Assembly: GCF_027943725.1 (NCBI RefSeq)
Contig: NZ_AP025696.1
Location: 1,279,501 to 1,343,500 of the forward strand
Origin: Nitrosophilus kaiyonis
GTDB taxonomy: Bacteria; Campylobacterota; Campylobacteria; Campylobacterales; Nitratiruptoraceae
Length of the DNA stretch: 64,000 nt
Reading direction: 5' to 3'
The notes under the pieces were generated by a model. That model worked only from the letters and a program-made list of their open reading frames with translations, ran no database searches and was not told the DNA's origin. Positions 1 to 64,000 of this stretch are shown in pieces. Both the position numbers and the translations under genes were made by a program. Positions within the stretch are counted from its first letter, which is position 1, and every line of letters begins with the position of its first letter.

Positions 1-614
1 AATTTTGGTTTTGAGCTAAATCCTCCATGAACAGGATCATATATTGCTTTTATATTTTTTATATATTTTTCTATGATATTCATATCAAACTTAACTGCTT
101 TTTTAGGTTCATTTGGACTTTTCATATATTTATCAATCTCTTTTGCCTGATTTAAAATATCTTCTGGTTTTTTCTTCCATAATTCAGCTATCTTTTGTAT
201 TAACTGCATAAATCCTAACATGTTATATTTAGGCTCAGGAGGTATATAAGTTCCTGCAAAAAACGGCTTTTTATCAGGAGTCATAAATATTGAAAGTGGC
301 CATCCTCCTGGTCTTTGGTTTAAAAGTTGATATACCTCTTGATAATATTTATCAATATCTGGTCTTTCTTCTTTATCAACTTTTATAGAGATAAAATGCT
401 CATTTAAAAATTTTGCTATTTTTTCATTTTCAAAAACCTCTTTTTCCATTACATGGCACCAGTGACAACTACTATATCCAATAGATAAAAAAATAAGCTT
501 TTTTTCCTTTTTTGCTCTCTCAAAAGCTTTATCACACCAAGGATACCAATCAACAGGATTGTTTGCATGCTGTTTTAGATATGGTGAATCTTCATTAATA
601 AGTCTATTTGGCAT
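1..614 (-). CDS. DUF255 thioredoxin-domain protein (YyaL/SSP411 family), 3' part outside the window
   Basis: Partial gene; the first 204 codons are visible and the rest lies beyond position 1. The N-terminus carries the family hallmark [20 protein letters not shown], then a thioredoxin-like segment with [10 protein letters not shown] (CxxC-type, here CHWC) near residues 48-57, and the motif [21 protein letters not shown]. Full-length members are 600-700 residues, with an (alpha/alpha)6 barrel after the thioredoxin domain. The ATG at 614 has a good ribosome site (GGAA) upstream. The gene is divergent from dsbD, so thioredoxin-fold genes face each other across about 140 bp. Family function is not established; a role in redox or nucleoside/sugar metabolism is only conjecture. 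Confidence 0.9.
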
Positions 615-697
615 AGATTTCCTTTTGTTTTTAATACATAGCCTAAAGTAATTTTAGTTAAAATATAATTAATAAAGAGATATAGTAATTTTTTCCA

Positions 698-703
698 TAT
701 AAT
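698..703 (+). promoter_or_regulatory. Candidate -10 box upstream of dsbD
   Basis: TATAAT lies 54 bases before the dsbD ATG in an A/T-rich leader; a second TATAAT sits at 664-669. No clear -35 hexamer is visible, which fits the T-rich, -35-poor sigma-70 promoters of Campylobacterota. This is pattern evidence only. Confidence 0.35.
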
Positions 704-756
704 AAATAAAGAAATAGATAGTAATATAAAAAAAAATTATATAAGGAGTTTATTTA

Positions 757-2505
757 ATGAAAAAATATCTCATAATTTTTACTATTTTTATCTCCTATCT
801 TTTTGCTTTTGGTTCTTTTGAAATGAATCAAAAAATTTTAGAGCCAAATGAAGCTTTTAAGCCAAGTATGAAAATAAAAAAGGATGGATTAGAATTTAAA
901 ATTGATTTAGCAGAAGGAATTGATGTATATAAGGATAAAATAAAGTTAAAATTGATTTCTCCTCAAAAAAAAGATATTCCTTTATCACTTCCTCCGGCAA
1001 AAGAAGAAAATGGTGAAAAACTATATTATAAAAATGTTACATTTTTTGTTCCCTTTAAAGATTTGCCAATAGGAGAGATAAAACTTGAACTTCATTATCA
1101 AGGATGTTCAAAAGCAGGGCTTTGTTATCCTCCTTTAAAAAAAGAGTTTATTGTAAATGTTCCAAAGATAAAAAAAGAGAAAAAAGTTACAAAAAAATTT
1201 ACAAGTGAAGAAGAGAGTATTGCTTCAACTTTAAAGCATAAAAATATTTTTATAATACTTTTAACATTTTTTGGATTTGGCCTTTTACTTGCGTTGACTC
1301 CTTGTGTTTTTCCAATGATTCCAATTCTTTCATCTATTATTGTAGGGACAAAAAATATTACAGCTAAAAAAGCTTTTTTACTATCATTGGTATATGTTCT
1401 TTCTATGTCTGTAACATATACAATTGCTGGAGTTTTAGCTGGACTTTTTGGATCAAACCTTCAAGCAGCTTTTCAAAATCCTTGGATTATCTCAATTTTT
1501 GCTCTTATTTTTGTTGCATTGGCTTTGAGTATGTTTGGATTTTATGAGATAGGTCTTCCAGCTTCACTTCAAACAAAGCTGTCTAAAAAGAGTGATGAAG
1601 CATCACATAAAGGTGGTATTATTGGTACAGCAATTATGGGATTTTTATCTGCTTTGATAGTTGGACCTTGTGTTGCTCCTCCACTTGCTGGTGCTTTAAT
1701 TTATATTGGTCAAACAGGTGATGCCTTGCTTGGAGGAGCAGCTCTTTTTGCTTTAAGTCTTGGTATGGGAGCTCCTCTCTTATTGATTGGAACCGGAGCT
1801 GGTAAATTTATGCCAAAACCTGGAGCCTGGATGAGTGCTGTTTCAAAGGTTTTTGGCGTTATAATGCTTGGAGTTGCTATTTGGATGCTTGAAAGAGTTT
1901 TCCCTCCAATGATAACCATGATTTTATGGGCATCACTTTTTATAGGAAGTGCTGTTTATTTAAGAACATTTGAAAAAATTGAAGAAAATGCTCACTGGTT
2001 TAATTATCTTAAAAAAAGTATTGGTCTAATTTTATTTATTTATGGTATTTTTATATTTTTTGGTGCATTTACTGGAGCAAAAAATATATTTGACCCATTA
2101 AAAGTTATAAAAGAGAAAGAAAATGTCGAAAAAGTAGTTGAAAAAAAAGTTGAATTTAAAAAAATCCATTCATTAAAAGAGTTAAATGAGATTTTAAAAG
2201 AAGCGAAAAAACCTGTTCTTGTAGATTTTTGGGCAAAATGGTGTGTAAGTTGTAAAGAGCTTGAAGAGATAACATTTAAAGATAAAAGAGTAAGAGAAAG
2301 ATTTAAAGATTTTTTACTGATTCAAGCTGATGTTAGCTCAAATTCAAAAGAAAACCAAAAACTTATGAAACATTTTAATATTTATGGCCCTCCAGCAATT
2401 TTGTTTTTTAAAGATGGTAAAGAGTTAAAAGATTATAGGATAATTGGATATAAACCACCAGAAGATTTTTTAAAAGTTATCGATAATGTAATAAAGGAGA
2501 ATTAA
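757..2505 (+). CDS. dsbD: Thiol:disulfide interchange protein DsbD
   Basis: Inner-membrane reductant transporter that passes electrons from cytoplasmic thioredoxin to periplasmic thiol proteins. All three expected domains are present in 582 residues. After a signal peptide (about 1-18) comes a periplasmic alpha domain with the redox pair C117/C123. Next is an eight-helix membrane domain with the CcdA-type motifs TPCVFPMIP (C183) and GPCVAPPLAG (C305). The C-terminal thioredoxin domain has WCVSC (C496/C499). Length and Cys set match full-length DsbD rather than the short CcdA form. The RBS AAGGAG precedes the ATG. It overlaps the following thioredoxin gene by one base (TAATG), so the two are probably co-translated and act together in cytochrome c maturation or periplasmic disulfide repair. 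Confidence 0.95.
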   Translation: MKKYLIIFTIFISYLFAFGSFEMNQKILEPNEAFKPSMKIKKDGLEFKIDLAEGIDVYKDKIKLKLISPQKKDIPLSLPPAKEENGEKLYYKNVTFFVPFKDLPIGEIKLELHYQGCSKAGLCYPPLKKEFIVNVPKIKKEKKVTKKFTSEEESIASTLKHKNIFIILLTFFGFGLLLALTPCVFPMIPILSSIIVGTKNITAKKAFLLSLVYVLSMSVTYTIAGVLAGLFGSNLQAAFQNPWIISIFALIFVALALSMFGFYEIGLPASLQTKLSKKSDEASHKGGIIGTAIMGFLSALIVGPCVAPPLAGALIYIGQTGDALLGGAALFALSLGMGAPLLLIGTGAGKFMPKPGAWMSAVSKVFGVIMLGVAIWMLERVFPPMITMILWASLFIGSAVYLRTFEKIEENAHWFNYLKKSIGLILFIYGIFIFFGAFTGAKNIFDPLKVIKEKENVEKVVEKKVEFKKIHSLKELNEILKEAKKPVLVDFWAKWCVSCKELEEITFKDKRVRERFKDFLLIQADVSSNSKENQKLMKHFNIYGPPAILFFKDGKELKDYRIIGYKPPEDFLKVIDNVIKEN

Positions 2506-2894
2506 TGAGATTTTTTATATTACTTTTGTTGCCATTATTTATTTTTGGAGCAGATTTTGATTGGGTTGATTCGCTTGACAAAGCAAAAAAGTTAGCAAAA
2601 AAAGAGAATAAATTGATAATGGTTATGGTAAGTCAAAAAGGTTGTGAAGCGTGCGAATATATGGATGAAGTGACATTTGAGGATGAAAAATTGATAGAAT
2701 TCATTGAAAATTTTTATATTCCAGTAAAGATAGATATAAAAGATGCTAAAAAATATGGTTTTAAAGCATTTGGAACACCAACATTTTATTTTTTAGATAA
2801 AAATGCAAAACAGATAGGCAGACAATTGGTTGGGGCCGGCAGTGCAAAAGCTTTTTTAGAAAAGTTAAAAGAGTATAAAAGAATGGTAAAATAA
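2505..2894 (+). CDS. Periplasmic thioredoxin-fold protein
   Basis: 129 residues with an N-terminal signal peptide (about 1-15, ending FIFGA) and a thioredoxin fold of the DUF255/thioredoxin_7 type. The redox motif is GCEACEYM (C47/C50), followed by the cis-Pro segment FGTPTFYFL near residue 90. Translationally coupled to dsbD through TAATG, which suggests that it is a periplasmic partner receiving electrons from the DsbD alpha domain. The exact client is unknown. Its stop is followed almost at once by an intergenic dyad repeat. Confidence 0.85.
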   Translation: MRFFILLLLPLFIFGADFDWVDSLDKAKKLAKKENKLIMVMVSQKGCEACEYMDEVTFEDEKLIEFIENFYIPVKIDIKDAKKYGFKAFGTPTFYFLDKNAKQIGRQLVGAGSAKAFLEKLKEYKRMVK

Positions 2895-2916
2895 TAGGTT
2901 AATTTTAGTTGAGTAT

Positions 2917-3145
2917 GGTGAGTAAGGTGAGTGTGGTGGTAAGGTGATAAGGGCGAAACTGGGAATTAGTGAGGAAGTGAGAGAGTGGTAATTGGTATAT
3001 TTGTGATTAGTTATTAAGGGAGAAGGTTGAAGGCTGAAGGTAGAAGGGGTTAGTGATAGTTGAGTAGTTGAGTAGTTTTAACTCCTCAACCATTTTAACC
3101 ATTTTAACCACTCAACCAAATTCCCGATTCCTAATTACCAATGTC
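2917..3145. repeat. Intergenic dyad repeat A (GTTGAGTAG-core type)
   Basis: The left part is made of degenerate G-rich units (GAGTATGGTGAGTAAGGTG, then GGTGATAAGGG, GGTAATTGGTATA, GAAGGCTGAAGGTAGAAGG, TTAGTGATAGTTGAGTAG). The right arm is their approximate reverse complement (CTCAACCATTTTAACC, CACTCAACC, AATTCCCGATTCCTAATTACC, CAATGTC). It fills nearly the whole gap between two plus-strand genes. It holds no convincing ORF or RNA gene. See the repeat finding. Confidence 0.85.
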
Positions 3146-3162
3146 AAATAGAAAGGATTTTT

Positions 3163-4269
3163 ATGCTTATAGAGGGTGCGAAATTTTTTGAAGATTCAAA
3201 ATTTAAAAGTTATGATATTGAGATAGAAGAGGGCAAAATTTTAAAAAAAATTTCAAGTAAAAAAGAGAGTAATATTTTTGTTATACCTCCATTAGTAGAT
3301 TTAAATATAAAGCCTCTTGATGATAAAGTAAATGCTTTAAATTTAAAAAATTTAGCAAATGCTGCTAAAAAAAGTGGTGTGTTATATGCAGCTTTGAATC
3401 CCCAAATCGAGCCATCTATAGATAATGAAATAATTTTAGAGTTTATTAAATCTCAAGATATAAAAATAAATATTCTACCTCTTTTAAATGCTACAAAAGA
3501 TGAAAAAAGTTTAACTGAGATTGCCATTCTTTTAAAAAAAGGTGCAAACTCTATATATTTTAATTCTGATATTGACTCTTTTTTAATATCAAGAATTTTT
3601 GAATATGCAAAAATGTATGGTGTAACTTTGCATTGTAGAGCACAAAATAGCTCTATAAAAAATAGTGGCGTTATGCATGAAGGAAAAGTTAGCTCAAAAC
3701 TAGGACTAAGTGGTATAAGTGAAATAGAAGAGATTAGCGAGGTGGCTAAAATTATTGAATTTTCAAAATATTATAATGTTCCAGTATTATTTAAATCACT
3801 TTCAAGCTCAAGAAGTATAGAAATAATCCAAAAAGCAAAAGAAGAGGGTATAAAAGTCTATAGTGAAGTATCGATTTATCATTTAACAAAAACTGATGAA
3901 GAGTGTAGTGGTTATAATACATATTTTAAAATAGATCCACCTTTAAGAGATGAAAAAAATAGAAAAAAATTGATTGAATATTTAAAAAATGGATATATTG
4001 ATACTATAACATCTTTGCATTCACCAAAATCTAATGTTTTAAAAGATGTAAGTTTTGATGAGGCTGCATATGGTATAGATTCTATAGAAAATTATCTTGT
4101 AAATCTTTATGAAACTTTTGTTGAAAAGAATATCATAAATTTTGAAGATTTAATAAAATATATCTCACTTAATCCTTCAAAAATAGCAAAAATAGAAAAT
4201 TTTGAAAAAAATTTTATAGTTTTTGATACGAAAAATAAAGAGATTATAAATATCAATAGCGATGGATAA
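3163..4269 (+). CDS. Dihydroorotase-like protein lacking catalytic metal ligands (pseudo-DHOase)
   Basis: 368-residue amidohydrolase-superfamily protein of the PyrC type I group. The N-terminal metal motif DxHxH is replaced by DLNIK (D46, N48, K50). The later catalytic TDHAPH-type motif reads SLHSPK, with Leu in place of the catalytic Asp. The segments FKIDPPLRDEKNRK and LHCRAQN are recognisable, so the fold is retained. In bacteria with class A2-like aspartate transcarbamoylase, such inactive PyrC homologues act as structural partners of PyrB. By analogy this is probably a non-catalytic ATCase scaffold, with an active PyrC elsewhere. The start ATG follows AAAGGA. It overlaps the minus-strand gene tail to tail by 17 bases. 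Confidence 0.8.
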   Translation: MLIEGAKFFEDSKFKSYDIEIEEGKILKKISSKKESNIFVIPPLVDLNIKPLDDKVNALNLKNLANAAKKSGVLYAALNPQIEPSIDNEIILEFIKSQDIKINILPLLNATKDEKSLTEIAILLKKGANSIYFNSDIDSFLISRIFEYAKMYGVTLHCRAQNSSIKNSGVMHEGKVSSKLGLSGISEIEEISEVAKIIEFSKYYNVPVLFKSLSSSRSIEIIQKAKEEGIKVYSEVSIYHLTKTDEECSGYNTYFKIDPPLRDEKNRKKLIEYLKNGYIDTITSLHSPKSNVLKDVSFDEAAYGIDSIENYLVNLYETFVEKNIINFEDLIKYISLNPSKIAKIENFEKNFIVFDTKNKEIININSDG

Positions 4270-5110
4270 AAAAGATACCAATTGCAGAAGATATCATTGT
4301 TATTAAAAAAAATATAAAAGAAAATGCTATACCTACAGATGGATCAGTGTTAATTAGTTTTAATCCATATAAAAATGTTAACTCTCTTGCTCCTACTCCT
4401 CCTATTGTTATTGGCAAGACTGCTACAACACTTGATATGAGAAAAAGTGTAAGAAAGTCTATATAATTTACACTATCTGGTAAAGATTTTATAATAAAAA
4501 ATGCACATATAAGCTGCAAAGATTGTACAATAAATCCTAAAAAAGTGGTTTTATCTAAATAGGTTAAAAAGTTTTTGAAAAGTTTTTTATGTAAATATAG
4601 AAAAATAGGATAAATTATGAAAGCTATAATAATTGATAAAAATTTCAGCGGTTCAAATATTTCAGCAAAAGAGCTAAAATAAAAAAGAACTCCTGCTAAA
4701 AAAATAAGTGCAATAAGGCCGCTAATTCTATCAAGCAGAGTTGCTTGAATAAGCAAAATTGCAGGAGTGTTAAATCTCTTTCTTAAAATATATATTTTAT
4801 ATCCATCTCCCCCAATGCCTCCTGGTAAAAAAAGATTATAAAACATTCCAAGATAATATAGAGTTAAATTTTTAATTTCACTAAGATTTATCCCTATTTC
4901 TTTGAAATAGTAGTTTAGTCTTATTGAACTTATAATTTTTGAAAGATTAAAAAATATAAAAGCTAAAAAGAGATAATAAACATTGCTTTTTTTTAAAATC
5001 TCAAAAAGTCTGCTTGTATCAATCTGAGATAATACAAAAAAGAGTAAAAGAAGAGAAAAAACAATTTTAAAAAATGTTTTTACTCTTTTTTTTAAATGGC
5101 TATTATCCAA
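4253..5110 (-). CDS. Lysylphosphatidylglycerol synthase TM region / UPF0104 (AglD-like) membrane protein
   Basis: 285-residue protein with about eight transmembrane segments. Family-typical features are the segment LGMFYNLFLPGGIGGDGYK (about residues 89-107) and a C-terminal PITIGGVGARE motif. The family contains flippase-like proteins and the membrane half of LPG synthases, but the soluble aminoacyl-transfer domain is absent here. It is the last gene of a four-gene minus-strand set with a GT2 (3-base gap), a PAP2 phosphatase and a GT39. That context suggests movement or handling of a polyprenyl-linked sugar. Substrate unknown. Confidence 0.8.
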   Translation of the reverse strand: MDNSHLKKRVKTFFKIVFSLLLLFFVLSQIDTSRLFEILKKSNVYYLFLAFIFFNLSKIISSIRLNYYFKEIGINLSEIKNLTLYYLGMFYNLFLPGGIGGDGYKIYILRKRFNTPAILLIQATLLDRISGLIALIFLAGVLFYFSSFAEIFEPLKFLSIIIAFIIYPIFLYLHKKLFKNFLTYLDKTTFLGFIVQSLQLICAFFIIKSLPDSVNYIDFLTLFLISSVVAVLPITIGGVGARELTFLYGLKLINTDPSVGIAFSFIFFLITMISSAIGIFFIHRY

Positions 5111-5113
5111 TGT

Positions 5114-6049
5114 TTAATGTCCTATAAATTTTTCTTTTATCACATAAGGTTTTTTATTTTGAGATTCATAATAGGTTCTCATCATGATTTCTGCTAAAAA
5201 ACCTGTAGTTATTAGCTGAATGCCTCCAAGAGTTAGCATAACACCAAGTATTAAAAGTGGCCTTTGTCCAATGTCATATCCAAACAGTTTTAATAAAAAT
5301 AGATAAAAATCTATTAATATTCCTATTCCAAACATACCAAATCCAAGTGTACCAAATAGATGCATAGGTTTATTTCCATATTTTTGAAAAAATAGCATAA
5401 GCATCAAATCACTTATTACTTTAAATGTTCTTCCTATGCCATATTTACTTACTCCATGTATTCTTGGATGATGTCGTACTGGCATTTCAGTCATTTTTGC
5501 TCCATAAAGGGCAGCAAGTACAGGAATAAATCTATGAAGTTCTCCATAAAGACCAAGATTTTTAGCAACATCTTTTCTAAAAACTTTCAGTGTACATCCA
5601 TAATCGCTTATATACACACCGGTACTTTTTCTAATAATCCAATTTGCAATTTTGCTTGGAATTTTTCTTAATAAAAATCCATCTTGTCTTTTTGCTCTTA
5701 TTCCTGCAACTACATCCCAACCCTCTTTTTCTAATTTTTCCATCATTATAGGAATATCTCTAGGGTCATTTTGTAAATCGCCATCAATTGTTGCAATAAT
5801 TTCACCTTCTGCTTCATCAATTCCAGCTGCCATCGCAGTTGTTTGACCAAAATTTCTATTAAATACAATAAGTTTTGTTTTCTCGTCTGCTTCTTCTTTT
5901 ATTTTTTGAACAGTATTGTCTGTCGAGCCATCATCAACGAAAATAAGCTCATAATCAATTCCTTTTAACGCTTCTCTTAAAGCTTTAAATAATGGCTTAA
6001 TATTTTCCTCTTCATTCATTACAGGAATAACAACAGATAATTTTTTCAT
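5114..6049 (-). CDS. Polyprenyl-phosphate glycosyltransferase, GT2 (DPM1/ArnC-like)
   Basis: 311 residues. The N-terminal GT-A domain has VVIPVMNEEENI, the nucleotide-binding VDDGSTDNT (about 39-47) and a DxD-type motif DGDLQNDP (about 89-96). Two C-terminal membrane helices (about 232-295) anchor it, as in ArnC, GtrB and DPM synthases. The family transfers a sugar from a nucleotide donor to undecaprenyl phosphate on the cytoplasmic face. It overlaps the upstream PAP2 gene by 4 bases (ATGA-type coupling). The identity of the sugar cannot be read from sequence. Confidence 0.88.
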   Translation of the reverse strand: MKKLSVVIPVMNEEENIKPLFKALREALKGIDYELIFVDDGSTDNTVQKIKEEADEKTKLIVFNRNFGQTTAMAAGIDEAEGEIIATIDGDLQNDPRDIPIMMEKLEKEGWDVVAGIRAKRQDGFLLRKIPSKIANWIIRKSTGVYISDYGCTLKVFRKDVAKNLGLYGELHRFIPVLAALYGAKMTEMPVRHHPRIHGVSKYGIGRTFKVISDLMLMLFFQKYGNKPMHLFGTLGFGMFGIGILIDFYLFLLKLFGYDIGQRPLLILGVMLTLGGIQLITTGFLAEIMMRTYYESQNKKPYVIKEKFIGH

Positions 6050-6717
6050 AAATCACCTCTTTTTAAAATAAAATAGTAACTTAAACGTGCAGCAAAATAG
6101 ACAAAAAAAGCACTAAAAATAACATCACTTAAAAAGTGTCCACCTTGAATAATTCTTATCAATCCAACAAGACTACCCCAGCTTAATGCTAAAATTGCAG
6201 TGATTATTTTTTCTTTTTTTCTTCTAAAAAGTGGAACTAAAGATATAAAATAAAATGCTGCTGCTGCATGTCCACTAGTAAAAGAGCAGTTTTTTTTACA
6301 CTGATTAGTTTTTATAAATGCAGGTGCAAACTTTTTATCTCCACCAAACTCATTTATCTGTATTGGCCTTGCTCTTCCCCAATGATTTTTAAAAATCTCA
6401 TTGACTATTAAGCCTGGACCTAAAATTAAAGATACAATCAAATATATTAAAGCCCTTTTTTTTATTCCAAAAATATCTTTTTTAAAAATATAGTCTAAAA
6501 TTAATAAAATTAATATAGATATAGCAAAAATTTTAATAATAATGATTGTTGATTTATATATAAATTTTACAAAAGGCTCATTTTTTAAATAAAATCCAAC
6601 TCCCTCTTTAAAAAAAAGGCTGCTAACTTTCAAGTCGATTTGAGGAAAAGTTATAAAAATAAAAGCAGATATGATAAATAAAAAAATGATAAATATATCA
6701 AACTTTTTTATTTTCAA
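6046..6717 (-). CDS. PAP2-family membrane phosphatase
   Basis: 223 residues with about six transmembrane helices and the three phosphatidic-acid-phosphatase signature motifs: KNHWGRARP (110-118), FTSGH (146-150) and GGHFLSD (192-198). Such enzymes dephosphorylate lipid phosphates such as lipid A (LpxE/LpxF), undecaprenyl diphosphate or phosphatidylglycerophosphate. It sits between an ArnT-like GT39 and an ArnC-like GT2, so lipid A or undecaprenyl diphosphate are the likeliest substrates. This is an inference from context. Coupled to the GT2 gene by a 4-base overlap and separated from the GT39 gene by 1 base. Confidence 0.88.
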   Translation of the reverse strand: MKIKKFDIFIIFLFIISAFIFITFPQIDLKVSSLFFKEGVGFYLKNEPFVKFIYKSTIIIIKIFAISILILLILDYIFKKDIFGIKKRALIYLIVSLILGPGLIVNEIFKNHWGRARPIQINEFGGDKKFAPAFIKTNQCKKNCSFTSGHAAAAFYFISLVPLFRRKKEKIITAILALSWGSLVGLIRIIQGGHFLSDVIFSAFFVYFAARLSYYFILKRGDL

Positions 6718-6718
6718 C

Positions 6719-8164
6719 TCAATATCCCTTGAATCTTTTCAAATAATATATATGATAAACTCTGCTAAAATCTTTGTATAAAGTGACTTTTATAGTAGCT
6801 ATTTTTTTATAACTTTCAAATCTTTTTGTAACATCTTTAATTTGGGCTCTTTTTGTAATAAAAATAAAATCTTCTCCAATATGCTTTTGTAAATCAGTTA
6901 CCAAATCAAACTGATTTCTTAATAGATGTTTTGGATTGTACATAACTGCATCAAATGGATGAGGTTTTAGATAAAAAATCATCTCACTCATCAATTTTCT
7001 ATCATCAAAAAGAAGTTTCACATTTGGATAATTTTTAATAATAGGCTCAATTTTTTTAGCAACCTCTTCCCATCCTAAAACTCTTTTATATGGGTCTGTT
7101 TTAGAAGTTAGTTCAATATTTAAAATATTTGCTATGGCTTGATAATGATATAAAATTAGTGCCAATAAAATATTAATAACTATGCCAATAGCTAACAATT
7201 TTTTTCTATTTTTTATAATCAGATATGAAACTACAAGAATTGTTGCTGCAACATATGTTGGTGCAGCCCAATTTGCAAACGCTCTTGCTAAAAAGCTTTG
7301 TAATGTGATTATTGCTAAAAAAGGAAGAGTAAATGAGTAGAGTAGTTTAAATCTATCCTCTTTTATAAATGGTTTAAAAATTAAAAAAATCAAAACTGCA
7401 AAAAATATTGGGCCAAAAACTCCAAACTGAGCGCCCAAAAATTCTAACATCTTATTTAAATGAAAAAGGTCCCTATCTATTTCACTTATCTCTTTTGTAT
7501 GCATAAAACTTATAAATTTATGATGATAATTCCATATTAGATTTGGCATATATACTAATGCAGCAAGTAGCATAGTTAAGTATAGTTTTATATTTTTTAG
7601 ATGTTTTTTATGCTCTTTTGATATGAAAAGATATAAAAATACACTTATTACAAAAATTATCATAGTATATTTGCTTAGAAGACCAAATCCAGCACTAAAA
7701 CCAGCTAATATCCAGTAAAAGTCTTTGTTTGTTTTAATAGCTTTTATAAAAAGATATAATGTAAGCGACCAAAAAAATAGTAAAACCACATCTGTTGAGA
7801 TAATTAAAGATGACATTGAAACAGCAGGAAGTGTTATAAAAGCAAAAGCGCTCCAAAATGCTATTTTTTCATCAAAAAGCTCTTTTGCAATCAAAAAGAT
7901 TATTATAGATGTTATTGGATAGAGTAAAAGAGCTGGAAGTTTTATACAAATTTCGCAATCACCAAATATGGAAGTAAATAGTGCTATAGTCCATGCAATC
8001 ATAGGCGGCTTTGAATAGTAGCCAAAATCAAGATTCTTAGACCAAAACCAATAATATGCTTCATCCATATAAAGATCTATATTTGTATTTAATAGTACGA
8101 AAAATCTATAAGCAGTAATTATTAAAAGTAAAATTATATAATTTTTAAAATAGCTATTTTGCAA
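6719..8164 (-). CDS. Membrane glycosyltransferase, GT39/ArnT-like (PMT_2 domain)
   Basis: 481 residues with about eleven predicted transmembrane segments. The first periplasmic loop has the catalytic-type acidic motif MDEAYYWFW (D34/E35), as in ArnT and protein O-mannosyltransferases, followed by YYSKPPMIAW. These enzymes use polyprenyl-phosphate sugars as donors on the periplasmic side. It is the first gene of the operon that continues into PAP2, GT2 and the UPF0104 protein, so the operon contains both the donor-making and the donor-using enzyme. The acceptor could be lipid A, another glycolipid or protein. Confidence 0.87.
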   Translation of the reverse strand: MQNSYFKNYIILLLIITAYRFFVLLNTNIDLYMDEAYYWFWSKNLDFGYYSKPPMIAWTIALFTSIFGDCEICIKLPALLLYPITSIIIFLIAKELFDEKIAFWSAFAFITLPAVSMSSLIISTDVVLLFFWSLTLYLFIKAIKTNKDFYWILAGFSAGFGLLSKYTMIIFVISVFLYLFISKEHKKHLKNIKLYLTMLLAALVYMPNLIWNYHHKFISFMHTKEISEIDRDLFHLNKMLEFLGAQFGVFGPIFFAVLIFLIFKPFIKEDRFKLLYSFTLPFLAIITLQSFLARAFANWAAPTYVAATILVVSYLIIKNRKKLLAIGIVINILLALILYHYQAIANILNIELTSKTDPYKRVLGWEEVAKKIEPIIKNYPNVKLLFDDRKLMSEMIFYLKPHPFDAVMYNPKHLLRNQFDLVTDLQKHIGEDFIFITKRAQIKDVTKRFESYKKIATIKVTLYKDFSRVYHIYYLKRFKGY

Positions 8165-8175
8165 TTTTTTCCTTG

Positions 8176-8204
8176 TTGCATATAATATTTTTTTGTATTA
8201 TACT
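8176..8204 (+). promoter_or_regulatory. Candidate sigma-70 promoter for the MEMO-family gene
   Basis: TTGCAT (8176-8181), a 17-base spacer and TATACT (8199-8204) lie in the 76-base divergent gap, with AAGGAG before the ATG at 8241. Both hexamers match consensus at 4-5 of 6 positions. Pattern evidence only. Confidence 0.45.
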
Positions 8205-8240
8205 TTTTATAGGCTTGGTATTAAATAAAAAGGAGAAGTT

Positions 8241-9035
8241 ATGAAAAGAGAAGCTTCGGTAGCTGGTTCATTTTATCCAGCACAGTGTAATGAAATTGAG
8301 TCTATGATTAATCAATATAATCAGATATTAAATCAAGCTTTAAAAAACTCAATAGTTTTAGAGTTAAAACCAAAAGCTATAATATCTCCGCATGCTGGAT
8401 ATGTTTATAGTGGATTTACTGCAAATGTTGCTCATAGAATTTTAGGCAATTCCAAGCCAAAAAGAGTTGTTGTAATAGGCCCTAGTCATAGAGTCTATCT
8501 CGATGGAATAAGCGGAAGTTTTTATGATTATTTTGAAACACCATGCGGAGATTTAGAAATAGATAAAGAGTATTTAGAACATTTAAGATCTCTGTTTGAT
8601 ATAAAGTTTATAGAAGCAGCCCATCAAGAGCATAGTACAGAAGTTCAAATGCCATTTATTAAACACTATATTCCTGATGCTAAAGTGATAGAGATGGTAT
8701 ATGGAGATATGGACCCTTTTTATCTTTCTAAAATTTGTGAAGCAATATTAAGTGATAAAGATAATGCTATTGTTATAAGTACAGATTTGAGTCACTATTA
8801 TCCTTTGAAAGAGGCAGAAAAATTAGATACATATTGTTTAAAAGCTGTACATGATCTTGATACAACATATTTGCATTCCGGTTGTGAAGCATGTGGAAAA
8901 ATAGGAGTTGAGGCGATTATTTTAGCTGCTAAAAATTTAGGCTTAAAATCTAAAATAATTGATTATAGAACAAGTGCTGATGCAAGTGGCGATGAGAGTG
9001 CAGTTGTTGGATATATGAGTGCAATATTTTTGTGA
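8241..9035 (+). CDS. amrB: AmmeMemoRadiSam system protein B (MEMO1 family)
   Basis: 264 residues covering the whole MEMO domain. The start REASVAGSFYPA is family-typical. Putative metal-site residues are in SPHAGYVYSG (H51), GPSHRVY, and the later STDLSHYYP. The bacterial family resembles extradiol dioxygenases and often sits beside AMMECR1 and a radical SAM gene. Neither is adjacent here, so the gene stands alone, as in many Campylobacterota. Function is not established. It is divergent from the glycosylation operon and has its own candidate promoter and a strong AAGGAG site. Confidence 0.9.
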   Translation: MKREASVAGSFYPAQCNEIESMINQYNQILNQALKNSIVLELKPKAIISPHAGYVYSGFTANVAHRILGNSKPKRVVVIGPSHRVYLDGISGSFYDYFETPCGDLEIDKEYLEHLRSLFDIKFIEAAHQEHSTEVQMPFIKHYIPDAKVIEMVYGDMDPFYLSKICEAILSDKDNAIVISTDLSHYYPLKEAEKLDTYCLKAVHDLDTTYLHSGCEACGKIGVEAIILAAKNLGLKSKIIDYRTSADASGDESAVVGYMSAIFL

Positions 9036-9048
9036 TAATTTAATGGTT

Positions 9049-9183
9049 TTAGAGCTAAGATTTAAGAACTAAGAGTTAAGTGAGTAAAGTTTAGTAAAAG
9101 TATTGGTTTGAAGGTATAAAAACTTTACACTTAATTCTTAGTGCTTAGTACTTAGTACTAAATCCTAATGTCTAATGTCTAAT
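9049..9183. repeat. Intergenic dyad repeat B (TTAAG-heptamer type)
   Basis: The left arm is TTAGAGCTAAGATTTAAGAA and related 7-base TAAG units; the right arm is CTTAATTCTTAGTGCTTAG and related reverse-complement units. It ends in the shared outer module CCTAATGTCTAATGTCTAAT. It lies in the convergent gap between the MEMO gene and truA and contains no ORF of note. Confidence 0.85.
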
Positions 9184-9187
9184 AAGT

Positions 9188-9913
9188 TCAATAAATAACT
9201 TTACACAGATACAAACCATAAGGAGGTGCTAAGGTAGTAGAGTATCTTTCTTTGCATTGAAGTTGCTCTAATAGCTGATATTTTGTTAACTCATTTTTTC
9301 CTATTTTTATCAAAAAATCAACCATCATTCTAATTTGGCTTCTTAAAAAGCCATTCGCTTCAAAATAGAATATGATTAAATCTTTATATTGATAAAGTTT
9401 TGATTTATAAATTTTTCTTTTACTTGATTTTGTTTCGCTTCCAGTTTTCATAAAATATTTAAAATCGTGTTCTCCCTCAAACAAAGATATTGCTTCTTCT
9501 ATTTTATTTAGATTCAAATGATTTAAAAAAGTTATATAATTTGCTTCAAATGGATTTGGCTCATTAATTTTAATAAGATATCTATATGCTCTTTTTTTTG
9601 CCCAATATCTTGCATGGAAATTATCATTTACAATATATAGATTTTTAATTTTAATGGATGGAAATAGATATCTATTAAGGTAATTTTTTAATTTTTCAAG
9701 ATCTGACCAATGTTTTGGAATATCAAAATGAATAACTTGATTTGTTGCATGAACACCTGTATCTGTTCGACCACTTGCTACTATCTTTGAATCAATTCCA
9801 ACTCTATTTAGCGCTCTTTTTATATAACCTTGTATAGTTTTATTTGTATGTTTTTGAGACTGAAATCCAAAAAATCTACTTCCATCATAACTAATAACCG
9901 CTTTTATTCGCAT
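9188..9913 (-). CDS. truA: tRNA pseudouridine(38-40) synthase TruA
   Basis: 241 residues. The catalytic aspartate D51 is in the family motif SGRTDTGVHA. Other family features are SYDGSRFFGFQSQ at the N-terminus and FEANGFLRSQIRMMV near the C-terminus. The ATG at 9913 overlaps the stop of the upstream permease gene (TGATG) and is preferred over a TTG one codon earlier. It modifies U38-U40 of the tRNA anticodon arm. Last gene of the prepilin peptidase-permease-truA run. Confidence 0.95.
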   Translation of the reverse strand: MRIKAVISYDGSRFFGFQSQKHTNKTIQGYIKRALNRVGIDSKIVASGRTDTGVHATNQVIHFDIPKHWSDLEKLKNYLNRYLFPSIKIKNLYIVNDNFHARYWAKKRAYRYLIKINEPNPFEANYITFLNHLNLNKIEEAISLFEGEHDFKYFMKTGSETKSSKRKIYKSKLYQYKDLIIFYFEANGFLRSQIRMMVDFLIKIGKNELTKYQLLEQLQCKERYSTTLAPPYGLYLCKVIY

Positions 9914-10935
9914 CAATATCTCTTTAAAACATATTTTTTATATAAAATATATCCAAAAAAGAGCCATAAAATTGATAATATGAAAATTGCGATAAATGGT
10001 ATCTTTTTTGAAAGTATAAAAGCTAAAACATAAAAAATGGATATTGATAGAATGATCCAAAGATATGTAAAATTTTTTTGATATCTTGGATTTTTAATAC
10101 CAAGAGCTAAAATTAAAAATATTGATAACATAGGAAATAAAGAAACTATTACAAAAATAGTAAAATCAAAGGCTCTTGTTTTATTTGAAGTGCTCTCAAA
10201 CCAGTATTCTATAACATTTTTATACTGTTTTGCTTCTAAAACACTTAAATCATTTAAAACCATTCTTTCAAAATGCAATTCATCAAGTTTTCCATTTTCA
10301 TATGTATAACCTGTACCACTATTTAAAATAAATTTTAGTCCCTCTTTATCAGATTTTATTACTGCCTCTTTTGCAACAATAAAATTTTCTTTATTCATCA
10401 CTTTTTGGTTATACAAAACAATATTTTCAAATCTATTTTTACCTTTTTGATTCTCTATAAATAAAAGCCAATCCCCAAATTTTTGTCCATATTCACTAGG
10501 TTTTATATTGAAGATCGCTTCAGCTTTTTTATAAGCAATAAATCCTTTATACATCTGTTTAGCTTGAGGAATTATGACAAGTGATAGCATTAAAAGAGCA
10601 GTTGAAGCTAAAAATGCCATTTTGCCTAAAATATGCGCAATTTTAAATGGTTTAATCCCTAATGAAAATATAACTATCATTTCATAATCATAAGATAGTT
10701 TGGATAAAGTCATAACTGCAGAAACAAAAAAAGCTACAGGAATAGTATAAAAAAATATTTGAGGCAAAACATACATATAAAGTTCTAAAAGCTCTAAAAA
10801 ATCTACTTTTATTATTGATGTAATAGAGACAACTTTAATAAAAAATATCAAAGAAGCAATAGAAAAAAGCGGAAAAAATATAGAGAAAAACATTGTAGAG
10901 AAATTTTGATTTATATATCTATTTAATCTAACCAT
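9913..10935 (-). CDS. LptF/LptG-family lipopolysaccharide export permease
   Basis: 340 residues with the YjgP/YjgQ architecture: three N-terminal transmembrane helices, a large periplasmic beta-jellyroll-like domain (about 125-250) and three C-terminal helices. It should form the membrane part of the Lpt ABC complex that extracts LPS from the inner membrane. It overlaps the prepilin peptidase start region by 8 bases and truA by TGATG. The sequence does not decide between LptF and LptG, and the partner gene is not in the window. Confidence 0.88.
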   Translation of the reverse strand: MVRLNRYINQNFSTMFFSIFFPLFSIASLIFFIKVVSITSIIKVDFLELLELYMYVLPQIFFYTIPVAFFVSAVMTLSKLSYDYEMIVIFSLGIKPFKIAHILGKMAFLASTALLMLSLVIIPQAKQMYKGFIAYKKAEAIFNIKPSEYGQKFGDWLLFIENQKGKNRFENIVLYNQKVMNKENFIVAKEAVIKSDKEGLKFILNSGTGYTYENGKLDELHFERMVLNDLSVLEAKQYKNVIEYWFESTSNKTRAFDFTIFVIVSLFPMLSIFLILALGIKNPRYQKNFTYLWIILSISIFYVLAFILSKKIPFIAIFILSILWLFFGYILYKKYVLKRY

Positions 10936-11746
10936 TTATTATCCACTCAAGTAAATTATTAAAAAAATCTTTATAAGTATAAACTATTATCAAAGATATT
11001 GCTAAAAATGGTATATATGGAAGTTCATACTCTTTTTTTGAAAATCTAAGATATAAAGATGCTGGAATTGCAAAAATAGCTGATAAGAAAAAAGAGATTA
11101 TTGATAATTTAATTCCAAGAATTGCTCCTATTGTAGCAGCAACAATAATATCTCCTTCACCCATAGCTTCTATCATTACTGGAGTAGGATAAAAGCTTTT
11201 TAGCCAAGGAGCTTTTTTTATCTCTTTTTTTATAGCAAAATTTTCTTTTAATGAAACATAATAGCTTACATAAAATCTTAAAAGCGAAAATCCTCCAGCC
11301 ATTAAGAGCGCATTTTTTAGATTTTCTAAAATATTAGCAGATGAAAAAATTGATAAAGATAGTGCTAATAGATTTAAACTATCAGGGACTGCCTTATATA
11401 AAAAATCTATCATAGATAAAGTAAGAAGCAAAGAAAATGTTAATGCTATTATTAATGAATATATATTTATTCCATTTTTTAAAAAAACTATCACAAATAT
11501 AATTGCAGTAATTAATTCTATTAATGGATATTGCAAAGAGATTTTGCTTTTGCAAAAATAGCACTCTCCTTTTAAAATAATCCAAGAGATTACTGGAATA
11601 TTGTGCCACCATTTTAACTGTTTTTTGCATACTGGGCAGTGGCTTGGTGGATAAGCTATATTTTCTCCTTTTGGTATTCTAACAATTAAAACATTCAAAA
11701 AAGAGCCAAAAACAAGCCCAAAAATAAAGATTATAAAATAAGTCAT
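10928..11746 (-). CDS. Prepilin peptidase (type IV leader peptidase, A24 family)
   Basis: 272-residue polytopic membrane protein that cleaves and usually N-methylates type IV pilin-like precursors. The cytoplasmic zinc domain is intact, with CPVC (C37/C40) and CYFC (C62/C65). The two catalytic aspartates are visible at D114 (SMIDFLYKAVPD) and D199 in GEGD. It is bifunctional-sized, so methylation is expected. No pilin or secretion genes lie nearby. It begins the minus-strand run with the LptF/G permease and truA. Confidence 0.93.
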   Translation of the reverse strand: MTYFIIFIFGLVFGSFLNVLIVRIPKGENIAYPPSHCPVCKKQLKWWHNIPVISWIILKGECYFCKSKISLQYPLIELITAIIFVIVFLKNGINIYSLIIALTFSLLLTLSMIDFLYKAVPDSLNLLALSLSIFSSANILENLKNALLMAGGFSLLRFYVSYYVSLKENFAIKKEIKKAPWLKSFYPTPVMIEAMGEGDIIVAATIGAILGIKLSIISFFLSAIFAIPASLYLRFSKKEYELPYIPFLAISLIIVYTYKDFFNNLLEWIING

Positions 11747-11778
11747 AATATACCTTTTATTGTTGCAAAAAAGATGTG

Positions 11779-11900
11779 ATTGGTAATTGGGAATTTGGTT
11801 GAGTGGTTAAAAAGGTTAAAATGGCTGAGTAGTAATAAAATAAAACCACTAAACCACTCAGCTACTTAACTACTCAACCAAAAATTCCAAATTCCTAATA
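11779..11900. repeat. Intergenic dyad repeat C (GGTTGAGTGG-core type)
   Basis: This is the clearest large palindrome of the family. The left arm has TTGGGAATTTGGTTGAGTGG and GGTTAAAATGGCTGAGTAGT; the loop is about AATAAAATAAA. The right arm has ACCACTAAACCACTCAGC, CTACTCAACC and AATTCCAAATTCCTAAT. It fills the gap between two minus-strand genes and reaches the uppS stop codon. Confidence 0.9.
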
Positions 11901-12581
11901 TTAAATTCCCCCAAATCTTCTCTCTCTTTTTTTAAACTCTTCTATAATATTTTTTAATTCATTTGAAGTAAAATCTGGCCAAAAAGTATCTGTAAAGAAA
12001 AGTTCTGCATAAGCAATACGCCATAGCAAAAAATTTGAGATTCTTTTTTCTCCGCCAGTTCTTATTAATATATCCACATCACCAATTTTTGTATCAAAAA
12101 AATCTTCAAAATTGTTTTCATCAATTTCAATATTTTTCTCTTTTGCTCTTTTGCAAGCTCTAATTATCTCATCTCTTCCACCATAATTTAATGCTAATAC
12201 TTGAGTTAGTTTTTTATTATTTTTTGTTTTTTCTTTTGTAAAATTTATCCTATCTTGAAGATTTTTTGAAAATTTAGAAATATCTCCAATAATTTCAAAT
12301 TTAATATCCTCTTTTATATAAGTTGGAAGCTCTTTTTTTAACCAGTTATCAAGAAGTTTCATTAAAAAGTCAACTTCCATTTTAGGTCTTTTCCAATTTT
12401 CTGTACTAAATGCATAAAGAGTTAAAATTTTTATTTCTGGATGGTTTGCGCAAAATGTAGTTATCTCTCTTACAATTTCGGCACCTTTTTCATGGCCTTT
12501 TATTCTTGGAAGGCCTCTTTTTTGTGCCCATCTTCCATTGCCATCCATTATTATTGCAATATGTCTTGGTATATTAGCCAT
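11901..12581 (-). CDS. uppS: Isoprenyl transferase (undecaprenyl diphosphate synthase)
   Basis: 226 residues, typical for cis-prenyltransferases. The catalytic Asp D13 is in IAIIMDGNGRWA; GHEKGAE, TLYAFSTENWKRP and the C-terminal RTGGEKRISNFL/ELFFTDTFWPDF segments are all present. It makes the C55 carrier for peptidoglycan and the glycosylation operon above. It overlaps coaBC by 8 bases. The last residue (Ile) and stop fall where an intergenic repeat begins. Confidence 0.96.
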   Translation of the reverse strand: MANIPRHIAIIMDGNGRWAQKRGLPRIKGHEKGAEIVREITTFCANHPEIKILTLYAFSTENWKRPKMEVDFLMKLLDNWLKKELPTYIKEDIKFEIIGDISKFSKNLQDRINFTKEKTKNNKKLTQVLALNYGGRDEIIRACKRAKEKNIEIDENNFEDFFDTKIGDVDILIRTGGEKRISNFLLWRIAYAELFFTDTFWPDFTSNELKNIIEEFKKRERRFGGI

Positions 12582-13836
12582 CTAGATCCTTGGCAATTTC
12601 GGTTAAATCAAAAGAGATTTCAAGTTTTGTTTTTAGTGGACTTTGAATGATTTTCTCTTTTGTGATAAAAACAATTGAATTTTTTTCACTTCCAAATCCA
12701 GTTTTTCCCTTAACTATATTGAGACAAATAGCATCTAAATTTTTCTCTTCTAAAGCTTTTTTTGCATTTTTAAGTGCCTCTTTTTCATCCAATTCTGCTT
12801 TAAAACCAATAACTTTTATTCCCTCTTTATCAATACTTTTTAAAATATCTATATTTTTTATAAGCTCTAAACACCACTCATCTCCAAGATTTTCTTTTTT
12901 AAGCTTTCCAGATTGAGGATATTTTGGTCTATAATCACTAACTGCAGCTGCCATAAATAGATATGGAGTTTTTTGAACTAGTTCAGGCCTATTTAGTTCA
13001 TTTAATAGATCTGGTTTTTTTAAAACACCTTTTTTTGCTACTCTTATTCTATCTTCTAAATACTCTTTCATTTTTGATGCACTATCTACTTTGAAAATTT
13101 CAACAGGAGGCAGATTATTTGTTTCTTTTGTTGTTATAAGTTCAACATTTGCCCCTTTTAAATATAAAGCTGTAGCTAGAGCAAAAGCCTGTTTTCCGCT
13201 TGAAAAATTTGAAATGTATCTTACATCATCTATCTTTTCAATTGTTCCCCCACCAGTAACTATAACATTTCTATCACACCAAAATTCATCTTTTAAAAGT
13301 TCTCTTGAGGTGGCAAAGAAGATTGTTTCAACATTAGCTAATGCACCTTCCCCTACAGTTTTGCATGCAAGCTCTTTTGTCACTGGCTCAATTATCTTGT
13401 ACCCATTTAATTTTAAAAGTTTCAAACTTGCTTGAGTAAAAGGGTTTTTATACATATTTGTATTTGCAGCAGGAGCTAATATTTTTGGTTTATTAAAAGC
13501 TAATGCACTTTGAAGTAAAAGGTTATCAGCAATTCCATTTGATAATTTATTTATGGTATTTGCTGTTGCTGGGGCTATAACAAAAATATCATAATCTTCA
13601 CAAACTCCAATATGATTATTTTTATTTGTCCAATCTTCATTTTCTTCTATTAAAACTTTTTTACTTCCAGCAGCTTCAAAAGTAAGAGGAGATATAAATT
13701 TTTTAGCAGTTGGGCTCATTACAACTTTAACTTCAGCCCCAGCTTTTACAAAAAGTCTTAAAAGCTCTATTGATTTATAAATTGATATACTTCCTGTAAC
13801 TCCAAGTAAAATCTTTTTATCTTTTAAAATTTTCAT
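12574..13836 (-). CDS. coaBC: Bifunctional phosphopantothenoylcysteine decarboxylase / phosphopantothenate-cysteine ligase
   Basis: 420 residues with both domains. The N-terminal flavoprotein decarboxylase (CoaC) has GVTGSISIYKS, NHIGV with the active-site His, and APAANTNMY. The C-terminal ligase (CoaB, from about residue 190) has VTGGGTIEKIDDVRYISNFSSGK and AAVSDYRP. It performs two successive steps of coenzyme A synthesis. The ATG has a TAGGAGAAT ribosome site. Coupled to uppS by overlap and separated from glmU by a 29-base gap that holds a repeat remnant. Confidence 0.96.
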   Translation of the reverse strand: MKILKDKKILLGVTGSISIYKSIELLRLFVKAGAEVKVVMSPTAKKFISPLTFEAAGSKKVLIEENEDWTNKNNHIGVCEDYDIFVIAPATANTINKLSNGIADNLLLQSALAFNKPKILAPAANTNMYKNPFTQASLKLLKLNGYKIIEPVTKELACKTVGEGALANVETIFFATSRELLKDEFWCDRNVIVTGGGTIEKIDDVRYISNFSSGKQAFALATALYLKGANVELITTKETNNLPPVEIFKVDSASKMKEYLEDRIRVAKKGVLKKPDLLNELNRPELVQKTPYLFMAAAVSDYRPKYPQSGKLKKENLGDEWCLELIKNIDILKSIDKEGIKVIGFKAELDEKEALKNAKKALEEKNLDAICLNIVKGKTGFGSEKNSIVFITKEKIIQSPLKTKLEISFDLTEIAKDLDG

Positions 13837-13844
13837 TAATTCTC

Positions 13845-13874
13845 CTAATGACTATTGACCAATGACTAATGACT
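13845..13874. repeat. Short remnant D of the intergenic repeat family
   Basis: Only the outer right-hand module remains: tandem 7-base units of the CTAATGA/CCAATGA kind. It overlaps the 3' end of glmU and supplies its last codons and stop. Confidence 0.7.
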
Positions 13875-15161
13875 TTTTCCAAAAAATTTATAATAAAAAT
13901 CTTTAACAATTTTCAAAGGGACTCTGCTGATTGCAAGAGAGCCTTTTTTAACATCTTTTGTTACTGTAGTTCCAGCTGCAATTATAACATCATCCTCAAT
14001 TGTTACAGGGGCAACAAGCTGAGTATCACTTCCAACAAATACATTTTTACCTATTTTTGTTTTATATTTTCTTTTTCCATCATAATTACAAGTGATTGTT
14101 CCAGCTCCGATATTTGTTCCTATATCAATTTCACTATCTCCAAGATAGCTTAAATGTCCGGCTTTTACTCCTAAAAGGCGGCTTTTTTTAACCTCTACAA
14201 AATTTCCAATATGTGTATCTTTTAAAAAGCTTCCAGGTCTAATTCTAGCCATTGGACCTATAGTTGAATACTCTATATGGCTATCTTCAATGACTGAATT
14301 TGCTTTTATATGAGAGTTTTTTATATAACTATCGCCTTTAATAACACATCCACTTTCAATTTCACACTCTCCTTCAAAAGTCACTCCCTCTTCAATAAAT
14401 ATAGTCTCAGGAAGTCTCATAATTATGCCATCTTGCATAAATTTTTTCTTTATTCTTTTTTGCATTATCTCTTCAGCTAAAGCAAGGTCATATTTTGAAT
14501 TTACCCCTTTAAAATCCTCCTCTTCTACAAATAGTGGCTTTATTGAATATCCTTTATTTACAGCATACTCAATAATATCAGTTAAATAGTACTCTTTTTG
14601 AGCATTTTCATTTTTAAGTTTTGGTAAAAACTCTTCCAATAGCTCTTTTTTTATAAGATATACTCCAGCATTTACGCTTTTTATTTTCAACTCATCTTCA
14701 TTAGCATCTTTTTCTTCCACAATTTTTAATACTTGATCATTTTTTATAACTACTCTTCCATATCCTTTTGGATTTTCAAGCTCAATTACACTCATAACTA
14801 TATCTGCATCTATATTTTTAAAATTTTTAAGCTCTTGTGAGGTAATAAGTGGCATGTCTCCATTTAATATTAAAACTTTTTCATGTTTAAATTTTACATT
14901 TTTTAATGCACCGCCAGTCCCAGGATATTTTTGTAAATCTTGATAATAAAAGTTTAAATTTTCAAAATATTTTTTAATTATATCTTCTATACTTTTAGCT
15001 TCATGACCTAAAACAATATTTATATCATTTGATATTTTTTGAGCCTCTTTTATAACATGATATATCATAGGTTTGCCACTAATTTTATGTAAAACTTTTG
15101 GAAGAGGCGATTTCATTCTTGTACCTTTTCCAGCAGCCAAAATAACAATACTAATACTCAT
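13866..15161 (-). CDS. glmU: Bifunctional GlmU (UDP-GlcNAc pyrophosphorylase / glucosamine-1-P N-acetyltransferase)
   Basis: 431 residues. The N-terminal uridyltransferase has [18 protein letters not shown] and LNGDMPL. From about residue 240 a left-handed beta-helix carries hexapeptide repeats and the acetyltransferase segments [20 protein letters not shown]. It makes UDP-GlcNAc for peptidoglycan and LPS. ATG 15161 with upstream AAGG is preferred; two TTG codons precede it in frame. The C-terminal Lys-Ser-His and stop are encoded inside repeat remnant D. Confidence 0.95.
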
Positions 15162-15201
15162 CAACAACCTTTAGATATAATTGTTCTTGTAATTTGAGTT
15201 T

Positions 15202-15207
15202 TATAAT
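15202..15207 (+). promoter_or_regulatory. Candidate -10 box for trmA
   Basis: TATAAT lies 26 bases before the trmA ATG in the short divergent gap with glmU. TTGTTC at 15181-15186 is a weak -35 with a 15-base spacer. Pattern evidence only. Confidence 0.35.
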
Positions 15208-15233
15208 AACAAAAAAGCGTTAAAGAAGAGATT

Positions 15234-16343
15234 ATGGAATGTAAATATTTTGGTAAATGTGGAAGTTGTAAAATTTATAATCTTGGATATGATGGTCAGC
15301 TAAATTTAAAAGTAGATGAAAATAGAGCTCTTTTTGAGGATTTTTTTGATGATTTTGAAATTTTTAAATCTTTAGATAGCCACTTTAGGGCTAGAGGTGA
15401 GTTTAGAATAACAAATCATTCAAATATAAGCTATAGCATGTATGGATTTGATAAAAAACTTATAAAAATAGATGAATGTCCAATTATGTTAAAACCAATT
15501 TTTAATCTTATGCCAAAACTTATTGAAAAGATAAAAAAAGATGAGGTTTTGTCCTATAAACTATTTCGTGTTGATTTTCTAAGCTCTTTAAATAATCAAA
15601 CTTTAGTTTCATTAATATATCATAAACCAATAGATGAGATTTGGGAAAAAAGTGCAAAAAAATTAGAAGATTTATTTGATATTTTTATTATAGGAAGAAG
15701 CAAAGGAGTAAAAAGGGTTTTAAGTCAAGATTTTATTATAGAAAAATTAAAAATTTTAGACAAAAAGTATTTATATAAACAGATTGAAGGAAGTTTTACT
15801 CAGCCAAATCCATATATAAATCAAAAAATGATCACATGGGCTAAAAAAAATTCTAAAAATTTTTATGGTGATTTATTAGAACTTTATTGTGGTAACGGGA
15901 ATTTTACTCTGCCTTTAAGTGAAAATTTTGATAAAGTTCTTGCTACAGAAGTAAGTAAAAGTTCTATAAAAGCTGCAAAAGAGAATATAAAATTAAATAG
16001 TATAAAAAATATTAAATTTGCAAGACTCTCAAGCGAAGAATTTGTTGAAGCTTTTTATCAAAAAAGAGAGTTTAGAAGATTAAAAGAGCAAGAGATTGAT
16101 TTAAAAAAATATAATTTTTCAACAGTTTTCGTTGATCCTCCAAGAGCAGGATTGGATGATACAACAAGAGAATTGGTAAAAGAGTTTGAAAATATAATAT
16201 ATATCTCCTGCAATCCTATAACTTTAAAAAGAGATCTGAAAGAGTTAATTAAAACTTATAAGATTAAAAAATTTGCATTTTTTGATCAGTTTCCATATAC
16301 CCCGCATTTAGAGTGCGGTGTTATTTTATCTAAAAAAATTTAA
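15234..16343 (+). CDS. trmA: tRNA (uracil-5-)-methyltransferase TrmA-like (RumA/TrmA family)
   Basis: 369 residues. The SAM-binding region has LLELYCGNGNFTLPL; catalytic motifs are VDPPRAGLD and the nucleophile ISCNP near residue 320. Length and lack of a TRAM domain match TrmA, which makes m5U54 in tRNA. Unusually for TrmA, the N-terminus has CKYFGKCGSC (C3, C9, C12) and a fourth Cys at C82. That spacing resembles the [4Fe-4S] cluster of the RlmD-type methyltransferases, so the target could be tRNA or rRNA. It overlaps the peroxidase gene tail to tail by 14 bases. Confidence 0.88.
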   Translation: MECKYFGKCGSCKIYNLGYDGQLNLKVDENRALFEDFFDDFEIFKSLDSHFRARGEFRITNHSNISYSMYGFDKKLIKIDECPIMLKPIFNLMPKLIEKIKKDEVLSYKLFRVDFLSSLNNQTLVSLIYHKPIDEIWEKSAKKLEDLFDIFIIGRSKGVKRVLSQDFIIEKLKILDKKYLYKQIEGSFTQPNPYINQKMITWAKKNSKNFYGDLLELYCGNGNFTLPLSENFDKVLATEVSKSSIKAAKENIKLNSIKNIKFARLSSEEFVEAFYQKREFRRLKEQEIDLKKYNFSTVFVDPPRAGLDDTTRELVKEFENIIYISCNPITLKRDLKELIKTYKIKKFAFFDQFPYTPHLECGVILSKKI

Positions 16344-17451
16344 CTCTTTTACCTTCTAAACTTTTTAAGAAACTATAAATATAATCTATCTGCTTATCAG
16401 TAAGCATAATTCCTAACTGATGTTTTCCCATAATTTTTATTGCATCTTTTAAATCTTTTACTAAGCCATAATGAAAATATGGAGATGTTTTTGTAATGTT
16501 TCTAAGCATAGGTACTTTAAATTTAAATCCGCTATTTTTTCCATAAAAATGTCCTATATCTTCAAAAGGATATGGTGATTTGCTAATATTTAAATCAATC
16601 ATTAATTGTTTAAATACTCTTTTTCCATTTCTAAATTCAGATACAGGATATATAAAACTTTTGTAGTTTCTTACTGGAAATTTTTGTATTGTTTGTCCAC
16701 CAATAGTTCTTCCAGTATGACATCCTTTACAACCTAACTCAATAAAAAGATTTAAGCCTTTTTGTTCTTCTTTTGTTAAAGCAGTTAAATTTCCTTCTAA
16801 AAATTCATCATATCTACTTCTTGTTATAAGAGTTCTTTCAAAAGCGCCTATAGCTTTTAAAACCATATCTAACTCAATTTTGTCTTTTTTGAAAACTTTT
16901 TTAAATTCATTTTTATAAAAAGGAGAGTTGTTTAATCTTTTAACTATTTCATTTTTACTCATTCCCATTTCAAATGGGGCAGTTAAAGGTCCTAAAGCTT
17001 GCTCTTCTACACTTTTTGCTCTAGCATCCCAAAATTGAAATTTCTGCAAAGCAGCATTTAAAACTGTTGGAGAGTTTAAATGATGAGGATTTTTTTGATT
17101 TTTAATACCAATGGCAGTAGGTAAGTTATCATCTCCCCCATCTTCTAAAATATGACATTTTGCACAATTAATAGAATAATCTTTTGATAATATAGGATCA
17201 AAAAAAAGTTTTTCGCCTAGGGCTATTTTATCTTTAGTTATAGGATTTTCTTTTGAATCTACTAATTTTAAAAGTTCATCAAAATTTTTTGGATTAGGTA
17301 AAAGGTTATTTGATAAAGCTTTTTTTCTAAGTTCATTAGGCGAAATATTATAATCTTCTTCTGGATAAAGATTTGTAAAAGAAGCAATTAAAAAAGGAAA
17401 AGATATCATTAAAAAAGGTAAAATAAAAAAGAAAAAAAGCTTTTTTTTCAT
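16330..17451 (-). CDS. Diheme cytochrome c peroxidase (MauG/CcpA family)
   Basis: 373 residues with an N-terminal hydrophobic export or anchor segment (about 4-27). There are two c-type heme sites: CAKCH near residue 94 and CKGCH near residue 243. The family segments LGEKLFFDPILS, LNSPTVLNA, FWDARAKSVEEQA and PMLRNITKTSPYFHYG are present. It reduces hydrogen peroxide in the periplasm with electrons from cytochrome c. It lies 10 bases downstream of the ychF stop, so it may be co-transcribed with ychF, but it has its own ribosome site. Confidence 0.92.
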   Translation of the reverse strand: MKKKLFFFFILPFLMISFPFLIASFTNLYPEEDYNISPNELRKKALSNNLLPNPKNFDELLKLVDSKENPITKDKIALGEKLFFDPILSKDYSINCAKCHILEDGGDDNLPTAIGIKNQKNPHHLNSPTVLNAALQKFQFWDARAKSVEEQALGPLTAPFEMGMSKNEIVKRLNNSPFYKNEFKKVFKKDKIELDMVLKAIGAFERTLITRSRYDEFLEGNLTALTKEEQKGLNLFIELGCKGCHTGRTIGGQTIQKFPVRNYKSFIYPVSEFRNGKRVFKQLMIDLNISKSPYPFEDIGHFYGKNSGFKFKVPMLRNITKTSPYFHYGLVKDLKDAIKIMGKHQLGIMLTDKQIDYIYSFLKSLEGKRVKFF

Positions 17452-17460
17452 AATTGCTCC

Positions 17461-18558
17461 TTATACGTTAAATCTAAAATGCATAACATCGCCATCTTGA
17501 ACAATATAATCTTTTCCTTCAAGTCTCATTTTTCCAGCCTCTTTGGCCCCTTGCTCTCCGCCATATTTTATAAAATCATCATAACTTATAACCTCAGCTC
17601 TAATAAATCCTTTTTCAAAATCTCCATGAATTACTCCTGCAGCTTTTGGGGCAGTCCAACCTTTTACTATTGTCCAGCTTCTAACCTCTTTAACTCCAGC
17701 AGTAAAATAGCTTATAAGACCAAGTCTATTAAAAGCAGTTCTTATAATTTTATCTAGTCCACTCTCTTCAACTCCCATCTCATTTAAAAGCTCTTTTGCT
17801 TCCTCTTCGTCTAATCCAACAAGCTCTTCTTCAAGTTTAGCACAAAGCTTTATAACATCTGCACCAACTTCATTTGCATATTTTTTAACCTGTTTTACAT
17901 ACTCATTATCTTCAAGCATACCCTCTTCATCAACATTTGCACCAAAAATAACAGGTTTTGCACTTAAAAATCTAAGTTCTTTATTTAAAATCTCAAAATT
18001 TTCATCTTTTTTTTCAAAAGTTCTAACTGGTTTTAACTCTTCAAGATGTTTTTTAAGCTCATTTGCTATATCTAATAAAGGCACTATTTTTTTATCTGCT
18101 TTTGCCTGTTTTTGCAGTCTTTCAATTTTTCTCTCAAGTTGCTGTATATCAGCAAAAATCAGTTCACTCTCAATAATTTCTATATCTCTAATTGGATCAA
18201 CGCTTCCTTCAACATGTGTTATATTTCCATCTTCGAAACATCTTACCATATGAAGTATCATATCAGTTTCTCTAATATTGCTTAAAAACTGATTACCAAG
18301 TCCCTCTCCTTTGCTAGCACCTTTTACAAGTCCAGCAATATCAACAAAATCTATAGTAGAGTGTTGAATTCTTTGAGGATTTACTATTTTTGCTAACTCA
18401 TCAAGCCTGTTATCAGGAACTGGAACAACAGCTTTATTTGGTTCAATTGTACAAAAAGGATAATTTTGCGCCTCCGCATTTTGTGCTTTTGTTAATGCAT
18501 TAAAAGTTGTTGATTTACCCACATTTGGAAGTCCTACAATACCTACACTTAAACCCAT
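17461..18558 (-). CDS. ychF: Redox-regulated ribosome-associated ATPase YchF (Obg family)
   Basis: 365 residues with a P-loop (GLPNVGKSTTFNALT), the switch and G3 region DFVDIAGLVKGASKGEGLGNQF, and the C-terminal TGS domain (from about 280) with GVIHGDFEKGFIRAEV. The motif assigned as G4 (NxxE in this family) appears as GANVDEE, consistent with ATP rather than GTP preference. It binds ribosomes and influences stress responses. This start is the only one that keeps the P-loop at the usual distance from the N-terminus. Confidence 0.96.
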   Translation of the reverse strand: MGLSVGIVGLPNVGKSTTFNALTKAQNAEAQNYPFCTIEPNKAVVPVPDNRLDELAKIVNPQRIQHSTIDFVDIAGLVKGASKGEGLGNQFLSNIRETDMILHMVRCFEDGNITHVEGSVDPIRDIEIIESELIFADIQQLERKIERLQKQAKADKKIVPLLDIANELKKHLEELKPVRTFEKKDENFEILNKELRFLSAKPVIFGANVDEEGMLEDNEYVKQVKKYANEVGADVIKLCAKLEEELVGLDEEEAKELLNEMGVEESGLDKIIRTAFNRLGLISYFTAGVKEVRSWTIVKGWTAPKAAGVIHGDFEKGFIRAEVISYDDFIKYGGEQGAKEAGKMRLEGKDYIVQDGDVMHFRFNV

Positions 18559-18610
18559 ATTTTTCCTTAAAGTTTTTTTAATTTTGTGGAATTATAGCAT
18601 AATTTAGTCG

Positions 18611-18825
18611 ATTGAGGTGAGTGAGGTGATAAGGGGGTAAGGTGGTAAGTAGTGAAGCGGTGAAGCGGGAAAGTGGAATAAGATCATAGTGATAGAGTTA
18701 AGAGCTAAGATTTAAGAGTTAAGAGTTAAAAATTAAATGAATAAGTTAAGTAGTGCACTTAGCACTTAGCTCTTAATACTAGCTCTAATTCCTAATTCCC
18801 AATGTCCAATGTCTAACTCACCTTA
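18611..18825. repeat. Intergenic dyad repeat E (mixed outer modules, TTAAG core)
   Basis: The left arm runs through GGTGAGTGAGGTGATAAGGG, GGTAAGGTGGTAAG, GTGAAGCGGTGAAGCGGG, AAGTGG, then TTAAG heptamers. The right arm has TAGCACTTAGCTCTTAATAC, CTAATTCCTAATTCCC, AATGTCCAATGTCTAA and CTCACCTT. It shows the fullest ordered set of modules. It lies between ychF and pepA, both on the minus strand. Confidence 0.88.
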
Positions 18826-18837
18826 TTCAATTTTCAA

Positions 18838-20307
18838 TTATGGATGTTTCTTATTAAAAACAAACTCTTTTTGTAGCCATTTTACTACCATTCTAACTCC
18901 AGCCCCACCTGCACCAAAAGAGTTATATCCCCACTCCTTTTCTACATATGCAGGACCTGCAATATCAAGATGTAGCCATTTGTCTTTGTTTTTTTCTTCA
19001 ATAAATTCGCTAAGAAACAGAGCTGCTGTTATAGCTCCTCCATATCTGCTAGAGCTTATATTGCATATATCAGCAATTTTAGATTCAAGAAGTTTTGGTA
19101 GATATCTATTAAATGGAAGCTCGCCTGCTAATTCTCCACTTGATTTTGCAGCTTCGAGCATGCTTTTTTTAAGTTCATCATTATGTCCCATAACTCCTGT
19201 TGTATATTCACCAAGAGCAACAACACAAGCACCAGTTAATGTAGCAAGATCTAAAATGTAATCAGGTTTAATTTTTTCTTGAGCATAACATAAGCAATCA
19301 GCTAAAACTAGTCTTCCTTCAGCATCAGTATTTCTAACCTCTATCGTTTTTCCATTTTTAGCTTTTAATATATCATCAGGTTTATATGCATTGCCTCCTA
19401 TCATATTTTCTGCAGCTCCAGCAATTGCATGTATTTCTACTGGAATATCTAATTTTTTTGCTGCTTTTATAATTCCTAAAACTGCACAAGCCCCACTTTT
19501 ATCGCTTTTCATTGTAACCATATAATCACTAGGTTTAAGACTCAAACCTCCACTATCGTAAGTCAAACCTTTACCTACTATTGCAATTTTTGCTTTTGGA
19601 TTTTTTGGTTTGTATGATAAATGAATAAGCCTTGGAGGATTTGAACTCGCTTTAGCTACTGCTAAAAAAGCTCCCATATTCTCTTTTTCAAGATCTTTTT
19701 CATCCAATATTTTACACTCTATATCTTCTTCTTTTGCCATATCTTTTGCAATTTTTGCCAAAGCTTTTGGTGTTATTTCATTTGGAGGTGTATTGACAAG
19801 ATCTTTTACAAAATTTGTGGCTTCAGCAACAATTATAGCCTCATTTATACTTTTTTTTGCATTTTTTGTAGTGAAATTTTTATCACTATAATCCTCTTTT
19901 GCAATATATATTATTTCAAGTTTACTTTTTTCTTTTTTGCTTTTAAATTTATCAAATTCATACTCACCAAAAATAGCACCTTCAACAAAAGCTTTTATAT
20001 TTGTTACAGGGCAGTTTTGAATATAAACTCCAGCTTTTGCACTTTTATATTTTTTATTTTTTATTGTTTTTATTGCTTTTGCTGCTGCAATTCTTATCTC
20101 ATCATGGTCTAAATTTTTGACACCAACATATACTCTTTTTTGATGAGGTAAAAAAGCTATCTCTTCAGATTCACCTTTAAAATTTAAAATATCAAGTTCA
20201 TCTTTATCTTTTACCCACTTATGATCAAAATTTTTATCAACAACAAAAACTATCTCAATATCAGCATCAATATCGCTTAATTTTTTTTCAATAAGTTCAA
20301 ATTTCAT
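18838..20307 (-). CDS. pepA: Leucyl aminopeptidase (M17)
   Basis: 489 residues, the usual length. The C-terminal catalytic domain has the di-metal and signature motifs TYDSGGLSLKP, KSDKSGACAVLG and NTDAEGRLVLADCL. The N-terminal half is the macro-like regulatory domain. It removes N-terminal residues from peptides in the cytoplasm; some PepA proteins also bind DNA, which cannot be judged here. It is followed upstream by DedA and trpB, an order that, to my knowledge, recurs in Campylobacterota. Confidence 0.96.
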   Translation of the reverse strand: MKFELIEKKLSDIDADIEIVFVVDKNFDHKWVKDKDELDILNFKGESEEIAFLPHQKRVYVGVKNLDHDEIRIAAAKAIKTIKNKKYKSAKAGVYIQNCPVTNIKAFVEGAIFGEYEFDKFKSKKEKSKLEIIYIAKEDYSDKNFTTKNAKKSINEAIIVAEATNFVKDLVNTPPNEITPKALAKIAKDMAKEEDIECKILDEKDLEKENMGAFLAVAKASSNPPRLIHLSYKPKNPKAKIAIVGKGLTYDSGGLSLKPSDYMVTMKSDKSGACAVLGIIKAAKKLDIPVEIHAIAGAAENMIGGNAYKPDDILKAKNGKTIEVRNTDAEGRLVLADCLCYAQEKIKPDYILDLATLTGACVVALGEYTTGVMGHNDELKKSMLEAAKSSGELAGELPFNRYLPKLLESKIADICNISSSRYGGAITAALFLSEFIEEKNKDKWLHLDIAGPAYVEKEWGYNSFGAGGAGVRMVVKWLQKEFVFNKKHP

Positions 20308-20319
20308 TAAATCCCCCCT

Positions 20320-20994
20320 TTATTTTTCCGTTGCTTTATGAAAATAATAATATAATCCTCCACCAATAATTACTGCAATTGGAAGTGCAATATACCAGTG
20401 ATGTTTTGCCCAATTTACTATATTTAAAATCTCTTCTCCAAAAATATAAGATGGAATAATTGTAACACTTGCCCAAACAAAAGCACTTACAAGATTAATA
20501 AGAGCAAATTTTTTTGCACTGTATCTCGTTAAACCTATTGCCATAGGTAAAACTGTTCTTAGCCCGTACATATATCTTTGTATAAAAATAACAGGCCATC
20601 CATATTTTTTTAATAAAAGATGAGCTAAAGCAAATTTTCTTCTCTGGCTAATTAATTGTTTATGGATATATTTTTTATTAAATCTTCCTATATAAAAATA
20701 TATCTGGTCACCAGTAAATCCTCCAAGAGCTGCAACAATTATAGATAAAACAAGATTCATATCGCCTGTATGGCTCATAACTCCAGCCATTACAAGGCCA
20801 GTTTCTCCCTCCATAATTGACCATATAAATAAAATTACATATCCATATGTTTTTAATAGATATATAAATTTTGCTTCTAAATTTTCTCCTGGTGCATTAT
20901 ATAACTCATATCCAATAAATCCAATAACTAAAAAAACAAGAATTAATGAAGCATTTATAAAATGTTCTCTATTTTTATCAAAAAATTTTTTCAT
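20320..20994 (-). CDS. DedA-family membrane protein
   Basis: 224 residues with about five to six hydrophobic segments. DedA/SNARE-associated-domain hallmarks are ALGGFTGDQIYFYIGR (about residues 88-103), IFIQRYMYGLRTVLPMAIGL and a C-terminal W-rich helix. Family members support envelope integrity, and some are undecaprenyl phosphate or phospholipid scramblases. It lies in a tightly packed run with pepA (12-base gap) and trpB (11-base gap). Substrate cannot be assigned from sequence. Confidence 0.9.
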   Translation of the reverse strand: MKKFFDKNREHFINASLILVFLVIGFIGYELYNAPGENLEAKFIYLLKTYGYVILFIWSIMEGETGLVMAGVMSHTGDMNLVLSIIVAALGGFTGDQIYFYIGRFNKKYIHKQLISQRRKFALAHLLLKKYGWPVIFIQRYMYGLRTVLPMAIGLTRYSAKKFALINLVSAFVWASVTIIPSYIFGEEILNIVNWAKHHWYIALPIAVIIGGGLYYYFHKATEK

Positions 20995-21005
20995 TAAATC
21001 CTTTC

Positions 21006-22205
21006 TTAATCAAAATGTAAAAGCTCTTTTGCCTGTATCATGTCTTTATCACCACGACCAGATAAATTTACTATAATTAAAGAGTTTTCTATATTTTGCA
21101 TCTTTTTTAGATAAGCAACTGCATGAGAGCTTTCAAATGCAGGTATAATTCCCTCTTTTTGACTAAGCCATACAAAAGCATCCATTGCTTCTTCATCTGT
21201 TATTGTGTCATATTTTACAATACCCAAATCTTTCAAATAGGAGTGCTCAGGTCCAATGCCTGGATAATCAAGACCAGCACTAATTGAGTGAGCTTCTAAA
21301 ATTTGTCCATCATCATCTTGCAAAACATAACTCATCTGACCATGTAAAACTCCAGGACTTCCTTTTGCCAAACTTGCACCATGCTTATTTGTATCAAGTC
21401 CAAGACCACCAGCCTCTATTCCAATACACTGGGTTTGCTTTTCATCTAAAAACTCATTAAATATACCCATAGCATTACTTCCACCGCCAATACAAGCAAT
21501 AACAAAATCTGGAAGTCTATTTTCTGCTTTTAAAATTTGAGCTTTTGCTTCATATCCTATAATTCCTTGAAAATCTCTAACCATCATAGGATATGGGTGA
21601 GGCCCTGCAACTGTTCCTATTACATAAAAAGTGTCTCTTGCATTTGTAACCCAATATCTAATAGCTTCATTCATTGCATCTTTAAGTGTTCTTGATCCAT
21701 TTTTAACTGCATGAACTTTTGCACCAAGAAGTTTCATTCTAAAAACATTTAATTCTTGTCTTTTTACATCTTTTTCGCCCATAAATATTTCACATTCTAG
21801 TCCAAAAAGAGCTGCCATAGTAGCTGTTGCAACTCCATGTTGGCCAGCACCTGTTTCGGCAATAACCTTTTTCTTACCAAGTCTTTTTGCAACAAGTCCT
21901 TGTAAAATTGTATTGTTTATTTTATGAGCACCTGTATGGTTTAAATCCTCTCTTTTTAAATATATCGTTGCTCCAAGCTCTTCTGATATATTTTTTGCAT
22001 AATATAGAGGGCTTGGTCTTCCAACATAATTTTCAAGATAGTATCTTGCCTCTTTCCAAAACTCTTCATCAAATCTTATATTTTTATAATCATTTTCTAG
22101 TTCAAACAGAATTGGCATTAATGTTTCAGGAACATATCTTCCACCAAATTTTCCAAAATGTCCAAAACTATCTGGGTCATATTCACTTTTTTTTGGTATA
22201 TACAT
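21006..22205 (-). CDS. trpB: Tryptophan synthase beta subunit
   Basis: 399 residues of the TrpB1 type. [15 protein letters not shown] is at the N-terminus, the PLP lysine is in [12 protein letters not shown] (K about 91), and the phosphate-binding loop is GGGSNAMG. It converts indole and serine to tryptophan. No trpA or other trp genes are adjacent; instead it sits in the pepA-DedA-trpB-apt-rpiB run. It overlaps the apt stop by 1 base. Confidence 0.97.
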
Positions 22206-22756
22206 TATCCAATCTCCAATACGCTATATACTTTTGTTAGATTTTTTAATTTCTCTTCGCCTTTTAAAAATTTTAGATTTATAATAAAACAAGCTTCCAC
22301 AACATCTTCATGAATCTTTTTTATAAGTTTAGCTGCTGCTTCTGCTGTACCACCTGTTGCAATTAAATCATCTATCAAAAGTACTTTTGCATCTTTTATC
22401 TCTCTAAAAGCATCAATATGAATCTCTATCTCGTCAAAACCGTATTCTAAAGCATATTTTTCACTAACTGTAGTATAAGGAAGTTTACCCTTTTTTCTAA
22501 CTGGTACAAATCCTATACCAAGTCTTGTTGCAAGAGCAGCTCCAAAAATAAAACCTCTACTCTCTATTCCAGCGATGAAGTCTAGATCATAATTTTTATA
22601 TCTCTCTTCCAAATGATCCATTAAAAGAGTAAAAGCTTTTTTATTATTTAAAAGAGTAGTTACATCTTTAAAAATAATTCCTGGCTTTGGAAAATCTGGT
22701 ACATCTCTAATTGAAGATAATAGAAAATCCTTTTGCTCTTTTGTTAACTCTTTCAT
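22205..22756 (-). CDS. apt: Adenine phosphoribosyltransferase
   Basis: 183 residues. The PRPP-binding motif [17 protein letters not shown] is near residues 126-142, and [14 protein letters not shown] is at the N-terminus, both classical Apt features. It salvages adenine to AMP. The stop codon overlaps the trpB start region by one base. Between this gene and rpiB lies a 26-codon membrane-protein gene. Confidence 0.96.
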
Positions 22757-22791
22757 TAAATCTCCTTATTTAATTAAAGGACTGGGAAATT

Positions 22792-22872
22792 TTATAAAAT
22801 TAAAAGTTTCAAAATTATCATTGCTACAATTAAAATAGCAAACATAATATATCCAGCACTCTCTATTCCCAT
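22792..22872 (-). CDS. 26-residue single-helix membrane peptide
   Basis: The ORF reads MGIESAGYIMFAILIVAMII and then LKLLIL before TAA. It has an ATG, an AAGGA ribosome site 6 bases upstream and the same orientation as rpiB and apt on either side, 10 bases after the rpiB stop. About 20 residues form a hydrophobic helix after a short N-terminus with one acidic residue. It is too short for length-filtered gene calling. Function unknown; it might be an accessory membrane peptide, or a chance ORF. Confidence 0.6.
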   Translation of the reverse strand: MGIESAGYIMFAILIVAMIILKLLIL

Positions 22873-22882
22873 AATTTATCCT

Positions 22883-23320
22883 TTATTCTTCTAAAGCCAT
22901 TATTTTTTTAACTCTTTCTTCGTGTCTTCCACCTTCAAATTCCGTTTCGCACCAGGCATTAACTATAGATTCAATTTCTCCTTTACCAACAACTCTTTCG
23001 CCAAAACATAAGATATTTGCATCATTATGTGCCCTTGCCATTTTCGCAGTATAGTAATCATGAACTTCTGCCGCTCTTATTCCTTTTATTTTATTAGCTG
23101 CTATACTCATACCAATGCCAGTACCGCATATCAAAACGCCTTGACTACCTGGATTTTCTGCTACTTTTTGTGCAACTTTTTGTGCAAAGTCTGGATAATC
23201 AACTCTTTTATCATTATCTGGACCTAAATCTTCAACCACGTAACCTTTTTCTAAAAAAAGCTTTTTTACAAACTCTTTAACTGCAAAACCTGCATGATCT
23301 GTTGCAATATAGACTTTCAT
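22883..23320 (-). CDS. rpiB: Ribose-5-phosphate isomerase B
   Basis: 145 residues of the RpiB/LacAB fold. The N-terminal IATDHAGFAVKE, the active-site cysteine in LICGTGIGMSIAANK (about 64-78) and the NDANILCFGERV segment are all present. It interconverts ribose 5-phosphate and ribulose 5-phosphate in the non-oxidative pentose phosphate pathway. It abuts the M50 protease gene (no gap) and is followed by the 26-residue peptide and apt. Confidence 0.95.
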   Translation of the reverse strand: MKVYIATDHAGFAVKEFVKKLFLEKGYVVEDLGPDNDKRVDYPDFAQKVAQKVAENPGSQGVLICGTGIGMSIAANKIKGIRAAEVHDYYTAKMARAHNDANILCFGERVVGKGEIESIVNAWCETEFEGGRHEERVKKIMALEE

Positions 23321-24016
23321 TTAAATCCTTTCTATTGTATTTATTAATGATATCATATCTATTCCACTAACAAAAGATAATAAAATTAAAATATAATAAA
23401 CAGGAATAAATAAAATTGCACTTAACGGAGTTGCTATTATTATAATTAAAATTATCATGCCATATGGAAAAATTTTATGATAAAAATCGACTATACTTTT
23501 TATTTTTAATTTTTGAGCAAAATAGATTAATGCATTGGCTCCATCTAGTGGCGGTATTGGCCAAAGATTAAATACTCCAAGAACAACATTTATCAGTACT
23601 GAATGTGCTAAAAAAAGAAAGAAAAAGGTTGAAATTAAAGACTCAGGCTTACCTATAATAGATATTAAAACTGCACTAAAAAGAGCTAATATAAAATTAT
23701 ATGTAACACCAGCTAAACTTACAGCAATTGCTCCATTTTCGCCACCATTTTTTAAAACTATCCTCATATTTACAGGTACTGGTTTAGCCCATCCAAATAA
23801 AAATCCAGCATTACTTAAAAAAAGAAGAGCCGGAACTATTATAGTACCTACCAAATCTATGTGTTTTATAGGATTTATGCTTAGTCTTCCTGCTCTTTTT
23901 GCAGTATCATCGCCATATTTATATGCAATAAGTCCATGCATTATTTCATGGCCAATAATTGATACAGCCAAAGCAAGGACCATTGCAATGATATTTATAA
24001 TTTTTAATGTATCCAA
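23321..24016 (-). CDS. Site-2-protease-family metallopeptidase (M50)
   Basis: 231 residues with about five to six transmembrane helices. The zinc site HEIMH (in IIGHEIMHGLIAYKYGD, about 22-38) and the third-ligand motif NLWPIPPLDGA (about 167-177) define a short membrane-embedded S2P homologue without a PDZ domain. Members cleave transmembrane segments of substrates, but the client is unknown. It is immediately upstream of rpiB (ATG four bases after a shared AAAGG region). Confidence 0.92.
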   Translation of the reverse strand: MDTLKIINIIAMVLALAVSIIGHEIMHGLIAYKYGDDTAKRAGRLSINPIKHIDLVGTIIVPALLFLSNAGFLFGWAKPVPVNMRIVLKNGGENGAIAVSLAGVTYNFILALFSAVLISIIGKPESLISTFFFLFLAHSVLINVVLGVFNLWPIPPLDGANALIYFAQKLKIKSIVDFYHKIFPYGMIILIIIIATPLSAILFIPVYYILILLSFVSGIDMISLINTIERI

Positions 24017-24039
24017 ATAATACCTTTTTATTTTAGTTA

Positions 24040-24172
24040 TTAGAGCTAAGAGCTAAGTAAGTAGAGTTTAATATTAATGATAAGTAAAAACTTAACACTT
24101 AACTCTTAATGCTTAACACTAATTTCCAATATACCAATAACCAATGACCAATGTCTAATGACTAATGTCTAA
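24040..24172. repeat. Intergenic dyad repeat F (TTAAG-heptamer type)
   Basis: The left arm is TTAGAGCTAAGAGCTAAG; the right arm is CTTAACACTTAACTCTTAAT plus GCTTAACACTAA. The outer right module is CCAATATACCAATAACC, then AATGACCAATGTCTAATG and ACTAATGTCTAA. It overlaps the 3' end of lepB and encodes that protein's last residues and stop. Confidence 0.88.
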
Positions 24173-24931
24173 ACTCTTTTTCATTTCCTCTTCAATCTGT
24201 TTTACACTTTTTCCCATTCTATCCCATCTTATTTCATAATTTTTATCCCAGCTAAAATAGATAAACCATGGTTTTCCAACAATTAGTCTATAAGGAACGC
24301 TTCCCCAAAATCTACTATCATTACTATGGTCTCTATTATCACCCATCATGAAAAATTCATCTTTTGGTACTTCAATTGGTCCAAAATTGAAAATCTCTTG
24401 AGGATATCTTCCATCATTGATAACATTTGGATCATGATGAATTCCAGGATGATCTTTTTGATAAGGATTTTTAACCCATAAAAGACCATTTATTTCAACA
24501 ATACTCTTTTTAGGATAATTTTTTAAAATAAATTCATTTCCTTCATGTGGATGAAGATATAGATCTTTATTATGGATAAATAGATAATCGCCTCCAACTG
24601 CTACACATCTTTTTACATAATGGATCTTTTCATTTACAGGATATCTAAAAATAACAATGTCCCCTCTTTTTGGCTTATCTCCAGCAATTATATGTCCATC
24701 TTTGTCAAAATCTGGAAGAACTGGAATTTCAAGCCAAGGAATATGAGGGGTAGGTATTCCATAAGCAAATTTTTTAACAAAAAGATGATCACCAATTAAT
24801 AGAGTATTTTTCATACTTCCACTTGGAATAACAAAAGCTTGAGCTACAAAAAAGATAACAAGCAATACAATAACAATTGTTCCAGTCCAAGTGTTTGACC
24901 AATGATAAAATTTTATCAATCTATCTTTCAA
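24155..24931 (-). CDS. lepB: Signal peptidase I
   Basis: 258 residues. After an N-terminal transmembrane helix (about 16-34) comes the catalytic serine motif FVIPSGSMKNTLL. The general-base lysine is in HYVKRCVAVGGD, and the box E segment MGDNRDHSNDSR is conserved. It cleaves signal peptides of exported proteins at the outer face of the inner membrane. The C-terminal residues Asp-Ile-Ser-His and the stop are encoded within intergenic repeat F, so the tail has probably been rewritten by the repeat. Confidence 0.96.
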   Translation of the reverse strand: MKDRLIKFYHWSNTWTGTIVIVLLVIFFVAQAFVIPSGSMKNTLLIGDHLFVKKFAYGIPTPHIPWLEIPVLPDFDKDGHIIAGDKPKRGDIVIFRYPVNEKIHYVKRCVAVGGDYLFIHNKDLYLHPHEGNEFILKNYPKKSIVEINGLLWVKNPYQKDHPGIHHDPNVINDGRYPQEIFNFGPIEVPKDEFFMMGDNRDHSNDSRFWGSVPYRLIVGKPWFIYFSWDKNYEIRWDRMGKSVKQIEEEMKKSLDISH

Positions 24932-24945
24932 ATCTATTCCTTTAA

Positions 24946-25788
24946 TTATCTATTTTTTGCCGCTTTTAATGTATTTTTTAAAAGCATTGCTATTGTCATA
25001 GGGCCAACTCCACCTGGAACTGGAGTTATAAAACTCGCTTTTTTACTAACATTTTCAAAATCAACATCTCCAACAATTTTTCCATTTTCCAATTTATTAA
25101 TTCCTATATCAATAACAATAGCCCCATCTTTTACCATATCTTCAGTTATTAGATTTGGCTTTCCAACCCCTACTACTAAAATATCAGCATTTTTTGTGTG
25201 TGCTTTTAAATCTTTTGTAAATATGTGGCATATATCAACTGTTGCAAACTCATTTAATAAAAGAGCTGCCATAGGTTTTCCAACAATATTGCTTGCACCT
25301 ACTACACAAGCATCTTTTCCTTTTACATCGATTTTGTACTCTTTTAAAAGCTCCATAACTCCAAGAGGAGTACAAGGAACAAAGCTATCAAGTCCTTGAT
25401 TTAATCTTCCAAAATTGTATGGATGAAATCCATCAACATCTTTTTTAGGATCAATAACTTCTAAAATTTTTGTGGTATCTATATGATTTGGAAGAGGTAG
25501 TTGAACTAAAATTCCATCAATATTTGGATTTTTATTCATCATTAAAATAGTTTCTATTATCTCGTCTTGAGAGATGCTCTCAGGCATTTCATGAGTAATT
25601 GAATATATTCCAACCTCTTTACAAGCTTTTGCTTTCATTTTTACATAAGTATGGCTTGCAGGGTCATTTCCAACTAAAATAACTGCTAAACCAGGAACAA
25701 TATTTTTCTCTTTTTTAAGTTTTGCAACTTCCTCTTTTATCTCATTTTTTATTTTTAAAGAGAGAGCTTTTCCATCTAAAATAGTCAT
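24946..25788 (-). CDS. folD: Bifunctional methylenetetrahydrofolate dehydrogenase / cyclohydrolase
   Basis: 280 residues from the chosen ATG at 25788, which has an AGAGG ribosome site; an upstream in-frame start at 25824 would add 12 unconserved residues. The catalytic YVKMKAKACKEVGI (Lys), VQLPLPNHID, the NADP loop GASNIVGKPMA and the C-terminal TPVPGGVGPMTIAML are all present. It interconverts methylene-, methenyl- and formyl-tetrahydrofolate. lepB lies 14 bases downstream. Confidence 0.96.
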   Translation of the reverse strand: MTILDGKALSLKIKNEIKEEVAKLKKEKNIVPGLAVILVGNDPASHTYVKMKAKACKEVGIYSITHEMPESISQDEIIETILMMNKNPNIDGILVQLPLPNHIDTTKILEVIDPKKDVDGFHPYNFGRLNQGLDSFVPCTPLGVMELLKEYKIDVKGKDACVVGASNIVGKPMAALLLNEFATVDICHIFTKDLKAHTKNADILVVGVGKPNLITEDMVKDGAIVIDIGINKLENGKIVGDVDFENVSKKASFITPVPGGVGPMTIAMLLKNTLKAAKNR

Positions 25789-25868
25789 AATTACCTCTTT
25801 AAAATTTTTTAGGTATGATAACAAAAATAGATTTTGTTTTGGTTTAAAAACTTCACAAGAGGTAAAAG

Positions 25869-26216
25869 TTGAGACTTATTTTATATCTTTTTATATTTTC
25901 ACAAATTTTTGCAGAAGACTCTTTTATTACTAAATATGAATATTCAAAAATGCTTTATGAAAATCCAAGAGGAATAGGATGCAATAAATGTCATGGCAAA
26001 TATGGTAAAGGCAAAATTATTGCAAAATATAAAAAAAGAAAAAAGATATATAAATTAAAGGCGCCAGATATAACAAAAGTTAGTTATAAAAAATTTTATG
26101 ATGTTTTGAATAGAAGGAAAATAAAAGGTGCAATGCCAAGCTATTTTTTAACAAGAAGCGAAATAAAAGCTTTATATTTTTATATTAAATCAAATAGGAA
26201 AAAAGATGGTTTTTGA
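25869..26216 (+). CDS. Small monoheme cytochrome c
   Basis: 115 residues starting at a TTG with an AGAGG site 6 bases upstream. A short signal peptide (about 1-15) is followed by one heme c site, CNKCH (38-42), in RGIGCNKCHGKYGKG. A likely distal methionine lies in GAMPSYFLT near residue 90. It is a periplasmic electron carrier of the class I type. It overlaps the following CitE-like gene by 11 bases, so they are co-transcribed, although a metabolic link is not obvious. Confidence 0.85.
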   Translation: MRLILYLFIFSQIFAEDSFITKYEYSKMLYENPRGIGCNKCHGKYGKGKIIAKYKKRKKIYKLKAPDITKVSYKKFYDVLNRRKIKGAMPSYFLTRSEIKALYFYIKSNRKKDGF

Positions 26217-27147
26217 TGAAAAAAGTATTAATATTTTAGAAGAAGCTATAAAAAATAGAAATTCTAATTCTCTTGATAGTTTTATAATGCCTGTTAAGAG
26301 AATAAAAAATAGAAAAATTAATATTAAATCTGCTTTAATGGTTTCAGCACATCAGGTTAAACATATGAATAAACTTGACTCTTTAGATGCTGATATTGCA
26401 ATAATTAATCTAGAAGATGGAGTTAGCAAAGAGTTAAAACCTATTGCTTTAAAAATGGCAGCTGTTTTTTTAAGCAATATAAAATCTTCAAATAGTATGC
26501 TAGTTGTTAGAATAAATCCTTTAGATGAGGGAGGTATTGAAGAGATAGAGTTTTTAAATCGATTTAAGCCAGATGCTATAAGAGTTCCAAAAATAAGATC
26601 AAAAAATGATGTAAAAAAAGCTTTAAGATATATTGATAAAGATATAGATATTCATCTATCAATAGAGACAAAAGAGGCTTTTTTAAATATTGAAAAACTT
26701 AAAATTGATGATAGAATAAAAGTGTTTTATCTTGGTATTTTAGACCTTTTAAGTGATCTGAATATCTATCAAGATATATTAAAAATTTCAAATCCTACAA
26801 TTGATTTTATATTGAGTAAATTTCTTATTGAGACAAAATCGATAGATGTTTTTCCAATCTCTTTTGTCTATCAAGATTATAAAAATCTTGAAGAGTTTGA
26901 GAGATGGTGTATTTATGAAAAAGATATGGGATTTGAAGCAAAGGGGTGTATTTCACCAAAACAGGTTGAAATAGCAAATAGAATCTTTTCTCCATCAATA
27001 GAGATAATAAAAAAAGCCAAATATATAAAAGATATTTTTGAAAAGATGAGTAAAGAGGACATAACTGGATTTAAAGATGAAAAATATGGCTTTATAGATG
27101 AGCCGATATATAAAGATGCACTCAATATTCTTAAAAAATATAGCTAA
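26206..27147 (+). CDS. HpcH/HpaI aldolase / CitE-like acyl-CoA lyase family protein
   Basis: 313 residues of the TIM-barrel CitE/malyl-CoA-lyase family. The segment AIINLEDGVSKE contains the typical acidic ligand, VVRINPLDEGGIEEIEFL the conserved Arg, and DIHLSIETKEAF the second acidic metal ligand. GFEAKGCISPKQVEI is the CoA-pocket-like region. The closest functional analogues are citrate lyase beta and malyl-CoA lyase, but no CitD/CitF partners are present, so it may act alone on a CoA thioester. It overlaps the cytochrome gene by 11 bases. Confidence 0.82.
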   Translation: MVFDEKSINILEEAIKNRNSNSLDSFIMPVKRIKNRKINIKSALMVSAHQVKHMNKLDSLDADIAIINLEDGVSKELKPIALKMAAVFLSNIKSSNSMLVVRINPLDEGGIEEIEFLNRFKPDAIRVPKIRSKNDVKKALRYIDKDIDIHLSIETKEAFLNIEKLKIDDRIKVFYLGILDLLSDLNIYQDILKISNPTIDFILSKFLIETKSIDVFPISFVYQDYKNLEEFERWCIYEKDMGFEAKGCISPKQVEIANRIFSPSIEIIKKAKYIKDIFEKMSKEDITGFKDEKYGFIDEPIYKDALNILKKYS

Positions 27148-27165
27148 TGTTAATTATTTTTATTA

Positions 27166-27171
27166 TATACT
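27166..27171 (+). promoter_or_regulatory. Candidate -10 box before the LuxI-like gene
   Basis: TATACT lies in a T-rich gap after the CitE-like gene. Transcription from it would begin near 27178, which favours the ATG at 27203 over the TTG at 27182 and suggests a separate transcription unit for the signalling cassette. No clear -35. Confidence 0.35.
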
Positions 27172-27202
27172 TTAGTTTATATTGAACTTATATGGGAATA
27201 TT

Positions 27203-27790
27203 ATGTTGATTTTCAAAGAGATAAAAATTGATGATCCATTAATGGAAGAAGTTTATAAATTTAGATGCGAAGTTTTATGTGAGGAACTTCAGTATTTTAA
27301 TAAAAAAAAATTTCCCGATAAAAAAGAGAAAGATTTGTATGATAATAATGCTGATCATTTTGTAGCATTAGATGAAAAAAATAATTTAATTGCATATTTA
27401 AGAATTATTTATTATAGTGAAAATGGTTTTCCTTTGGAAAATAATATGCAAATTTTTAAAGAGTATGAGAAAATCCCTAAAAAGAAAATTGCTGAGTTAT
27501 CGAGAATGTTTATCAAAAAAGAGCATAGGAAAATAAAAAAAAGTTTATATATTTTAGAAAATTTTTTAAAACTTTTTATTTATAAAAAAGCTAAAGAGAA
27601 TGATATTGAATATTTTTATGCAACTTTACAAAGTAATTTTTTAAGACTTATGAAAATTAGAAATGTGCATTTTAAAATTATAGGCCCTCTTCAAGAGTAT
27701 GGTGGAAAAAGATATCCTACAATATTATCTATTAAAGATTTAGAAAAAGATAGAGCTGATTTGAAAAAAATGTATGGAGATAAAAAGTGA
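27203..27790 (+). CDS. LuxI / N-acyl amino acid synthase-like (GNAT-fold) acyltransferase
   Basis: 195 residues from the ATG at 27203 (GGGA upstream); a TTG at 27182 is an alternative. The spaced residues of the autoinducer-synthase superfamily can be picked out: FRCEV (R21), the acidic pair in EKDLYD (D44, D47), AYLRI (R67) and AELSRMFI (E98, R101), then FYATLQSNFLRLMK and a closing FKIIGP. Phe and Trp positions usual in LuxI are Leu and Tyr. FeeM-type and PEP-CTERM-associated acyltransferases share this pattern. It may make an N-acylated amino acid or homoserine lactone. It overlaps the TonB-receptor start by 4 bases. Product not determinable. Confidence 0.72.
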   Translation: MLIFKEIKIDDPLMEEVYKFRCEVLCEELQYFNKKKFPDKKEKDLYDNNADHFVALDEKNNLIAYLRIIYYSENGFPLENNMQIFKEYEKIPKKKIAELSRMFIKKEHRKIKKSLYILENFLKLFIYKKAKENDIEYFYATLQSNFLRLMKIRNVHFKIIGPLQEYGGKRYPTILSIKDLEKDRADLKKMYGDKK

Positions 27791-29832
27791 AAAAATTTTT
27801 AGTATTTTTAATTCTTACTTTATTACTGTTTGCTAAAGAGAATAATCTTTTAAAGCAGCTAAGTAAAGATATTGAAAATATTGGCCAAATTGCAACTATC
27901 TCAAAAGAGAATGTTTTTTATCAGCCCTTTATTGTTTCTGTGTTTAAAGGAAAAGATTTAGAAAAACTTGGTATTTCAAATCTAAAAGAGGCTTTAGAAC
28001 TTATACCGGGTGTTGATATTGCAACTGATAATTTTGATAACAAAACTGCAGTTTTTAGAGGTTCCAATCCATACGCATATGGCCAATCAAAACTTTTTAT
28101 AGATGGAATAGAAGTAAATGATGTTATGCTTGATTCTTATAGCTCTTTCATGAGTTTTCCAATAAATCTTATTAAAAGAATTGAAGTTATTAGAGGTCCA
28201 GGTGGAAAACTTGATGGGGTAAATGCCTATGCTGGATCAATTTATGTAATAACTTATGCTGAAAAATTTAAATTTGATAAAAAAAATGATGAAGTTTTCT
28301 TAAAATTTGGCTCATACAGATATAAAATGGGAGGATTTAAAAAATATTATAAAAATAATGATTTTGAAATTTTTACAGATTTTTATTATCAAAGAGATGA
28401 TAAATATATAAAAAATGGGTATGATGCGGCAAATACTGGCATATATGGAGTTAATAAAGCATTAACAAGAGAAGATGATGCTCCATTGTGGCTAAGAAAC
28501 TATTCACTTGGTATGAGTATGAAATATAAAAAATTTTCTTTAAAAGAGAGATTTGATTATTATAAAAAAGGGATGGCATATGGCTCAAATTATATGTATC
28601 CTAGAGATGAAGACTATTTTAAACATCCAATATCATATTTAGAAGCTTCATATAAAGATAGATTTAAATCTTTATATACAACAATAAAAGCAGGTATTAA
28701 ATGGGACGATTTTCATATGTTAACAAGAGCAGCTTATGAAGGTTTTGTGAATAACAAATTAAATAATCCTAATGAAATTATAGTTTATAAAAATGGCTTT
28801 TTTGCAGAGGATGAAACAAGACAAAGAACTCTTTATCAATCAACTTTTTTTGAATATAAAGAGATTCCAAAACATAAGATAAAGTTTGGATATATAATCT
28901 CTAAAGAAGAGACATATTTTCAAATGACTAAAAATACAGATAGAGATGATGAAAACAATACTCAACTTGTTGATTATAGTGAAAGTTATCCATTTTTTGA
29001 TGAAGATGCAAAAAGGTATGGATATATTTTATCAATTGAAGATAAATTTAAATATAATGATTCAATTTCATTAATTTATGGATTAAATTTAGAAAACAAT
29101 ACCCATATTGATCTTCAGATAAATCCAAGAATAACTCTGCTTTATAAAAAAGATGATCAAAATATATTTAAATTTATGTATAGTAGATCTCATAGATCAC
29201 CATCTTGGCAGGAACTCTATACAAAAAATAATAGATCAAGAGTAGGAAATAAAGATTTAAAACCAGAAATTGTAAATGCATTTGAGATCTCTTATGTTAA
29301 AAGATTTTCAATTGATAGCTATTTTCAAACAAATCTATTTTATTTAATAAATAAAGATCAAATCAATAAAATAAATGAGGATAATCAATATAGAAATGCC
29401 CAAGATACAGATATATATGGATTTGAAACTGAATATATGGGTATGATTAATGATAAAACAAAGCTGTATCTAAACTACTCTTTTGTTTATGGAAAAGATA
29501 ATGATGGAAACAGTTTGCCAAATGTTGCAAAACATATGGCAAAAGCATTTTTAATTAGAGAAATTACACCAGAGTTTGATATTAATTTTATAGGGAAATA
29601 TGTAGGTAAAAAGAATAGATATTATTATGATTATAGGGAAAAACTTGATGATTATTTATCTTTTGATTTAAGTTTAAACTATACAAATCTAAAAAATAAA
29701 TATACTATCAATTTTGCACTGAAAAATATATTTGATGAAGATATAAGATATCCTTCTGAACCATATACTTATGATGATGATTATAGACAAGAGGGAAGGC
29801 ATTTTTTAATATCATTTAATAAAGAGTTTTGA
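27787..29832 (+). CDS. TonB-dependent outer-membrane receptor
   Basis: 681 residues starting at GTG inside the previous gene. Signal peptide about 1-15. The plug domain (about 45-150) has LKEALELIPGVDIATD, AVFRGSNPYAYGQSKLFIDG and IKRIEVIRGPGG; a beta-barrel follows, with RSHRSPSWQELYTKN and NLKPEIV-type motifs (NKDLKPEIVNAFEISY). It ends in phenylalanine, as barrels do. It imports a ligand across the outer membrane with TonB energy. Lying between a LuxI-like enzyme and a c-di-GMP protein, it may also sense. Ligand unknown. Confidence 0.93.
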   Translation: MKKFLVFLILTLLLFAKENNLLKQLSKDIENIGQIATISKENVFYQPFIVSVFKGKDLEKLGISNLKEALELIPGVDIATDNFDNKTAVFRGSNPYAYGQSKLFIDGIEVNDVMLDSYSSFMSFPINLIKRIEVIRGPGGKLDGVNAYAGSIYVITYAEKFKFDKKNDEVFLKFGSYRYKMGGFKKYYKNNDFEIFTDFYYQRDDKYIKNGYDAANTGIYGVNKALTREDDAPLWLRNYSLGMSMKYKKFSLKERFDYYKKGMAYGSNYMYPRDEDYFKHPISYLEASYKDRFKSLYTTIKAGIKWDDFHMLTRAAYEGFVNNKLNNPNEIIVYKNGFFAEDETRQRTLYQSTFFEYKEIPKHKIKFGYIISKEETYFQMTKNTDRDDENNTQLVDYSESYPFFDEDAKRYGYILSIEDKFKYNDSISLIYGLNLENNTHIDLQINPRITLLYKKDDQNIFKFMYSRSHRSPSWQELYTKNNRSRVGNKDLKPEIVNAFEISYVKRFSIDSYFQTNLFYLINKDQINKINEDNQYRNAQDTDIYGFETEYMGMINDKTKLYLNYSFVYGKDNDGNSLPNVAKHMAKAFLIREITPEFDINFIGKYVGKKNRYYYDYREKLDDYLSFDLSLNYTNLKNKYTINFALKNIFDEDIRYPSEPYTYDDDYRQEGRHFLISFNKEF

Positions 29833-30374
29833 TGAAAAAAGTTGTAGCAATACTTTTTTTATTAAACTTATCGCTATTTGCATATAAATATAATGAATTT
29901 TTGATAAAAACTCAAGCAGCATTATTGCCAAAAATTATGCTACTTGATAAAAAATTTGCTAATAAAACAGTAGACAGTAAGGTTAAAATTGCAATTATAT
30001 TTAATGAGAATGATATAAATACTGCATTTTTATTAAAAACATTTATAACAAATTATTACGGAAGTGATTTTGAAAATTATATGCTTGTTATAAAACTAAA
30101 AAAAGTAGAAGATTTTTTAAATTCAAAAGAAAAATATAGCGCAATATATCTCTTAAAATTATCTGAAGATAACTATCAAAAAATTTATAAAAAAATAAAA
30201 AACAGTAATATCTATAGTTTTGTCTATGATAAGGATGATTTAAAATATGGATTTCTTTTTTCTATAGATTTAGAAGAAAAGCCAATTATTTTCATGAATA
30301 AAAAAGCTATTAATAAAAATTTTGATTTCATTGAGCAATTATATACTTTAGTAAGGCTAATAGATAATGTTTAA
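29832..30374 (+). CDS. Periplasmic YfiR-like (DUF4154-like) protein
   Basis: 180 residues with a signal peptide (about 1-16). ATG 29832 overlaps the receptor stop (TGATG) and is preferred to a TTG one codon upstream. The core is alpha/beta (VKIAIIFNE, YSAIYLL, NIYSFVYD). The C-terminal pattern, a short strand then IIFMNKKAINKNFDF and a Leu-rich helix, resembles the YfiR/DUF4154 ending with its invariant Asn. YfiR is a periplasmic regulator of a membrane diguanylate cyclase, and the next gene encodes just such a protein. It overlaps that gene by 8 bases. Family assignment is tentative; a solute-binding-like protein is the alternative. Confidence 0.55.
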   Translation: MKKVVAILFLLNLSLFAYKYNEFLIKTQAALLPKIMLLDKKFANKTVDSKVKIAIIFNENDINTAFLLKTFITNYYGSDFENYMLVIKLKKVEDFLNSKEKYSAIYLLKLSEDNYQKIYKKIKNSNIYSFVYDKDDLKYGFLFSIDLEEKPIIFMNKKAINKNFDFIEQLYTLVRLIDNV

Positions 30375-32310
30375 TATAAATAGGTCCATATCAAATAAAT
30401 TACTATTTTATTTTTTGATTATTTCGGTAACTATTATCTTGTCAAATTTTTTTATTTTTGAAAAGTTAACAAAAAATGCATTTTTAAAAACAGAAAAAGA
30501 GAAAGCCCAATTAATTGCAAATACTGTAAAACCATTTATTGAACTTGATATCTATTTAGGTCTTGAAAATAATATAGATAAACTATTAAAAGATCTTATT
30601 AAAAATGAAAATATTCTCTCAGTAAAAATTTTTAAAAAAAATAAACTTTTTAAAAAGATTAATAAGTTTAATTCTATTTCAAATTTCAAAAATTCGATTT
30701 TTATACAAAAAAAGCTTTTTCAGCCAAATTCAAAAAAAATAATCGGTAGTTTAGAAATTATATATTCTAGTAAACATTATGAAAATCTTGTAAAAACCTA
30801 TCAAAAATATTTGATACTATATATTTTAGTTACTGGCATTCTTTTGCTTCTTTATGGTTTATATTTAACTAAAACCATAAAACCATTAACATTAATTGCA
30901 AAAGATCTCAAAAAATATACTCCTAAGAAAATTTTGAAATTTGATTATATAAAAAATAAAAAGGATGAAATTGGTTCAATTGTAGATGCTCTTAAAAATA
31001 TGCAAGAAAAAATTTTTGAATATTCAAAAAAACAAGAAAACATAAATAAAATTCTTGAAAAAAAAGTATTAGAAAAAACAAAAGAGTTAAGAGATCAGCT
31101 TTATATTGATTCATTAACAGGACTACCAAATAGATTTTCACTTTTAGAAGATATTAAATCTATTAAAAGTGGAAGCTTGATTATTATGAATATCGATGAT
31201 TTTAAAGAGATAAATGACTATTTTGGACAAGAAACTGGAGATAAGATATTAAAAGGTTTTGCTAATAGATTAAGAAATCTTATTAAAACAAAATATCCTA
31301 AAATTTATAGATTATCTGGAGATGAATTTGCACTATTGTTTGATAAAAAACTTTCTAATAATGATCTGACACATTTTATTGAACTCCTTTTAAATAGTAT
31401 AGAAAAAATGACATTTTTTCATCAAGAAAATGAATTAAATATAAGAGTAACGATAGGGGCTACAAATAATATGCAATCCCCTTTAGAAAAAGCAGATATC
31501 GCTTTAAAATTGGCAAAAAAAGATAGATTGCCTTTTAGATTATATCATGAAAATTTTAAAGTTGAAACCCAATATAAAAATAGTATGAATTGGGTTAAAA
31601 AGATAAAAAAAGCTATAGATAAAGATAAAATTGTTCCATATTTTCAGCCTATATATTCTTTAACAAGCGAAAACATAAAAGGTTATGAGTGTTTAATGAG
31701 ACTAATTGATGAAAATGGAAAAATTATAACTCCGTATAATTTTTTAAATATTGCAAAAAAAAGTAGATTCTATCATGATTTAACAAGAATAGTATTTGAA
31801 AAAAGTTGTAAACATTTTAAAGATATAGAATGCATATTTTCATTTAATCTATCAATAGAAGATATTCTTGATGAAAACACTATTGAATTCATTTCGCAAA
31901 CTATAAAAAAATATAGTGTGGAAAAAAAGATTATATTTGAGATTGTTGAATCAGAAGGAATAGAAAATTATGAAGATATTGCAGATTTTATACAATGTAT
32001 GAAAAAAATTGGAGCAAAAATTGCTATTGATGATTTTGGAAGTGGCTATTCAAATTTTGAATATTTAACAAAATTGGATATAGATTTTATAAAAATTGAC
32101 GGTTCATTAATAAAGGATTTAGATAAAAACAGTAATGCATTGATTGTTGTAGAAACGATAGTAGGTTATGCAAAAAAAAGAGGAATTAAAACAGTTGCTG
32201 AATTTGTTAATAATAAAGATATTTATCAAAAAGTCAAAGAATTAGATATAGATTATGCACAAGGATTTTATTTAGCCAAGCCAAGTGATAAAACAGTTCA
32301 TAAGTGTTAA
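30367..32310 (+). CDS. Membrane GGDEF-EAL c-di-GMP signalling protein
   Basis: 647 residues. TM1 about 12-30, a periplasmic sensor segment (31-145), TM2 about 148-167, a HAMP-like linker and coiled coil (170-242). The GGDEF domain (about 245-395) reads SGDEF at 317-321, preceded by NIDDFKEIN. The EAL domain (about 415-640) reads ECL at 441-443 with the catalytic features FNLS, FEIVESE, DDFGSGYSNF, IKIDGS, AEFV and YAQGF all retained. Phosphodiesterase activity is therefore likely; cyclase activity is possible. It is coupled to the YfiR-like gene. Control by a periplasmic partner is inferred. Confidence 0.9.
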   Translation: MFNINRSISNKLLFYFLIISVTIILSNFFIFEKLTKNAFLKTEKEKAQLIANTVKPFIELDIYLGLENNIDKLLKDLIKNENILSVKIFKKNKLFKKINKFNSISNFKNSIFIQKKLFQPNSKKIIGSLEIIYSSKHYENLVKTYQKYLILYILVTGILLLLYGLYLTKTIKPLTLIAKDLKKYTPKKILKFDYIKNKKDEIGSIVDALKNMQEKIFEYSKKQENINKILEKKVLEKTKELRDQLYIDSLTGLPNRFSLLEDIKSIKSGSLIIMNIDDFKEINDYFGQETGDKILKGFANRLRNLIKTKYPKIYRLSGDEFALLFDKKLSNNDLTHFIELLLNSIEKMTFFHQENELNIRVTIGATNNMQSPLEKADIALKLAKKDRLPFRLYHENFKVETQYKNSMNWVKKIKKAIDKDKIVPYFQPIYSLTSENIKGYECLMRLIDENGKIITPYNFLNIAKKSRFYHDLTRIVFEKSCKHFKDIECIFSFNLSIEDILDENTIEFISQTIKKYSVEKKIIFEIVESEGIENYEDIADFIQCMKKIGAKIAIDDFGSGYSNFEYLTKLDIDFIKIDGSLIKDLDKNSNALIVVETIVGYAKKRGIKTVAEFVNNKDIYQKVKELDIDYAQGFYLAKPSDKTVHKC

Positions 32311-32318
32311 GAGAACCT

Positions 32319-33182
32319 CTAATAAATAATTTTATAATGAACATAAATTCTAATTTTTGTTGTCTCTTTTGGTCTTGGATAATCTTTATAAGCAGTTTTT
32401 ATGGTTTCAATAGAGTTTTCATCTAAAACTTTATATCCAGAGCTTTTTATAATTTTAAGATCAGTAATATCACCATTTGGATGAAGATAAAATTCAACAA
32501 TATTAACACCTTCTTGCCTTGTTTTTACAGCAAAATCTGGATAACCTCTTAAAGTTAGATATTTTTGTGTTATTTTTCCAATTAATGAAAGATTGTTTTT
32601 TATAAACTCTTTTTGCCCTATAGTGAAACTATCAAATTCATCCTTATATAAAGCTCTTATTTCATCATTTTTAATCGATTTTCCAATATCTTTAAGAGAA
32701 GGAATATCGGGCTTTTTTAAAAAGCTATATAAAGAATTTTTACTTTTTTTAGGTTCTTTTTTTACTACTTTTTTAGTTTTTATTTTTTTGATTTCTTTTT
32801 TTGTAACTTTTTTAAAAGTTTTTACTCTTTTTTTTGGAATCTTTTTATGCTCTTTTTTCTTGGATATTGCTATTTTTTTTGTAATATTTTGGTCTTTTTT
32901 TAAAATCTTACTATTTTTAGAAATTTTTTCTATTTTTTTTGTTTTTTTATTGACTTGTTTTATCTTTTTTTTAGTTATCTGCTCTTTTTTATTTTCAATT
33001 TTTTTAATAGTATGTTTTTTTTGCAGTGGAGAAATTTTAAAATTTTTAATATTTAATTTTGTAATTTTTTCTCGCTGAAATTTTGGAAGTTCCACATTTT
33101 TAAAGTTTATAAAAAAAATAGAAAAAATTAAAATATATATAATTAAGGTAATGAAAAATGAGTAATAATATCTTTTTTTCAT
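32319..33182 (-). CDS. tonB: Energy transducer TonB with a Lys-rich linker
   Basis: 287 residues. There is an N-terminal transmembrane helix (about 5-25) and a very long basic linker (about 38-150) dominated by Lys, Ile, Thr and Glu rather than the usual Pro-Lys/Pro-Glu. The C-terminal TonB domain has VEFYLHPNGDITDLKIIKSSG and ENSIETIKTA. It spans the periplasm and energises outer-membrane receptors. No exbB or exbD is adjacent. It converges on the signalling cassette (8-base gap), so it probably serves the TonB receptor there. Confidence 0.9.
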   Translation of the reverse strand: MKKRYYYSFFITLIIYILIFSIFFINFKNVELPKFQREKITKLNIKNFKISPLQKKHTIKKIENKKEQITKKKIKQVNKKTKKIEKISKNSKILKKDQNITKKIAISKKKEHKKIPKKRVKTFKKVTKKEIKKIKTKKVVKKEPKKSKNSLYSFLKKPDIPSLKDIGKSIKNDEIRALYKDEFDSFTIGQKEFIKNNLSLIGKITQKYLTLRGYPDFAVKTRQEGVNIVEFYLHPNGDITDLKIIKSSGYKVLDENSIETIKTAYKDYPRPKETTKIRIYVHYKIIY

Positions 33183-33270
33183 GAAAATGATTATATAGTT
33201 TTAAAAGGTATTAATCAATATTATAATAAAATTGAAATTATGAATAGGAAAACTTGTATATTTGTATTTT

Positions 33271-33357
33271 GGTGTTAAAATAGTTAAAAAGGTTGAGTGG
33301 TTAAGTGGTAATAAAATAGAAACCACTCAACTACTAAACCATTTTAACTAATTCCTA
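33271..33357. repeat. Intergenic dyad repeat G (GGTTGAGTGG-core type, short)
   Basis: The left arm is GTTAAAATAGTTAAAAAGG then TTGAGTGGTTAAGTGG; the right arm is CCACTCAACTACTAAACC then ATTTTAACTAATTCC. It is the smallest complete copy, consisting of the core only. It lies in the divergent gap between tonB and hemL. Confidence 0.85.
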
Positions 33358-33370
33358 AAAAAGGATTGAT

Positions 33371-34660
33371 ATGTTTGAAAAGAGCATAAAAGCTTATGAA
33401 ATTGCAAAAGAATATATTCCAGGAGGAGTAGATTCTCCCGTTAGGGCTTTTAAGAGTGTTGGAGGAACCCCTGTTTTTATAGAAAAAGGAGAAGGTGCAT
33501 ATCTATATGATATAGATGGAAATAGATATATTGATTATGTTCAAAGTTGGGGGCCATTAATTTTTGGACATGCTGATGGTGATACATTAGAGGCTGTTTT
33601 TGAAACAGCAAAAAAAGGGCTTAGTTTTGGTGCACCAACTCAGTTAGAAACAGAACTTGCTAAAGAGATTGTTGAACTTTTTGACTCAATTGATAAGATA
33701 AGATTTGTTAATAGTGGTACTGAAGCTGTGATGAGTGCAATTAGGCTTGCTAGAGGATATACAAATCGTGATGATATAATCAAGTTTGAAGGTTGTTATC
33801 ATGGACATAGTGATTCTCTTCTTGTACAAGCAGGAAGTGGTGCGGTAACATTTGGAAATCCAAGTTCACCAGGGGTTCCAAAAGATTTAACAAAACATAC
33901 ACTACTTGCTAAATATAATGATATAGAAAGTGTTAAAAAATGTTTTGAAGATAGCAACAATGTTGCTTGTGTAATAATTGAGCCAATTGCTGGAAATATG
34001 GGTTTAGTTCCTGCAGATGAGAAGTTTTTAGCTGAGCTTAGAGAGCTTTGTGATAAAAATGGTGCTCTTTTGATTTTTGATGAGGTTATGAGCGGATTTA
34101 GAGCAAGTTTAAAAGGTGCTCAAGGATTAGTTGATATTAAGCCAGATATCGTTACTTTAGGAAAAGTTATTGGTGGTGGAATGCCTGTTGGTGCATTTGG
34201 AGGGAAAAAAGAGATAATGGATATGCTGTCACCTGATGGGCCTATTTATCAAGCAGGAACTTTAAGTGGAAATCCAGTTGCAATGGCAGCAGGTTTAGTA
34301 ACTATAAAAAAATTAAAGAAAAATCCAGAAATTTACATAGAGCTTGAAAAAAGAGCAAAAAAATTGGTAAATGGATTAAAAGAAGCTGCAGATGAAAATA
34401 ATATCCCTTTACAGATAGATGTAAGAGGAAGTATGTTTGGATTTTTCTTCAATGAAAAAGAGGTAAAAAATTTTGATGATGCTCTAAATAGCGATACTAA
34501 AAAATTTGCAAAGTTTCATCAAGAGATGTTAAAAAGAGGTGTATATTTTGCTTGTAGTCAGTTTGAGACTGGCTTTATTTCAACTCCAATTATAGATGAA
34601 TTAATAGAAGAGACTATTGAAAAGGCAAAAGAAGTTTTTGAAGTAATAGCTAATAGGTGA
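33371..34660 (+). CDS. hemL: Glutamate-1-semialdehyde 2,1-aminomutase
   Basis: 429 residues of the class III aminotransferase fold. SYSMN-type N-terminus not needed; [34 protein letters not shown], the FDEVMSGFR motif and the PLP lysine in [17 protein letters not shown] are present. It makes 5-aminolevulinate in the C5 heme pathway. The AAAGGA site is just after repeat G. The last codons (Asn-Arg) and the TGA stop run straight into repeat H (the TGA is part of GGTGAGTGAGG). Confidence 0.97.
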
Positions 34661-34788
34661 GTGAGGTGAGTTAGAGTTAAGAATTAAGAGCTAAGAGTTA
34701 AGAAAGTAGAATTTAGTAATAATTTAAATACTTAACACTTAACTCTTAATACTTAACACTAATTCCCAATGTCCAATATCCAATGTCA
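34656..34788. repeat. Intergenic dyad repeat H (TTAAG-heptamer type)
   Basis: The left arm is GGTGAGTGAGGTGAG, then TTAGAGTTAAGAATTAAG and AGCTAAGAGTTAAG. The right arm is CTTAACACTTAACTCTTAAT and ACTTAACACTAA, then TTCCCAATGTCCAATATCC. Each half is in exact 7-base phase. It starts within the hemL stop region. Confidence 0.9.
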
Positions 34789-34815
34789 AATTTACAAAAA
34801 GTAAGGTAACATAAA

Positions 34816-35148
34816 ATGGAATCGAATAATGAAAAAATAGATAAAAAAGTTGAAGAAAAACCAAAATACAGAAAAATTATAGAAGGAGCTGAAGCTCTTT
34901 CTTTGGGTGTCTCTATAGTAGTTGCGATATTGATAGGTGTTGGTCTTGGTATCTGTATGAAAAATCTATTTGGATACTCATGGTTGCTTTGGTTAGGTGT
35001 ATTTTGGGGAGTTGCAGCTGCAATATTAAATGTTTATAAAGCATATCAAAAGCAAAAAAAAGAGTTAGATGAACTTTCAAAAAATCCAAGATATAAAAAC
35101 TATTATCAAAAAGAAGAAGATGACGAATTAGAAGAGTTTGAAAAATGA
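34816..35148 (+). CDS. AtpZ/AtpI-family membrane protein
   Basis: 110 residues with a charged N-terminus and two transmembrane helices (about 31-50 and 56-76) separated by a short turn. The region IEGAEALSLGVSIVVAILIG matches the AtpZ/AtpI pattern, and the C-terminal tail is highly charged. AtpZ/AtpI proteins assist assembly or cation supply of F-type ATP synthase; no atp genes are nearby. It overlaps the next membrane-protein gene by 4 bases. Confidence 0.75.
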   Translation: MESNNEKIDKKVEEKPKYRKIIEGAEALSLGVSIVVAILIGVGLGICMKNLFGYSWLLWLGVFWGVAAAILNVYKAYQKQKKELDELSKNPRYKNYYQKEEDDELEEFEK

Positions 35149-35654
35149 GAATATTTTTTTTAGTTTTAATATTTTTGGATACTATTTTAATATTTTATTT
35201 TTTATTTACAAAAAATTATCTATATCTTTTAAATTCTCAAATTGCAATGATTGCTTCATTGTTTGTAACATACGCAAGTTTTTTGGGATATAAAAAAGTT
35301 GTTATAAAAAAATCAAAAGAGTATATCAATATTGATGATAGAGATGTAATAGATAAAATTGAAGATAGATTTGACTTATACAGTGAAGAAAAAAAAGAGA
35401 ATGAAATAGATGCAAAAAAAGTTTTTGAAGAGGAAAAACAGAAATTAAAAAACTCAAAAGAGAATTTAAAAAATTTTTTTATGACGAGTGGTGGATTTCT
35501 TTCAATTTATAGAATAATTTCTTATCTTTTTTTAATTTTTTCAATTTTATTTCTTATAAATAATAAAGAGTTTAATGCTATTGCTTATTTTATAGGGCTT
35601 TCTATTGTTCCAATTTCTGCTTTAATTACATCATTAGTTGGATTTAAGAGGTAA
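35145..35654 (+). CDS. Uncharacterised membrane protein with charged central region
   Basis: 169 residues. Two N-terminal transmembrane helices (about 2-20 and 28-50), a highly charged, probably coiled-coil middle (55-112), and two C-terminal helices (about 122-140 and 145-165). I do not recognise the family. It is coupled to the AtpZ-like gene by a 4-base overlap, so a joint membrane role is likely. Its 3' end overlaps the minus-strand PAS gene by 11 bases. Confidence 0.75.
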   Translation: MRIFFLVLIFLDTILIFYFLFTKNYLYLLNSQIAMIASLFVTYASFLGYKKVVIKKSKEYINIDDRDVIDKIEDRFDLYSEEKKENEIDAKKVFEEEKQKLKNSKENLKNFFMTSGGFLSIYRIISYLFLIFSILFLINNKEFNAIAYFIGLSIVPISALITSLVGFKR

Positions 35655-36333
35655 TCATGGGTATATTGATGGTTATAGATTTTGAAGTAGTATCAATATA
35701 GCTATTTATTGAAGAAGCAAGAGTTTTTAATTTGTCAATATTCTCTTTTTGAAAAAAATCGCCTGAAATCTCAATTGCAAAAATTGAAAATTTTCTGTTT
35801 TCAATTTTTATATATTCTCCAGTTTTCATATACAGTTTTAATTTTATTGTTTTTGAATCTTGAAATTTTTCAAAAATAGCATTTAAAAGTTTTATAAATT
35901 TTTCTGTATTTGTTTTTATTTCTGGTAAAGTAGGGTCAATATCTTTTATAAAATTGGCACTTAATTTAGTTGAATTTGCACTAATACATAAATCAATAAG
36001 AGCATAAATATTTACTAATTCTGTGTTATTATCTTTAAAATTTACTATTTTAATCTCAGGATATCTATATAATCTTAATCCTATCTCTTCATCATTTTCA
36101 TATCCCACACATATTGCAAAAAATTTAAATCTTTCAAATTCAAGATCAACAAAAGTAGTTTTAAATCCATAATTAGTATTTGCATAATTAAGTGCTAATT
36201 GATAAAGTTCTGAAGATGTTACATATCCTAAAAGATATTGGGCTTCTTGATTAACGGAGATAATTTTGCCATTTTTATTAAAAAGAATAAAAGGATTATA
36301 GTCATATTCTATAAATTTTTCATAGAAGTTCAT
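35644..36333 (-). CDS. PAS-like sensor protein without an obvious output domain
   Basis: 229 residues, soluble. The N-terminus (about 10-45, PFILFNKNGKIISVNQEAQY) looks like the start of a PAS domain. The remainder resembles the dimerisation and ATPase-like parts of sensor kinases (NIYALIDLCISANSTK and a final strand pair), but lacks a phospho-accepting His and the N/G boxes. It may be a degenerate sensor or scaffold. It stands alone between the AtpZ pair and rpoD. Not recognised with certainty. Confidence 0.65.
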   Translation of the reverse strand: MNFYEKFIEYDYNPFILFNKNGKIISVNQEAQYLLGYVTSSELYQLALNYANTNYGFKTTFVDLEFERFKFFAICVGYENDEEIGLRLYRYPEIKIVNFKDNNTELVNIYALIDLCISANSTKLSANFIKDIDPTLPEIKTNTEKFIKLLNAIFEKFQDSKTIKLKLYMKTGEYIKIENRKFSIFAIEISGDFFQKENIDKLKTLASSINSYIDTTSKSITINIPMITS

Positions 36334-36347
36334 AAAAATTCCTATGT

Positions 36348-36520
36348 TTGGACATTGGATATTGGATATTGGGAATTTGTTTGAGTGGTTAAAATGGTTA
36401 AAATGGTTGAGTAGTTAAAACTACTCAACTATCACTATCCACTATTACTAATTTCTACCAATGACTTAATGACTAATGACTTCTTATTCACCTTACTTAC
36501 CTCACTCACCATACTCACCT
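36348..36520. repeat. Intergenic dyad repeat I (GGTTGAGTGG-core type)
   Basis: The left arm is GGACATTGGATATTGGGAAT, then TTGAGTGGTTAAAATGG and TTAAAATGGTTGAGTAGT. The right arm is ACTACTCAAC, TATCACTATCCACTATTAC, CCAATGACTTAATGAC and finally CACCTTACTTACCTCACTC and ACCATACTCACC. The right outer modules are the reverse complement of the left modules of copies A and E, although the matching left modules are missing here. It lies between the PAS-like gene and rpoD. Confidence 0.87.
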
Positions 36521-36538
36521 AAATTTAACCAAATTAAA

Positions 36539-38371
36539 TTACTCTTCAATATAATTTTTTAATTTTTTACCAACTTTTGGATGTTTTAATTTTTTAATTG
36601 CGCTTGATTCAATCTGTCTTACTCTTTCTCTTGTTACATTTAACTCTTTTCCAATCTCTTCAAGGGTTCTATCGCTCTCATCTGGCATTAGACCAAATCT
36701 CATTCTAATAACTGCTTTTTCTCTTTCATTTAGTTGCTCTAATACCTCTTCAATTCTTTTTTTCAAATCCTCTTTTAATATAGTTTCCATTGGATTTTCA
36801 CTTGATTTATCTTCTATGAAATCTCCAAATTTTCCATCCTCTTCACTTCCTATAGGTGCTTCAAGGCTTATTGGTTCTTTTGTTATTTTTATAACATTTT
36901 TTACTTTATCAACGCTTAATCCAACCTCTTTTGCAATTGTTTCTACATCTGGCTCTTTACCGGTCTCTTGTAAATGTTTTCTTATAATTTTATTTATTCT
37001 ATTTATTGTTTCAATCATATGTATAGGGATTCTAATGGTTCTTGCTTGATCTGCAATTGCTCTAGAGATTGCTTGTCGTATCCACCAAGTTGCATAAGTT
37101 GAAAATTTATACCCTTTTTTATATTCAAATTTATCAACAGCCTTCATCAATCCTATATTTCCCTCTTGGATAAGATCTAAAAATGGAAGGCCTCTATTTG
37201 TATATCTTTTTGCAATAGATACCACAAGTCTAAGATTTGATTTTGCCATTCTTGTTTTAGCTTCTTCACTAATTTTTTTACCTCTTTTAATCTGTTCTAA
37301 TATCTCTGCAAGCTGTTCTGGATCCATATTGAATCCTTTTTTACTTGCCTCTTTTGCTAAAAATAGCTTTTTAATATCCATATATGTGCTAACCATTGTA
37401 GCTTCTGGAACTCTTGCTGCTATCTCTTCTTTGCTTAAATGTGTAATCTCTTCAAGTATTTTTCTATGATTTTCTCTTAGTTGCTCATTGAAAAGTGGAA
37501 GTTTATATTCAAGTCTTTTTAGCTCTTTTTCAAAACCTTCATCACTTTTTAATGCAGTTTCAATTGATTTTACAAGTTCATTTATAAGTTTACTTGTTGG
37601 ACCAAGATCCATTAATTTCTCTTTTAAAATCTTCTTTTTAAAAGTTAATACAAGTTGATAATGAAGTTTTTCCTCTTCACTTGCATCAGGTGAAGGCTCT
37701 TTATCTCTTACTTTCATCCAATCTTTTTTTGCTTTTTCTAATGCTTTGAAAGCTTCAATTATCTTTTTTTCTCTTTTTGTTCTTTTTGCACTTTTTTTAT
37801 CTTCAGCGCTCTCTTCACTCTCTTCTTCTTCCTCTTCAAAACTTTTAAATAGCTCTTTTACCCTTCTTTCTCTATTTAATAGAGGCTCTTTATAATCTAA
37901 AATAAAATCTATTAAATATGGAATAGAACATATTGCGTCTAAAATAATATCTTCACCCATCTCTATTTTTTTAGAAAGTTCAATCTCTTCCTCTTTTGTT
38001 AGTAGAGGAATTTGTCCCATTTCTCTTAGATACATTCTTACAGGACTATCACTTCTTGACCATTCAAGAAGCTCTTTCTCTTTCATTAAATCAAACTCTT
38101 CTGCAAGTTCTTCTTCACTTAATGCTCTTTGTTCTTCCTCTTTTTTTGTTTTTTCTTCAATATTTAGAAGTTTTGCAGCTTCTGCTGAAGTTATTAATTT
38201 TACATTATATTTTTCTGATAACTGTTTAATCTTTTTAGCTTGTGCTAATGTAGGCTGTTTTTCAAATATTTCCACAATCTTTTCATAAGTAAGATTTGAG
38301 TTTTTATGCTCTTCAAAAAGCTCTTCAAGTTTTTTGTTGATATTTTTTGCAGTAGTTTTAGTAGCAGCCAT
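36539..38371 (-). CDS. rpoD: RNA polymerase primary sigma factor (sigma-70)
   Basis: 610 residues. Regions can be followed: 1.2 ([21 protein letters not shown]), an acidic non-conserved region, region 2 ([39 protein letters not shown]), region 3, and the C-terminal region 4 helix-turn-helix ([20 protein letters not shown]). It directs housekeeping transcription. The only gene of its transcription unit in view, flanked downstream by repeat I and upstream by a 180-base divergent gap with leuD. Confidence 0.97.
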
Positions 38372-38418
38372 AAAGTTATGCTCCTTATTGAAGTAGTCTA
38401 TTTTCCAAATCTTGCCCG

Positions 38419-38424
38419 ATTATA
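38419..38424 (-). promoter_or_regulatory. Candidate -10 box for rpoD
   Basis: On the minus strand TATAAT is preceded by a T-rich tract and by TATG, and lies about 48 bases before the rpoD ATG, which has an AAGGAG site. This fits Campylobacterota promoters, which rely on a -10 box and upstream T tracts. Confidence 0.5.
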
Positions 38425-38517
38425 CATAAAAAAGCTTAAAAAAAAATAAATAAAAAAATTAATATTAAATAAAGCTTAAAAAAATGGTAAATGTTTTATT
38501 TTTTTAGCGAATTTTGG

Positions 38518-38523
38518 TAAAAT
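38518..38523 (+). promoter_or_regulatory. Candidate -10 box for leuD-leuB
   Basis: TTTTGGTAAAAT ends 28 bases before the leuD ATG, downstream of a T-run (TTTTATTTTTTTAGCG). The T-rich element plus TGG-TAAAAT arrangement is typical of this phylum. No leader peptide or T-box is seen in the 180-base gap. Confidence 0.4.
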
Positions 38524-38551
38524 CTCGAAAAATTTAAAAAGAGGTTTAGAG

Positions 38552-39058
38552 ATGAATATTATAACAGGAAAAGTTTGGAAATTTGGAGATAATATTGATA
38601 CAGATTTAATTATTGCTGCAAGATATTTAAACACATCAGATCCTCATAAGCTTGCAGAACATGTTATGGAAGATGCAGATCCAGACTTTGTAAAAAAACT
38701 TCAGCCTGGAGATATTATAGTGGCTGGTGAAAATTTTGGTTGTGGAAGTAGCCGTGAACATGCACCAATTGCTTTAAAAGCGGCAGGAGTTGCAGCAGTT
38801 GTTGCAAAAAGTTTTGCAAGAATATTTTATAGAAACGCATTTAATATGGGACTTCCTATATTTGAATTAAAAGAGTCTGATAAGATAAATGAAGGTGATT
38901 TAATATCTATCGATATGGATAATGGAATTATAAAAGATATAAATAAAGATATAGAATATAAATTTTCTCCAATTCCTGAATTTATGCAAGAGTTGTTAGC
39001 ATGTGGTGGCCTTATAAATTATGCAAAAGCTGAGATGCTAAAAAAAAGCCAAATGTAA
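38552..39058 (+). CDS. leuD: 3-isopropylmalate dehydratase small subunit
   Basis: 168 residues of the short, archaeal-type aconitase swivel domain. [15 protein letters not shown] is at the N-terminus, and the substrate motif [14 protein letters not shown] is near residues 60-73, with [11 protein letters not shown] following. With LeuC (not in the window) it isomerises 2- to 3-isopropylmalate in leucine synthesis. leuB follows after 26 bases with its own GGAGG site, so this is a leuDB unit. Confidence 0.95.
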
Positions 39059-39084
39059 TATTTATTTAAAATCATGGAGGAAAA

Positions 39085-40155
39085 ATGAGAAAATATAAAA
39101 TTGCCGTTATTAAAGGCGATGGAATTGGTCCAGAAATTATAGATGAAGCTATAAAAGTTCTTGATGCAGTTAGCGTAAAAGAAGGATTTGAATTATCATA
39201 TCATGAATATTTAATGGGTGGTGCTGCATATGATGTTTATGGAGATCCGCTTCCGGAAGAGACAGTAGAAGGCGCAAAAAATGCAGATGCAGTTCTTTTT
39301 GGAGCAATTGGTGGAGAAAAATGGGATAATCTTCCAAGAGAAAAAAGACCAGAAACTGGACTTTTAAAATTAAGAGAGGCTCTTGGTGTTTTTGCAAACT
39401 TAAGACCAGTAACAGTTTATGATGAGTTAATAAATGCAAGTACATTAAAGCCTGATGTAATAAAAGGCGTTGATTTAATGGTTGTTAGAGAGCTTATTGG
39501 TGGGATATATTTTGGAAAGCCAAGAGCACTTGAAAAAGATAAAGCATATAATACAATGATTTATACAAAAGATGAAATAAAAAGAATTGCGAAAGTAGCA
39601 TTTGAAATAGCCAAAAAAAGAAAAAATAGAGTAACTTCAGTTGATAAAGCAAATGTTTTAGAAGTTAGTCAACTTTGGAGAGAAACAGTTGAAGAGGTTT
39701 CAAAAGATTATCCAGATGTAAAATTAGAACATATGTATGTTGATAATGCTGCAATGCAGTTGATAAGGGATCCAAAACAGTTTGATGTCATTTTAACTGG
39801 AAATATTTTTGGAGATATATTAAGTGATGAAGCTAGTATGTTGAGTGGCTCTATAGGTCTACTTCCAAGTGCGAGTATAGGTGAAAAATATGGTCTTTAT
39901 GAGCCAATTCACGGTAGTGCTCCAGATATTGCTGGTCAAGGTATAGCAAATCCTATAGCAACAATTGCAAGTGCAAGTATGATGCTAAGATATCAGTTTG
40001 GAGAAGAAAAAGCTGCTGATAGAATTGAAAATGCAATAAAAAGGGTATTAAAAGAGGGATACAGAACAAAAGATATTAGTAGTTTTGATGCAAAAGAGAT
40101 AGTAACCACAAATGAAATGGGTTCATTAATTGCACAATATGCAGCTCAAGATTAA
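39085..40155 (+). CDS. leuB: 3-isopropylmalate dehydrogenase
   Basis: 356 residues. [15 protein letters not shown] is at the N-terminus, with [14 protein letters not shown], the catalytic Lys/Asp region and the NAD-binding [20 protein letters not shown]. It performs oxidative decarboxylation in leucine biosynthesis. Strong GGAGG ribosome site. The 3' end overlaps the CCA-transferase start by about 17 bases, indicating co-transcription of leu genes with tRNA maturation and purU. Confidence 0.97.
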
Positions 40156-41326
40156 ACACCAGGATATATTTCCTGGTTATGAAAAACTTCTTCCTGAAAA
40201 TCTTCAAAAAGAGCTTCAATTTCTAAAAAAACTTTTTTCTAAATATACGGATAGAGTCTATCTTGTTGGCGGTGCAGTAAGAGATTTGATAAGAAAAAAA
40301 TATCAAAATATTGATATTGATATTGTCGATTTGGATATAGAGGTATATTCAATTGAGCCAAATATTTTTGAAAAATTGATGAAAAAGATTGGTGCAAAAG
40401 GTGTTGGGAAAAGCTTTTTTGTTTATAAATATAAAGAAAATATCGATATTTCATTGCCAAGAGTAGAGAGTAAAATAGGAGTAGGACATAAAGCATTTGA
40501 AGTAAAACTAGCTAAAAGTGAAAAAGAGGCAAGTATTAGAAGAGATTTTAAAATGAATGCTTTAATGTTAAATGTTTATAGTGGAAAAATTTTAGATTTT
40601 TGGGGTGGAATAGAGGATATTTTTTCAAAAAGAATTTCCATTATTAATGAAGAAAAATTTAAAGAAGATAGTTTAAGAGTTTTAAGGGCAATGCAGTTTA
40701 GCGCAAGATTTGGATACAAAATAGAGAAAAAATCTTGTGGAATTATGAAAGAGATTAGTTTAAATGATTTAAGTAGCGAGAGAATTTTTTGGGAATTTGA
40801 AAAGATGTTTAAGGCAAAATATTTACATTTTGGGCTTTATTATCTGATATCACTAGATATAGCAAAAAAACTTTTTGATATTGAACTTGATAAAAGATTT
40901 TTTTTAAAAACTTCTAAAGAGTTATATAAAAATAGAAAATTTTTTGAAAAAGATATTTATAAATTCTATTTTTTATACATTTTTTCAAAAAATCTTCATA
41001 AAAGATATGATTATTTTTTAGATATTTTGAAAACGCCAAATGAATATTATAAAATTTTTAAAAAACAAAAATATTTACCAAAAAATAGGACTGATAGATT
41101 TTTAGTTGCTTTATCTATGTTATATCCATTAAATAGATGGCTGGGAAATTATAAAATTGATGTAAAAAATAGAGCAATGAAATTTGATATTTGGAAAAAG
41201 AGTTTTGATGGTGGCATAAAGGCAGTTGACCTTTTAAAAGAGGGTTTTAGTGGTAAAGAGTTAGGAGAAGAGCTTAAAAGAAGAAGATTAAAGATAATAA
41301 GAAAACTTTATAGGGGAAAAATATGA
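40139..41326 (+). CDS. CCA tRNA nucleotidyltransferase / poly(A) polymerase family
   Basis: 395 residues from ATG 40139; a TTG at 40130 is a possible alternative. The nucleotidyltransferase head has [11 protein letters not shown] with DIDIVD-like acidic residues ([11 protein letters not shown]), and the motifs RRDFKMNAL and DFWGGIEDI are conserved, followed by [12 protein letters not shown]-terminal basic tail ends the protein. It adds or repairs the CCA end of tRNAs, useful for tRNA genes lacking CCA. It overlaps purU by 4 bases. Confidence 0.9.
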
Positions 41327-42159
41327 GAAATTATCGAGTTTTGATTGATTGTAAAGATGAAAAGGGACTTGTTTTTAAAATATCAAAAATTTTTTATGAA
41401 AATGGTTTAAATATTGAAAAAAATGATGAATTTGTGGATAGGGAAAATGGAAAATTTTTTATGAGAAGTGAGGTTAAAGGAAAAGTTGATAAAGAAAATC
41501 TATATATTTTATTAAAAGGTGAACTTCCAGAAGATGCAAATATAAACATAGTTGAGCCAAAAAGAAAAAAAATTGTTTTAATGGCTACAAAAGAGAGTCA
41601 TGTATTAGGAGATATTTTAATTAGACATTTTGATGGTGAGTTGGAAGCTGATATATTAGCAGTTATATCAAATTATGATATTTTAAGACCACTTGTTGAA
41701 AAGTTTGGAATCGATTATTTTCATGTCCCACATGAAGAGTTAAAAAGAAGTGAGCATGAAGAGAAGATTTTATCACTTCTTGAGATGTTTGAAAAAGTAG
41801 ATTATATTGTTTTAGCAAAATATATGAGAATATTAACTCCAGAATTTGTTCAAAAGTATGAAAATAAGATTATAAATATTCATCACTCCTTTCTACCTGC
41901 ATTTGTAGGAGCAAATCCGTATAAACAAGCATATGATAGAGGTGTAAAAATAATTGGGGCAACTGCGCATTTTGTAAATAATAATCTTGATGAAGGTCCA
42001 ATAATAGCCCAAGATGTTATCCATGTTGATCACACCTATACTTGGCAAGATATGAGAAATGCTGGAAGAGATGTTGAAAAAGTGGTATTGGCAAAAGCTT
42101 TAAAACTTGCTCTTGAAGATAGAATTTTTGTATATGCAAATAAAACAGTGATTTTTTAA
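41323..42159 (+). CDS. purU: Formyltetrahydrofolate deformylase
   Basis: 278 residues. An N-terminal ACT domain (about 1-80, LIDCKDEKGLVFKISKIFYE) is followed by a formyltransferase-like hydrolase domain with YMRILTPEFV, NIHHSFLPAFVGANPY and GATAHFVNNNLDEGPII. It releases formate from 10-formyl-THF to balance one-carbon pools and supply PurT or formate metabolism. Coupled to the CCA gene by ATGA overlap. Repeat J begins shortly after the stop. Confidence 0.95.
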   Translation: MRNYRVLIDCKDEKGLVFKISKIFYENGLNIEKNDEFVDRENGKFFMRSEVKGKVDKENLYILLKGELPEDANINIVEPKRKKIVLMATKESHVLGDILIRHFDGELEADILAVISNYDILRPLVEKFGIDYFHVPHEELKRSEHEEKILSLLEMFEKVDYIVLAKYMRILTPEFVQKYENKIINIHHSFLPAFVGANPYKQAYDRGVKIIGATAHFVNNNLDEGPIIAQDVIHVDHTYTWQDMRNAGRDVEKVVLAKALKLALEDRIFVYANKTVIF

Positions 42160-42164
42160 TTAGA

Positions 42165-42398
42165 GAGCGGTGAAGCAGCGAAGCAGTGAAGCTGTAAAGC
42201 GGGATAGGGGTATAGGATGTAAGGGGATAAGGTGGTAAGGGGGTAAGCTGTGAAGCGGGAAAGGATGAAGGTAGAAGAAAGAAAGTAGAAGGGTTTAGTG
42301 ATAGTGGATAGTAATAGTGTTAGTAACAAAATTCACACTAACACTAATTCATAATACCTAATGACCAATGACCAATGACCAATGTCCAATGTCTAATG
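42165..42398. repeat. Intergenic dyad repeat J (GTGAAGC and TTAGTGATAG type)
   Basis: One of the longest copies. The left arm has GCGGTGAAGCAGCGAAGC, GGTATAGGATGTAAGGGG, ATAAGGTGGTAAGGGGGTAA, GTGAAGCGGG, GATGAAGGTAGAAG, TTAGTGATAGTGGATAGT and GTGTTAGTA. The right arm has CACTAACACTAATTC, then CCAATGACCAATGACCAATG and TCCAATGTCTAATG. The right arm is much shorter than the left. It lies between purU and trmL. Confidence 0.88.
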
Positions 42399-42408
42399 AA
42401 GGAATAAA

Positions 42409-42879
42409 ATGTTTAATATAGTCTTAGTAAATCCTCAAATTCCTCCAAATACAGGAAATATTGGAAGAGTTTGTGTAAATACAAACTCAAGACTTCATTT
42501 AATAAAACCATTAGGATTTGATATTGATGAAAAAGCAGTAAAAAGAGCAGGACTTGATTATTGGGATAAGCTTGATTTAGTTGTTTGGGAGAGTTTAGAA
42601 GATTTTATAAATGCAAATGAAAAAGATATTAAAAGATTTTTCTTTGCAACAACAAAATCAAAAAAGCCATATTTTAAAGCAAATTTTAATGTGGGAGATT
42701 TTTTAATTTTTGGTAGTGAAACAAAAGGTTTACCCATAGATTTTATGAAAATAAATTGGCAAAATGCTATAACAATTCCTATGTGTGAAAATGGAAGAAG
42801 TTTAAATTTGGCAGTTAGTGTAGGTATAGTTCTTTATGAAGCAATAAAACAAAATTTTGATAACTTTTGCAAAGTTTAG
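42409..42879 (+). CDS. trmL: tRNA (cytidine(34)-2'-O)-methyltransferase
   Basis: 156 residues of the SPOUT class. NIVLVNPQIPPNTGNIGRVC is at the N-terminus, and the knotted SAM site comprises LIFGSETKGLP and ITIPMCENGRSLNLAVSVGIVLYEA (split across two segments). It methylates the wobble ribose of tRNA-Leu. AAGGAA site after repeat J. A small membrane-peptide gene follows after 20 bases. Confidence 0.95.
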   Translation: MFNIVLVNPQIPPNTGNIGRVCVNTNSRLHLIKPLGFDIDEKAVKRAGLDYWDKLDLVVWESLEDFINANEKDIKRFFFATTKSKKPYFKANFNVGDFLIFGSETKGLPIDFMKINWQNAITIPMCENGRSLNLAVSVGIVLYEAIKQNFDNFCKV

Positions 42880-42899
42880 CTTTTAAAGGTACATTTATA

Positions 42900-43010
42900 A
42901 TGAAAGAGATTATAGATTATATTGTTGTAACACTTTTTGTACTTTTTATGATTTGGCTTATTGTTGGATATCACCATCAAAAGGGGCATCATAAGAGGGG
43001 AGAAGAGTAG
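42900..43010 (+). CDS. 36-residue single-helix membrane peptide with His-rich tail
   Basis: ATG with TAAAGG upstream, 20 bases after trmL on the same strand. The protein has a short N-terminus (MKEIIDY), a hydrophobic helix (about 8-23, IVVTLFVLFMIWLIVG) and a polar tail rich in His, Lys and Arg (YHHQKGHHKRGEE). The layout resembles small respiratory-complex subunits such as CcoQ, but no oxidase genes are adjacent. Repeat K starts directly after the stop. Real coding status is not certain. Confidence 0.55.
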   Translation: MKEIIDYIVVTLFVLFMIWLIVGYHHQKGHHKRGEE

Positions 43011-43012
43011 AA

Positions 43013-43187
43013 ATGGTAATTGGTATAGTGGTAATTGGTATATTAGTTATTGGTTATTGGAGTTGAGGGAGAAAGTTGAGTAATCTTAGTAATAGTGGAT
43101 AATAATAATTTAATATTCATATTTACACTTAATACTAATTCCAAATTTCTAATTACTAATATACCAATATACCAATAACTAATAACA
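43013..43187. repeat. Intergenic dyad repeat K (GGTAATTGGTATA type)
   Basis: The left arm is ATGGTAATTGGTATAGTGG, TAATTGGTATATTAG, TTATTGGTTATTGG, GAGTTGAGGGAG and TTAGTAATAGTGGATAAT. The right arm is CACTTAATACTAATTCC, AATTTCTAATTACTAAT, ATACCAATATACCAAT and AACTAATAAC. It lies between the 36-residue ORF and glyS; an A/T-rich leader of about 65 bases follows it. Confidence 0.85.
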
Positions 43188-43253
43188 AATTATATTATTA
43201 TATTTTTATCCTATAAAGAGTAAAATAATAAAAAAAATATTATGAGGTAAGAT

Positions 43254-45302
43254 ATGTTTAAACCGTTACTGATAGAAATTGGTGTAGAAGAGTTACCAGC
43301 AATACCTTTTTTAAAAGAGTTGCCAAATATTGAAAAAAAATGGGAAAAGATTTTAGAAGAAAACTCACTACTTTGTGAATTTAGTTTTTTTTATACGCCA
43401 AGACGTCTTGTTTTATGGCATCCAGAGTTTCCTACAAAGCAGAATGATTTTGAAGAAGAGCTTTTTGGAGCTCCTGTTGACATTGCATTTAAAGATGGCA
43501 AACCTACAAAAGCAGCTTTGAGTTTTGCAAAAAAGTGTGGAGTTGATGTTGAAAAACTTGGCAGAATAAAAAAAGGAAATAGAGAGGTTTTATATTTTAA
43601 AAGAGTTATTGAAGGTAAAAAAAGTGAAGATATTTTAAAAGATATGATAATAAAATGGCTAAAAACTCTAAACTTTGGTAGATCAATGAGATGGGGAAGT
43701 TTAAAAGAGGAGTTTATTAGGCCTATTAGATGGTCTATTGTCAATTTTGGCAATGAGTTTTTAAAATATAAAATATTTGGAGTTGAAAGTTCTAATTTTA
43801 CATATGGCCATAGAAGTATATCTCTTGATAAAATAGTAATAAAAGATGCAAAAGACTATTTTGAAAAGCTAAAAAATAGTGGTGTAATTCTGTTTCCAGA
43901 TAGCAGAAGAGAGAAGATTTTAGATGAGTTTGAAAGAATAGAAAAAGAAAAATCAATAACTATTGAAAAAGATGAAGAGCTTTTAGATGAGATAGTTGCA
44001 ATTACAGAGTACCCAACAGCATTAATTGGAGAGTTTGATAATGAGTTTTTAAAGCTTCCTCCTGAAGTTATTATTACAAGTATGAAAGAGCATCAAAGAT
44101 ATTTTCCTGTTTTTAAAGACGAAAATTTATATAATGGATTTGTAGTAGTATCAAATGCTTATACAGATGATTTTTCATTGGTTATTAAAGGAAATGAGAG
44201 AGTTTTAAAAGCAAGGCTCTCTGATGCTCTTTTCTTTTGGGAAAAGGATTTAGAAAAAGGTCTTGATATTGAAGGGCTTAAAAATGTTGTATTTATGGAT
44301 GAATTAGGAAGCCTATTTGATAAAGAGATAAGAGAGCTAAAAATAGCTCAAAAACTTTTTGAAAAATATATAGATGAGCTTATTTCACAAACAAATCTTG
44401 AAAAAGGAGAGCTTTTAGCTCTTTGTGAAAGAGCTGTAATGCTTTCAAAAGCTGATCTTTTAACTGAGATGGTATATGAATTTACTGAGCTTCAAGGGGT
44501 TATGGGCTACTATTATGCGTTAATGCAAGGAGAGGATGAGCTTGTTGCTCTATCTATAAAAGAGCAGTATTTACCAAATGGTGAAGATAGCGAGCTGCCA
44601 ACTACTCTTTTTAGCTCTTTAATATCAATTGCAGTTAAACTTGATACCTTAATGAGTCTATTTAGTATTGGAAAAATTCCTACAGGTTCTCGTGATCCAT
44701 TTGGCTTAAGAAGAGCAGCAAATGCAATCATAAGAATAATTTTAAATGAGCAGATTTCATTTGATATATCAAAAATATTTGAAGAGATAAAAGAAGAGTA
44801 TAAAGAGTTTGATACAAAAAAACTTGAAGAGTTTTTTATTGAAAGAATCTATCAATATTTTGATGTTAATCCTTCAGTTATAAAATCAGTTATAGAAAGT
44901 GGTGAGAGAGATTTGGTAGAGCTCTCACGTAAAATAAAAGCAGTTAATGAAATAGTTCAAAGTGATGAATTTAAAGATATTTTTACAACATTTAAAAGAG
45001 TTGCAAATATTGTTAAAGATATAGACCTATCAAAAGATTTAACTGTTGATGAAAATCTATTTGAGAGCAAATATGAAAAAGAGCTTTTTGACAGATTTAA
45101 TGAAGTGGTAAATAAAGAGTATGAAGATTATGAAAGCAAACTTGATGCTCTTTTTGGTTTAAAACCTGATATAGATAGATTTTTTGACCATGTTTTAGTT
45201 AATGTTGAAGATAGTAAATTAAGAGAAAATAGAAAAAATTTAATAGCTTCAATATATAAAGCTTTTAGAGATATTGCTGAGATAAAAGAGATTACAGTGT
45301 AA
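43254..45302 (+). CDS. glyS: Glycyl-tRNA synthetase beta subunit
   Basis: 682 residues, the normal length for the beta chain of the alpha2beta2 enzyme. LLIEIGVEELPA is at the N-terminus, with GRSMRWGS, FIRPIRWSIVNF, TSMKEHQRYFPVF and the HD-like segment KADLLTEMVYEFTELQG. The C-terminal region resembles the DALR anticodon domain. The alpha subunit (glyQ) is not in the window. GAGGTAAG-type ribosome site; the FAD oxidoreductase follows after 19 bases. Confidence 0.97.
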   Translation: MFKPLLIEIGVEELPAIPFLKELPNIEKKWEKILEENSLLCEFSFFYTPRRLVLWHPEFPTKQNDFEEELFGAPVDIAFKDGKPTKAALSFAKKCGVDVEKLGRIKKGNREVLYFKRVIEGKKSEDILKDMIIKWLKTLNFGRSMRWGSLKEEFIRPIRWSIVNFGNEFLKYKIFGVESSNFTYGHRSISLDKIVIKDAKDYFEKLKNSGVILFPDSRREKILDEFERIEKEKSITIEKDEELLDEIVAITEYPTALIGEFDNEFLKLPPEVIITSMKEHQRYFPVFKDENLYNGFVVVSNAYTDDFSLVIKGNERVLKARLSDALFFWEKDLEKGLDIEGLKNVVFMDELGSLFDKEIRELKIAQKLFEKYIDELISQTNLEKGELLALCERAVMLSKADLLTEMVYEFTELQGVMGYYYALMQGEDELVALSIKEQYLPNGEDSELPTTLFSSLISIAVKLDTLMSLFSIGKIPTGSRDPFGLRRAANAIIRIILNEQISFDISKIFEEIKEEYKEFDTKKLEEFFIERIYQYFDVNPSVIKSVIESGERDLVELSRKIKAVNEIVQSDEFKDIFTTFKRVANIVKDIDLSKDLTVDENLFESKYEKELFDRFNEVVNKEYEDYESKLDALFGLKPDIDRFFDHVLVNVEDSKLRENRKNLIASIYKAFRDIAEIKEITV

Positions 45303-45321
45303 GGCACCTTTAGGAATTTTA

Positions 45322-46434
45322 ATGATTTATGATTTTATTATAGTTGGTGCTGGAAGTGCAGGTGCTCATTGTGCATATTTTTTAAAAAAAGCTGGTGCAA
45401 AGGTTTTAGTAGTTGAGCAAAACAGCATTGCAAGTGGTGCAAGTTTTGCTGCTGGAGCCTTCATATCTCCAAGACTTGGACGAGGAGGTATTTTACAAAA
45501 AGTCACAAATCACGCTTTTTCTTTCAGTGTTGATTTTTATAAAAAAAATTTTAGTCAATATTTTTATCAAACAGGCATTTTAAGACTTCCAAAAGATAAA
45601 GAGGATGCAGAAAAGTTTAGTGAATATGAAAAATTTATCGATGTAAATTATGAAAAAAAGAGTTCAAATGATCTTTCTTTTTTAAAAGATTATGCAAAAG
45701 AGTTTGGAGGATTTTTTTTTAAAGATGGTGGTGTTGTAGATGCTGTAAGAATATGCAAAACTTTATTAAGTGACATAGAAGTAAAAGAGAGTTGTAAAGT
45801 AGAAAAAATAGAAAAAAAAGATGATGTTTTTTTGGTTAACGATTTTAAATCAAAGTCGGTTGTACTTGCAACTGGCGCTTGGGAAGATTTAAATGAAGAT
45901 TATATTAGTTATGGAAAAGTGGCTGGTTTTAGATTTGATGTAAATGCTGATTTAAATCTACCTTGTTCTATTCATAAAAAGATCTCTATATCTAAAAAGA
46001 TAAATAATAAAATTATAATAGGTGCTACCCATAATAGAGTTGAAGAGGTTATCTGCCCTGTAAAGCCAAATTCTTATTTATTAGATGAAGCTAAAAAAAT
46101 GGTTGAAATAAAAAATGTAGAGATAACTGGAATGTATTGTGGAGTTAGACCAAGTATATATGATCATTTACCTGTAATTGGAGAGGTTATTGATTCAAAA
46201 AAAACTTTAGAGAAATTTTCTAAAATAAAAAGAGGTAAAAAAATAGACCCAAAAGATTTTATAAAACATAAAAATCTTTATATAATAAATGGATTTGGTG
46301 GTAGAGGATTTGTTTTTGGACCCTATATTTCAAAAAGACTTGTTGATTTTATAATTGATAAAAAAGAGATAGAAAAAGAGTTAAATATAGATAGAGTTTT
46401 TTTGAGATATATGAAGAAGGGGAGGGAGGTGTGA
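45322..46434 (+). CDS. FAD-dependent oxidoreductase (DAO/glycine oxidase-like)
   Basis: 370 residues. An N-terminal dinucleotide fold IIVGAGSAGAHCAYFLKKAG with a closing VVEQ acidic position, a FAD-box VVLATGAW near residue 190, and the C-terminal NGFGGRGFVFGPYIS segment define a DAO-superfamily enzyme. GVRPSIYDHLPVIGEV also recalls the oxidase half of MnmC, so tRNA wobble-uridine modification is an alternative to amine or amino-acid oxidation. The TGA stop is part of repeat L (GTGTGAAGCTGTGAAGCG), so the last residues Glu-Val are repeat-derived. Confidence 0.85.
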   Translation: MIYDFIIVGAGSAGAHCAYFLKKAGAKVLVVEQNSIASGASFAAGAFISPRLGRGGILQKVTNHAFSFSVDFYKKNFSQYFYQTGILRLPKDKEDAEKFSEYEKFIDVNYEKKSSNDLSFLKDYAKEFGGFFFKDGGVVDAVRICKTLLSDIEVKESCKVEKIEKKDDVFLVNDFKSKSVVLATGAWEDLNEDYISYGKVAGFRFDVNADLNLPCSIHKKISISKKINNKIIIGATHNRVEEVICPVKPNSYLLDEAKKMVEIKNVEITGMYCGVRPSIYDHLPVIGEVIDSKKTLEKFSKIKRGKKIDPKDFIKHKNLYIINGFGGRGFVFGPYISKRLVDFIIDKKEIEKELNIDRVFLRYMKKGREV

Positions 46435-46594
46435 AGCTGTGAAGCGAAAAAGGCTGAAGGTAGAAGATTGAAGGATAAAAGGTTTAGTGATAGTGGATAG
46501 TGATAGTGTTAGTAATGCTCTCAACACTAACACTAATTCCCTATTCCCAATTCCAAATTCTCCCAATGTCTAATGTTCAATGTCCAATGTCCAA
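46429..46594. repeat. Intergenic dyad repeat L (GTGAAGC and TTAGTGATAG type)
   Basis: The left arm is GTGTGAAGCTGTGAAGCG, GGCTGAAGGTAGAAG, TTAGTGATAGTGGATAGTG and ATAGTGTTAGTA. The right arm is CAACACTAACACTAATTCC, CTATTCCCAATTCC and CAATGTCTAATGTTCAATG, then TCCAATGTCCAA. It lies between the FAD oxidoreductase and hemH. It is open in the hemH frame from 46500, which could mislead start prediction. Confidence 0.88.
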
Positions 46595-46613
46595 TTTACA
46601 AAAAAGGAGTATC

Positions 46614-47555
46614 TTGAAAGCATTAGTATTATTAAATATGGGTGGGCCAAATGATTTAGAAGAGGTTGAGCTTTTTTTAAAAAATATGTTCAATGATCCA
46701 AATATTATGCCTATAAAAAACAGTCTTTTAAGAAGATTTGTAGCATATATGATTACTAGTTCAAGAAAAAAAGAGGCAAAATCAAATTATGAAAAACTTG
46801 GCGGAAAGAGCCCATTAAATTTTTATACAAAAAAACTTATAGAAAAGCTAAAAAATTATCTTCCAGATTTTTACATTACATATGCTATGAGATATACTCC
46901 CCCTTTTTCAAAAGATGTTATAAAAGAGTTAATGTCAAAAAATATAAAAGAGGTATATCTATTTCCTTTATATCCTCACTATTCAAAAACAACAGTAAAA
47001 TCATCATTGGAAGATTTTTATAACAGTGCAAAAGGATATGGATTTCATGCAAGAATTCATGATATTAGCAATTTTTATGAAAATAGAAAATATAATGAAG
47101 CTGTTATAGAAAAGATATTAGAAACTTTAGAAAATAAAGATTCAAAAGAGTTTGACCTTATTTTTTCTGCCCATTCACTTCCAAAAAAAATAATTGAAAG
47201 TGGAGATAATTATCAATTTGAGATAGAAGATAATGTAAAAATTTTAAAAGAGATTTTAAAAGAAAAAGGTATAAATTTTAATGCAATATATTTAGCATAT
47301 CAGTCAAAGTTGGGTCCAGTAAAATGGCTTGAGCCAAGTTTAGATGAAGTATTGAAAGATTTAAAGAATAAAAAAGTTATAATTTATCCGATATCATTTA
47401 TACTTGATAATAGTGAAACACTATTTGAACTTCATATTGAATATTTTGAATTAGCAAAAAAGATAGGTATTAAAGAGTATAAAGTTTGTGAATGCTTAAA
47501 TGATAGTGAAAAATTTTGTGAGGCTGTAAGAGAGATTGTGAAGGAAATGGGATGA
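46614..47555 (+). CDS. hemH: Ferrochelatase
   Basis: 313 residues from TTG 46614, chosen because AAAAGGAG lies 5-6 bases upstream and the homologous protein begins at ALVLLNMGGPNDLEEVE. In-frame starts from 46500 would add about 38 residues translated from repeat L. The catalytic His is in IFSAHSLPKK, and the substrate region LAYQSKLGPVKWLEPS is present. It inserts iron into protoporphyrin. It overlaps pgi by 4 bases (ATGA). Confidence 0.95.
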   Translation: MKALVLLNMGGPNDLEEVELFLKNMFNDPNIMPIKNSLLRRFVAYMITSSRKKEAKSNYEKLGGKSPLNFYTKKLIEKLKNYLPDFYITYAMRYTPPFSKDVIKELMSKNIKEVYLFPLYPHYSKTTVKSSLEDFYNSAKGYGFHARIHDISNFYENRKYNEAVIEKILETLENKDSKEFDLIFSAHSLPKKIIESGDNYQFEIEDNVKILKEILKEKGINFNAIYLAYQSKLGPVKWLEPSLDEVLKDLKNKKVIIYPISFILDNSETLFELHIEYFELAKKIGIKEYKVCECLNDSEKFCEAVREIVKEMG

Positions 47556-48823
47556 TTAAAAAAACACTTTTTTTTGAAACGGATATTAAAAAAGATGGGC
47601 TTTTAAAAATAGAAAAAGCATATAATAAAATGCTTGAAGAGATGAATACAGGTGTTACTGGGTATTATGATCTTCCTATAAATCAAGAAAATGTTATTGA
47701 AGATATTTATGATTTTATTGCAACAAATGAGTATCTTGAACATAATCTTATAAAAGATTTAGTTGTTATTGGTATTGGTGGGTCATCATTAGGTACAAGA
47801 GCAATTGATACACTTTTAAAATTTAGTCACAATAGAAATATTATCAATATTCATTTTTTAGAAAATCTTGATCCTCTTTATTTAATAAATAGTATAAAAA
47901 ATATTGATCTCTCAAAAGCTTTTATAGTGATTATTTCAAAATCTGGAACCACTATAGAGACAATTTCTATTGCAAAATATATCTTCTCACTTTTAAAAGA
48001 CCCTTTAAAAGGTTTAGATATAAATCAAAAAATAGCAATTATTACTGATAAAGACTCTCCTTTAGATAAACTCTCAAATGAGAGAGGATGGAAGGTGTTT
48101 CATATTCCAAAAAATGTAGGAGGAAGATTTTCAGTATTGAGTCCAGTTGGATTATTTCCTCTTGCAGTATTGGGATATGATATTGAAGAGCTTTTAAAAG
48201 GTGCAAATATTATGAGAGAAGAGTTTTTGCACCATGGGCCAAATCTATTAATGTTTAAAAAAGCTTATTTCTATTATAAAAATGCAAATGAAAAAAATAT
48301 AAATATTTTATTTTCATACTCTTCTATGTTTGAAGCTTTTAATAAATGGTATATTCAGCTTTGGGGAGAGAGTTTAGGTAAAAAAACAAAATCCAAAAAA
48401 AGAGTAGGTTTAACACCGATAGGACTTATTGGCTCAATAGATCAGCACTCCTTTTTACAACTTATCATTGAAGGGCCAAAAGATAAAACAGTTACATTTT
48501 TAAAACTTAAAAATTTTGAACTTCCAGTTACTGTTCCTCATATCTCATTACCATATCTTGAAACTACAGATTTTGCAAATGGAAGAAGATTTCAGACAAT
48601 CATTAATACCCAATGTGATGCTACAATAGAATCAGTTATTGAAGCTGATGTACCAGTTGATTTAATTGAGATAAATGAGTTAAATGAGAGTAGTGTGGGA
48701 TATCTGATATACTATTTTGAACTTTTAACTTCAGCCGTTGGTGCAATGTTTAACATTAATGTATACAATCAGCCAGGAGTAGAATCTGGAAAGCAAAAAC
48801 TTAAAATCAAACTTTCAAAATAG
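47552..48823 (+). CDS. pgi: Glucose-6-phosphate isomerase
   Basis: 423 residues, the short bacterial form. GIGGSSLGTRAID, the phosphate-site ISKSGTTIETIS, NVGGRFSVLSPVG and the C-terminal NQPGVESGKQ are present. It interconverts glucose- and fructose-6-phosphate, here probably for gluconeogenic sugar synthesis. Coupled to hemH by ATGA overlap. The following DUF429 gene probably begins inside its 3' end. Confidence 0.96.
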   Translation: MIKKTLFFETDIKKDGLLKIEKAYNKMLEEMNTGVTGYYDLPINQENVIEDIYDFIATNEYLEHNLIKDLVVIGIGGSSLGTRAIDTLLKFSHNRNIINIHFLENLDPLYLINSIKNIDLSKAFIVIISKSGTTIETISIAKYIFSLLKDPLKGLDINQKIAIITDKDSPLDKLSNERGWKVFHIPKNVGGRFSVLSPVGLFPLAVLGYDIEELLKGANIMREEFLHHGPNLLMFKKAYFYYKNANEKNINILFSYSSMFEAFNKWYIQLWGESLGKKTKSKKRVGLTPIGLIGSIDQHSFLQLIIEGPKDKTVTFLKLKNFELPVTVPHISLPYLETTDFANGRRFQTIINTQCDATIESVIEADVPVDLIEINELNESSVGYLIYYFELLTSAVGAMFNINVYNQPGVESGKQKLKIKLSK

Positions 48824-49523
48824 AGTTTTAGGAATAGATTTAGGAGGATGCTTTAGTGGTAATACAGCATTTGTGATATTAGATATTTCAAATGAAAAAA
48901 TTGAACTTGAAACAAAACCATTTATGGAGCCAAAGCATAAAAGTATCTATTCTTGTAAAGAATTTCTTATAAAAAGAGTAATCGATATATCTCCAGACTA
49001 TTTAGCTATTGATTCTCCATTTTCTATACCATCTATTTTATGTGATAAAAATTTCAAGCCACCAAAAAGAGAGATAATAGGTGAGATATCAAACCCTTAT
49101 ATATATCGATATACAGACTATTTCATTTATAAAAAATTTGGTATTAAACCTATGCCTCCAGCTGGGGATAGAATAGGAAGAATAACCGCAAGATGTATAG
49201 AATTTTTAAGAGAGTTTCATTATGATGGAGATTATATAAAAATTGGAGATAAAAAGATAAAAATTTTTGAGGTTTTCCCAAAACAGATAGGAAATATTTT
49301 GGTTGGAAAAAATTATAAAAATAAGAAAGAAAAAATTTTAAATATTTTAAAAATAGATAATTTTAAATATGATTTTTTAAAAAATGAGCATTTTTTTGAT
49401 GCTTTATTGGCAGCTTATAGTGTTTTTGAAATTTTAAAAAATAATACCATTAAGCCTGAAAATGATACAATAAAAAAAGAGGGATGGATATATCCTATAA
49501 CAAAATGTTCTATAGGAAAATAA
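48786..49523 (+). CDS. DUF429 (RNase H-like fold) protein with an unusual start
   Basis: About 245 residues if it starts at CTG 48786. The conserved family N-terminus VLGIDLGGCFSGNTAFVILD is encoded from 48825, upstream of the first conventional start (GTG 48873), so that GTG would delete the actin/RNase H-like first strand. The in-frame region is open from 48783, and the only near-start codon with a Shine-Dalgarno (AGGAG at 48775-48779) is CTG 48786, overlapping pgi by 38 bases. Initiation at a rare ATA or TTA is another possibility. DUF429 function is unknown; a predicted nuclease fold. The HDAC-family gene follows after 1 base. Confidence 0.75.
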   Translation: MESKNLKSNFQNRVLGIDLGGCFSGNTAFVILDISNEKIELETKPFMEPKHKSIYSCKEFLIKRVIDISPDYLAIDSPFSIPSILCDKNFKPPKREIIGEISNPYIYRYTDYFIYKKFGIKPMPPAGDRIGRITARCIEFLREFHYDGDYIKIGDKKIKIFEVFPKQIGNILVGKNYKNKKEKILNILKIDNFKYDFLKNEHFFDALLAAYSVFEILKNNTIKPENDTIKKEGWIYPITKCSIGK

Positions 49524-49524
49524 A

Positions 49525-50436
49525 ATGGTTGGCTATATTTATGATCCAATTTTTACTCTACATGATACAGGCGAGCATATAGAGAATAAAAATAGAGTTA
49601 TTGTTATAAATGATGCTTTAAAAGATTTTGATTTAAAACATTACTCTATAAAAAGGGCAACAAAAGATGACCTTTATAAAATTCATGAAAAACATTATGT
49701 AGATTGGGTAGAGCATGCCTATGAAAATGGCTATAGAATGATTTTAAATGAAGATACAATTTTGAGTCCTAAAAGTTATGAAGTAGCTTGCTATGCGGCT
49801 GGGTCAACTATGCCAATAGTTGATGCATTTAAGAAAGGGGAGATAAAAAGAGCTTTTTTAAATATCAGACCACCTGGTCATCATGCTGAGAGAAAAACAG
49901 GACAGGGTTTTTGTATCTTTAATAATATTGCTCTTATGGCAAGATATGCACAAAGTGTTGGATATAAGAAAGTTATGATTATTGATTTTGATGTGCATCA
50001 TGGAAACGGAACACAAGATATTTTTTATGAAGATAATACAGTATGCTATTTTAGTACACATGAAAAAAATAACTATCCATATTTTACAGGAAGTGAAGAT
50101 GAAATAGGAGAGGGAAAAGGAAAAGGATTTAATATAAATAGACCATATGGTGATTACTGTGATGATGAGACACTTTTAAAACTTTATGATGATCTTCCAA
50201 AATGGTTTGATTTTGATATTGTTTTGGTTAGTGCTGGATATGATCTAATGAAAGATGAGCTAATTTCTACTGCACAAATAAGTTTTGAAGGATTAAAAAA
50301 GCTAATACAAAAAATTTTAGATTTTTCAAAAGATAAGCCAATAGCATTTTTACTTGAAGGTGGTTATAATTTAGATTCTTTATCTAAAAGTGCTAAGATT
50401 ACTGTTAATGAGCTTTTTTCTTATGGGACAGTCTAA
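49525..50436 (+). CDS. Histone deacetylase-family (acetoin utilisation/acetylpolyamine-type) deacetylase
   Basis: 303 residues of the arginase-deacetylase fold. The catalytic His pair is in RPPGHHAERKTGQGFCIFNN and the zinc ligands in DFDVHHGNGTQDIFY; later LVSAGYDLMKDE and LEGGYNLDSL complete the site. Bacterial members remove acyl groups from polyamines, AcuA-type proteins or other amides. It lies 1 base after the DUF429 gene and overlaps the HhH gene tail to tail by 32 bases. Substrate unknown. Confidence 0.9.
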   Translation: MVGYIYDPIFTLHDTGEHIENKNRVIVINDALKDFDLKHYSIKRATKDDLYKIHEKHYVDWVEHAYENGYRMILNEDTILSPKSYEVACYAAGSTMPIVDAFKKGEIKRAFLNIRPPGHHAERKTGQGFCIFNNIALMARYAQSVGYKKVMIIDFDVHHGNGTQDIFYEDNTVCYFSTHEKNNYPYFTGSEDEIGEGKGKGFNINRPYGDYCDDETLLKLYDDLPKWFDFDIVLVSAGYDLMKDELISTAQISFEGLKKLIQKILDFSKDKPIAFLLEGGYNLDSLSKSAKITVNELFSYGTV

Positions 50437-51004
50437 TTAAACCTGCTTCAATTCTTACAAATTCTAATGTTTTTCTATCAAATTTTTCTATATCTATTCC
50501 AAGTTCTTTTGCTTTTTTATAAACTATTTCTAAAGGCTCAGGATCTGCTTTTTCCCAATATGGTCTTAGTTCTCTTAAAAAAATATTTACTGTAATTTGT
50601 CCAACTCCATAAAATTCATCAATTTTTGCTTCAAGATCTTTACTATCTTTTGCTAATTCATGTATTTTATTTAAACTTCCATTATATTTATCAAGTAAAA
50701 ACTGGCAGTCTTTTAAAATTTGGTCTGATTTTTTTCCATCATATCTTACATAACCACCTTCTCTCATAATAGGATATACTAAAAATTCCCATCCAGCATC
50801 TAATATTTTTTGGGGAGTCAAAAGATTATATTTTTCAAAAGCTTTATATGTATGTTTCGCTATCGTTTCATTTATATGACCTCCATATAATATGCTTGCT
50901 AAAAACCATTTAAATAATTCATTATCATCTTTTTTACGTAAATCAATTCCAAGCTCCTCAGAATAAAGCTCTGTTTTTATTAGTTCATTTAATATATTTT
51001 TCAT
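50405..51004 (-). CDS. HhH-GPD-superfamily DNA glycosylase-like protein
   Basis: 199 residues, all-helical. The hairpin-helix-hairpin-like segment EFYGVGQITVNIFLREL (about 129-145) is followed by KADPEP, whose Asp occupies the position of the catalytic aspartate of endonuclease III-type glycosylases. There is no C-terminal iron-sulfur Cys cluster. A base-excision role is likely but the substrate base cannot be told. It is a single gene between an HDAC-family gene and a cytochrome, divergent from the latter. Confidence 0.7.
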   Translation of the reverse strand: MKNILNELIKTELYSEELGIDLRKKDDNELFKWFLASILYGGHINETIAKHTYKAFEKYNLLTPQKILDAGWEFLVYPIMREGGYVRYDGKKSDQILKDCQFLLDKYNGSLNKIHELAKDSKDLEAKIDEFYGVGQITVNIFLRELRPYWEKADPEPLEIVYKKAKELGIDIEKFDRKTLEFVRIEAGLIRLSHKKKAH

Positions 51005-51031
51005 ATATTGTCCTCAATTGATTTAAGTCAT

Positions 51032-51060
51032 TTTTCAATAAAAGTTATAACTATTATAAT
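51032..51060 (+). promoter_or_regulatory. Candidate sigma-70 promoter for the pentaheme cytochrome
   Basis: TTTTCA (51032-51037), 17 bases and a perfect TATAAT (51055-51060) lie 27 bases before the ATG, which has AAGGAG upstream. Pattern evidence only. Confidence 0.45.
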
Positions 51061-51087
51061 AAATATTTAATTAATAAGGAGATAAAA

Positions 51088-52197
51088 ATGAAAAAAATAA
51101 CCATCTTTTTTATGATATTAAAATTAACTCTTTTTGCAAATATATTTGCAGGATCTGCAACTAAAAAATCTATGGAGATAAAAGGGGAATTTGCAAAAAG
51201 TAAGCAGTGTATAAGATGTCATCTTGATATTTATGAAGAGTATAAATCATCTTCACATTTTAACTCATCTATATATAGAGATAAAATTCATAAAAAAGTT
51301 TTTGAGCTTCATTCAAAAGCAACAAATGAGAAGAATTATATCTGTGCAAAATGCCATACTCCTTTAGTAAAGAATAAAAAAATAGAAAATATGGATGAAA
51401 ATAAAACTGAGTATAAAGAGGCTATTGCATGTGCTTATTGTCATAGAATAAAATCTATACAAAAACATAAAAAAGCCAACAAAAATATTATATTAAATAA
51501 AAAGGGTGTCTATTATGGAACAAGAAATCCAGAAATCAGGAGTGAATATCATAAAATTATAAATACAAATATCATTCACAAAAATGGCGATACCTGTATG
51601 GGTTGTCATTCGCATAAACAAAATAGTTTTGGATTTGTAGTTTGTAAAACTGAAAATAAAAACACTCTTAAAGAAAACTGTATAACATGCCATATGCCTC
51701 AAGTAGAAGGAAGTTTGAGTGACAGGGTAGAGACACCTACACATGCATATCACGGTTTTGCAGCCTTAACAAATAGACCAGAGCTTTTAAAAAAATATAT
51801 AAATTTAAAAATTGAGCCTAAAAAAAATTTTTTTATCATAGAAGTTGAAAATTTAGCTCCACACTCAATCCCTCTTCATCCTATAAGAATGTTTGAACTT
51901 ATAGTTGAAGTTTATAAAAATGGTAAGCTTTATAAAGTTTATAAAAGAGATTTCCATAAAGTATTAGGAAAAGGAAAAAAAGCCGCTCCTCCTTGGATTG
52001 CAGATAGAGTTTTAAAAGATACAACAATAAAGCCAAAAGAAAAAAAAATTATAAAAATAGATATTGATCCCAAGAATAAAAAAATAGTAGCTAAATTTGG
52101 CTTTTTTATTGTCAATCCAAAAGCTGCTAAAAAAATGAATCTTGAAGAATTTTCCAAATTTAGGCTATTAAAAAAGATAGTTTTTAAAAATAATTAG
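51088..52197 (+). CDS. Periplasmic pentaheme cytochrome c
   Basis: 369 residues with a signal peptide (about 1-22). Five CxxCH sites: CIRCH (41), CAKCH (86), CAYCH (115), CMGCH (170) and CITCH (198), the first followed by LDIYEEYKSSSH. The heme-rich N-terminal half resembles the cytochrome c554 family. The C-terminal half (about 220-369) is an Ig-like beta domain without hemes. It probably carries electrons in anaerobic respiration. The ABC exporter follows after 12 bases. No CxxCK site is present, so it is not NrfA. Confidence 0.88.
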   Translation: MKKITIFFMILKLTLFANIFAGSATKKSMEIKGEFAKSKQCIRCHLDIYEEYKSSSHFNSSIYRDKIHKKVFELHSKATNEKNYICAKCHTPLVKNKKIENMDENKTEYKEAIACAYCHRIKSIQKHKKANKNIILNKKGVYYGTRNPEIRSEYHKIINTNIIHKNGDTCMGCHSHKQNSFGFVVCKTENKNTLKENCITCHMPQVEGSLSDRVETPTHAYHGFAALTNRPELLKKYINLKIEPKKNFFIIEVENLAPHSIPLHPIRMFELIVEVYKNGKLYKVYKRDFHKVLGKGKKAAPPWIADRVLKDTTIKPKEKKIIKIDIDPKNKKIVAKFGFFIVNPKAAKKMNLEEFSKFRLLKKIVFKNN

Positions 52198-52209
52198 ATA
52201 AAATTTTCC

Positions 52210-53952
52210 ATGCAAAATTTATATAGCTGGAAAAAAATATTTAATATTTTAAAAAAAGAGAAAAAAAATTTTTTAATAGCTCAATTTTTGGCAATACTTG
52301 CAACTGCTGCGAGTGTTCCTACTCCACTTTTAATGCCTGTATTAGTGGATGAAATACTTCTCAATAAACCGGGTTTTGTTGTTCATACAATTGATACTTT
52401 TTTGGGTGCTGGTTCTAAATTTTATTATACCTCTATTGTTTTAATGGTAGTTTTATTTTTGAGGTTTACTTACTCTTTTTTAAATATTGCCCAAAATAAA
52501 ATTTTTGAAACAATTGCAAAAAATATTACATATAAAATAAGAGAAGATGTACTAAATCATTTAAAAAAAGTATCTATGAAAGAGTATGAATTGCTTGGAA
52601 GTGGAAGCGTTGCTTCAAGGCTTGTTACAGATATCAATACTATTGATTCATTTTTGAGTATATCTATAAGTAGATTTTTAATATCTTTGCTTTCATTGAT
52701 TGGGATATCTATTGTTTTACTTTTTATTCACTGGAAACTTGCAATATTTATACTTTTTTTAAATCCTGCTGTTGTTATTTTTGCTACAAAACTTGCAAGA
52801 ATAGTTTCAAAATTAAAAAAAGAGGAAAATAGTGCAGTTGAAATGTTTCAAAAAGCTTTGATTGAAACTTTAGATCTTTTTGAGCAAATAAGAGCAGCAA
52901 ACAAAGAGAATGATTTTTTTAGAAAAATTGTAAATAAAGCAAAATTTTTAAAAGAAAAATCGATAAATTTTAGCTGGAAAAGCGATGCTGCAAGTAGATT
53001 AAGTTTTTTAGTATTTGTAAGTGGATTTGAAGTTTTTAGAGCTGCTGGAATTATAGCTGTAGCATATTCAGATTTAAGCATTGGCCTAATGCTTGCAATA
53101 TTTGGATATTTATGGTTTATGATGACACCAATTCAAGAGATTTTAGGAATCCAGTATGCTTATAAAAATGCCACAGTTGCGTTAAACAGAATAAATGAAC
53201 TTTTAAAATTACAAAAAGAGCCCCAATATCCTCATTTAAAAAATCCATTCAAGAAAGATTCAAAAATTTCAATTGAACTTAAAAATGTTTATTTTGGTTA
53301 TAACAAGGAAAAAATTATATTAAATGATATAAATATGATTATAAAAGGAGGGGAAAAAACTGCAATTGTTGGTGCAAGTGGAAGCGGAAAGACTACGCTG
53401 AGTAGGATATTAGTGGGGTTTTATCCTATTGATAAAGGTGATATTTTTTATAACTCAATCTCTATAAAAGAGATAGGATTAGATGTAGTTAGAGAAAATG
53501 TATCTTTAGTATTGCAAACGCCAACTCTTTTTAATGACACTATTAAATTTAATCTAACTCTTGGAAAAGATATTGAAGATAAAAAAATATATGAAGCTTT
53601 AAAAATGGCACAAATTTATGATGAGATTTTGGAAATGGAAGATGGTTTGCAAACAGTTGTGGGAGTAGGTGGGGTGAGATTGTCTGGTGGACAAAGACAA
53701 AGAATAGCGATAGCAAGAATGATACTTCAAGATCCAAAAGTAGTAATACTTGATGAATCAACTTCAGCAATCGATATGGATACAGAAAAAAGACTTTTTG
53801 AATCACTAAACAAATTTTTAGAAAATAGAACAACTATAATAATTGCTCATAGATTAAGTACTATAAAACAGGCAGATTTTATCTATATTCTTGATAATGG
53901 TAAAATTATAAAAAGTGGGGAGTTTGAAAAATTTAAAATTCAAAGGTCTTAA
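52210..53952 (+). CDS. ABC exporter, fused permease/ATPase (MsbA-like)
   Basis: 580 residues. Six transmembrane helices (about 22-310) are followed by an ATPase domain with Walker A GASGSGKTTL, Q-loop LVLQTPTLF, signature LSGGQRQRIAIAR and Walker B VVILDEST. MsbA-like half-transporters flip lipid A or export lipids and peptides; the substrate is not evident here. The next gene starts 1 base after its stop, so a periplasmic partner may be encoded there. Confidence 0.92.
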   Translation: MQNLYSWKKIFNILKKEKKNFLIAQFLAILATAASVPTPLLMPVLVDEILLNKPGFVVHTIDTFLGAGSKFYYTSIVLMVVLFLRFTYSFLNIAQNKIFETIAKNITYKIREDVLNHLKKVSMKEYELLGSGSVASRLVTDINTIDSFLSISISRFLISLLSLIGISIVLLFIHWKLAIFILFLNPAVVIFATKLARIVSKLKKEENSAVEMFQKALIETLDLFEQIRAANKENDFFRKIVNKAKFLKEKSINFSWKSDAASRLSFLVFVSGFEVFRAAGIIAVAYSDLSIGLMLAIFGYLWFMMTPIQEILGIQYAYKNATVALNRINELLKLQKEPQYPHLKNPFKKDSKISIELKNVYFGYNKEKIILNDINMIIKGGEKTAIVGASGSGKTTLSRILVGFYPIDKGDIFYNSISIKEIGLDVVRENVSLVLQTPTLFNDTIKFNLTLGKDIEDKKIYEALKMAQIYDEILEMEDGLQTVVGVGGVRLSGGQRQRIAIARMILQDPKVVILDESTSAIDMDTEKRLFESLNKFLENRTTIIIAHRLSTIKQADFIYILDNGKIIKSGEFEKFKIQRS

Positions 53953-53953
53953 A

Positions 53954-54439
53954 ATGAAAAAGCTGCTTGTACTTATTTCCGTTTCGCTGCTACTCTTTTC
54001 TGCAGAAAATAGCATAAAAGTAATAAAATCAGGTAATAATTATATTGTAGTTAAAAAAGAAGATAAAAAAAGAATAAATAGAAAAGATAAAGAAAGAGTA
54101 GATAAAAAAATAGATCTATTACAGGAGAAAATTAAAAAACTTAAAAAAGAAAATATTGAATTATCAAAAAATCTAAATGAATGCAATAAGAATCTGTCAA
54201 ATAAATATCTTATTGTTTATAAAATTAATCCCAAAACATATAGACTTATAAAAAAATGCGGAATAGAAAATATAGATAGAGATATTTTGTTTTTCTGGGG
54301 AAAAAATAAGGAATTTACATCATTTTTAAAAGATAATAACAATAGATTGAAAATAACTGGAATATTTTTAAAAGGAAAATGGCAAAGAAATCTAAAAGAT
54401 TTATGGATTGATAAAAAATGTGTTGAAGCTAAAAAATAG
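53954..54439 (+). CDS. Periplasmic coiled-coil protein of unknown function
   Basis: 161 residues from ATG 53954; AAAGG lies 8 bases upstream. Signal peptide (about 1-17), then a Lys/Glu-rich coiled coil (about 35-80). A C-terminal globular part (85-160) contains two Cys (near C102 and C156) that could form a disulfide. Not recognised. It follows the ABC exporter by 1 base and may be an accessory protein. A tRNA gene on the other strand lies directly downstream. Confidence 0.7.
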   Translation: MKKLLVLISVSLLLFSAENSIKVIKSGNNYIVVKKEDKKRINRKDKERVDKKIDLLQEKIKKLKKENIELSKNLNECNKNLSNKYLIVYKINPKTYRLIKKCGIENIDRDILFFWGKNKEFTSFLKDNNNRLKITGIFLKGKWQRNLKDLWIDKKCVEAKK

Positions 54440-54440
54440 A

Positions 54441-54515
54441 TGGTGACCCCAAGGGGACTCGAACCCCTGTCACCGCCGTGAAAGGGCGGTGTCCTAACCA
54501 CTAGACGATGGGGCC
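54441..54515 (-). tRNA. tRNA-Glu (anticodon TTC)
   Basis: 75 bases on the minus strand from 54515 to 54441. Acceptor GGCCCCA pairs with TGGGGTC (one G-T pair). The D arm has TCTAGTGGTTAGGA, the anticodon loop CTTTCAC gives TTC, and the T arm has GGGGTTCGAGTCCCC. The 3' CCA is encoded. It stands alone between two plus-strand genes. Confidence 0.97.
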
Positions 54516-54580
54516 GTCAGCAGATTTTGAATTGAAATTATACAGATTTAAACTTAAATAAATTTTAAAGATAAGTGAAT

Positions 54581-56041
54581 ATGAGAATAATTATTTTGAT
54601 AATTTTTTTAATAATAGATCTATTTTCAAATGCGATTGATATAAATACAACAAAAAATTTTTTTGAATTGGATAGAGAAGGTAATATAAATCCAAGTGTA
54701 TATAAAATTTTAAATAAAATAGAGCATGATAGATCTATACTTTGTGATAAATCAAGATACAACATCTATCTTATTAAAGAAAAACTTTTTGATTATAGCT
54801 TTGAAAAAAATAGTGAAAAACTAAATGATTTAAAAATTTTAATTAATAGAGCTTTCAATCAATATTTTTATGATTTGAATCATGGATGTATAAAAAAAGA
54901 GAATTTTTTAAAAATTTTGCCACAAAAAGAAAATCTAGATATTCAAGAAAATCTTATTTATAATAATCTTTTAAATGCGTTAAAAAAATATGTTTTGATA
55001 GAGAAAAAAGGAAGTTGGGATAAAATTGAGAAAAATTTTTATATATTAAAAAAGGGAGATTCCAATCAAGTTATCATAAAAATAAAAAAAAGATTAAAAT
55101 TAAGTGGCGATTATAAATGTGAAAATATTGATAATATTTTTGACCAATGTTTAGAAGATTCAGTTAAAATTTTTCAAAAAAGACATGGATTAAAAGTTGA
55201 TGGAAAAATTGGCCCAGAAACAATAAAGTATATGAATATATCTTTAAAAGATAAGATTTTAAAAATTGTTTTGAATATAGAGAGATTAAGATGGATTTTA
55301 GAAAATGATAATGATTTTATATTGATAAACATTCCAGATTTTTCATTAGATTTTTTTAAGAATAAGCATAAAACTTTACATATGAAAGTGATTGTTGGAA
55401 GAGAAGATAGGCAAACACCTATAATGAAAGATTATATAAAATATGCTGTTTTAAATCCCTATTGGAAAGCTCCAAAAACAATTGTTCAAAAAGATATTCT
55501 TCCAAAACTTCAAAAAAGAAAATTTGAATATTTGAAAAATAAGCATATTATTGCTTCATTAGATTGGGATGGAAACGATACTATTGAGTATGAAAATGTT
55601 GATTGGTCTTTATATAATGCTGATAATATACCTTTTGTTTTTATGCAAAAACCGGGTCCACAAAACTTTTTAGGTTTTATAAAATTTATATTTCCAAATA
55701 GTGAAGATATATATATTCATGATACGCCAGAACAAAATCTATTTAAATATAAAAAAAGAGCTTTCAGTTCTGGATGTATTAGAGTTAAAAAGCCTATTGA
55801 GCTTTTTTATAATCTATATAATTTAAATAGTGAAAAAATTACTTATAGAGATATTTTAGAAAAATTAGTTAATAAAGAGACTAAAATAATACCTTTTGAT
55901 AAAAAAATAAGAGTATATATTTTATATATGACTGCTTTTGTTGATGATGAAGGCTTGATAAATTTTAGAGATGATATTTACAATATAGATAAAAAAATGA
56001 AAGATTTTATAAAACAAAATGGAGATTTTTTGGTAAAATAG
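54581..56041 (+). CDS. L,D-transpeptidase (YkuD) with peptidoglycan-binding domain
   Basis: 486 residues with a signal peptide (about 1-15). A peptidoglycan-binding domain (about 160-220, RHGLKVDGKIGPETIKYM) precedes the YkuD catalytic domain with H380 in IHDTP and the nucleophile C399 in SSGCIRVKKP. The layout matches the YcbB/LdtD group, which makes 3-3 cross-links. ATG 54581 is preferred over GTG 54575. The adjacent gene encodes a MepK-like hydrolase, the same pairing as ycbB-ycbK in E. coli. Confidence 0.9.
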   Translation: MRIIILIIFLIIDLFSNAIDINTTKNFFELDREGNINPSVYKILNKIEHDRSILCDKSRYNIYLIKEKLFDYSFEKNSEKLNDLKILINRAFNQYFYDLNHGCIKKENFLKILPQKENLDIQENLIYNNLLNALKKYVLIEKKGSWDKIEKNFYILKKGDSNQVIIKIKKRLKLSGDYKCENIDNIFDQCLEDSVKIFQKRHGLKVDGKIGPETIKYMNISLKDKILKIVLNIERLRWILENDNDFILINIPDFSLDFFKNKHKTLHMKVIVGREDRQTPIMKDYIKYAVLNPYWKAPKTIVQKDILPKLQKRKFEYLKNKHIIASLDWDGNDTIEYENVDWSLYNADNIPFVFMQKPGPQNFLGFIKFIFPNSEDIYIHDTPEQNLFKYKKRAFSSGCIRVKKPIELFYNLYNLNSEKITYRDILEKLVNKETKIIPFDKKIRVYILYMTAFVDDEGLINFRDDIYNIDKKMKDFIKQNGDFLVK

Positions 56042-56066
56042 GATAATTTTATTTAAAGAGGTAAAA

Positions 56067-56609
56067 ATGCATAAAATTTTGCATTCAAGAAGAGATTTTT
56101 TGAAAAAAAGTGCTCTCTTTACTGCAGCAATTATCATTCCTCAAAAAGGTTTTTCAAAAAGTGTAAATGAAAAAAAGCTCTCATTTTATAATATACATAC
56201 AGGGGAATTTTTAGAAACTGCTTATTGGATAGAAGGAAAATATATAAAAGAAGAGGTAGAATCAATCAATAAAATATTAAGAGATTATAGAACAGGTGAA
56301 ATTAAACAGATAGATATAAAATTGATAGATCTTTTATTTGATATTAAAAATATTTTAAATAAAGAGAAGAGTTTTCATATAATATCAGGTTATAGATCTC
56401 CTAAAACAAATGCTTATCTAAGAAAAATTTCTACAGGAGTTGCAAAAAAAAGTTTTCATATGAAAGGAAAAGCTATAGATATCTATCTTCCTGGTATTGA
56501 TTTGTATATGCTTAGAAAAGCTGCTATGAGCTTAAAAAAAGGTGGAGTGGGTTATTATCCAAAATCTCACTTTGTTCATGTTGATACCGGCCCAGTTAGA
56601 TATTGGTAA
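56067..56609 (+). CDS. DUF882/YcbK-family murein endopeptidase (MepK-like), Tat substrate
   Basis: 180 residues. The N-terminus has a twin-arginine motif SRRDFLKKSA (R8, R9) and a hydrophobic h-region ending near PQKGFSKS. The peptidase_M15-like zinc site is formed by SGYRSPKTN, SFHMKGKAIDIYLP and FVHVDTGPVRYW. MepK cleaves 3-3 cross-links in the E. coli system. It lies 25 bases after the L,D-transpeptidase. Tat export suggests metal loading before export. Confidence 0.9.
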   Translation: MHKILHSRRDFLKKSALFTAAIIIPQKGFSKSVNEKKLSFYNIHTGEFLETAYWIEGKYIKEEVESINKILRDYRTGEIKQIDIKLIDLLFDIKNILNKEKSFHIISGYRSPKTNAYLRKISTGVAKKSFHMKGKAIDIYLPGIDLYMLRKAAMSLKKGGVGYYPKSHFVHVDTGPVRYW

Positions 56610-57421
56610 TGGAATTTATATTTGATTATAAGTTATTTAAAAATGGACCAATATTAGTTATTGGAGCTTCTGATAGTGGAAAAACAACATTTTGTAATAT
56701 TTTATTTAATCATTTAAAAAATAGAAAAAATCTCTCATTAATAGATTTAGATTTAGGGCAAAATCAAATAGGTATTCCTTCAACTCAGACTCTATTAATA
56801 GAAAATGAAAAAATTAACTTTTTTGTAGGTTCATTTTCACCACTTGGAAATTTTTTAGACTATATTGTTGGTGCAAAAAAGCTTTATGATTTATCTATAA
56901 AAAATGGGTATGAAACTTCTATTATTGACACATCAGGATTTGTTTTAGAAAAATATGGAGCTAAGAGTTTACTTCACTCTCTATTTGAAATATTAAATCC
57001 ATATATTGTTATTGCTTTAGAAAAAGAGAATGAACTTGAAAATATTTTATCTCCTTATGAAAAATCAAAAAGATTTATTATTAAAAGATTAAAAGTTTCC
57101 AAAGAGGCAAAAATAAAAAGCAAATCATTTAGGAAAAATATAAAAATTGAAAAAATAAAAAATCTATTTATAAATTCAGAATTTAATAATATAGATATAA
57201 AAAATTATGGAATAATTGGAAAATATCCAGTTGTGAAAAATCAACTTATATCTTTTCTTGATAATCGCGGATTTTCAAAAGCTTTTGGAATAATAAAAGA
57301 AATAAAAAATGATATATTAAATCTAAAAGTTACAAATGGATGGAAAGAGTCTAAAATGATAAAAACTAGTGAGATTATTTTAGATGAAAATTATCATTAT
57401 AAATTTTTAAAGAGTATTTAA
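56609..57421 (+). CDS. Clp1/Grc3-like P-loop polynucleotide 5'-kinase family protein
   Basis: 270 residues from ATG 56609, which overlaps the previous stop (TAATG). Walker A GASDSGKTTF (19-28) and the family motif DLDLGQNQIGIPSTQTL (about 47-63), with a DxDxGQ base-stacking region, point to the CLP1_P/polynucleotide kinase group. A later DTSGF follows (about 113-117). Such proteins phosphorylate RNA or DNA 5'-OH ends in archaea and eukaryotes and are found sporadically in bacteria. The C-terminal part (about 150-270) is unassigned. It converges on the ATP-grasp operon with a 15-base overlap. Confidence 0.75.
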   Translation: MEFIFDYKLFKNGPILVIGASDSGKTTFCNILFNHLKNRKNLSLIDLDLGQNQIGIPSTQTLLIENEKINFFVGSFSPLGNFLDYIVGAKKLYDLSIKNGYETSIIDTSGFVLEKYGAKSLLHSLFEILNPYIVIALEKENELENILSPYEKSKRFIIKRLKVSKEAKIKSKSFRKNIKIEKIKNLFINSEFNNIDIKNYGIIGKYPVVKNQLISFLDNRGFSKAFGIIKEIKNDILNLKVTNGWKESKMIKTSEIILDENYHYKFLKSI

Positions 57422-58450
57422 TTCAATATTATCAAAATTCTTTTTATAATAATTTTTATATCTAACCTTTTTTTCTAAAGCTTCAATAACAGCTTCTGCA
57501 AAATTGACACCTTCAAATTTTTGAGCATTATCAAGCCCGCCGGGACTAAATACATTAATCTCTAAAAGCTTATCTCCAACAATATCAAGTCCTACCAAAA
57601 ACATTCCATCTTGTACCAATTTTGGTCTTACAATATCTGCAATTTCAAGCATTTTATCAGTAACTTCAGCTTTATATGCATGTCCGCCTGCATGAATATT
57701 GCTTCTAATATCCCCTTGACTTCTTACCCTTTTAAAAGCAGCATATTTTCCATTAACTTTTAAAGGTTTTCCATTCATTAAAAATAGTCTAACATCTCCT
57801 TCTAACGCTTTTGGGAAAAATTCTTCAGCAATTACATACCCATCTCTTGAGATTGCATTTATCATCTGGTTTAAATTATTTTCATCATTTGGTCCTGCAT
57901 AAAATACATTTCTTCCAGCTGAACCTTGCAGTGGTTTTAAAATAATCTCTTTATTATTTTCTAAATAAAACTCTCTTATCTCTTTTGGATTTTTTGATAT
58001 TAAAGATTTAAGTCTAACAATTTTTGGAAATTGTTGAAAATACATTTTATTTATAGCTTTAGACAAACCATCAGGATCATTTAATACAATTACCCCATGT
58101 CTTACCGCTGATCTTCCAAAAACTAAAGAGGAGTGTTGAGCCCATGGCTTATCAAAATCAGCTGCAGGATCATTTCTAAGCATTAATATATCGCATTCAT
58201 CTATTAATATTCTCTCTTTTTGTGATTTTTCAGAGACAATATGCTCATAATACTTTTCTGGATTTTTAAAATTTTTTCCTTTTGCTTTTACAGCAAAAGC
58301 ATGTAAAGTTTCATTAGGATAATATGAAAAATTTGCAACATCACTAATCCATACTTCATGTCCTAACAAGGTAGCAGTAAAAGCCATTTTTATAGTTGAA
58401 CTTGGCAAAATTTCATTATATATATCATTTAAAATCATAACTAGTTTCAT
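57407..58450 (-). CDS. ATP-grasp ligase, glutathione synthetase (GshB)-like
   Basis: 347 residues. The N-terminal GshB-like domain (MILNDIYNEILPSSTIKMA) precedes the ATP-grasp fold with KPLQGSAGRNVF, EEFFPKALEGDVRLFLMN and the metal-binding ELNVFSPGG-like LLEINVFSPGGLDN. No GshA is adjacent, and Campylobacterota generally do not use a standard glutathione pathway, so another acceptor is likely. It overlaps the QEGLA gene by 4 bases. In other genomes this ligase accompanies QEGLA and amidohydrolase genes; joint function is not known. Confidence 0.85.
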   Translation of the reverse strand: MKLVMILNDIYNEILPSSTIKMAFTATLLGHEVWISDVANFSYYPNETLHAFAVKAKGKNFKNPEKYYEHIVSEKSQKERILIDECDILMLRNDPAADFDKPWAQHSSLVFGRSAVRHGVIVLNDPDGLSKAINKMYFQQFPKIVRLKSLISKNPKEIREFYLENNKEIILKPLQGSAGRNVFYAGPNDENNLNQMINAISRDGYVIAEEFFPKALEGDVRLFLMNGKPLKVNGKYAAFKRVRSQGDIRSNIHAGGHAYKAEVTDKMLEIADIVRPKLVQDGMFLVGLDIVGDKLLEINVFSPGGLDNAQKFEGVNFAEAVIEALEKKVRYKNYYKKNFDNIELNTL

Positions 58451-60345
58451 TTCATCACCTTTTTGATAATATTCAAAATATCCAAACCATTTTTAATCTC
58501 TTCAAGTCTTTTTAGAGAATTTTCATCTTTTAGGTATTTTGGCATCAATGGAGGATTTTTAAGAACTTTTCTTAAAATGAGCTCTTTTATCATTGGAATA
58601 TGATTGGCTGCTATTTTCCCAATATAAAGTGGTTCAATTTCACCACCATCTTTTATGTATTCTAAAATATCTATAAAACCTCTTAGATAGATTGCATCTT
58701 TTGTTAATCCACCGCCTCTATAAACTCTTGTTGTTATACTAAAAGCAGTTTTATCAGCAAAATTATATGATTTTAAAAGATTAAATGTTTTTACAAAATC
58801 ATAATCATCTATTAAAGATTGTGCAGCCAATACTCTTGCAGCTAAAATTTTTATCCTTTTAATACCAAGTTCTCCACATAAATATTCACTTAAAACAGCC
58901 AATCCTTCTTGCATCTCATCATATCCTTTTAATCCTGTGTGTAACTGTTTAAAAGGTTGATATAGACCATTGAAATATGTAAGAATATGTGTTCCAATTT
59001 CATGATTTAACAGCGCTTTAATTCTATTTTTTGGAAATTTTGCATATTTATATATTAAAAATTTATGATTACTTACCATTGCAGAAGAGACAATATCTTC
59101 TCTTAGCTCAACAACAGCATTAAATTTTGGAAATATTTTTTTATAATCTTCTATCTCTTTCTTTGCATATTCACTAAATTCATATGCATCAACATATTCA
59201 TCTATAGATTCATTATAATTTTTAGTTAAATTTAATATTTCTAAAGCAGTATCTAAAAGATTTTTTTCTATCTCACCATAAACTTGCATACTCCCATAAA
59301 AAAAGTTTTTTGTATCTCTATCTTTTAACATAGAAATTTTTTTATCAAGTTCATCAAGTTTTTCACTAAAAATTTCAGTTAATGTTGGATCTTCTATATA
59401 TTCTATTGGAAGAGAAAAAAGATCTCTTTTTATTATTGAAGGATCAAAAGGCTTTGGTCTATAATGAAATGTGGGTTTTTTTGAAAAGCCACTATTTTTA
59501 AATTCATTCCATGCTTCTTCTAAGTTTACAGGAGTTGCTTGAAGTAAAAAATCAAAGCTATCTTCAATATTTGCAAGATCAGTGTCTATTGTTTTTACAA
59601 CTTTTGTTACTACTCTTCTACCAAGAGATCTATAATCGATCGGCTCAAGATTTGTATGTTCTTTCATAAAAGTATAAAAAGCCATTTTGCAGGCATTTGC
59701 AACCCCTTTATGAAGTTTTGCAAGTTCAAGAGGATATAACTTTTTACCAGTATAATCTTGATATATTGGTTTAACTTCGACTCCTATCATATAAATATTA
59801 TTTTTATTGAAAACTCTATTTGAATAAAGAGGTTCCATCTCATATGGAGCAATATTATCAGTATATTCTATTTGTGTTTGAGCATTTTCTCTATTTATTA
59901 CTATTTCATTAAGCCTATTTTTCAAAGCTTCAATTGTTGATGTTAGTACGCCAAGTTTTGGTGCATATATTTTAAATTCTGGTTTTTTATCTTTTAAAAA
60001 AGGCTCTTTTTCTTGATGAGGTTTTGACCATATTTCTATAAGTAAAAAAGCCCCATAATCATCTTTTGCGATTTTTGCTATCTCTCTTATTAAATGATTT
60101 AAACCATTTTTTGTAACTTCCTCTTTTGCAATAATATATGCAGCTTCTCCAAATACAAGTCTTTTTGTACCCACATCATCTCTTTTTAGAGGAATTCTAT
60201 ATAAGCATAAAAATGGTAAAAATCTATCAATATGAATTCTTCCACCACCGGGAAGTCTTTCTCTTATAAACTCATTTTTAATAACTCTTTTTTTAATCTC
60301 TTCAATCATTGAATCAGTAATAATTAGCTCTTTTCTCTTTTTCAT
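58447..60345 (-). CDS. QEGLA-motif (DUF1704, flavohemoglobin-expression-modulating/MATCAP-like) metalloprotein
   Basis: 632 residues. The zinc-peptidase-type motif NHEIGTH is at about 447-453 and the family signature MQEGLAVLSEYL about 25 residues later. The same HExxxH-plus-Glu arrangement is the active site of the eukaryotic tubulin tyrosine carboxypeptidases MATCAP1/2 (KIAA0895 family), which belong to this superfamily. Catalytic residues are intact. Bacterial members were named for effects on flavohemoglobin expression, without a defined substrate. It is the middle gene of an overlapping trio. Confidence 0.88.
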   Translation of the reverse strand: MKKRKELIITDSMIEEIKKRVIKNEFIRERLPGGGRIHIDRFLPFLCLYRIPLKRDDVGTKRLVFGEAAYIIAKEEVTKNGLNHLIREIAKIAKDDYGAFLLIEIWSKPHQEKEPFLKDKKPEFKIYAPKLGVLTSTIEALKNRLNEIVINRENAQTQIEYTDNIAPYEMEPLYSNRVFNKNNIYMIGVEVKPIYQDYTGKKLYPLELAKLHKGVANACKMAFYTFMKEHTNLEPIDYRSLGRRVVTKVVKTIDTDLANIEDSFDFLLQATPVNLEEAWNEFKNSGFSKKPTFHYRPKPFDPSIIKRDLFSLPIEYIEDPTLTEIFSEKLDELDKKISMLKDRDTKNFFYGSMQVYGEIEKNLLDTALEILNLTKNYNESIDEYVDAYEFSEYAKKEIEDYKKIFPKFNAVVELREDIVSSAMVSNHKFLIYKYAKFPKNRIKALLNHEIGTHILTYFNGLYQPFKQLHTGLKGYDEMQEGLAVLSEYLCGELGIKRIKILAARVLAAQSLIDDYDFVKTFNLLKSYNFADKTAFSITTRVYRGGGLTKDAIYLRGFIDILEYIKDGGEIEPLYIGKIAANHIPMIKELILRKVLKNPPLMPKYLKDENSLKRLEEIKNGLDILNIIKKVMK

Positions 60346-61133
60346 CTTTTCTCCAATTTTTCTAATTCTTCCAATATTGGAATTTTTATCTCTTTTAAAA
60401 TTTCTGCGATCTTATTTATCTTCTCAAAATATGCTTTTCCTGTCCATTCATCCATAAATATTTTTTTAAATTCTATCGATAAAACACATACTCTATGATC
60501 AAATCTATTATGAATCCAATATGGAAAATAACCCCCTTTAAATTTAACATTTTCTCTAATATCAATATTTATATCATCTATTTTTCTTTTTTTAAATTCT
60601 TCAATTACTCTATCAATAAGCTTTTGCCACTTCTTTTTTCTTTTGATGGTTTTAGTGCCAAGATTAATATCTGGATTTTGAGATTTTGGCTCTTCAATAT
60701 ATGGAGACTTTCTTCTATAGTTGTATGAATGAATATCCAAAACAACAATATTTTTAAAAAAATCGAGCATTGAGTTAATTAAAAAATCGACTTCTTTATA
60801 AAACATATTATATATCATATACGATTTTTCAAGTAACTCTTTGGGAGGGAGTTGTTTATAAATTTCAAGGCCCCAAGCATCTTCAGGTTTTTTATATATA
60901 GCTTTTTCTATAGGTCTGTTTAAATCTATTTGAAATCTTGATCTATAAACTACTATCTTATTTTCAAAAAATTTTATAAACTCTTCAGTATATGGGTCCT
61001 CTTCTCTTAATCTCTGCTTGGATGAAATTTTCATATATTCTAAAATTGAAGGATCAATATAATGACCATTATGTATAGCAGTTGCAAGAATTGGAGATTT
61101 TTTAAAATCTATCTGCCAAAGCATTTTTTTCAT
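60342..61133 (-). CDS. N-formylglutamate amidohydrolase-like (HutG family) protein
   Basis: 263 residues. N-terminal SPILATAIHNGHYIDPSI has the zinc His, LREEDPYTEEF the acidic ligand segment, VVLDIHSYNYRR the catalytic DxHS region, and CVLSIEFKKIFMDEWTG the C-terminal signature. No histidine-degradation genes are present. It overlaps the QEGLA gene by 4 bases and leads the trio. The amide it hydrolyses is probably not N-formylglutamate in this context. Confidence 0.87.
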   Translation of the reverse strand: MKKMLWQIDFKKSPILATAIHNGHYIDPSILEYMKISSKQRLREEDPYTEEFIKFFENKIVVYRSRFQIDLNRPIEKAIYKKPEDAWGLEIYKQLPPKELLEKSYMIYNMFYKEVDFLINSMLDFFKNIVVLDIHSYNYRRKSPYIEEPKSQNPDINLGTKTIKRKKKWQKLIDRVIEEFKKRKIDDINIDIRENVKFKGGYFPYWIHNRFDHRVCVLSIEFKKIFMDEWTGKAYFEKINKIAEILKEIKIPILEELEKLEKR

Positions 61134-61212
61134 TTTTTTTCCTTTTTATGCTATACATTTTATATTTTAACTAAAATAGTTATAATTTAAGCAAAAAATA
61201 TGAAAAATTACG

Positions 61213-61218
61213 TATACT
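61213..61218 (+). promoter_or_regulatory. Candidate -10 box for the 61.2-kb gene cluster
   Basis: TATACT lies 25 bases before the ATG at 61243, in a 109-base divergent gap that also contains TATAAT at 61181-61186. AAGGAG is the ribosome site. Pattern evidence only. Confidence 0.4.
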
Positions 61219-61242
61219 ATAAAAAAAGAAAAGGAGAAAACT

Positions 61243-61656
61243 ATGGAGAAATTACCTAAAAATTTAGATGATTTAAAAAATTATGTTGCTGAAAATTTTG
61301 CAAAACTTTCAGACGAACTACAATTGAAACTAATCAAAACTTTACATAAACTTTTAAATGAAGAAAAATTGGTTAAAAAAGAGGTTGAATTAGAACAAAA
61401 GTTGATGGATGAAGATAAAGCTTTAAATACATGTGCAATAGATGATGAGACATCTGCTATTCAAGAAGAGGTTTTAGAAGAGATAAGAAAACATTCTCAT
61501 ATCGATGTGCATATGAATAAAAATCTAAGTGATGATCCAAGAGATGAAGATGCTAAATATGTAGATGTTACTATGGATAAAGCTATTAAAGATCCAAATG
61601 ATCCTTTAGGTGATTATCTTGATGAATTAGAAGATCAAGAAAAATCAAACACATAA
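61243..61656 (+). CDS. Uncharacterised acidic cytoplasmic protein
   Basis: 137 residues, no signal peptide or membrane segment. The N-terminal half is helical (LDDLKNYVAENFAKLSDELQ, a long amphipathic helix). The C-terminal half is Asp/Glu-rich, with a segment HSHIDVHMNKN (His-rich) and a tail PLGDYLDELEDQEKS. Not recognised. It stands at the head of a plus-strand run with a CopD-like protein, a DUF2249-like protein, a heme-copper-like protein and MIP18. Perfect AAGGAG site. Confidence 0.75.
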   Translation: MEKLPKNLDDLKNYVAENFAKLSDELQLKLIKTLHKLLNEEKLVKKEVELEQKLMDEDKALNTCAIDDETSAIQEEVLEEIRKHSHIDVHMNKNLSDDPRDEDAKYVDVTMDKAIKDPNDPLGDYLDELEDQEKSNT

Positions 61657-61670
61657 TAAAGGAAAAGTGG

Positions 61671-62117
61671 TTGGAAATAGCTCTCTATCTACATCTATTA
61701 GCTGCAACTGCTTGGATTGGTGGATCTCTGTTTCTTTTTGCTTTGGGGATATTTTTAAAAGATAAAGAGGCTCAAAAAAATGTGTACCTTCATATAGGGC
61801 CTCTTTATGGATATTTTGAATCTGTTTGGCTTACTGTTTTAATAATAACAGGATTATACATGTTTTTTGGGCATGGCCTTGATGAGGTTTTAAAATCAGC
61901 TATCGATTCGGAACTAGCTCATATTGTACTTATTAAACTTATACTTGTCACATTAATTACTATTTTTACAATAATTCATATGTATTTAGCTTTTAAAACA
62001 CATGGAAAAGAGAGAACAAAACTTCAACTGCTATTATCAAGAGGCAGTTCAATGTCTATATTTATTTTAAATCTTATTATTTTGTGGTATGCAGCAAATT
62101 TAAGATCACTTCTATAA
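61671..62117 (+). CDS. Four-helix membrane protein, CopD-like
   Basis: 148 residues from TTG 61671 with AAGGA upstream. Four transmembrane helices. The His-bearing first helix YLHLLAATAWIGGSLFLFAL and conserved His residues in helix 3 and 4 resemble CopD/DUF2269-type and cytochrome b561-like four-helix proteins. It could bind heme or copper. It follows the acidic protein by 14 bases. The exact family is uncertain. Confidence 0.7.
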   Translation: MEIALYLHLLAATAWIGGSLFLFALGIFLKDKEAQKNVYLHIGPLYGYFESVWLTVLIITGLYMFFGHGLDEVLKSAIDSELAHIVLIKLILVTLITIFTIIHMYLAFKTHGKERTKLQLLLSRGSSMSIFILNLIILWYAANLRSLL

Positions 62118-62195
62118 ATTTTGATATTAGTCAATGAAAAAAAATTTTTTTCTTCTTAAAATAAGAGAAAATTTATCTTAATTAAGGAGAAGATT

Positions 62196-62540
62196 ATGCA
62201 AATACCAGAAAATGCCCAAAAAGTGGAAGTTGAAGGTGCAACTGTTGATTTTTATAAATTCGAAAAAGATGGGATTACATATTATGCATTTGATACAAGC
62301 AGATGTGGACCACCAGAACCTATGGTAAATGCAATGGCTGGACTAAAACTTGTTAAAAGTCCAAATGTAAAGCTAATAATGATAAATCATAAAATGCCAA
62401 TGGGGCTTTTAAATAAGATTGAAGAAAATTTTAATATTGAAAAAGAAGATCTTCCTGATGGAAATGTTAAACTTGTTTTTAGTTATAAAGAAGGTGCTAG
62501 CGAAAAAGCAAATTTAAATGATTCTCATTGTCACGGTTAA
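62196..62540 (+). CDS. DUF2249/SirA-like protein
   Basis: 114 residues with no signal. The pattern AFDTSRCGPPEPMVNAMAGL then VKLIMINHKMPMGLLNKIEE resembles the DUF2249/TusA fold (PPxP loop, then His followed by P). The C-terminus ends NDSHCHG, a possible metal-binding extension, and C58 lies in the PPEP loop region. DUF2249 proteins co-occur with nitrite/NO reductase genes. Strong AAGGAG site. The next gene encodes a heme-copper-like membrane protein. Confidence 0.6.
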   Translation: MQIPENAQKVEVEGATVDFYKFEKDGITYYAFDTSRCGPPEPMVNAMAGLKLVKSPNVKLIMINHKMPMGLLNKIEENFNIEKEDLPDGNVKLVFSYKEGASEKANLNDSHCHG

Positions 62541-62557
62541 TTTTTTAGGGAGGGGTT

Positions 62558-63802
62558 ATGTTTAATATCTCAAAAGAGTTTGCTCCGCCTTTTTCTCTTA
62601 TTTCGCCATTTTTTATAGCTGGAGTAATTTTTTATCTATTATCTATGATAGCAATTCTTTTTTATACTCCAACTTTTCAATATCAAGAGTTAAATATTGC
62701 AGGCTGGGTACATCTTTTTATGATTGGCTATGTAATGATGATCATTTTTGGTGCTATGGCTCAATTGGTACCAGTAGTTTTAGAAACTGGTCATTTTAGT
62801 GTAGATTGGTATTATGTAATATTTCCACTGCTTCTTATAGGAACTATAGGGTTAATTATTGGTTTTTGGCTAAATCCTATAATTTTAAGTTTTGGCGGTA
62901 TATTGGTTTTAGCTGCGATGATTATTTTTGCTATAGATGTTTTTTTAACGATTAAAAAGACAGAACTAAAAAGTATAACTGTAAAATCTGTAAAAGTATC
63001 AAATATTTTCTTACTTCTTGGAATTTTAAGTGGTTTTTTATTGGCTCTTACATTAAGTGGATTTATAGGGGTTGATATAAATGATATTTTAAGAGCTCAT
63101 GTATATGCAGTTATAGGTGGATATGTTTTAATTACAATATATGGAATAAGTTTAGTTTTACTTCCAATGTTTGGATTAGCTCACGGTTTTGATGAAAAAC
63201 CTATAAATTATGCATTAAAATTTATGATTTATGCAGTTATTTTTGTACTTTTAGGAAGTTTTCTAGGTATTTCTATTTTAAATATTGTTGGATATTTATT
63301 ATCAATTGCATCAGTTAGCTCATATTTTTATCAAATATATCTTATCTATAAAACAAGAGTAAGAAAAGAGTTAGATATCTGGTATAAATCTATGCTATTT
63401 GGATATTTTTCTTTTTTTATATCTTTAATTATAGGATTTCTCTATCTTTTGAGCGGTGCAAGTTTAGAAAATCTTTTGCATACATTTATTTGGTTTTTAT
63501 TTATCTTTTTTGCATTTTTAATAAATGGACATCTATATAAAATAATCCCATTTCTTGTATGGTTTCATCGATATAGCCATTTAGTTGGAAAACAAAAAAT
63601 TCCAATGTTACATGAAATGTATCCAAAAAAACAGGCAGAGTTTGAATTTTGGTTTAGTGCAATAGGTGCATTGTTAGTTGGATTTGGGCTACTTTTTGAA
63701 AATAGTGAATTATTTAAAGCAGGAGGAAGCTTTTTATTTATAAGTGCTCTGTTTTTAGCAACAAGTACAAGATGGATGTTAAATTTTGGAAAGGAAAAAT
63801 AA
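62558..63802 (+). CDS. Heme-copper oxidase subunit I-like / NnrS-like membrane protein
   Basis: 414 residues with about twelve transmembrane helices. Membrane His residues (GWVHLFMIGYVMMIIFGAMA, LRAHVYAVIGGYVLITIYG, LLHTFIWFLF, and VWFHRYSHL) suggest several heme or metal sites, as in NnrS or subunit I-like proteins involved in nitric oxide response. It does not show the full catalytic His set of a standard oxidase. It overlaps the MIP18 start by one base (TAATG). GGGAGGGG ribosome site. Precise family not certain. Confidence 0.75.
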   Translation: MFNISKEFAPPFSLISPFFIAGVIFYLLSMIAILFYTPTFQYQELNIAGWVHLFMIGYVMMIIFGAMAQLVPVVLETGHFSVDWYYVIFPLLLIGTIGLIIGFWLNPIILSFGGILVLAAMIIFAIDVFLTIKKTELKSITVKSVKVSNIFLLLGILSGFLLALTLSGFIGVDINDILRAHVYAVIGGYVLITIYGISLVLLPMFGLAHGFDEKPINYALKFMIYAVIFVLLGSFLGISILNIVGYLLSIASVSSYFYQIYLIYKTRVRKELDIWYKSMLFGYFSFFISLIIGFLYLLSGASLENLLHTFIWFLFIFFAFLINGHLYKIIPFLVWFHRYSHLVGKQKIPMLHEMYPKKQAEFEFWFSAIGALLVGFGLLFENSELFKAGGSFLFISALFLATSTRWMLNFGKEK

Positions 63803-64000
63803 TGGCAAAGGTTACAAAAGAGCAAGTTTATGATGCAATAAGAACTGTAATAGATCCTGAAGTTGGGTTTAACTTAGTTGATTTAGGTCTTATTTATGAT
63901 GTGGATATAGATGAAGAGAATAATGTCCATGTAAAAATGACACTTTCAACAAGAGGGTGTCCTCTTCATCAAATGATGCAACAATGGGTGAAAGAAGCTG
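63802..64000 (+). CDS. MIP18/DUF59 (SufT-like) metal-sulfur assembly protein, 3' part outside the window
   Basis: Partial: 66 codons visible. AIRTVIDPEVGFNLVDLGLI and the Cys-bearing LSTRGCPLHQMM (C52) are hallmark MIP18 segments. These proteins assist iron-sulfur cluster transfer. One-base overlap with the heme-copper-like gene implies coupled translation. The start is fixed by TAATG. Confidence 0.93.
   Translation, partial: MAKVTKEQVYDAIRTVIDPEVGFNLVDLGLIYDVDIDEENNVHVKMTLSTRGCPLHQMMQQWVKEA

Follow-up and report, generated by a model that had tools for sequence, protein, structure and literature searches.

The window analyzed here, i.e., the whole stretch of 64,000 nucleotides, belongs to the complete 1.77 Mb genome of Nitrosophilus kaiyonis and contains a cassette of four genes with overlapping ends, which is preceded by two genes on the same strand and followed by a convergent tonB. 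The features are the following:

25869..26216, + strand: cytochrome c gene, upstream of the cassette
26206..27147, + strand: HpcH/HpaI-aldolase/citrate-lyase-like gene, upstream of the cassette
27203..27790, + strand: LuxI/FeeM-superfamily N-acyl synthase of 195 aa, assigned by profile, conserved residues, and predicted fold
27787..29832, + strand: TonB-dependent outer-membrane receptor of 681 aa, with plug, barrel, and signal peptide
29832..30374, + strand: YfiR-like periplasmic protein of 180 aa, with a signal peptide and no cysteines, assigned by fold and by DUF4154 matches of its relatives
30367..32310, + strand: GGDEF-EAL inner-membrane sensor with two TM helices and a periplasmic domain of ~120 aa
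32319..33182, - strand: tonB, convergent to the cassette; the genome has one other TonB_C gene

The open reading frames confirmed the initial placement of all four cassette genes and of the tonB that converges on them. According to the ORF coordinates, the synthase and receptor genes overlap by 4 bases, the receptor and YfiR-like genes by 1 base when counted from the ATG (4 from an upstream TTG start), and the YfiR-like and GGDEF-EAL genes by 8 bases, values close to the 3-8 bases originally reported. A gap of 8 bases separates the GGDEF-EAL gene from tonB. Promoter-like sites at the cassette were not more frequent than in shuffled sequence, and no terminator was found there. Genome-wide, 4 plug domains, 15 matches to EAL, and 2 C-terminal TonB domains were counted. 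An additional TonB receptor plug outside the window has two EAL-domain genes at a distance of at most 7 kb (G000:C1:516869-523710), possibly a further receptor-linked c-di-GMP module.

The product of the first gene had been attributed to the autoinducer-synthase superfamily from a spaced residue pattern, and profiles, alignments, and predicted structure all agreed with this attribution. The protein passed the Pfam model Autoind_synth (PF00765; 27.6 bits, cut-off 24) and also scored above cut-off against Acetyltransf_5 (38.5 bits). Its best NCBIfam model was TIGR03694 (1.9e-28; 99.5 bits, under the curated cut-off of 111.95), which was matched by all 28 members of the synthase family (best 6.4e-31), and the FeeM model PF21926 gave 15.8 bits, under its cut-off of 27. 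Of the three models proposed at the outset (Autoind_synth, FeeM-type, and TIGR03694), only Autoind_synth was therefore exceeded. The single sequence had no matches in the PDB, and the family profile retrieved mainly AHL synthases (TofI 9.8e-6, LasI 1.4e-5, RpaI 1e-3), with non-LuxI GNATs at 0.004 or weaker. Likewise, the fold nearest to the AlphaFold model (pLDDT 95.3) was that of LasI (Z 18.9, 2.7 Å over 180 residues), followed by TofI (Z 18.8), BjaI (17.9), and FeeM (17.7); other GNATs reached a Z of at most 15.6, and no unrelated GNAT family came out best. Residues R21, D44, D47, R67, E98, and R101 are found exactly at the positions first assigned to them. Alignments of 28 and 38 sequences revealed that R21, D44, D47, E98, S100, R101, and R109 are invariant, with R67 kept in 23/28 sequences of the wide alignment and 38/38 of the other, and E42 in 36/38. 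The family carries the pattern R, E-x-D-x-x-D, R, E-x-S-R, and the match to the superfamily is, by the profile scores, far above chance. On the basis of profile, invariant residues, and predicted structure, the protein is a LuxI/FeeM-superfamily N-acyl synthase. A toxin-antitoxin reading was considered and rejected, and so was protein acylation, for which we know of no precedent among enzymes of this fold.

Such an enzyme could be part of canonical quorum sensing with an unusual receiver, in which an acyl-homoserine lactone (AHL) would be made from SAM. The Autoind_synth score, the close folds of LasI, TofI, and BjaI, and the conserved E-x-D-x-x-D and E-x-S-R motifs are all in line with this explanation. 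AHL synthases presumably share two widely conserved aromatic residues, Phe28 and Trp34. Both belong to the active site of the AHL synthase TraI (PMC9654057). However, the corresponding positions in the window synthase are L25 and Y31 and vary among its relatives, so that, judged by its sequence, the enzyme is not a canonical AHL synthase. Moreover, FeeM, which is not an AHL synthase, lies within ~1 Z of LasI, and the LuxR ligand-binding domain (PF03472) was detected in 0/26 cassette genomes, including that of the window, by a search whose control found the domain in E. coli. We thus consider an AHL product unlikely. These data assign the enzyme to the superfamily without singling out a substrate class. 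The lack of a LuxR-type regulator and of an exosortase, first noted for the neighborhood, holds for the whole genome, where neither the LuxR ligand-binding domain nor exosortase (PF09721) was found; exosortase is present in only 3/26 cassette genomes.

Other acyl synthases also occur in the phylum. FeeM-type synthases (PF21926 over cut-off) were identified in 25/397 Campylobacterota genomes. In 18 of 20 such loci examined (L061, L062, L172-L191), the flanking genes include a 7TMR-DISM histidine kinase, an OmpR-type response regulator, or both. These loci pair an acyl synthase with a dedicated sensor in a second way, distinct from that of the cassette. In Aliarcobacter faecis, a TIGR03694 gene beside an OmpR-type regulator has been listed as a putative toxin (PMC9235176), a label that, in the light of the FeeM-sensor pairs, may be a misreading.

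The product of the second gene has the plug and barrel of an ordinary TonB-dependent receptor as well as a signal peptide, and a domain search detected neither STN nor a separate signalling domain in it. Among solved structures, its sequence profile comes closest to CirA (colicin I receptor) and BtuB; in NCBIfam it scored best, always under cut-off, against siderophore, heme, and B12 receptors. CirA and BtuB import siderophores or B12, which counts against a receptor for a signal and would suit a cassette devoted foremost to nutrient scavenging: the enzyme would acylate a siderophore-like molecule or metal binder, the receptor would re-import it, and the YfiR and EAL proteins would pass news of its uptake on to c-di-GMP. 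The adjoining tonB points in the same direction; it is present and convergent as first described, but adjoins the cassette only in the Nitratiruptor family. On the other hand, an ORF-level look at the flanks revealed no recurring siderophore-synthesis or periplasmic permease genes, and we know of no siderophore acylases with the synthase fold. The many receptor-YfiR-GGDEF modules that lack a synthase further suggest that sensing is the common theme. Uptake of an acylated chelator is therefore an improbable main function.

The third protein was recognized through its relatives and its fold. Alone, the window sequence gave no relevant match in Pfam or NCBIfam, and the profile of its family retrieved nothing from the PDB sequences; fold comparison alone found YfiR. 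DUF4154 (YfiR/HmsC-like) was matched by 6/25 relatives (best 9.8e-6), and the top structural match of the model (pLDDT 93.1) was P. aeruginosa YfiR (4zhu_B; Foldseek 7.2e-7; Z 15.6, rmsd 2.8 Å over 144 residues). The original YfiR-like label is upheld by these DUF4154 matches and by the predicted fold, the window sequence by itself being insufficient. Two conserved cysteine pairs of P. aeruginosa YfiR have been implicated in stability and redox control (PMC4655355), and the window protein has 0 cysteines and its relatives 0-2. Going by the predicted structure, the third cassette protein is a cysteine-free YfiR relative.

The fourth protein has TM helices near residues 7-25 and 149-167, and HAMP was found in 18/23 of its relatives. 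Nine EAL residues (E441, N494, E525, E528, D555, D556, K576, E612, and Q632), which we take to be the catalytic positions by correspondence with RocR, are invariant in 23/23 proteins. The GGDEF motif reads SGDEF in the window and ranges over SGDEF, GGDEF, GSDEF, AGDEF, and SADEY in the family, and no RxxD I-site was present in the aligned GGDEF stretches of the 23 proteins. CHASE8, the periplasmic domain of YfiN, was absent from the Pfam families listed for these 23 proteins, one of which matched CHASE5 (8.9e-5). Since the EAL residues are invariant whereas the GGDEF motif drifts, the output is most likely c-di-GMP breakdown, which would make this protein a phosphodiesterase and not a YfiN-like cyclase; cyclase activity is possible in some family members. 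In genome G057 (L034:12211-14160) and in L097, this gene is divided over two frames, which may reflect a broken output protein or a sequencing error.

We analyzed the distribution of the cassette in 397 Campylobacterota genomes from 68 genera. A synthase match was obtained in 35 genomes and 12 genera. Among 30 strong synthase loci (window locus excluded), the receptor is directly downstream in 26, and one of the four receptor-less loci ends at a contig edge. YfiR comes next after the receptor in 24/24 strong loci with enough contig, and the GGDEF-EAL gene follows in 18, being located divergently upstream in 6 loci of one genus. Two peptide patterns were also run against 84,980 species, a scan that outside the phylum samples only enzymes carrying both peptides; it returned 41 loci, all of them from Campylobacterota or from bins with matching sequences. 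These belonged to Nitratiruptor, Hydrogenimonas, Sulfurimonas, Arcobacter, and relatives, and the receptor was downstream of the synthase in 37/41 (the genomes being partly shared with the 397-genome sample). Overlapping gene ends were observed in many cassette loci. The initial annotation knew of no such combination in Campylobacterota, but it is not singular: synthase, TonB receptor, and YfiR are widespread there as a unit, and the genes are neighbors in relatives. The genes up- and downstream differ between genera, which indicates that the cassette is conserved and not the locus. Cytochrome c and HpcH/HpaI-aldolase-like genes precede the cassette at every locus of the Nitratiruptor family and in that family only, and are probably outside the signalling core; they sometimes overlap the synthase gene.

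YfiR-like matches were found in 48/397 genomes. Operons of TonB receptor, YfiR, and GGDEF(-EAL) protein without a synthase are common in Campylobacterota (L136-L163), with outputs of ~420-800 aa. In the receptor tree, all 53 synthase-linked receptors fell within one clade of 61 (53 linked, 8 not; SH-aLRT 100), and the YfiR-linked receptors outside this clade are without a synthase. Label changes on this quick tree, in which some joins are unsure, numbered 6 versus a mean of 20 after shuffling. Synthase and receptor distances were correlated (rho 0.87, 0/999 permutations), although common descent alone would raise rho; shared ancestry inflates the Mantel and Fisher values. In the 397 genomes, 29 had the synthase and a strong YfiR relative, 2 only the synthase, and 4 only a strong YfiR relative. 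The two with a synthase only, G074 and G294 (where the contig ends), count against a circuit that runs through YfiR.

Linkage on the chromosome was not always kept. G291 and G367 each have the synthase at a separate place from a receptor module of the synthase-linked clade. In these two genomes a carboxyl-methyltransferase-like gene (PF04072) lies immediately upstream of the synthase. A leucine-carboxyl-methyltransferase-like gene of the same family directly precedes the synthase in L050/L104, L052/L102, and L100, the last being an Arcobacter MAG locus in which the PF04072 gene and the whole cassette form five genes together. This neighbor is a hint that the synthase product may bear a carboxylate, which would be the case for an N-acyl amino acid. 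Another possible explanation is that the synthase product is an N-acyl amino-acid or amino lipid for the envelope, the receptor, YfiR, and EAL proteins monitoring envelope state or an unrelated ligand, with the operon serving only for co-regulation. Some synthase relatives are indeed weakly similar to ornithine N-alpha-acyltransferases (best 1.8e-8), and YfiBNR is thought to respond to periplasmic signals such as envelope and redox changes (PMC4655355). However, only one receptor clade takes part in the pairing, which is maintained across different genomic settings, and the two genomes with unlinked copies have kept both synthase and receptor module. An envelope lipid is, in our judgment, distinctly unlikely.

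Some genomes have lost part of the cassette. The receptor-YfiR-EAL module is present in G129 and G378, where no synthase was found when sought, and G254 has the receptor module together with a 70-aa synthase remnant. These three genomes, which count against a circuit with a self-made signal, fit eavesdropping and also a receptor with a different ligand. Several Sulfurimonas loci have lost the synthase and retained the receptor. Within the Nitratiruptor family, only the EAL gene is left behind the same upstream genes in G328, YfiR and the EAL gene are left in G278, and other genes occupy the cassette position in G029 and G036; the joint loss of synthase and receptor in G278 and G328 may be one deletion. 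The Sulfurimonas losses would be expected if synthase and receptor were functionally unlinked, as chance neighbors or as the remains of an old operon structure. Yet their adjacency is conserved over several families and settings, the receptors form a single clade, and gene ends overlap in many loci, and a lack of any functional link is very improbable.

The reading that we favor, with a probability of roughly 0.55 that rests on architecture and evolution and not on chemistry, is a LuxR-independent circuit in which a self-made N-acyl signal is perceived by the outer-membrane receptor and relayed through YfiR to a phosphodiesterase. The LuxI/FeeM-like enzyme would move a fatty acyl group, with acyl-ACP or acyl-CoA as the donor, onto the amine of a small molecule, either an amino acid or a SAM-derived group, and the N-acyl product would leave the cell. 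At the outer membrane this product would be bound by the paired TonB-dependent receptor, which, once liganded or energized, would alter the free periplasmic pool of the YfiR-like protein, by analogy with YfiB in YfiBNR. The YfiR-like protein would in turn control the GGDEF-EAL protein through the periplasmic domain of the latter, and the EAL domain is predicted to hydrolyze c-di-GMP. By the same analogy, the liganded receptor could sequester YfiR and so release the EAL protein, leading to lower c-di-GMP. In this way, a signal of cell density or diffusion would set the switch between sessile and motile states. The chemistry of the product, its role as receptor ligand, the contact between receptor and YfiR, and the sign of the response are all points that we infer. 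The initial suggestion of an acyl signal that passes from outer membrane to periplasm to c-di-GMP gains weight from the conserved linkage, the single receptor clade, and the co-occurrence in trans.

In the acyl-type quorum sensing known so far, the receptors are mainly LuxR proteins inside the cell. If the proposed circuit is true, a LuxI-like enzyme coupled to an outer-membrane receptor and c-di-GMP represents a wiring different from LuxR sensing, in an ecologically important group, the vent and sulfur-oxidizing Campylobacterota, for which no acyl-signal system was described in the literature searched. It would also provide the first candidate ligand class for many as yet unassigned receptor-YfiR-GGDEF modules and make the role of the exosortase-type "orphan" acyltransferases testable. 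The component families are all known, but their combination is apparently undescribed: a search of the open literature, itself a fraction of all that is published, found no account of it. There is a real chance that the cassette represents a new wiring class of acyl signalling. The broader claim of a new class of bacterial communication (LuxI-superfamily signal, dedicated TonB receptor, YfiR relay, c-di-GMP phosphodiesterase, and no LuxR), with the synthase losers as eavesdroppers, falls a little short of even odds.

Among known systems, the cassette resembles YfiBNR/HmsCDE/DgcN of P. aeruginosa, Yersinia, and E. coli in combining an outer-membrane component, a soluble periplasmic protein of YfiR fold, and an inner-membrane GGDEF protein with periplasmic and HAMP domains. 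YfiBNR, however, has the OmpA-like lipoprotein YfiB where the cassette has a TonB-dependent receptor, and a YfiN-type cyclase without EAL where the cassette has a GGDEF-EAL protein with intact EAL residues and no I-site; the YfiR relative of the cassette has neither of the conserved cysteine pairs, and the synthase is an addition. With the LuxI-type enzymes LasI, TofI, and BjaI, the synthase shares the fold (Z about 17.8-18.9) and the R, E-x-D-x-x-D, R, E-x-S-R residues, at ~15% identity and without the F28/W34 positions or a LuxR partner. The N-acyl amino acid synthase FeeM likewise shares fold and superfamily, but the cassette enzyme is under the PF21926 cut-off and its operon partners are a receptor, YfiR, and an EAL protein. 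The PEP-CTERM/exosortase-associated acyltransferases of TIGR03694 are the best NCBIfam match of the window synthase and are matched by all members of its family, whereas the window synthase is under their cut-off and exosortase is rare in the cassette genomes. Finally, the synthase-less modules have the same receptor, YfiR-like, and GGDEF or GGDEF-EAL genes in one operon, but their receptors mostly fall outside the clade linked to the synthase.
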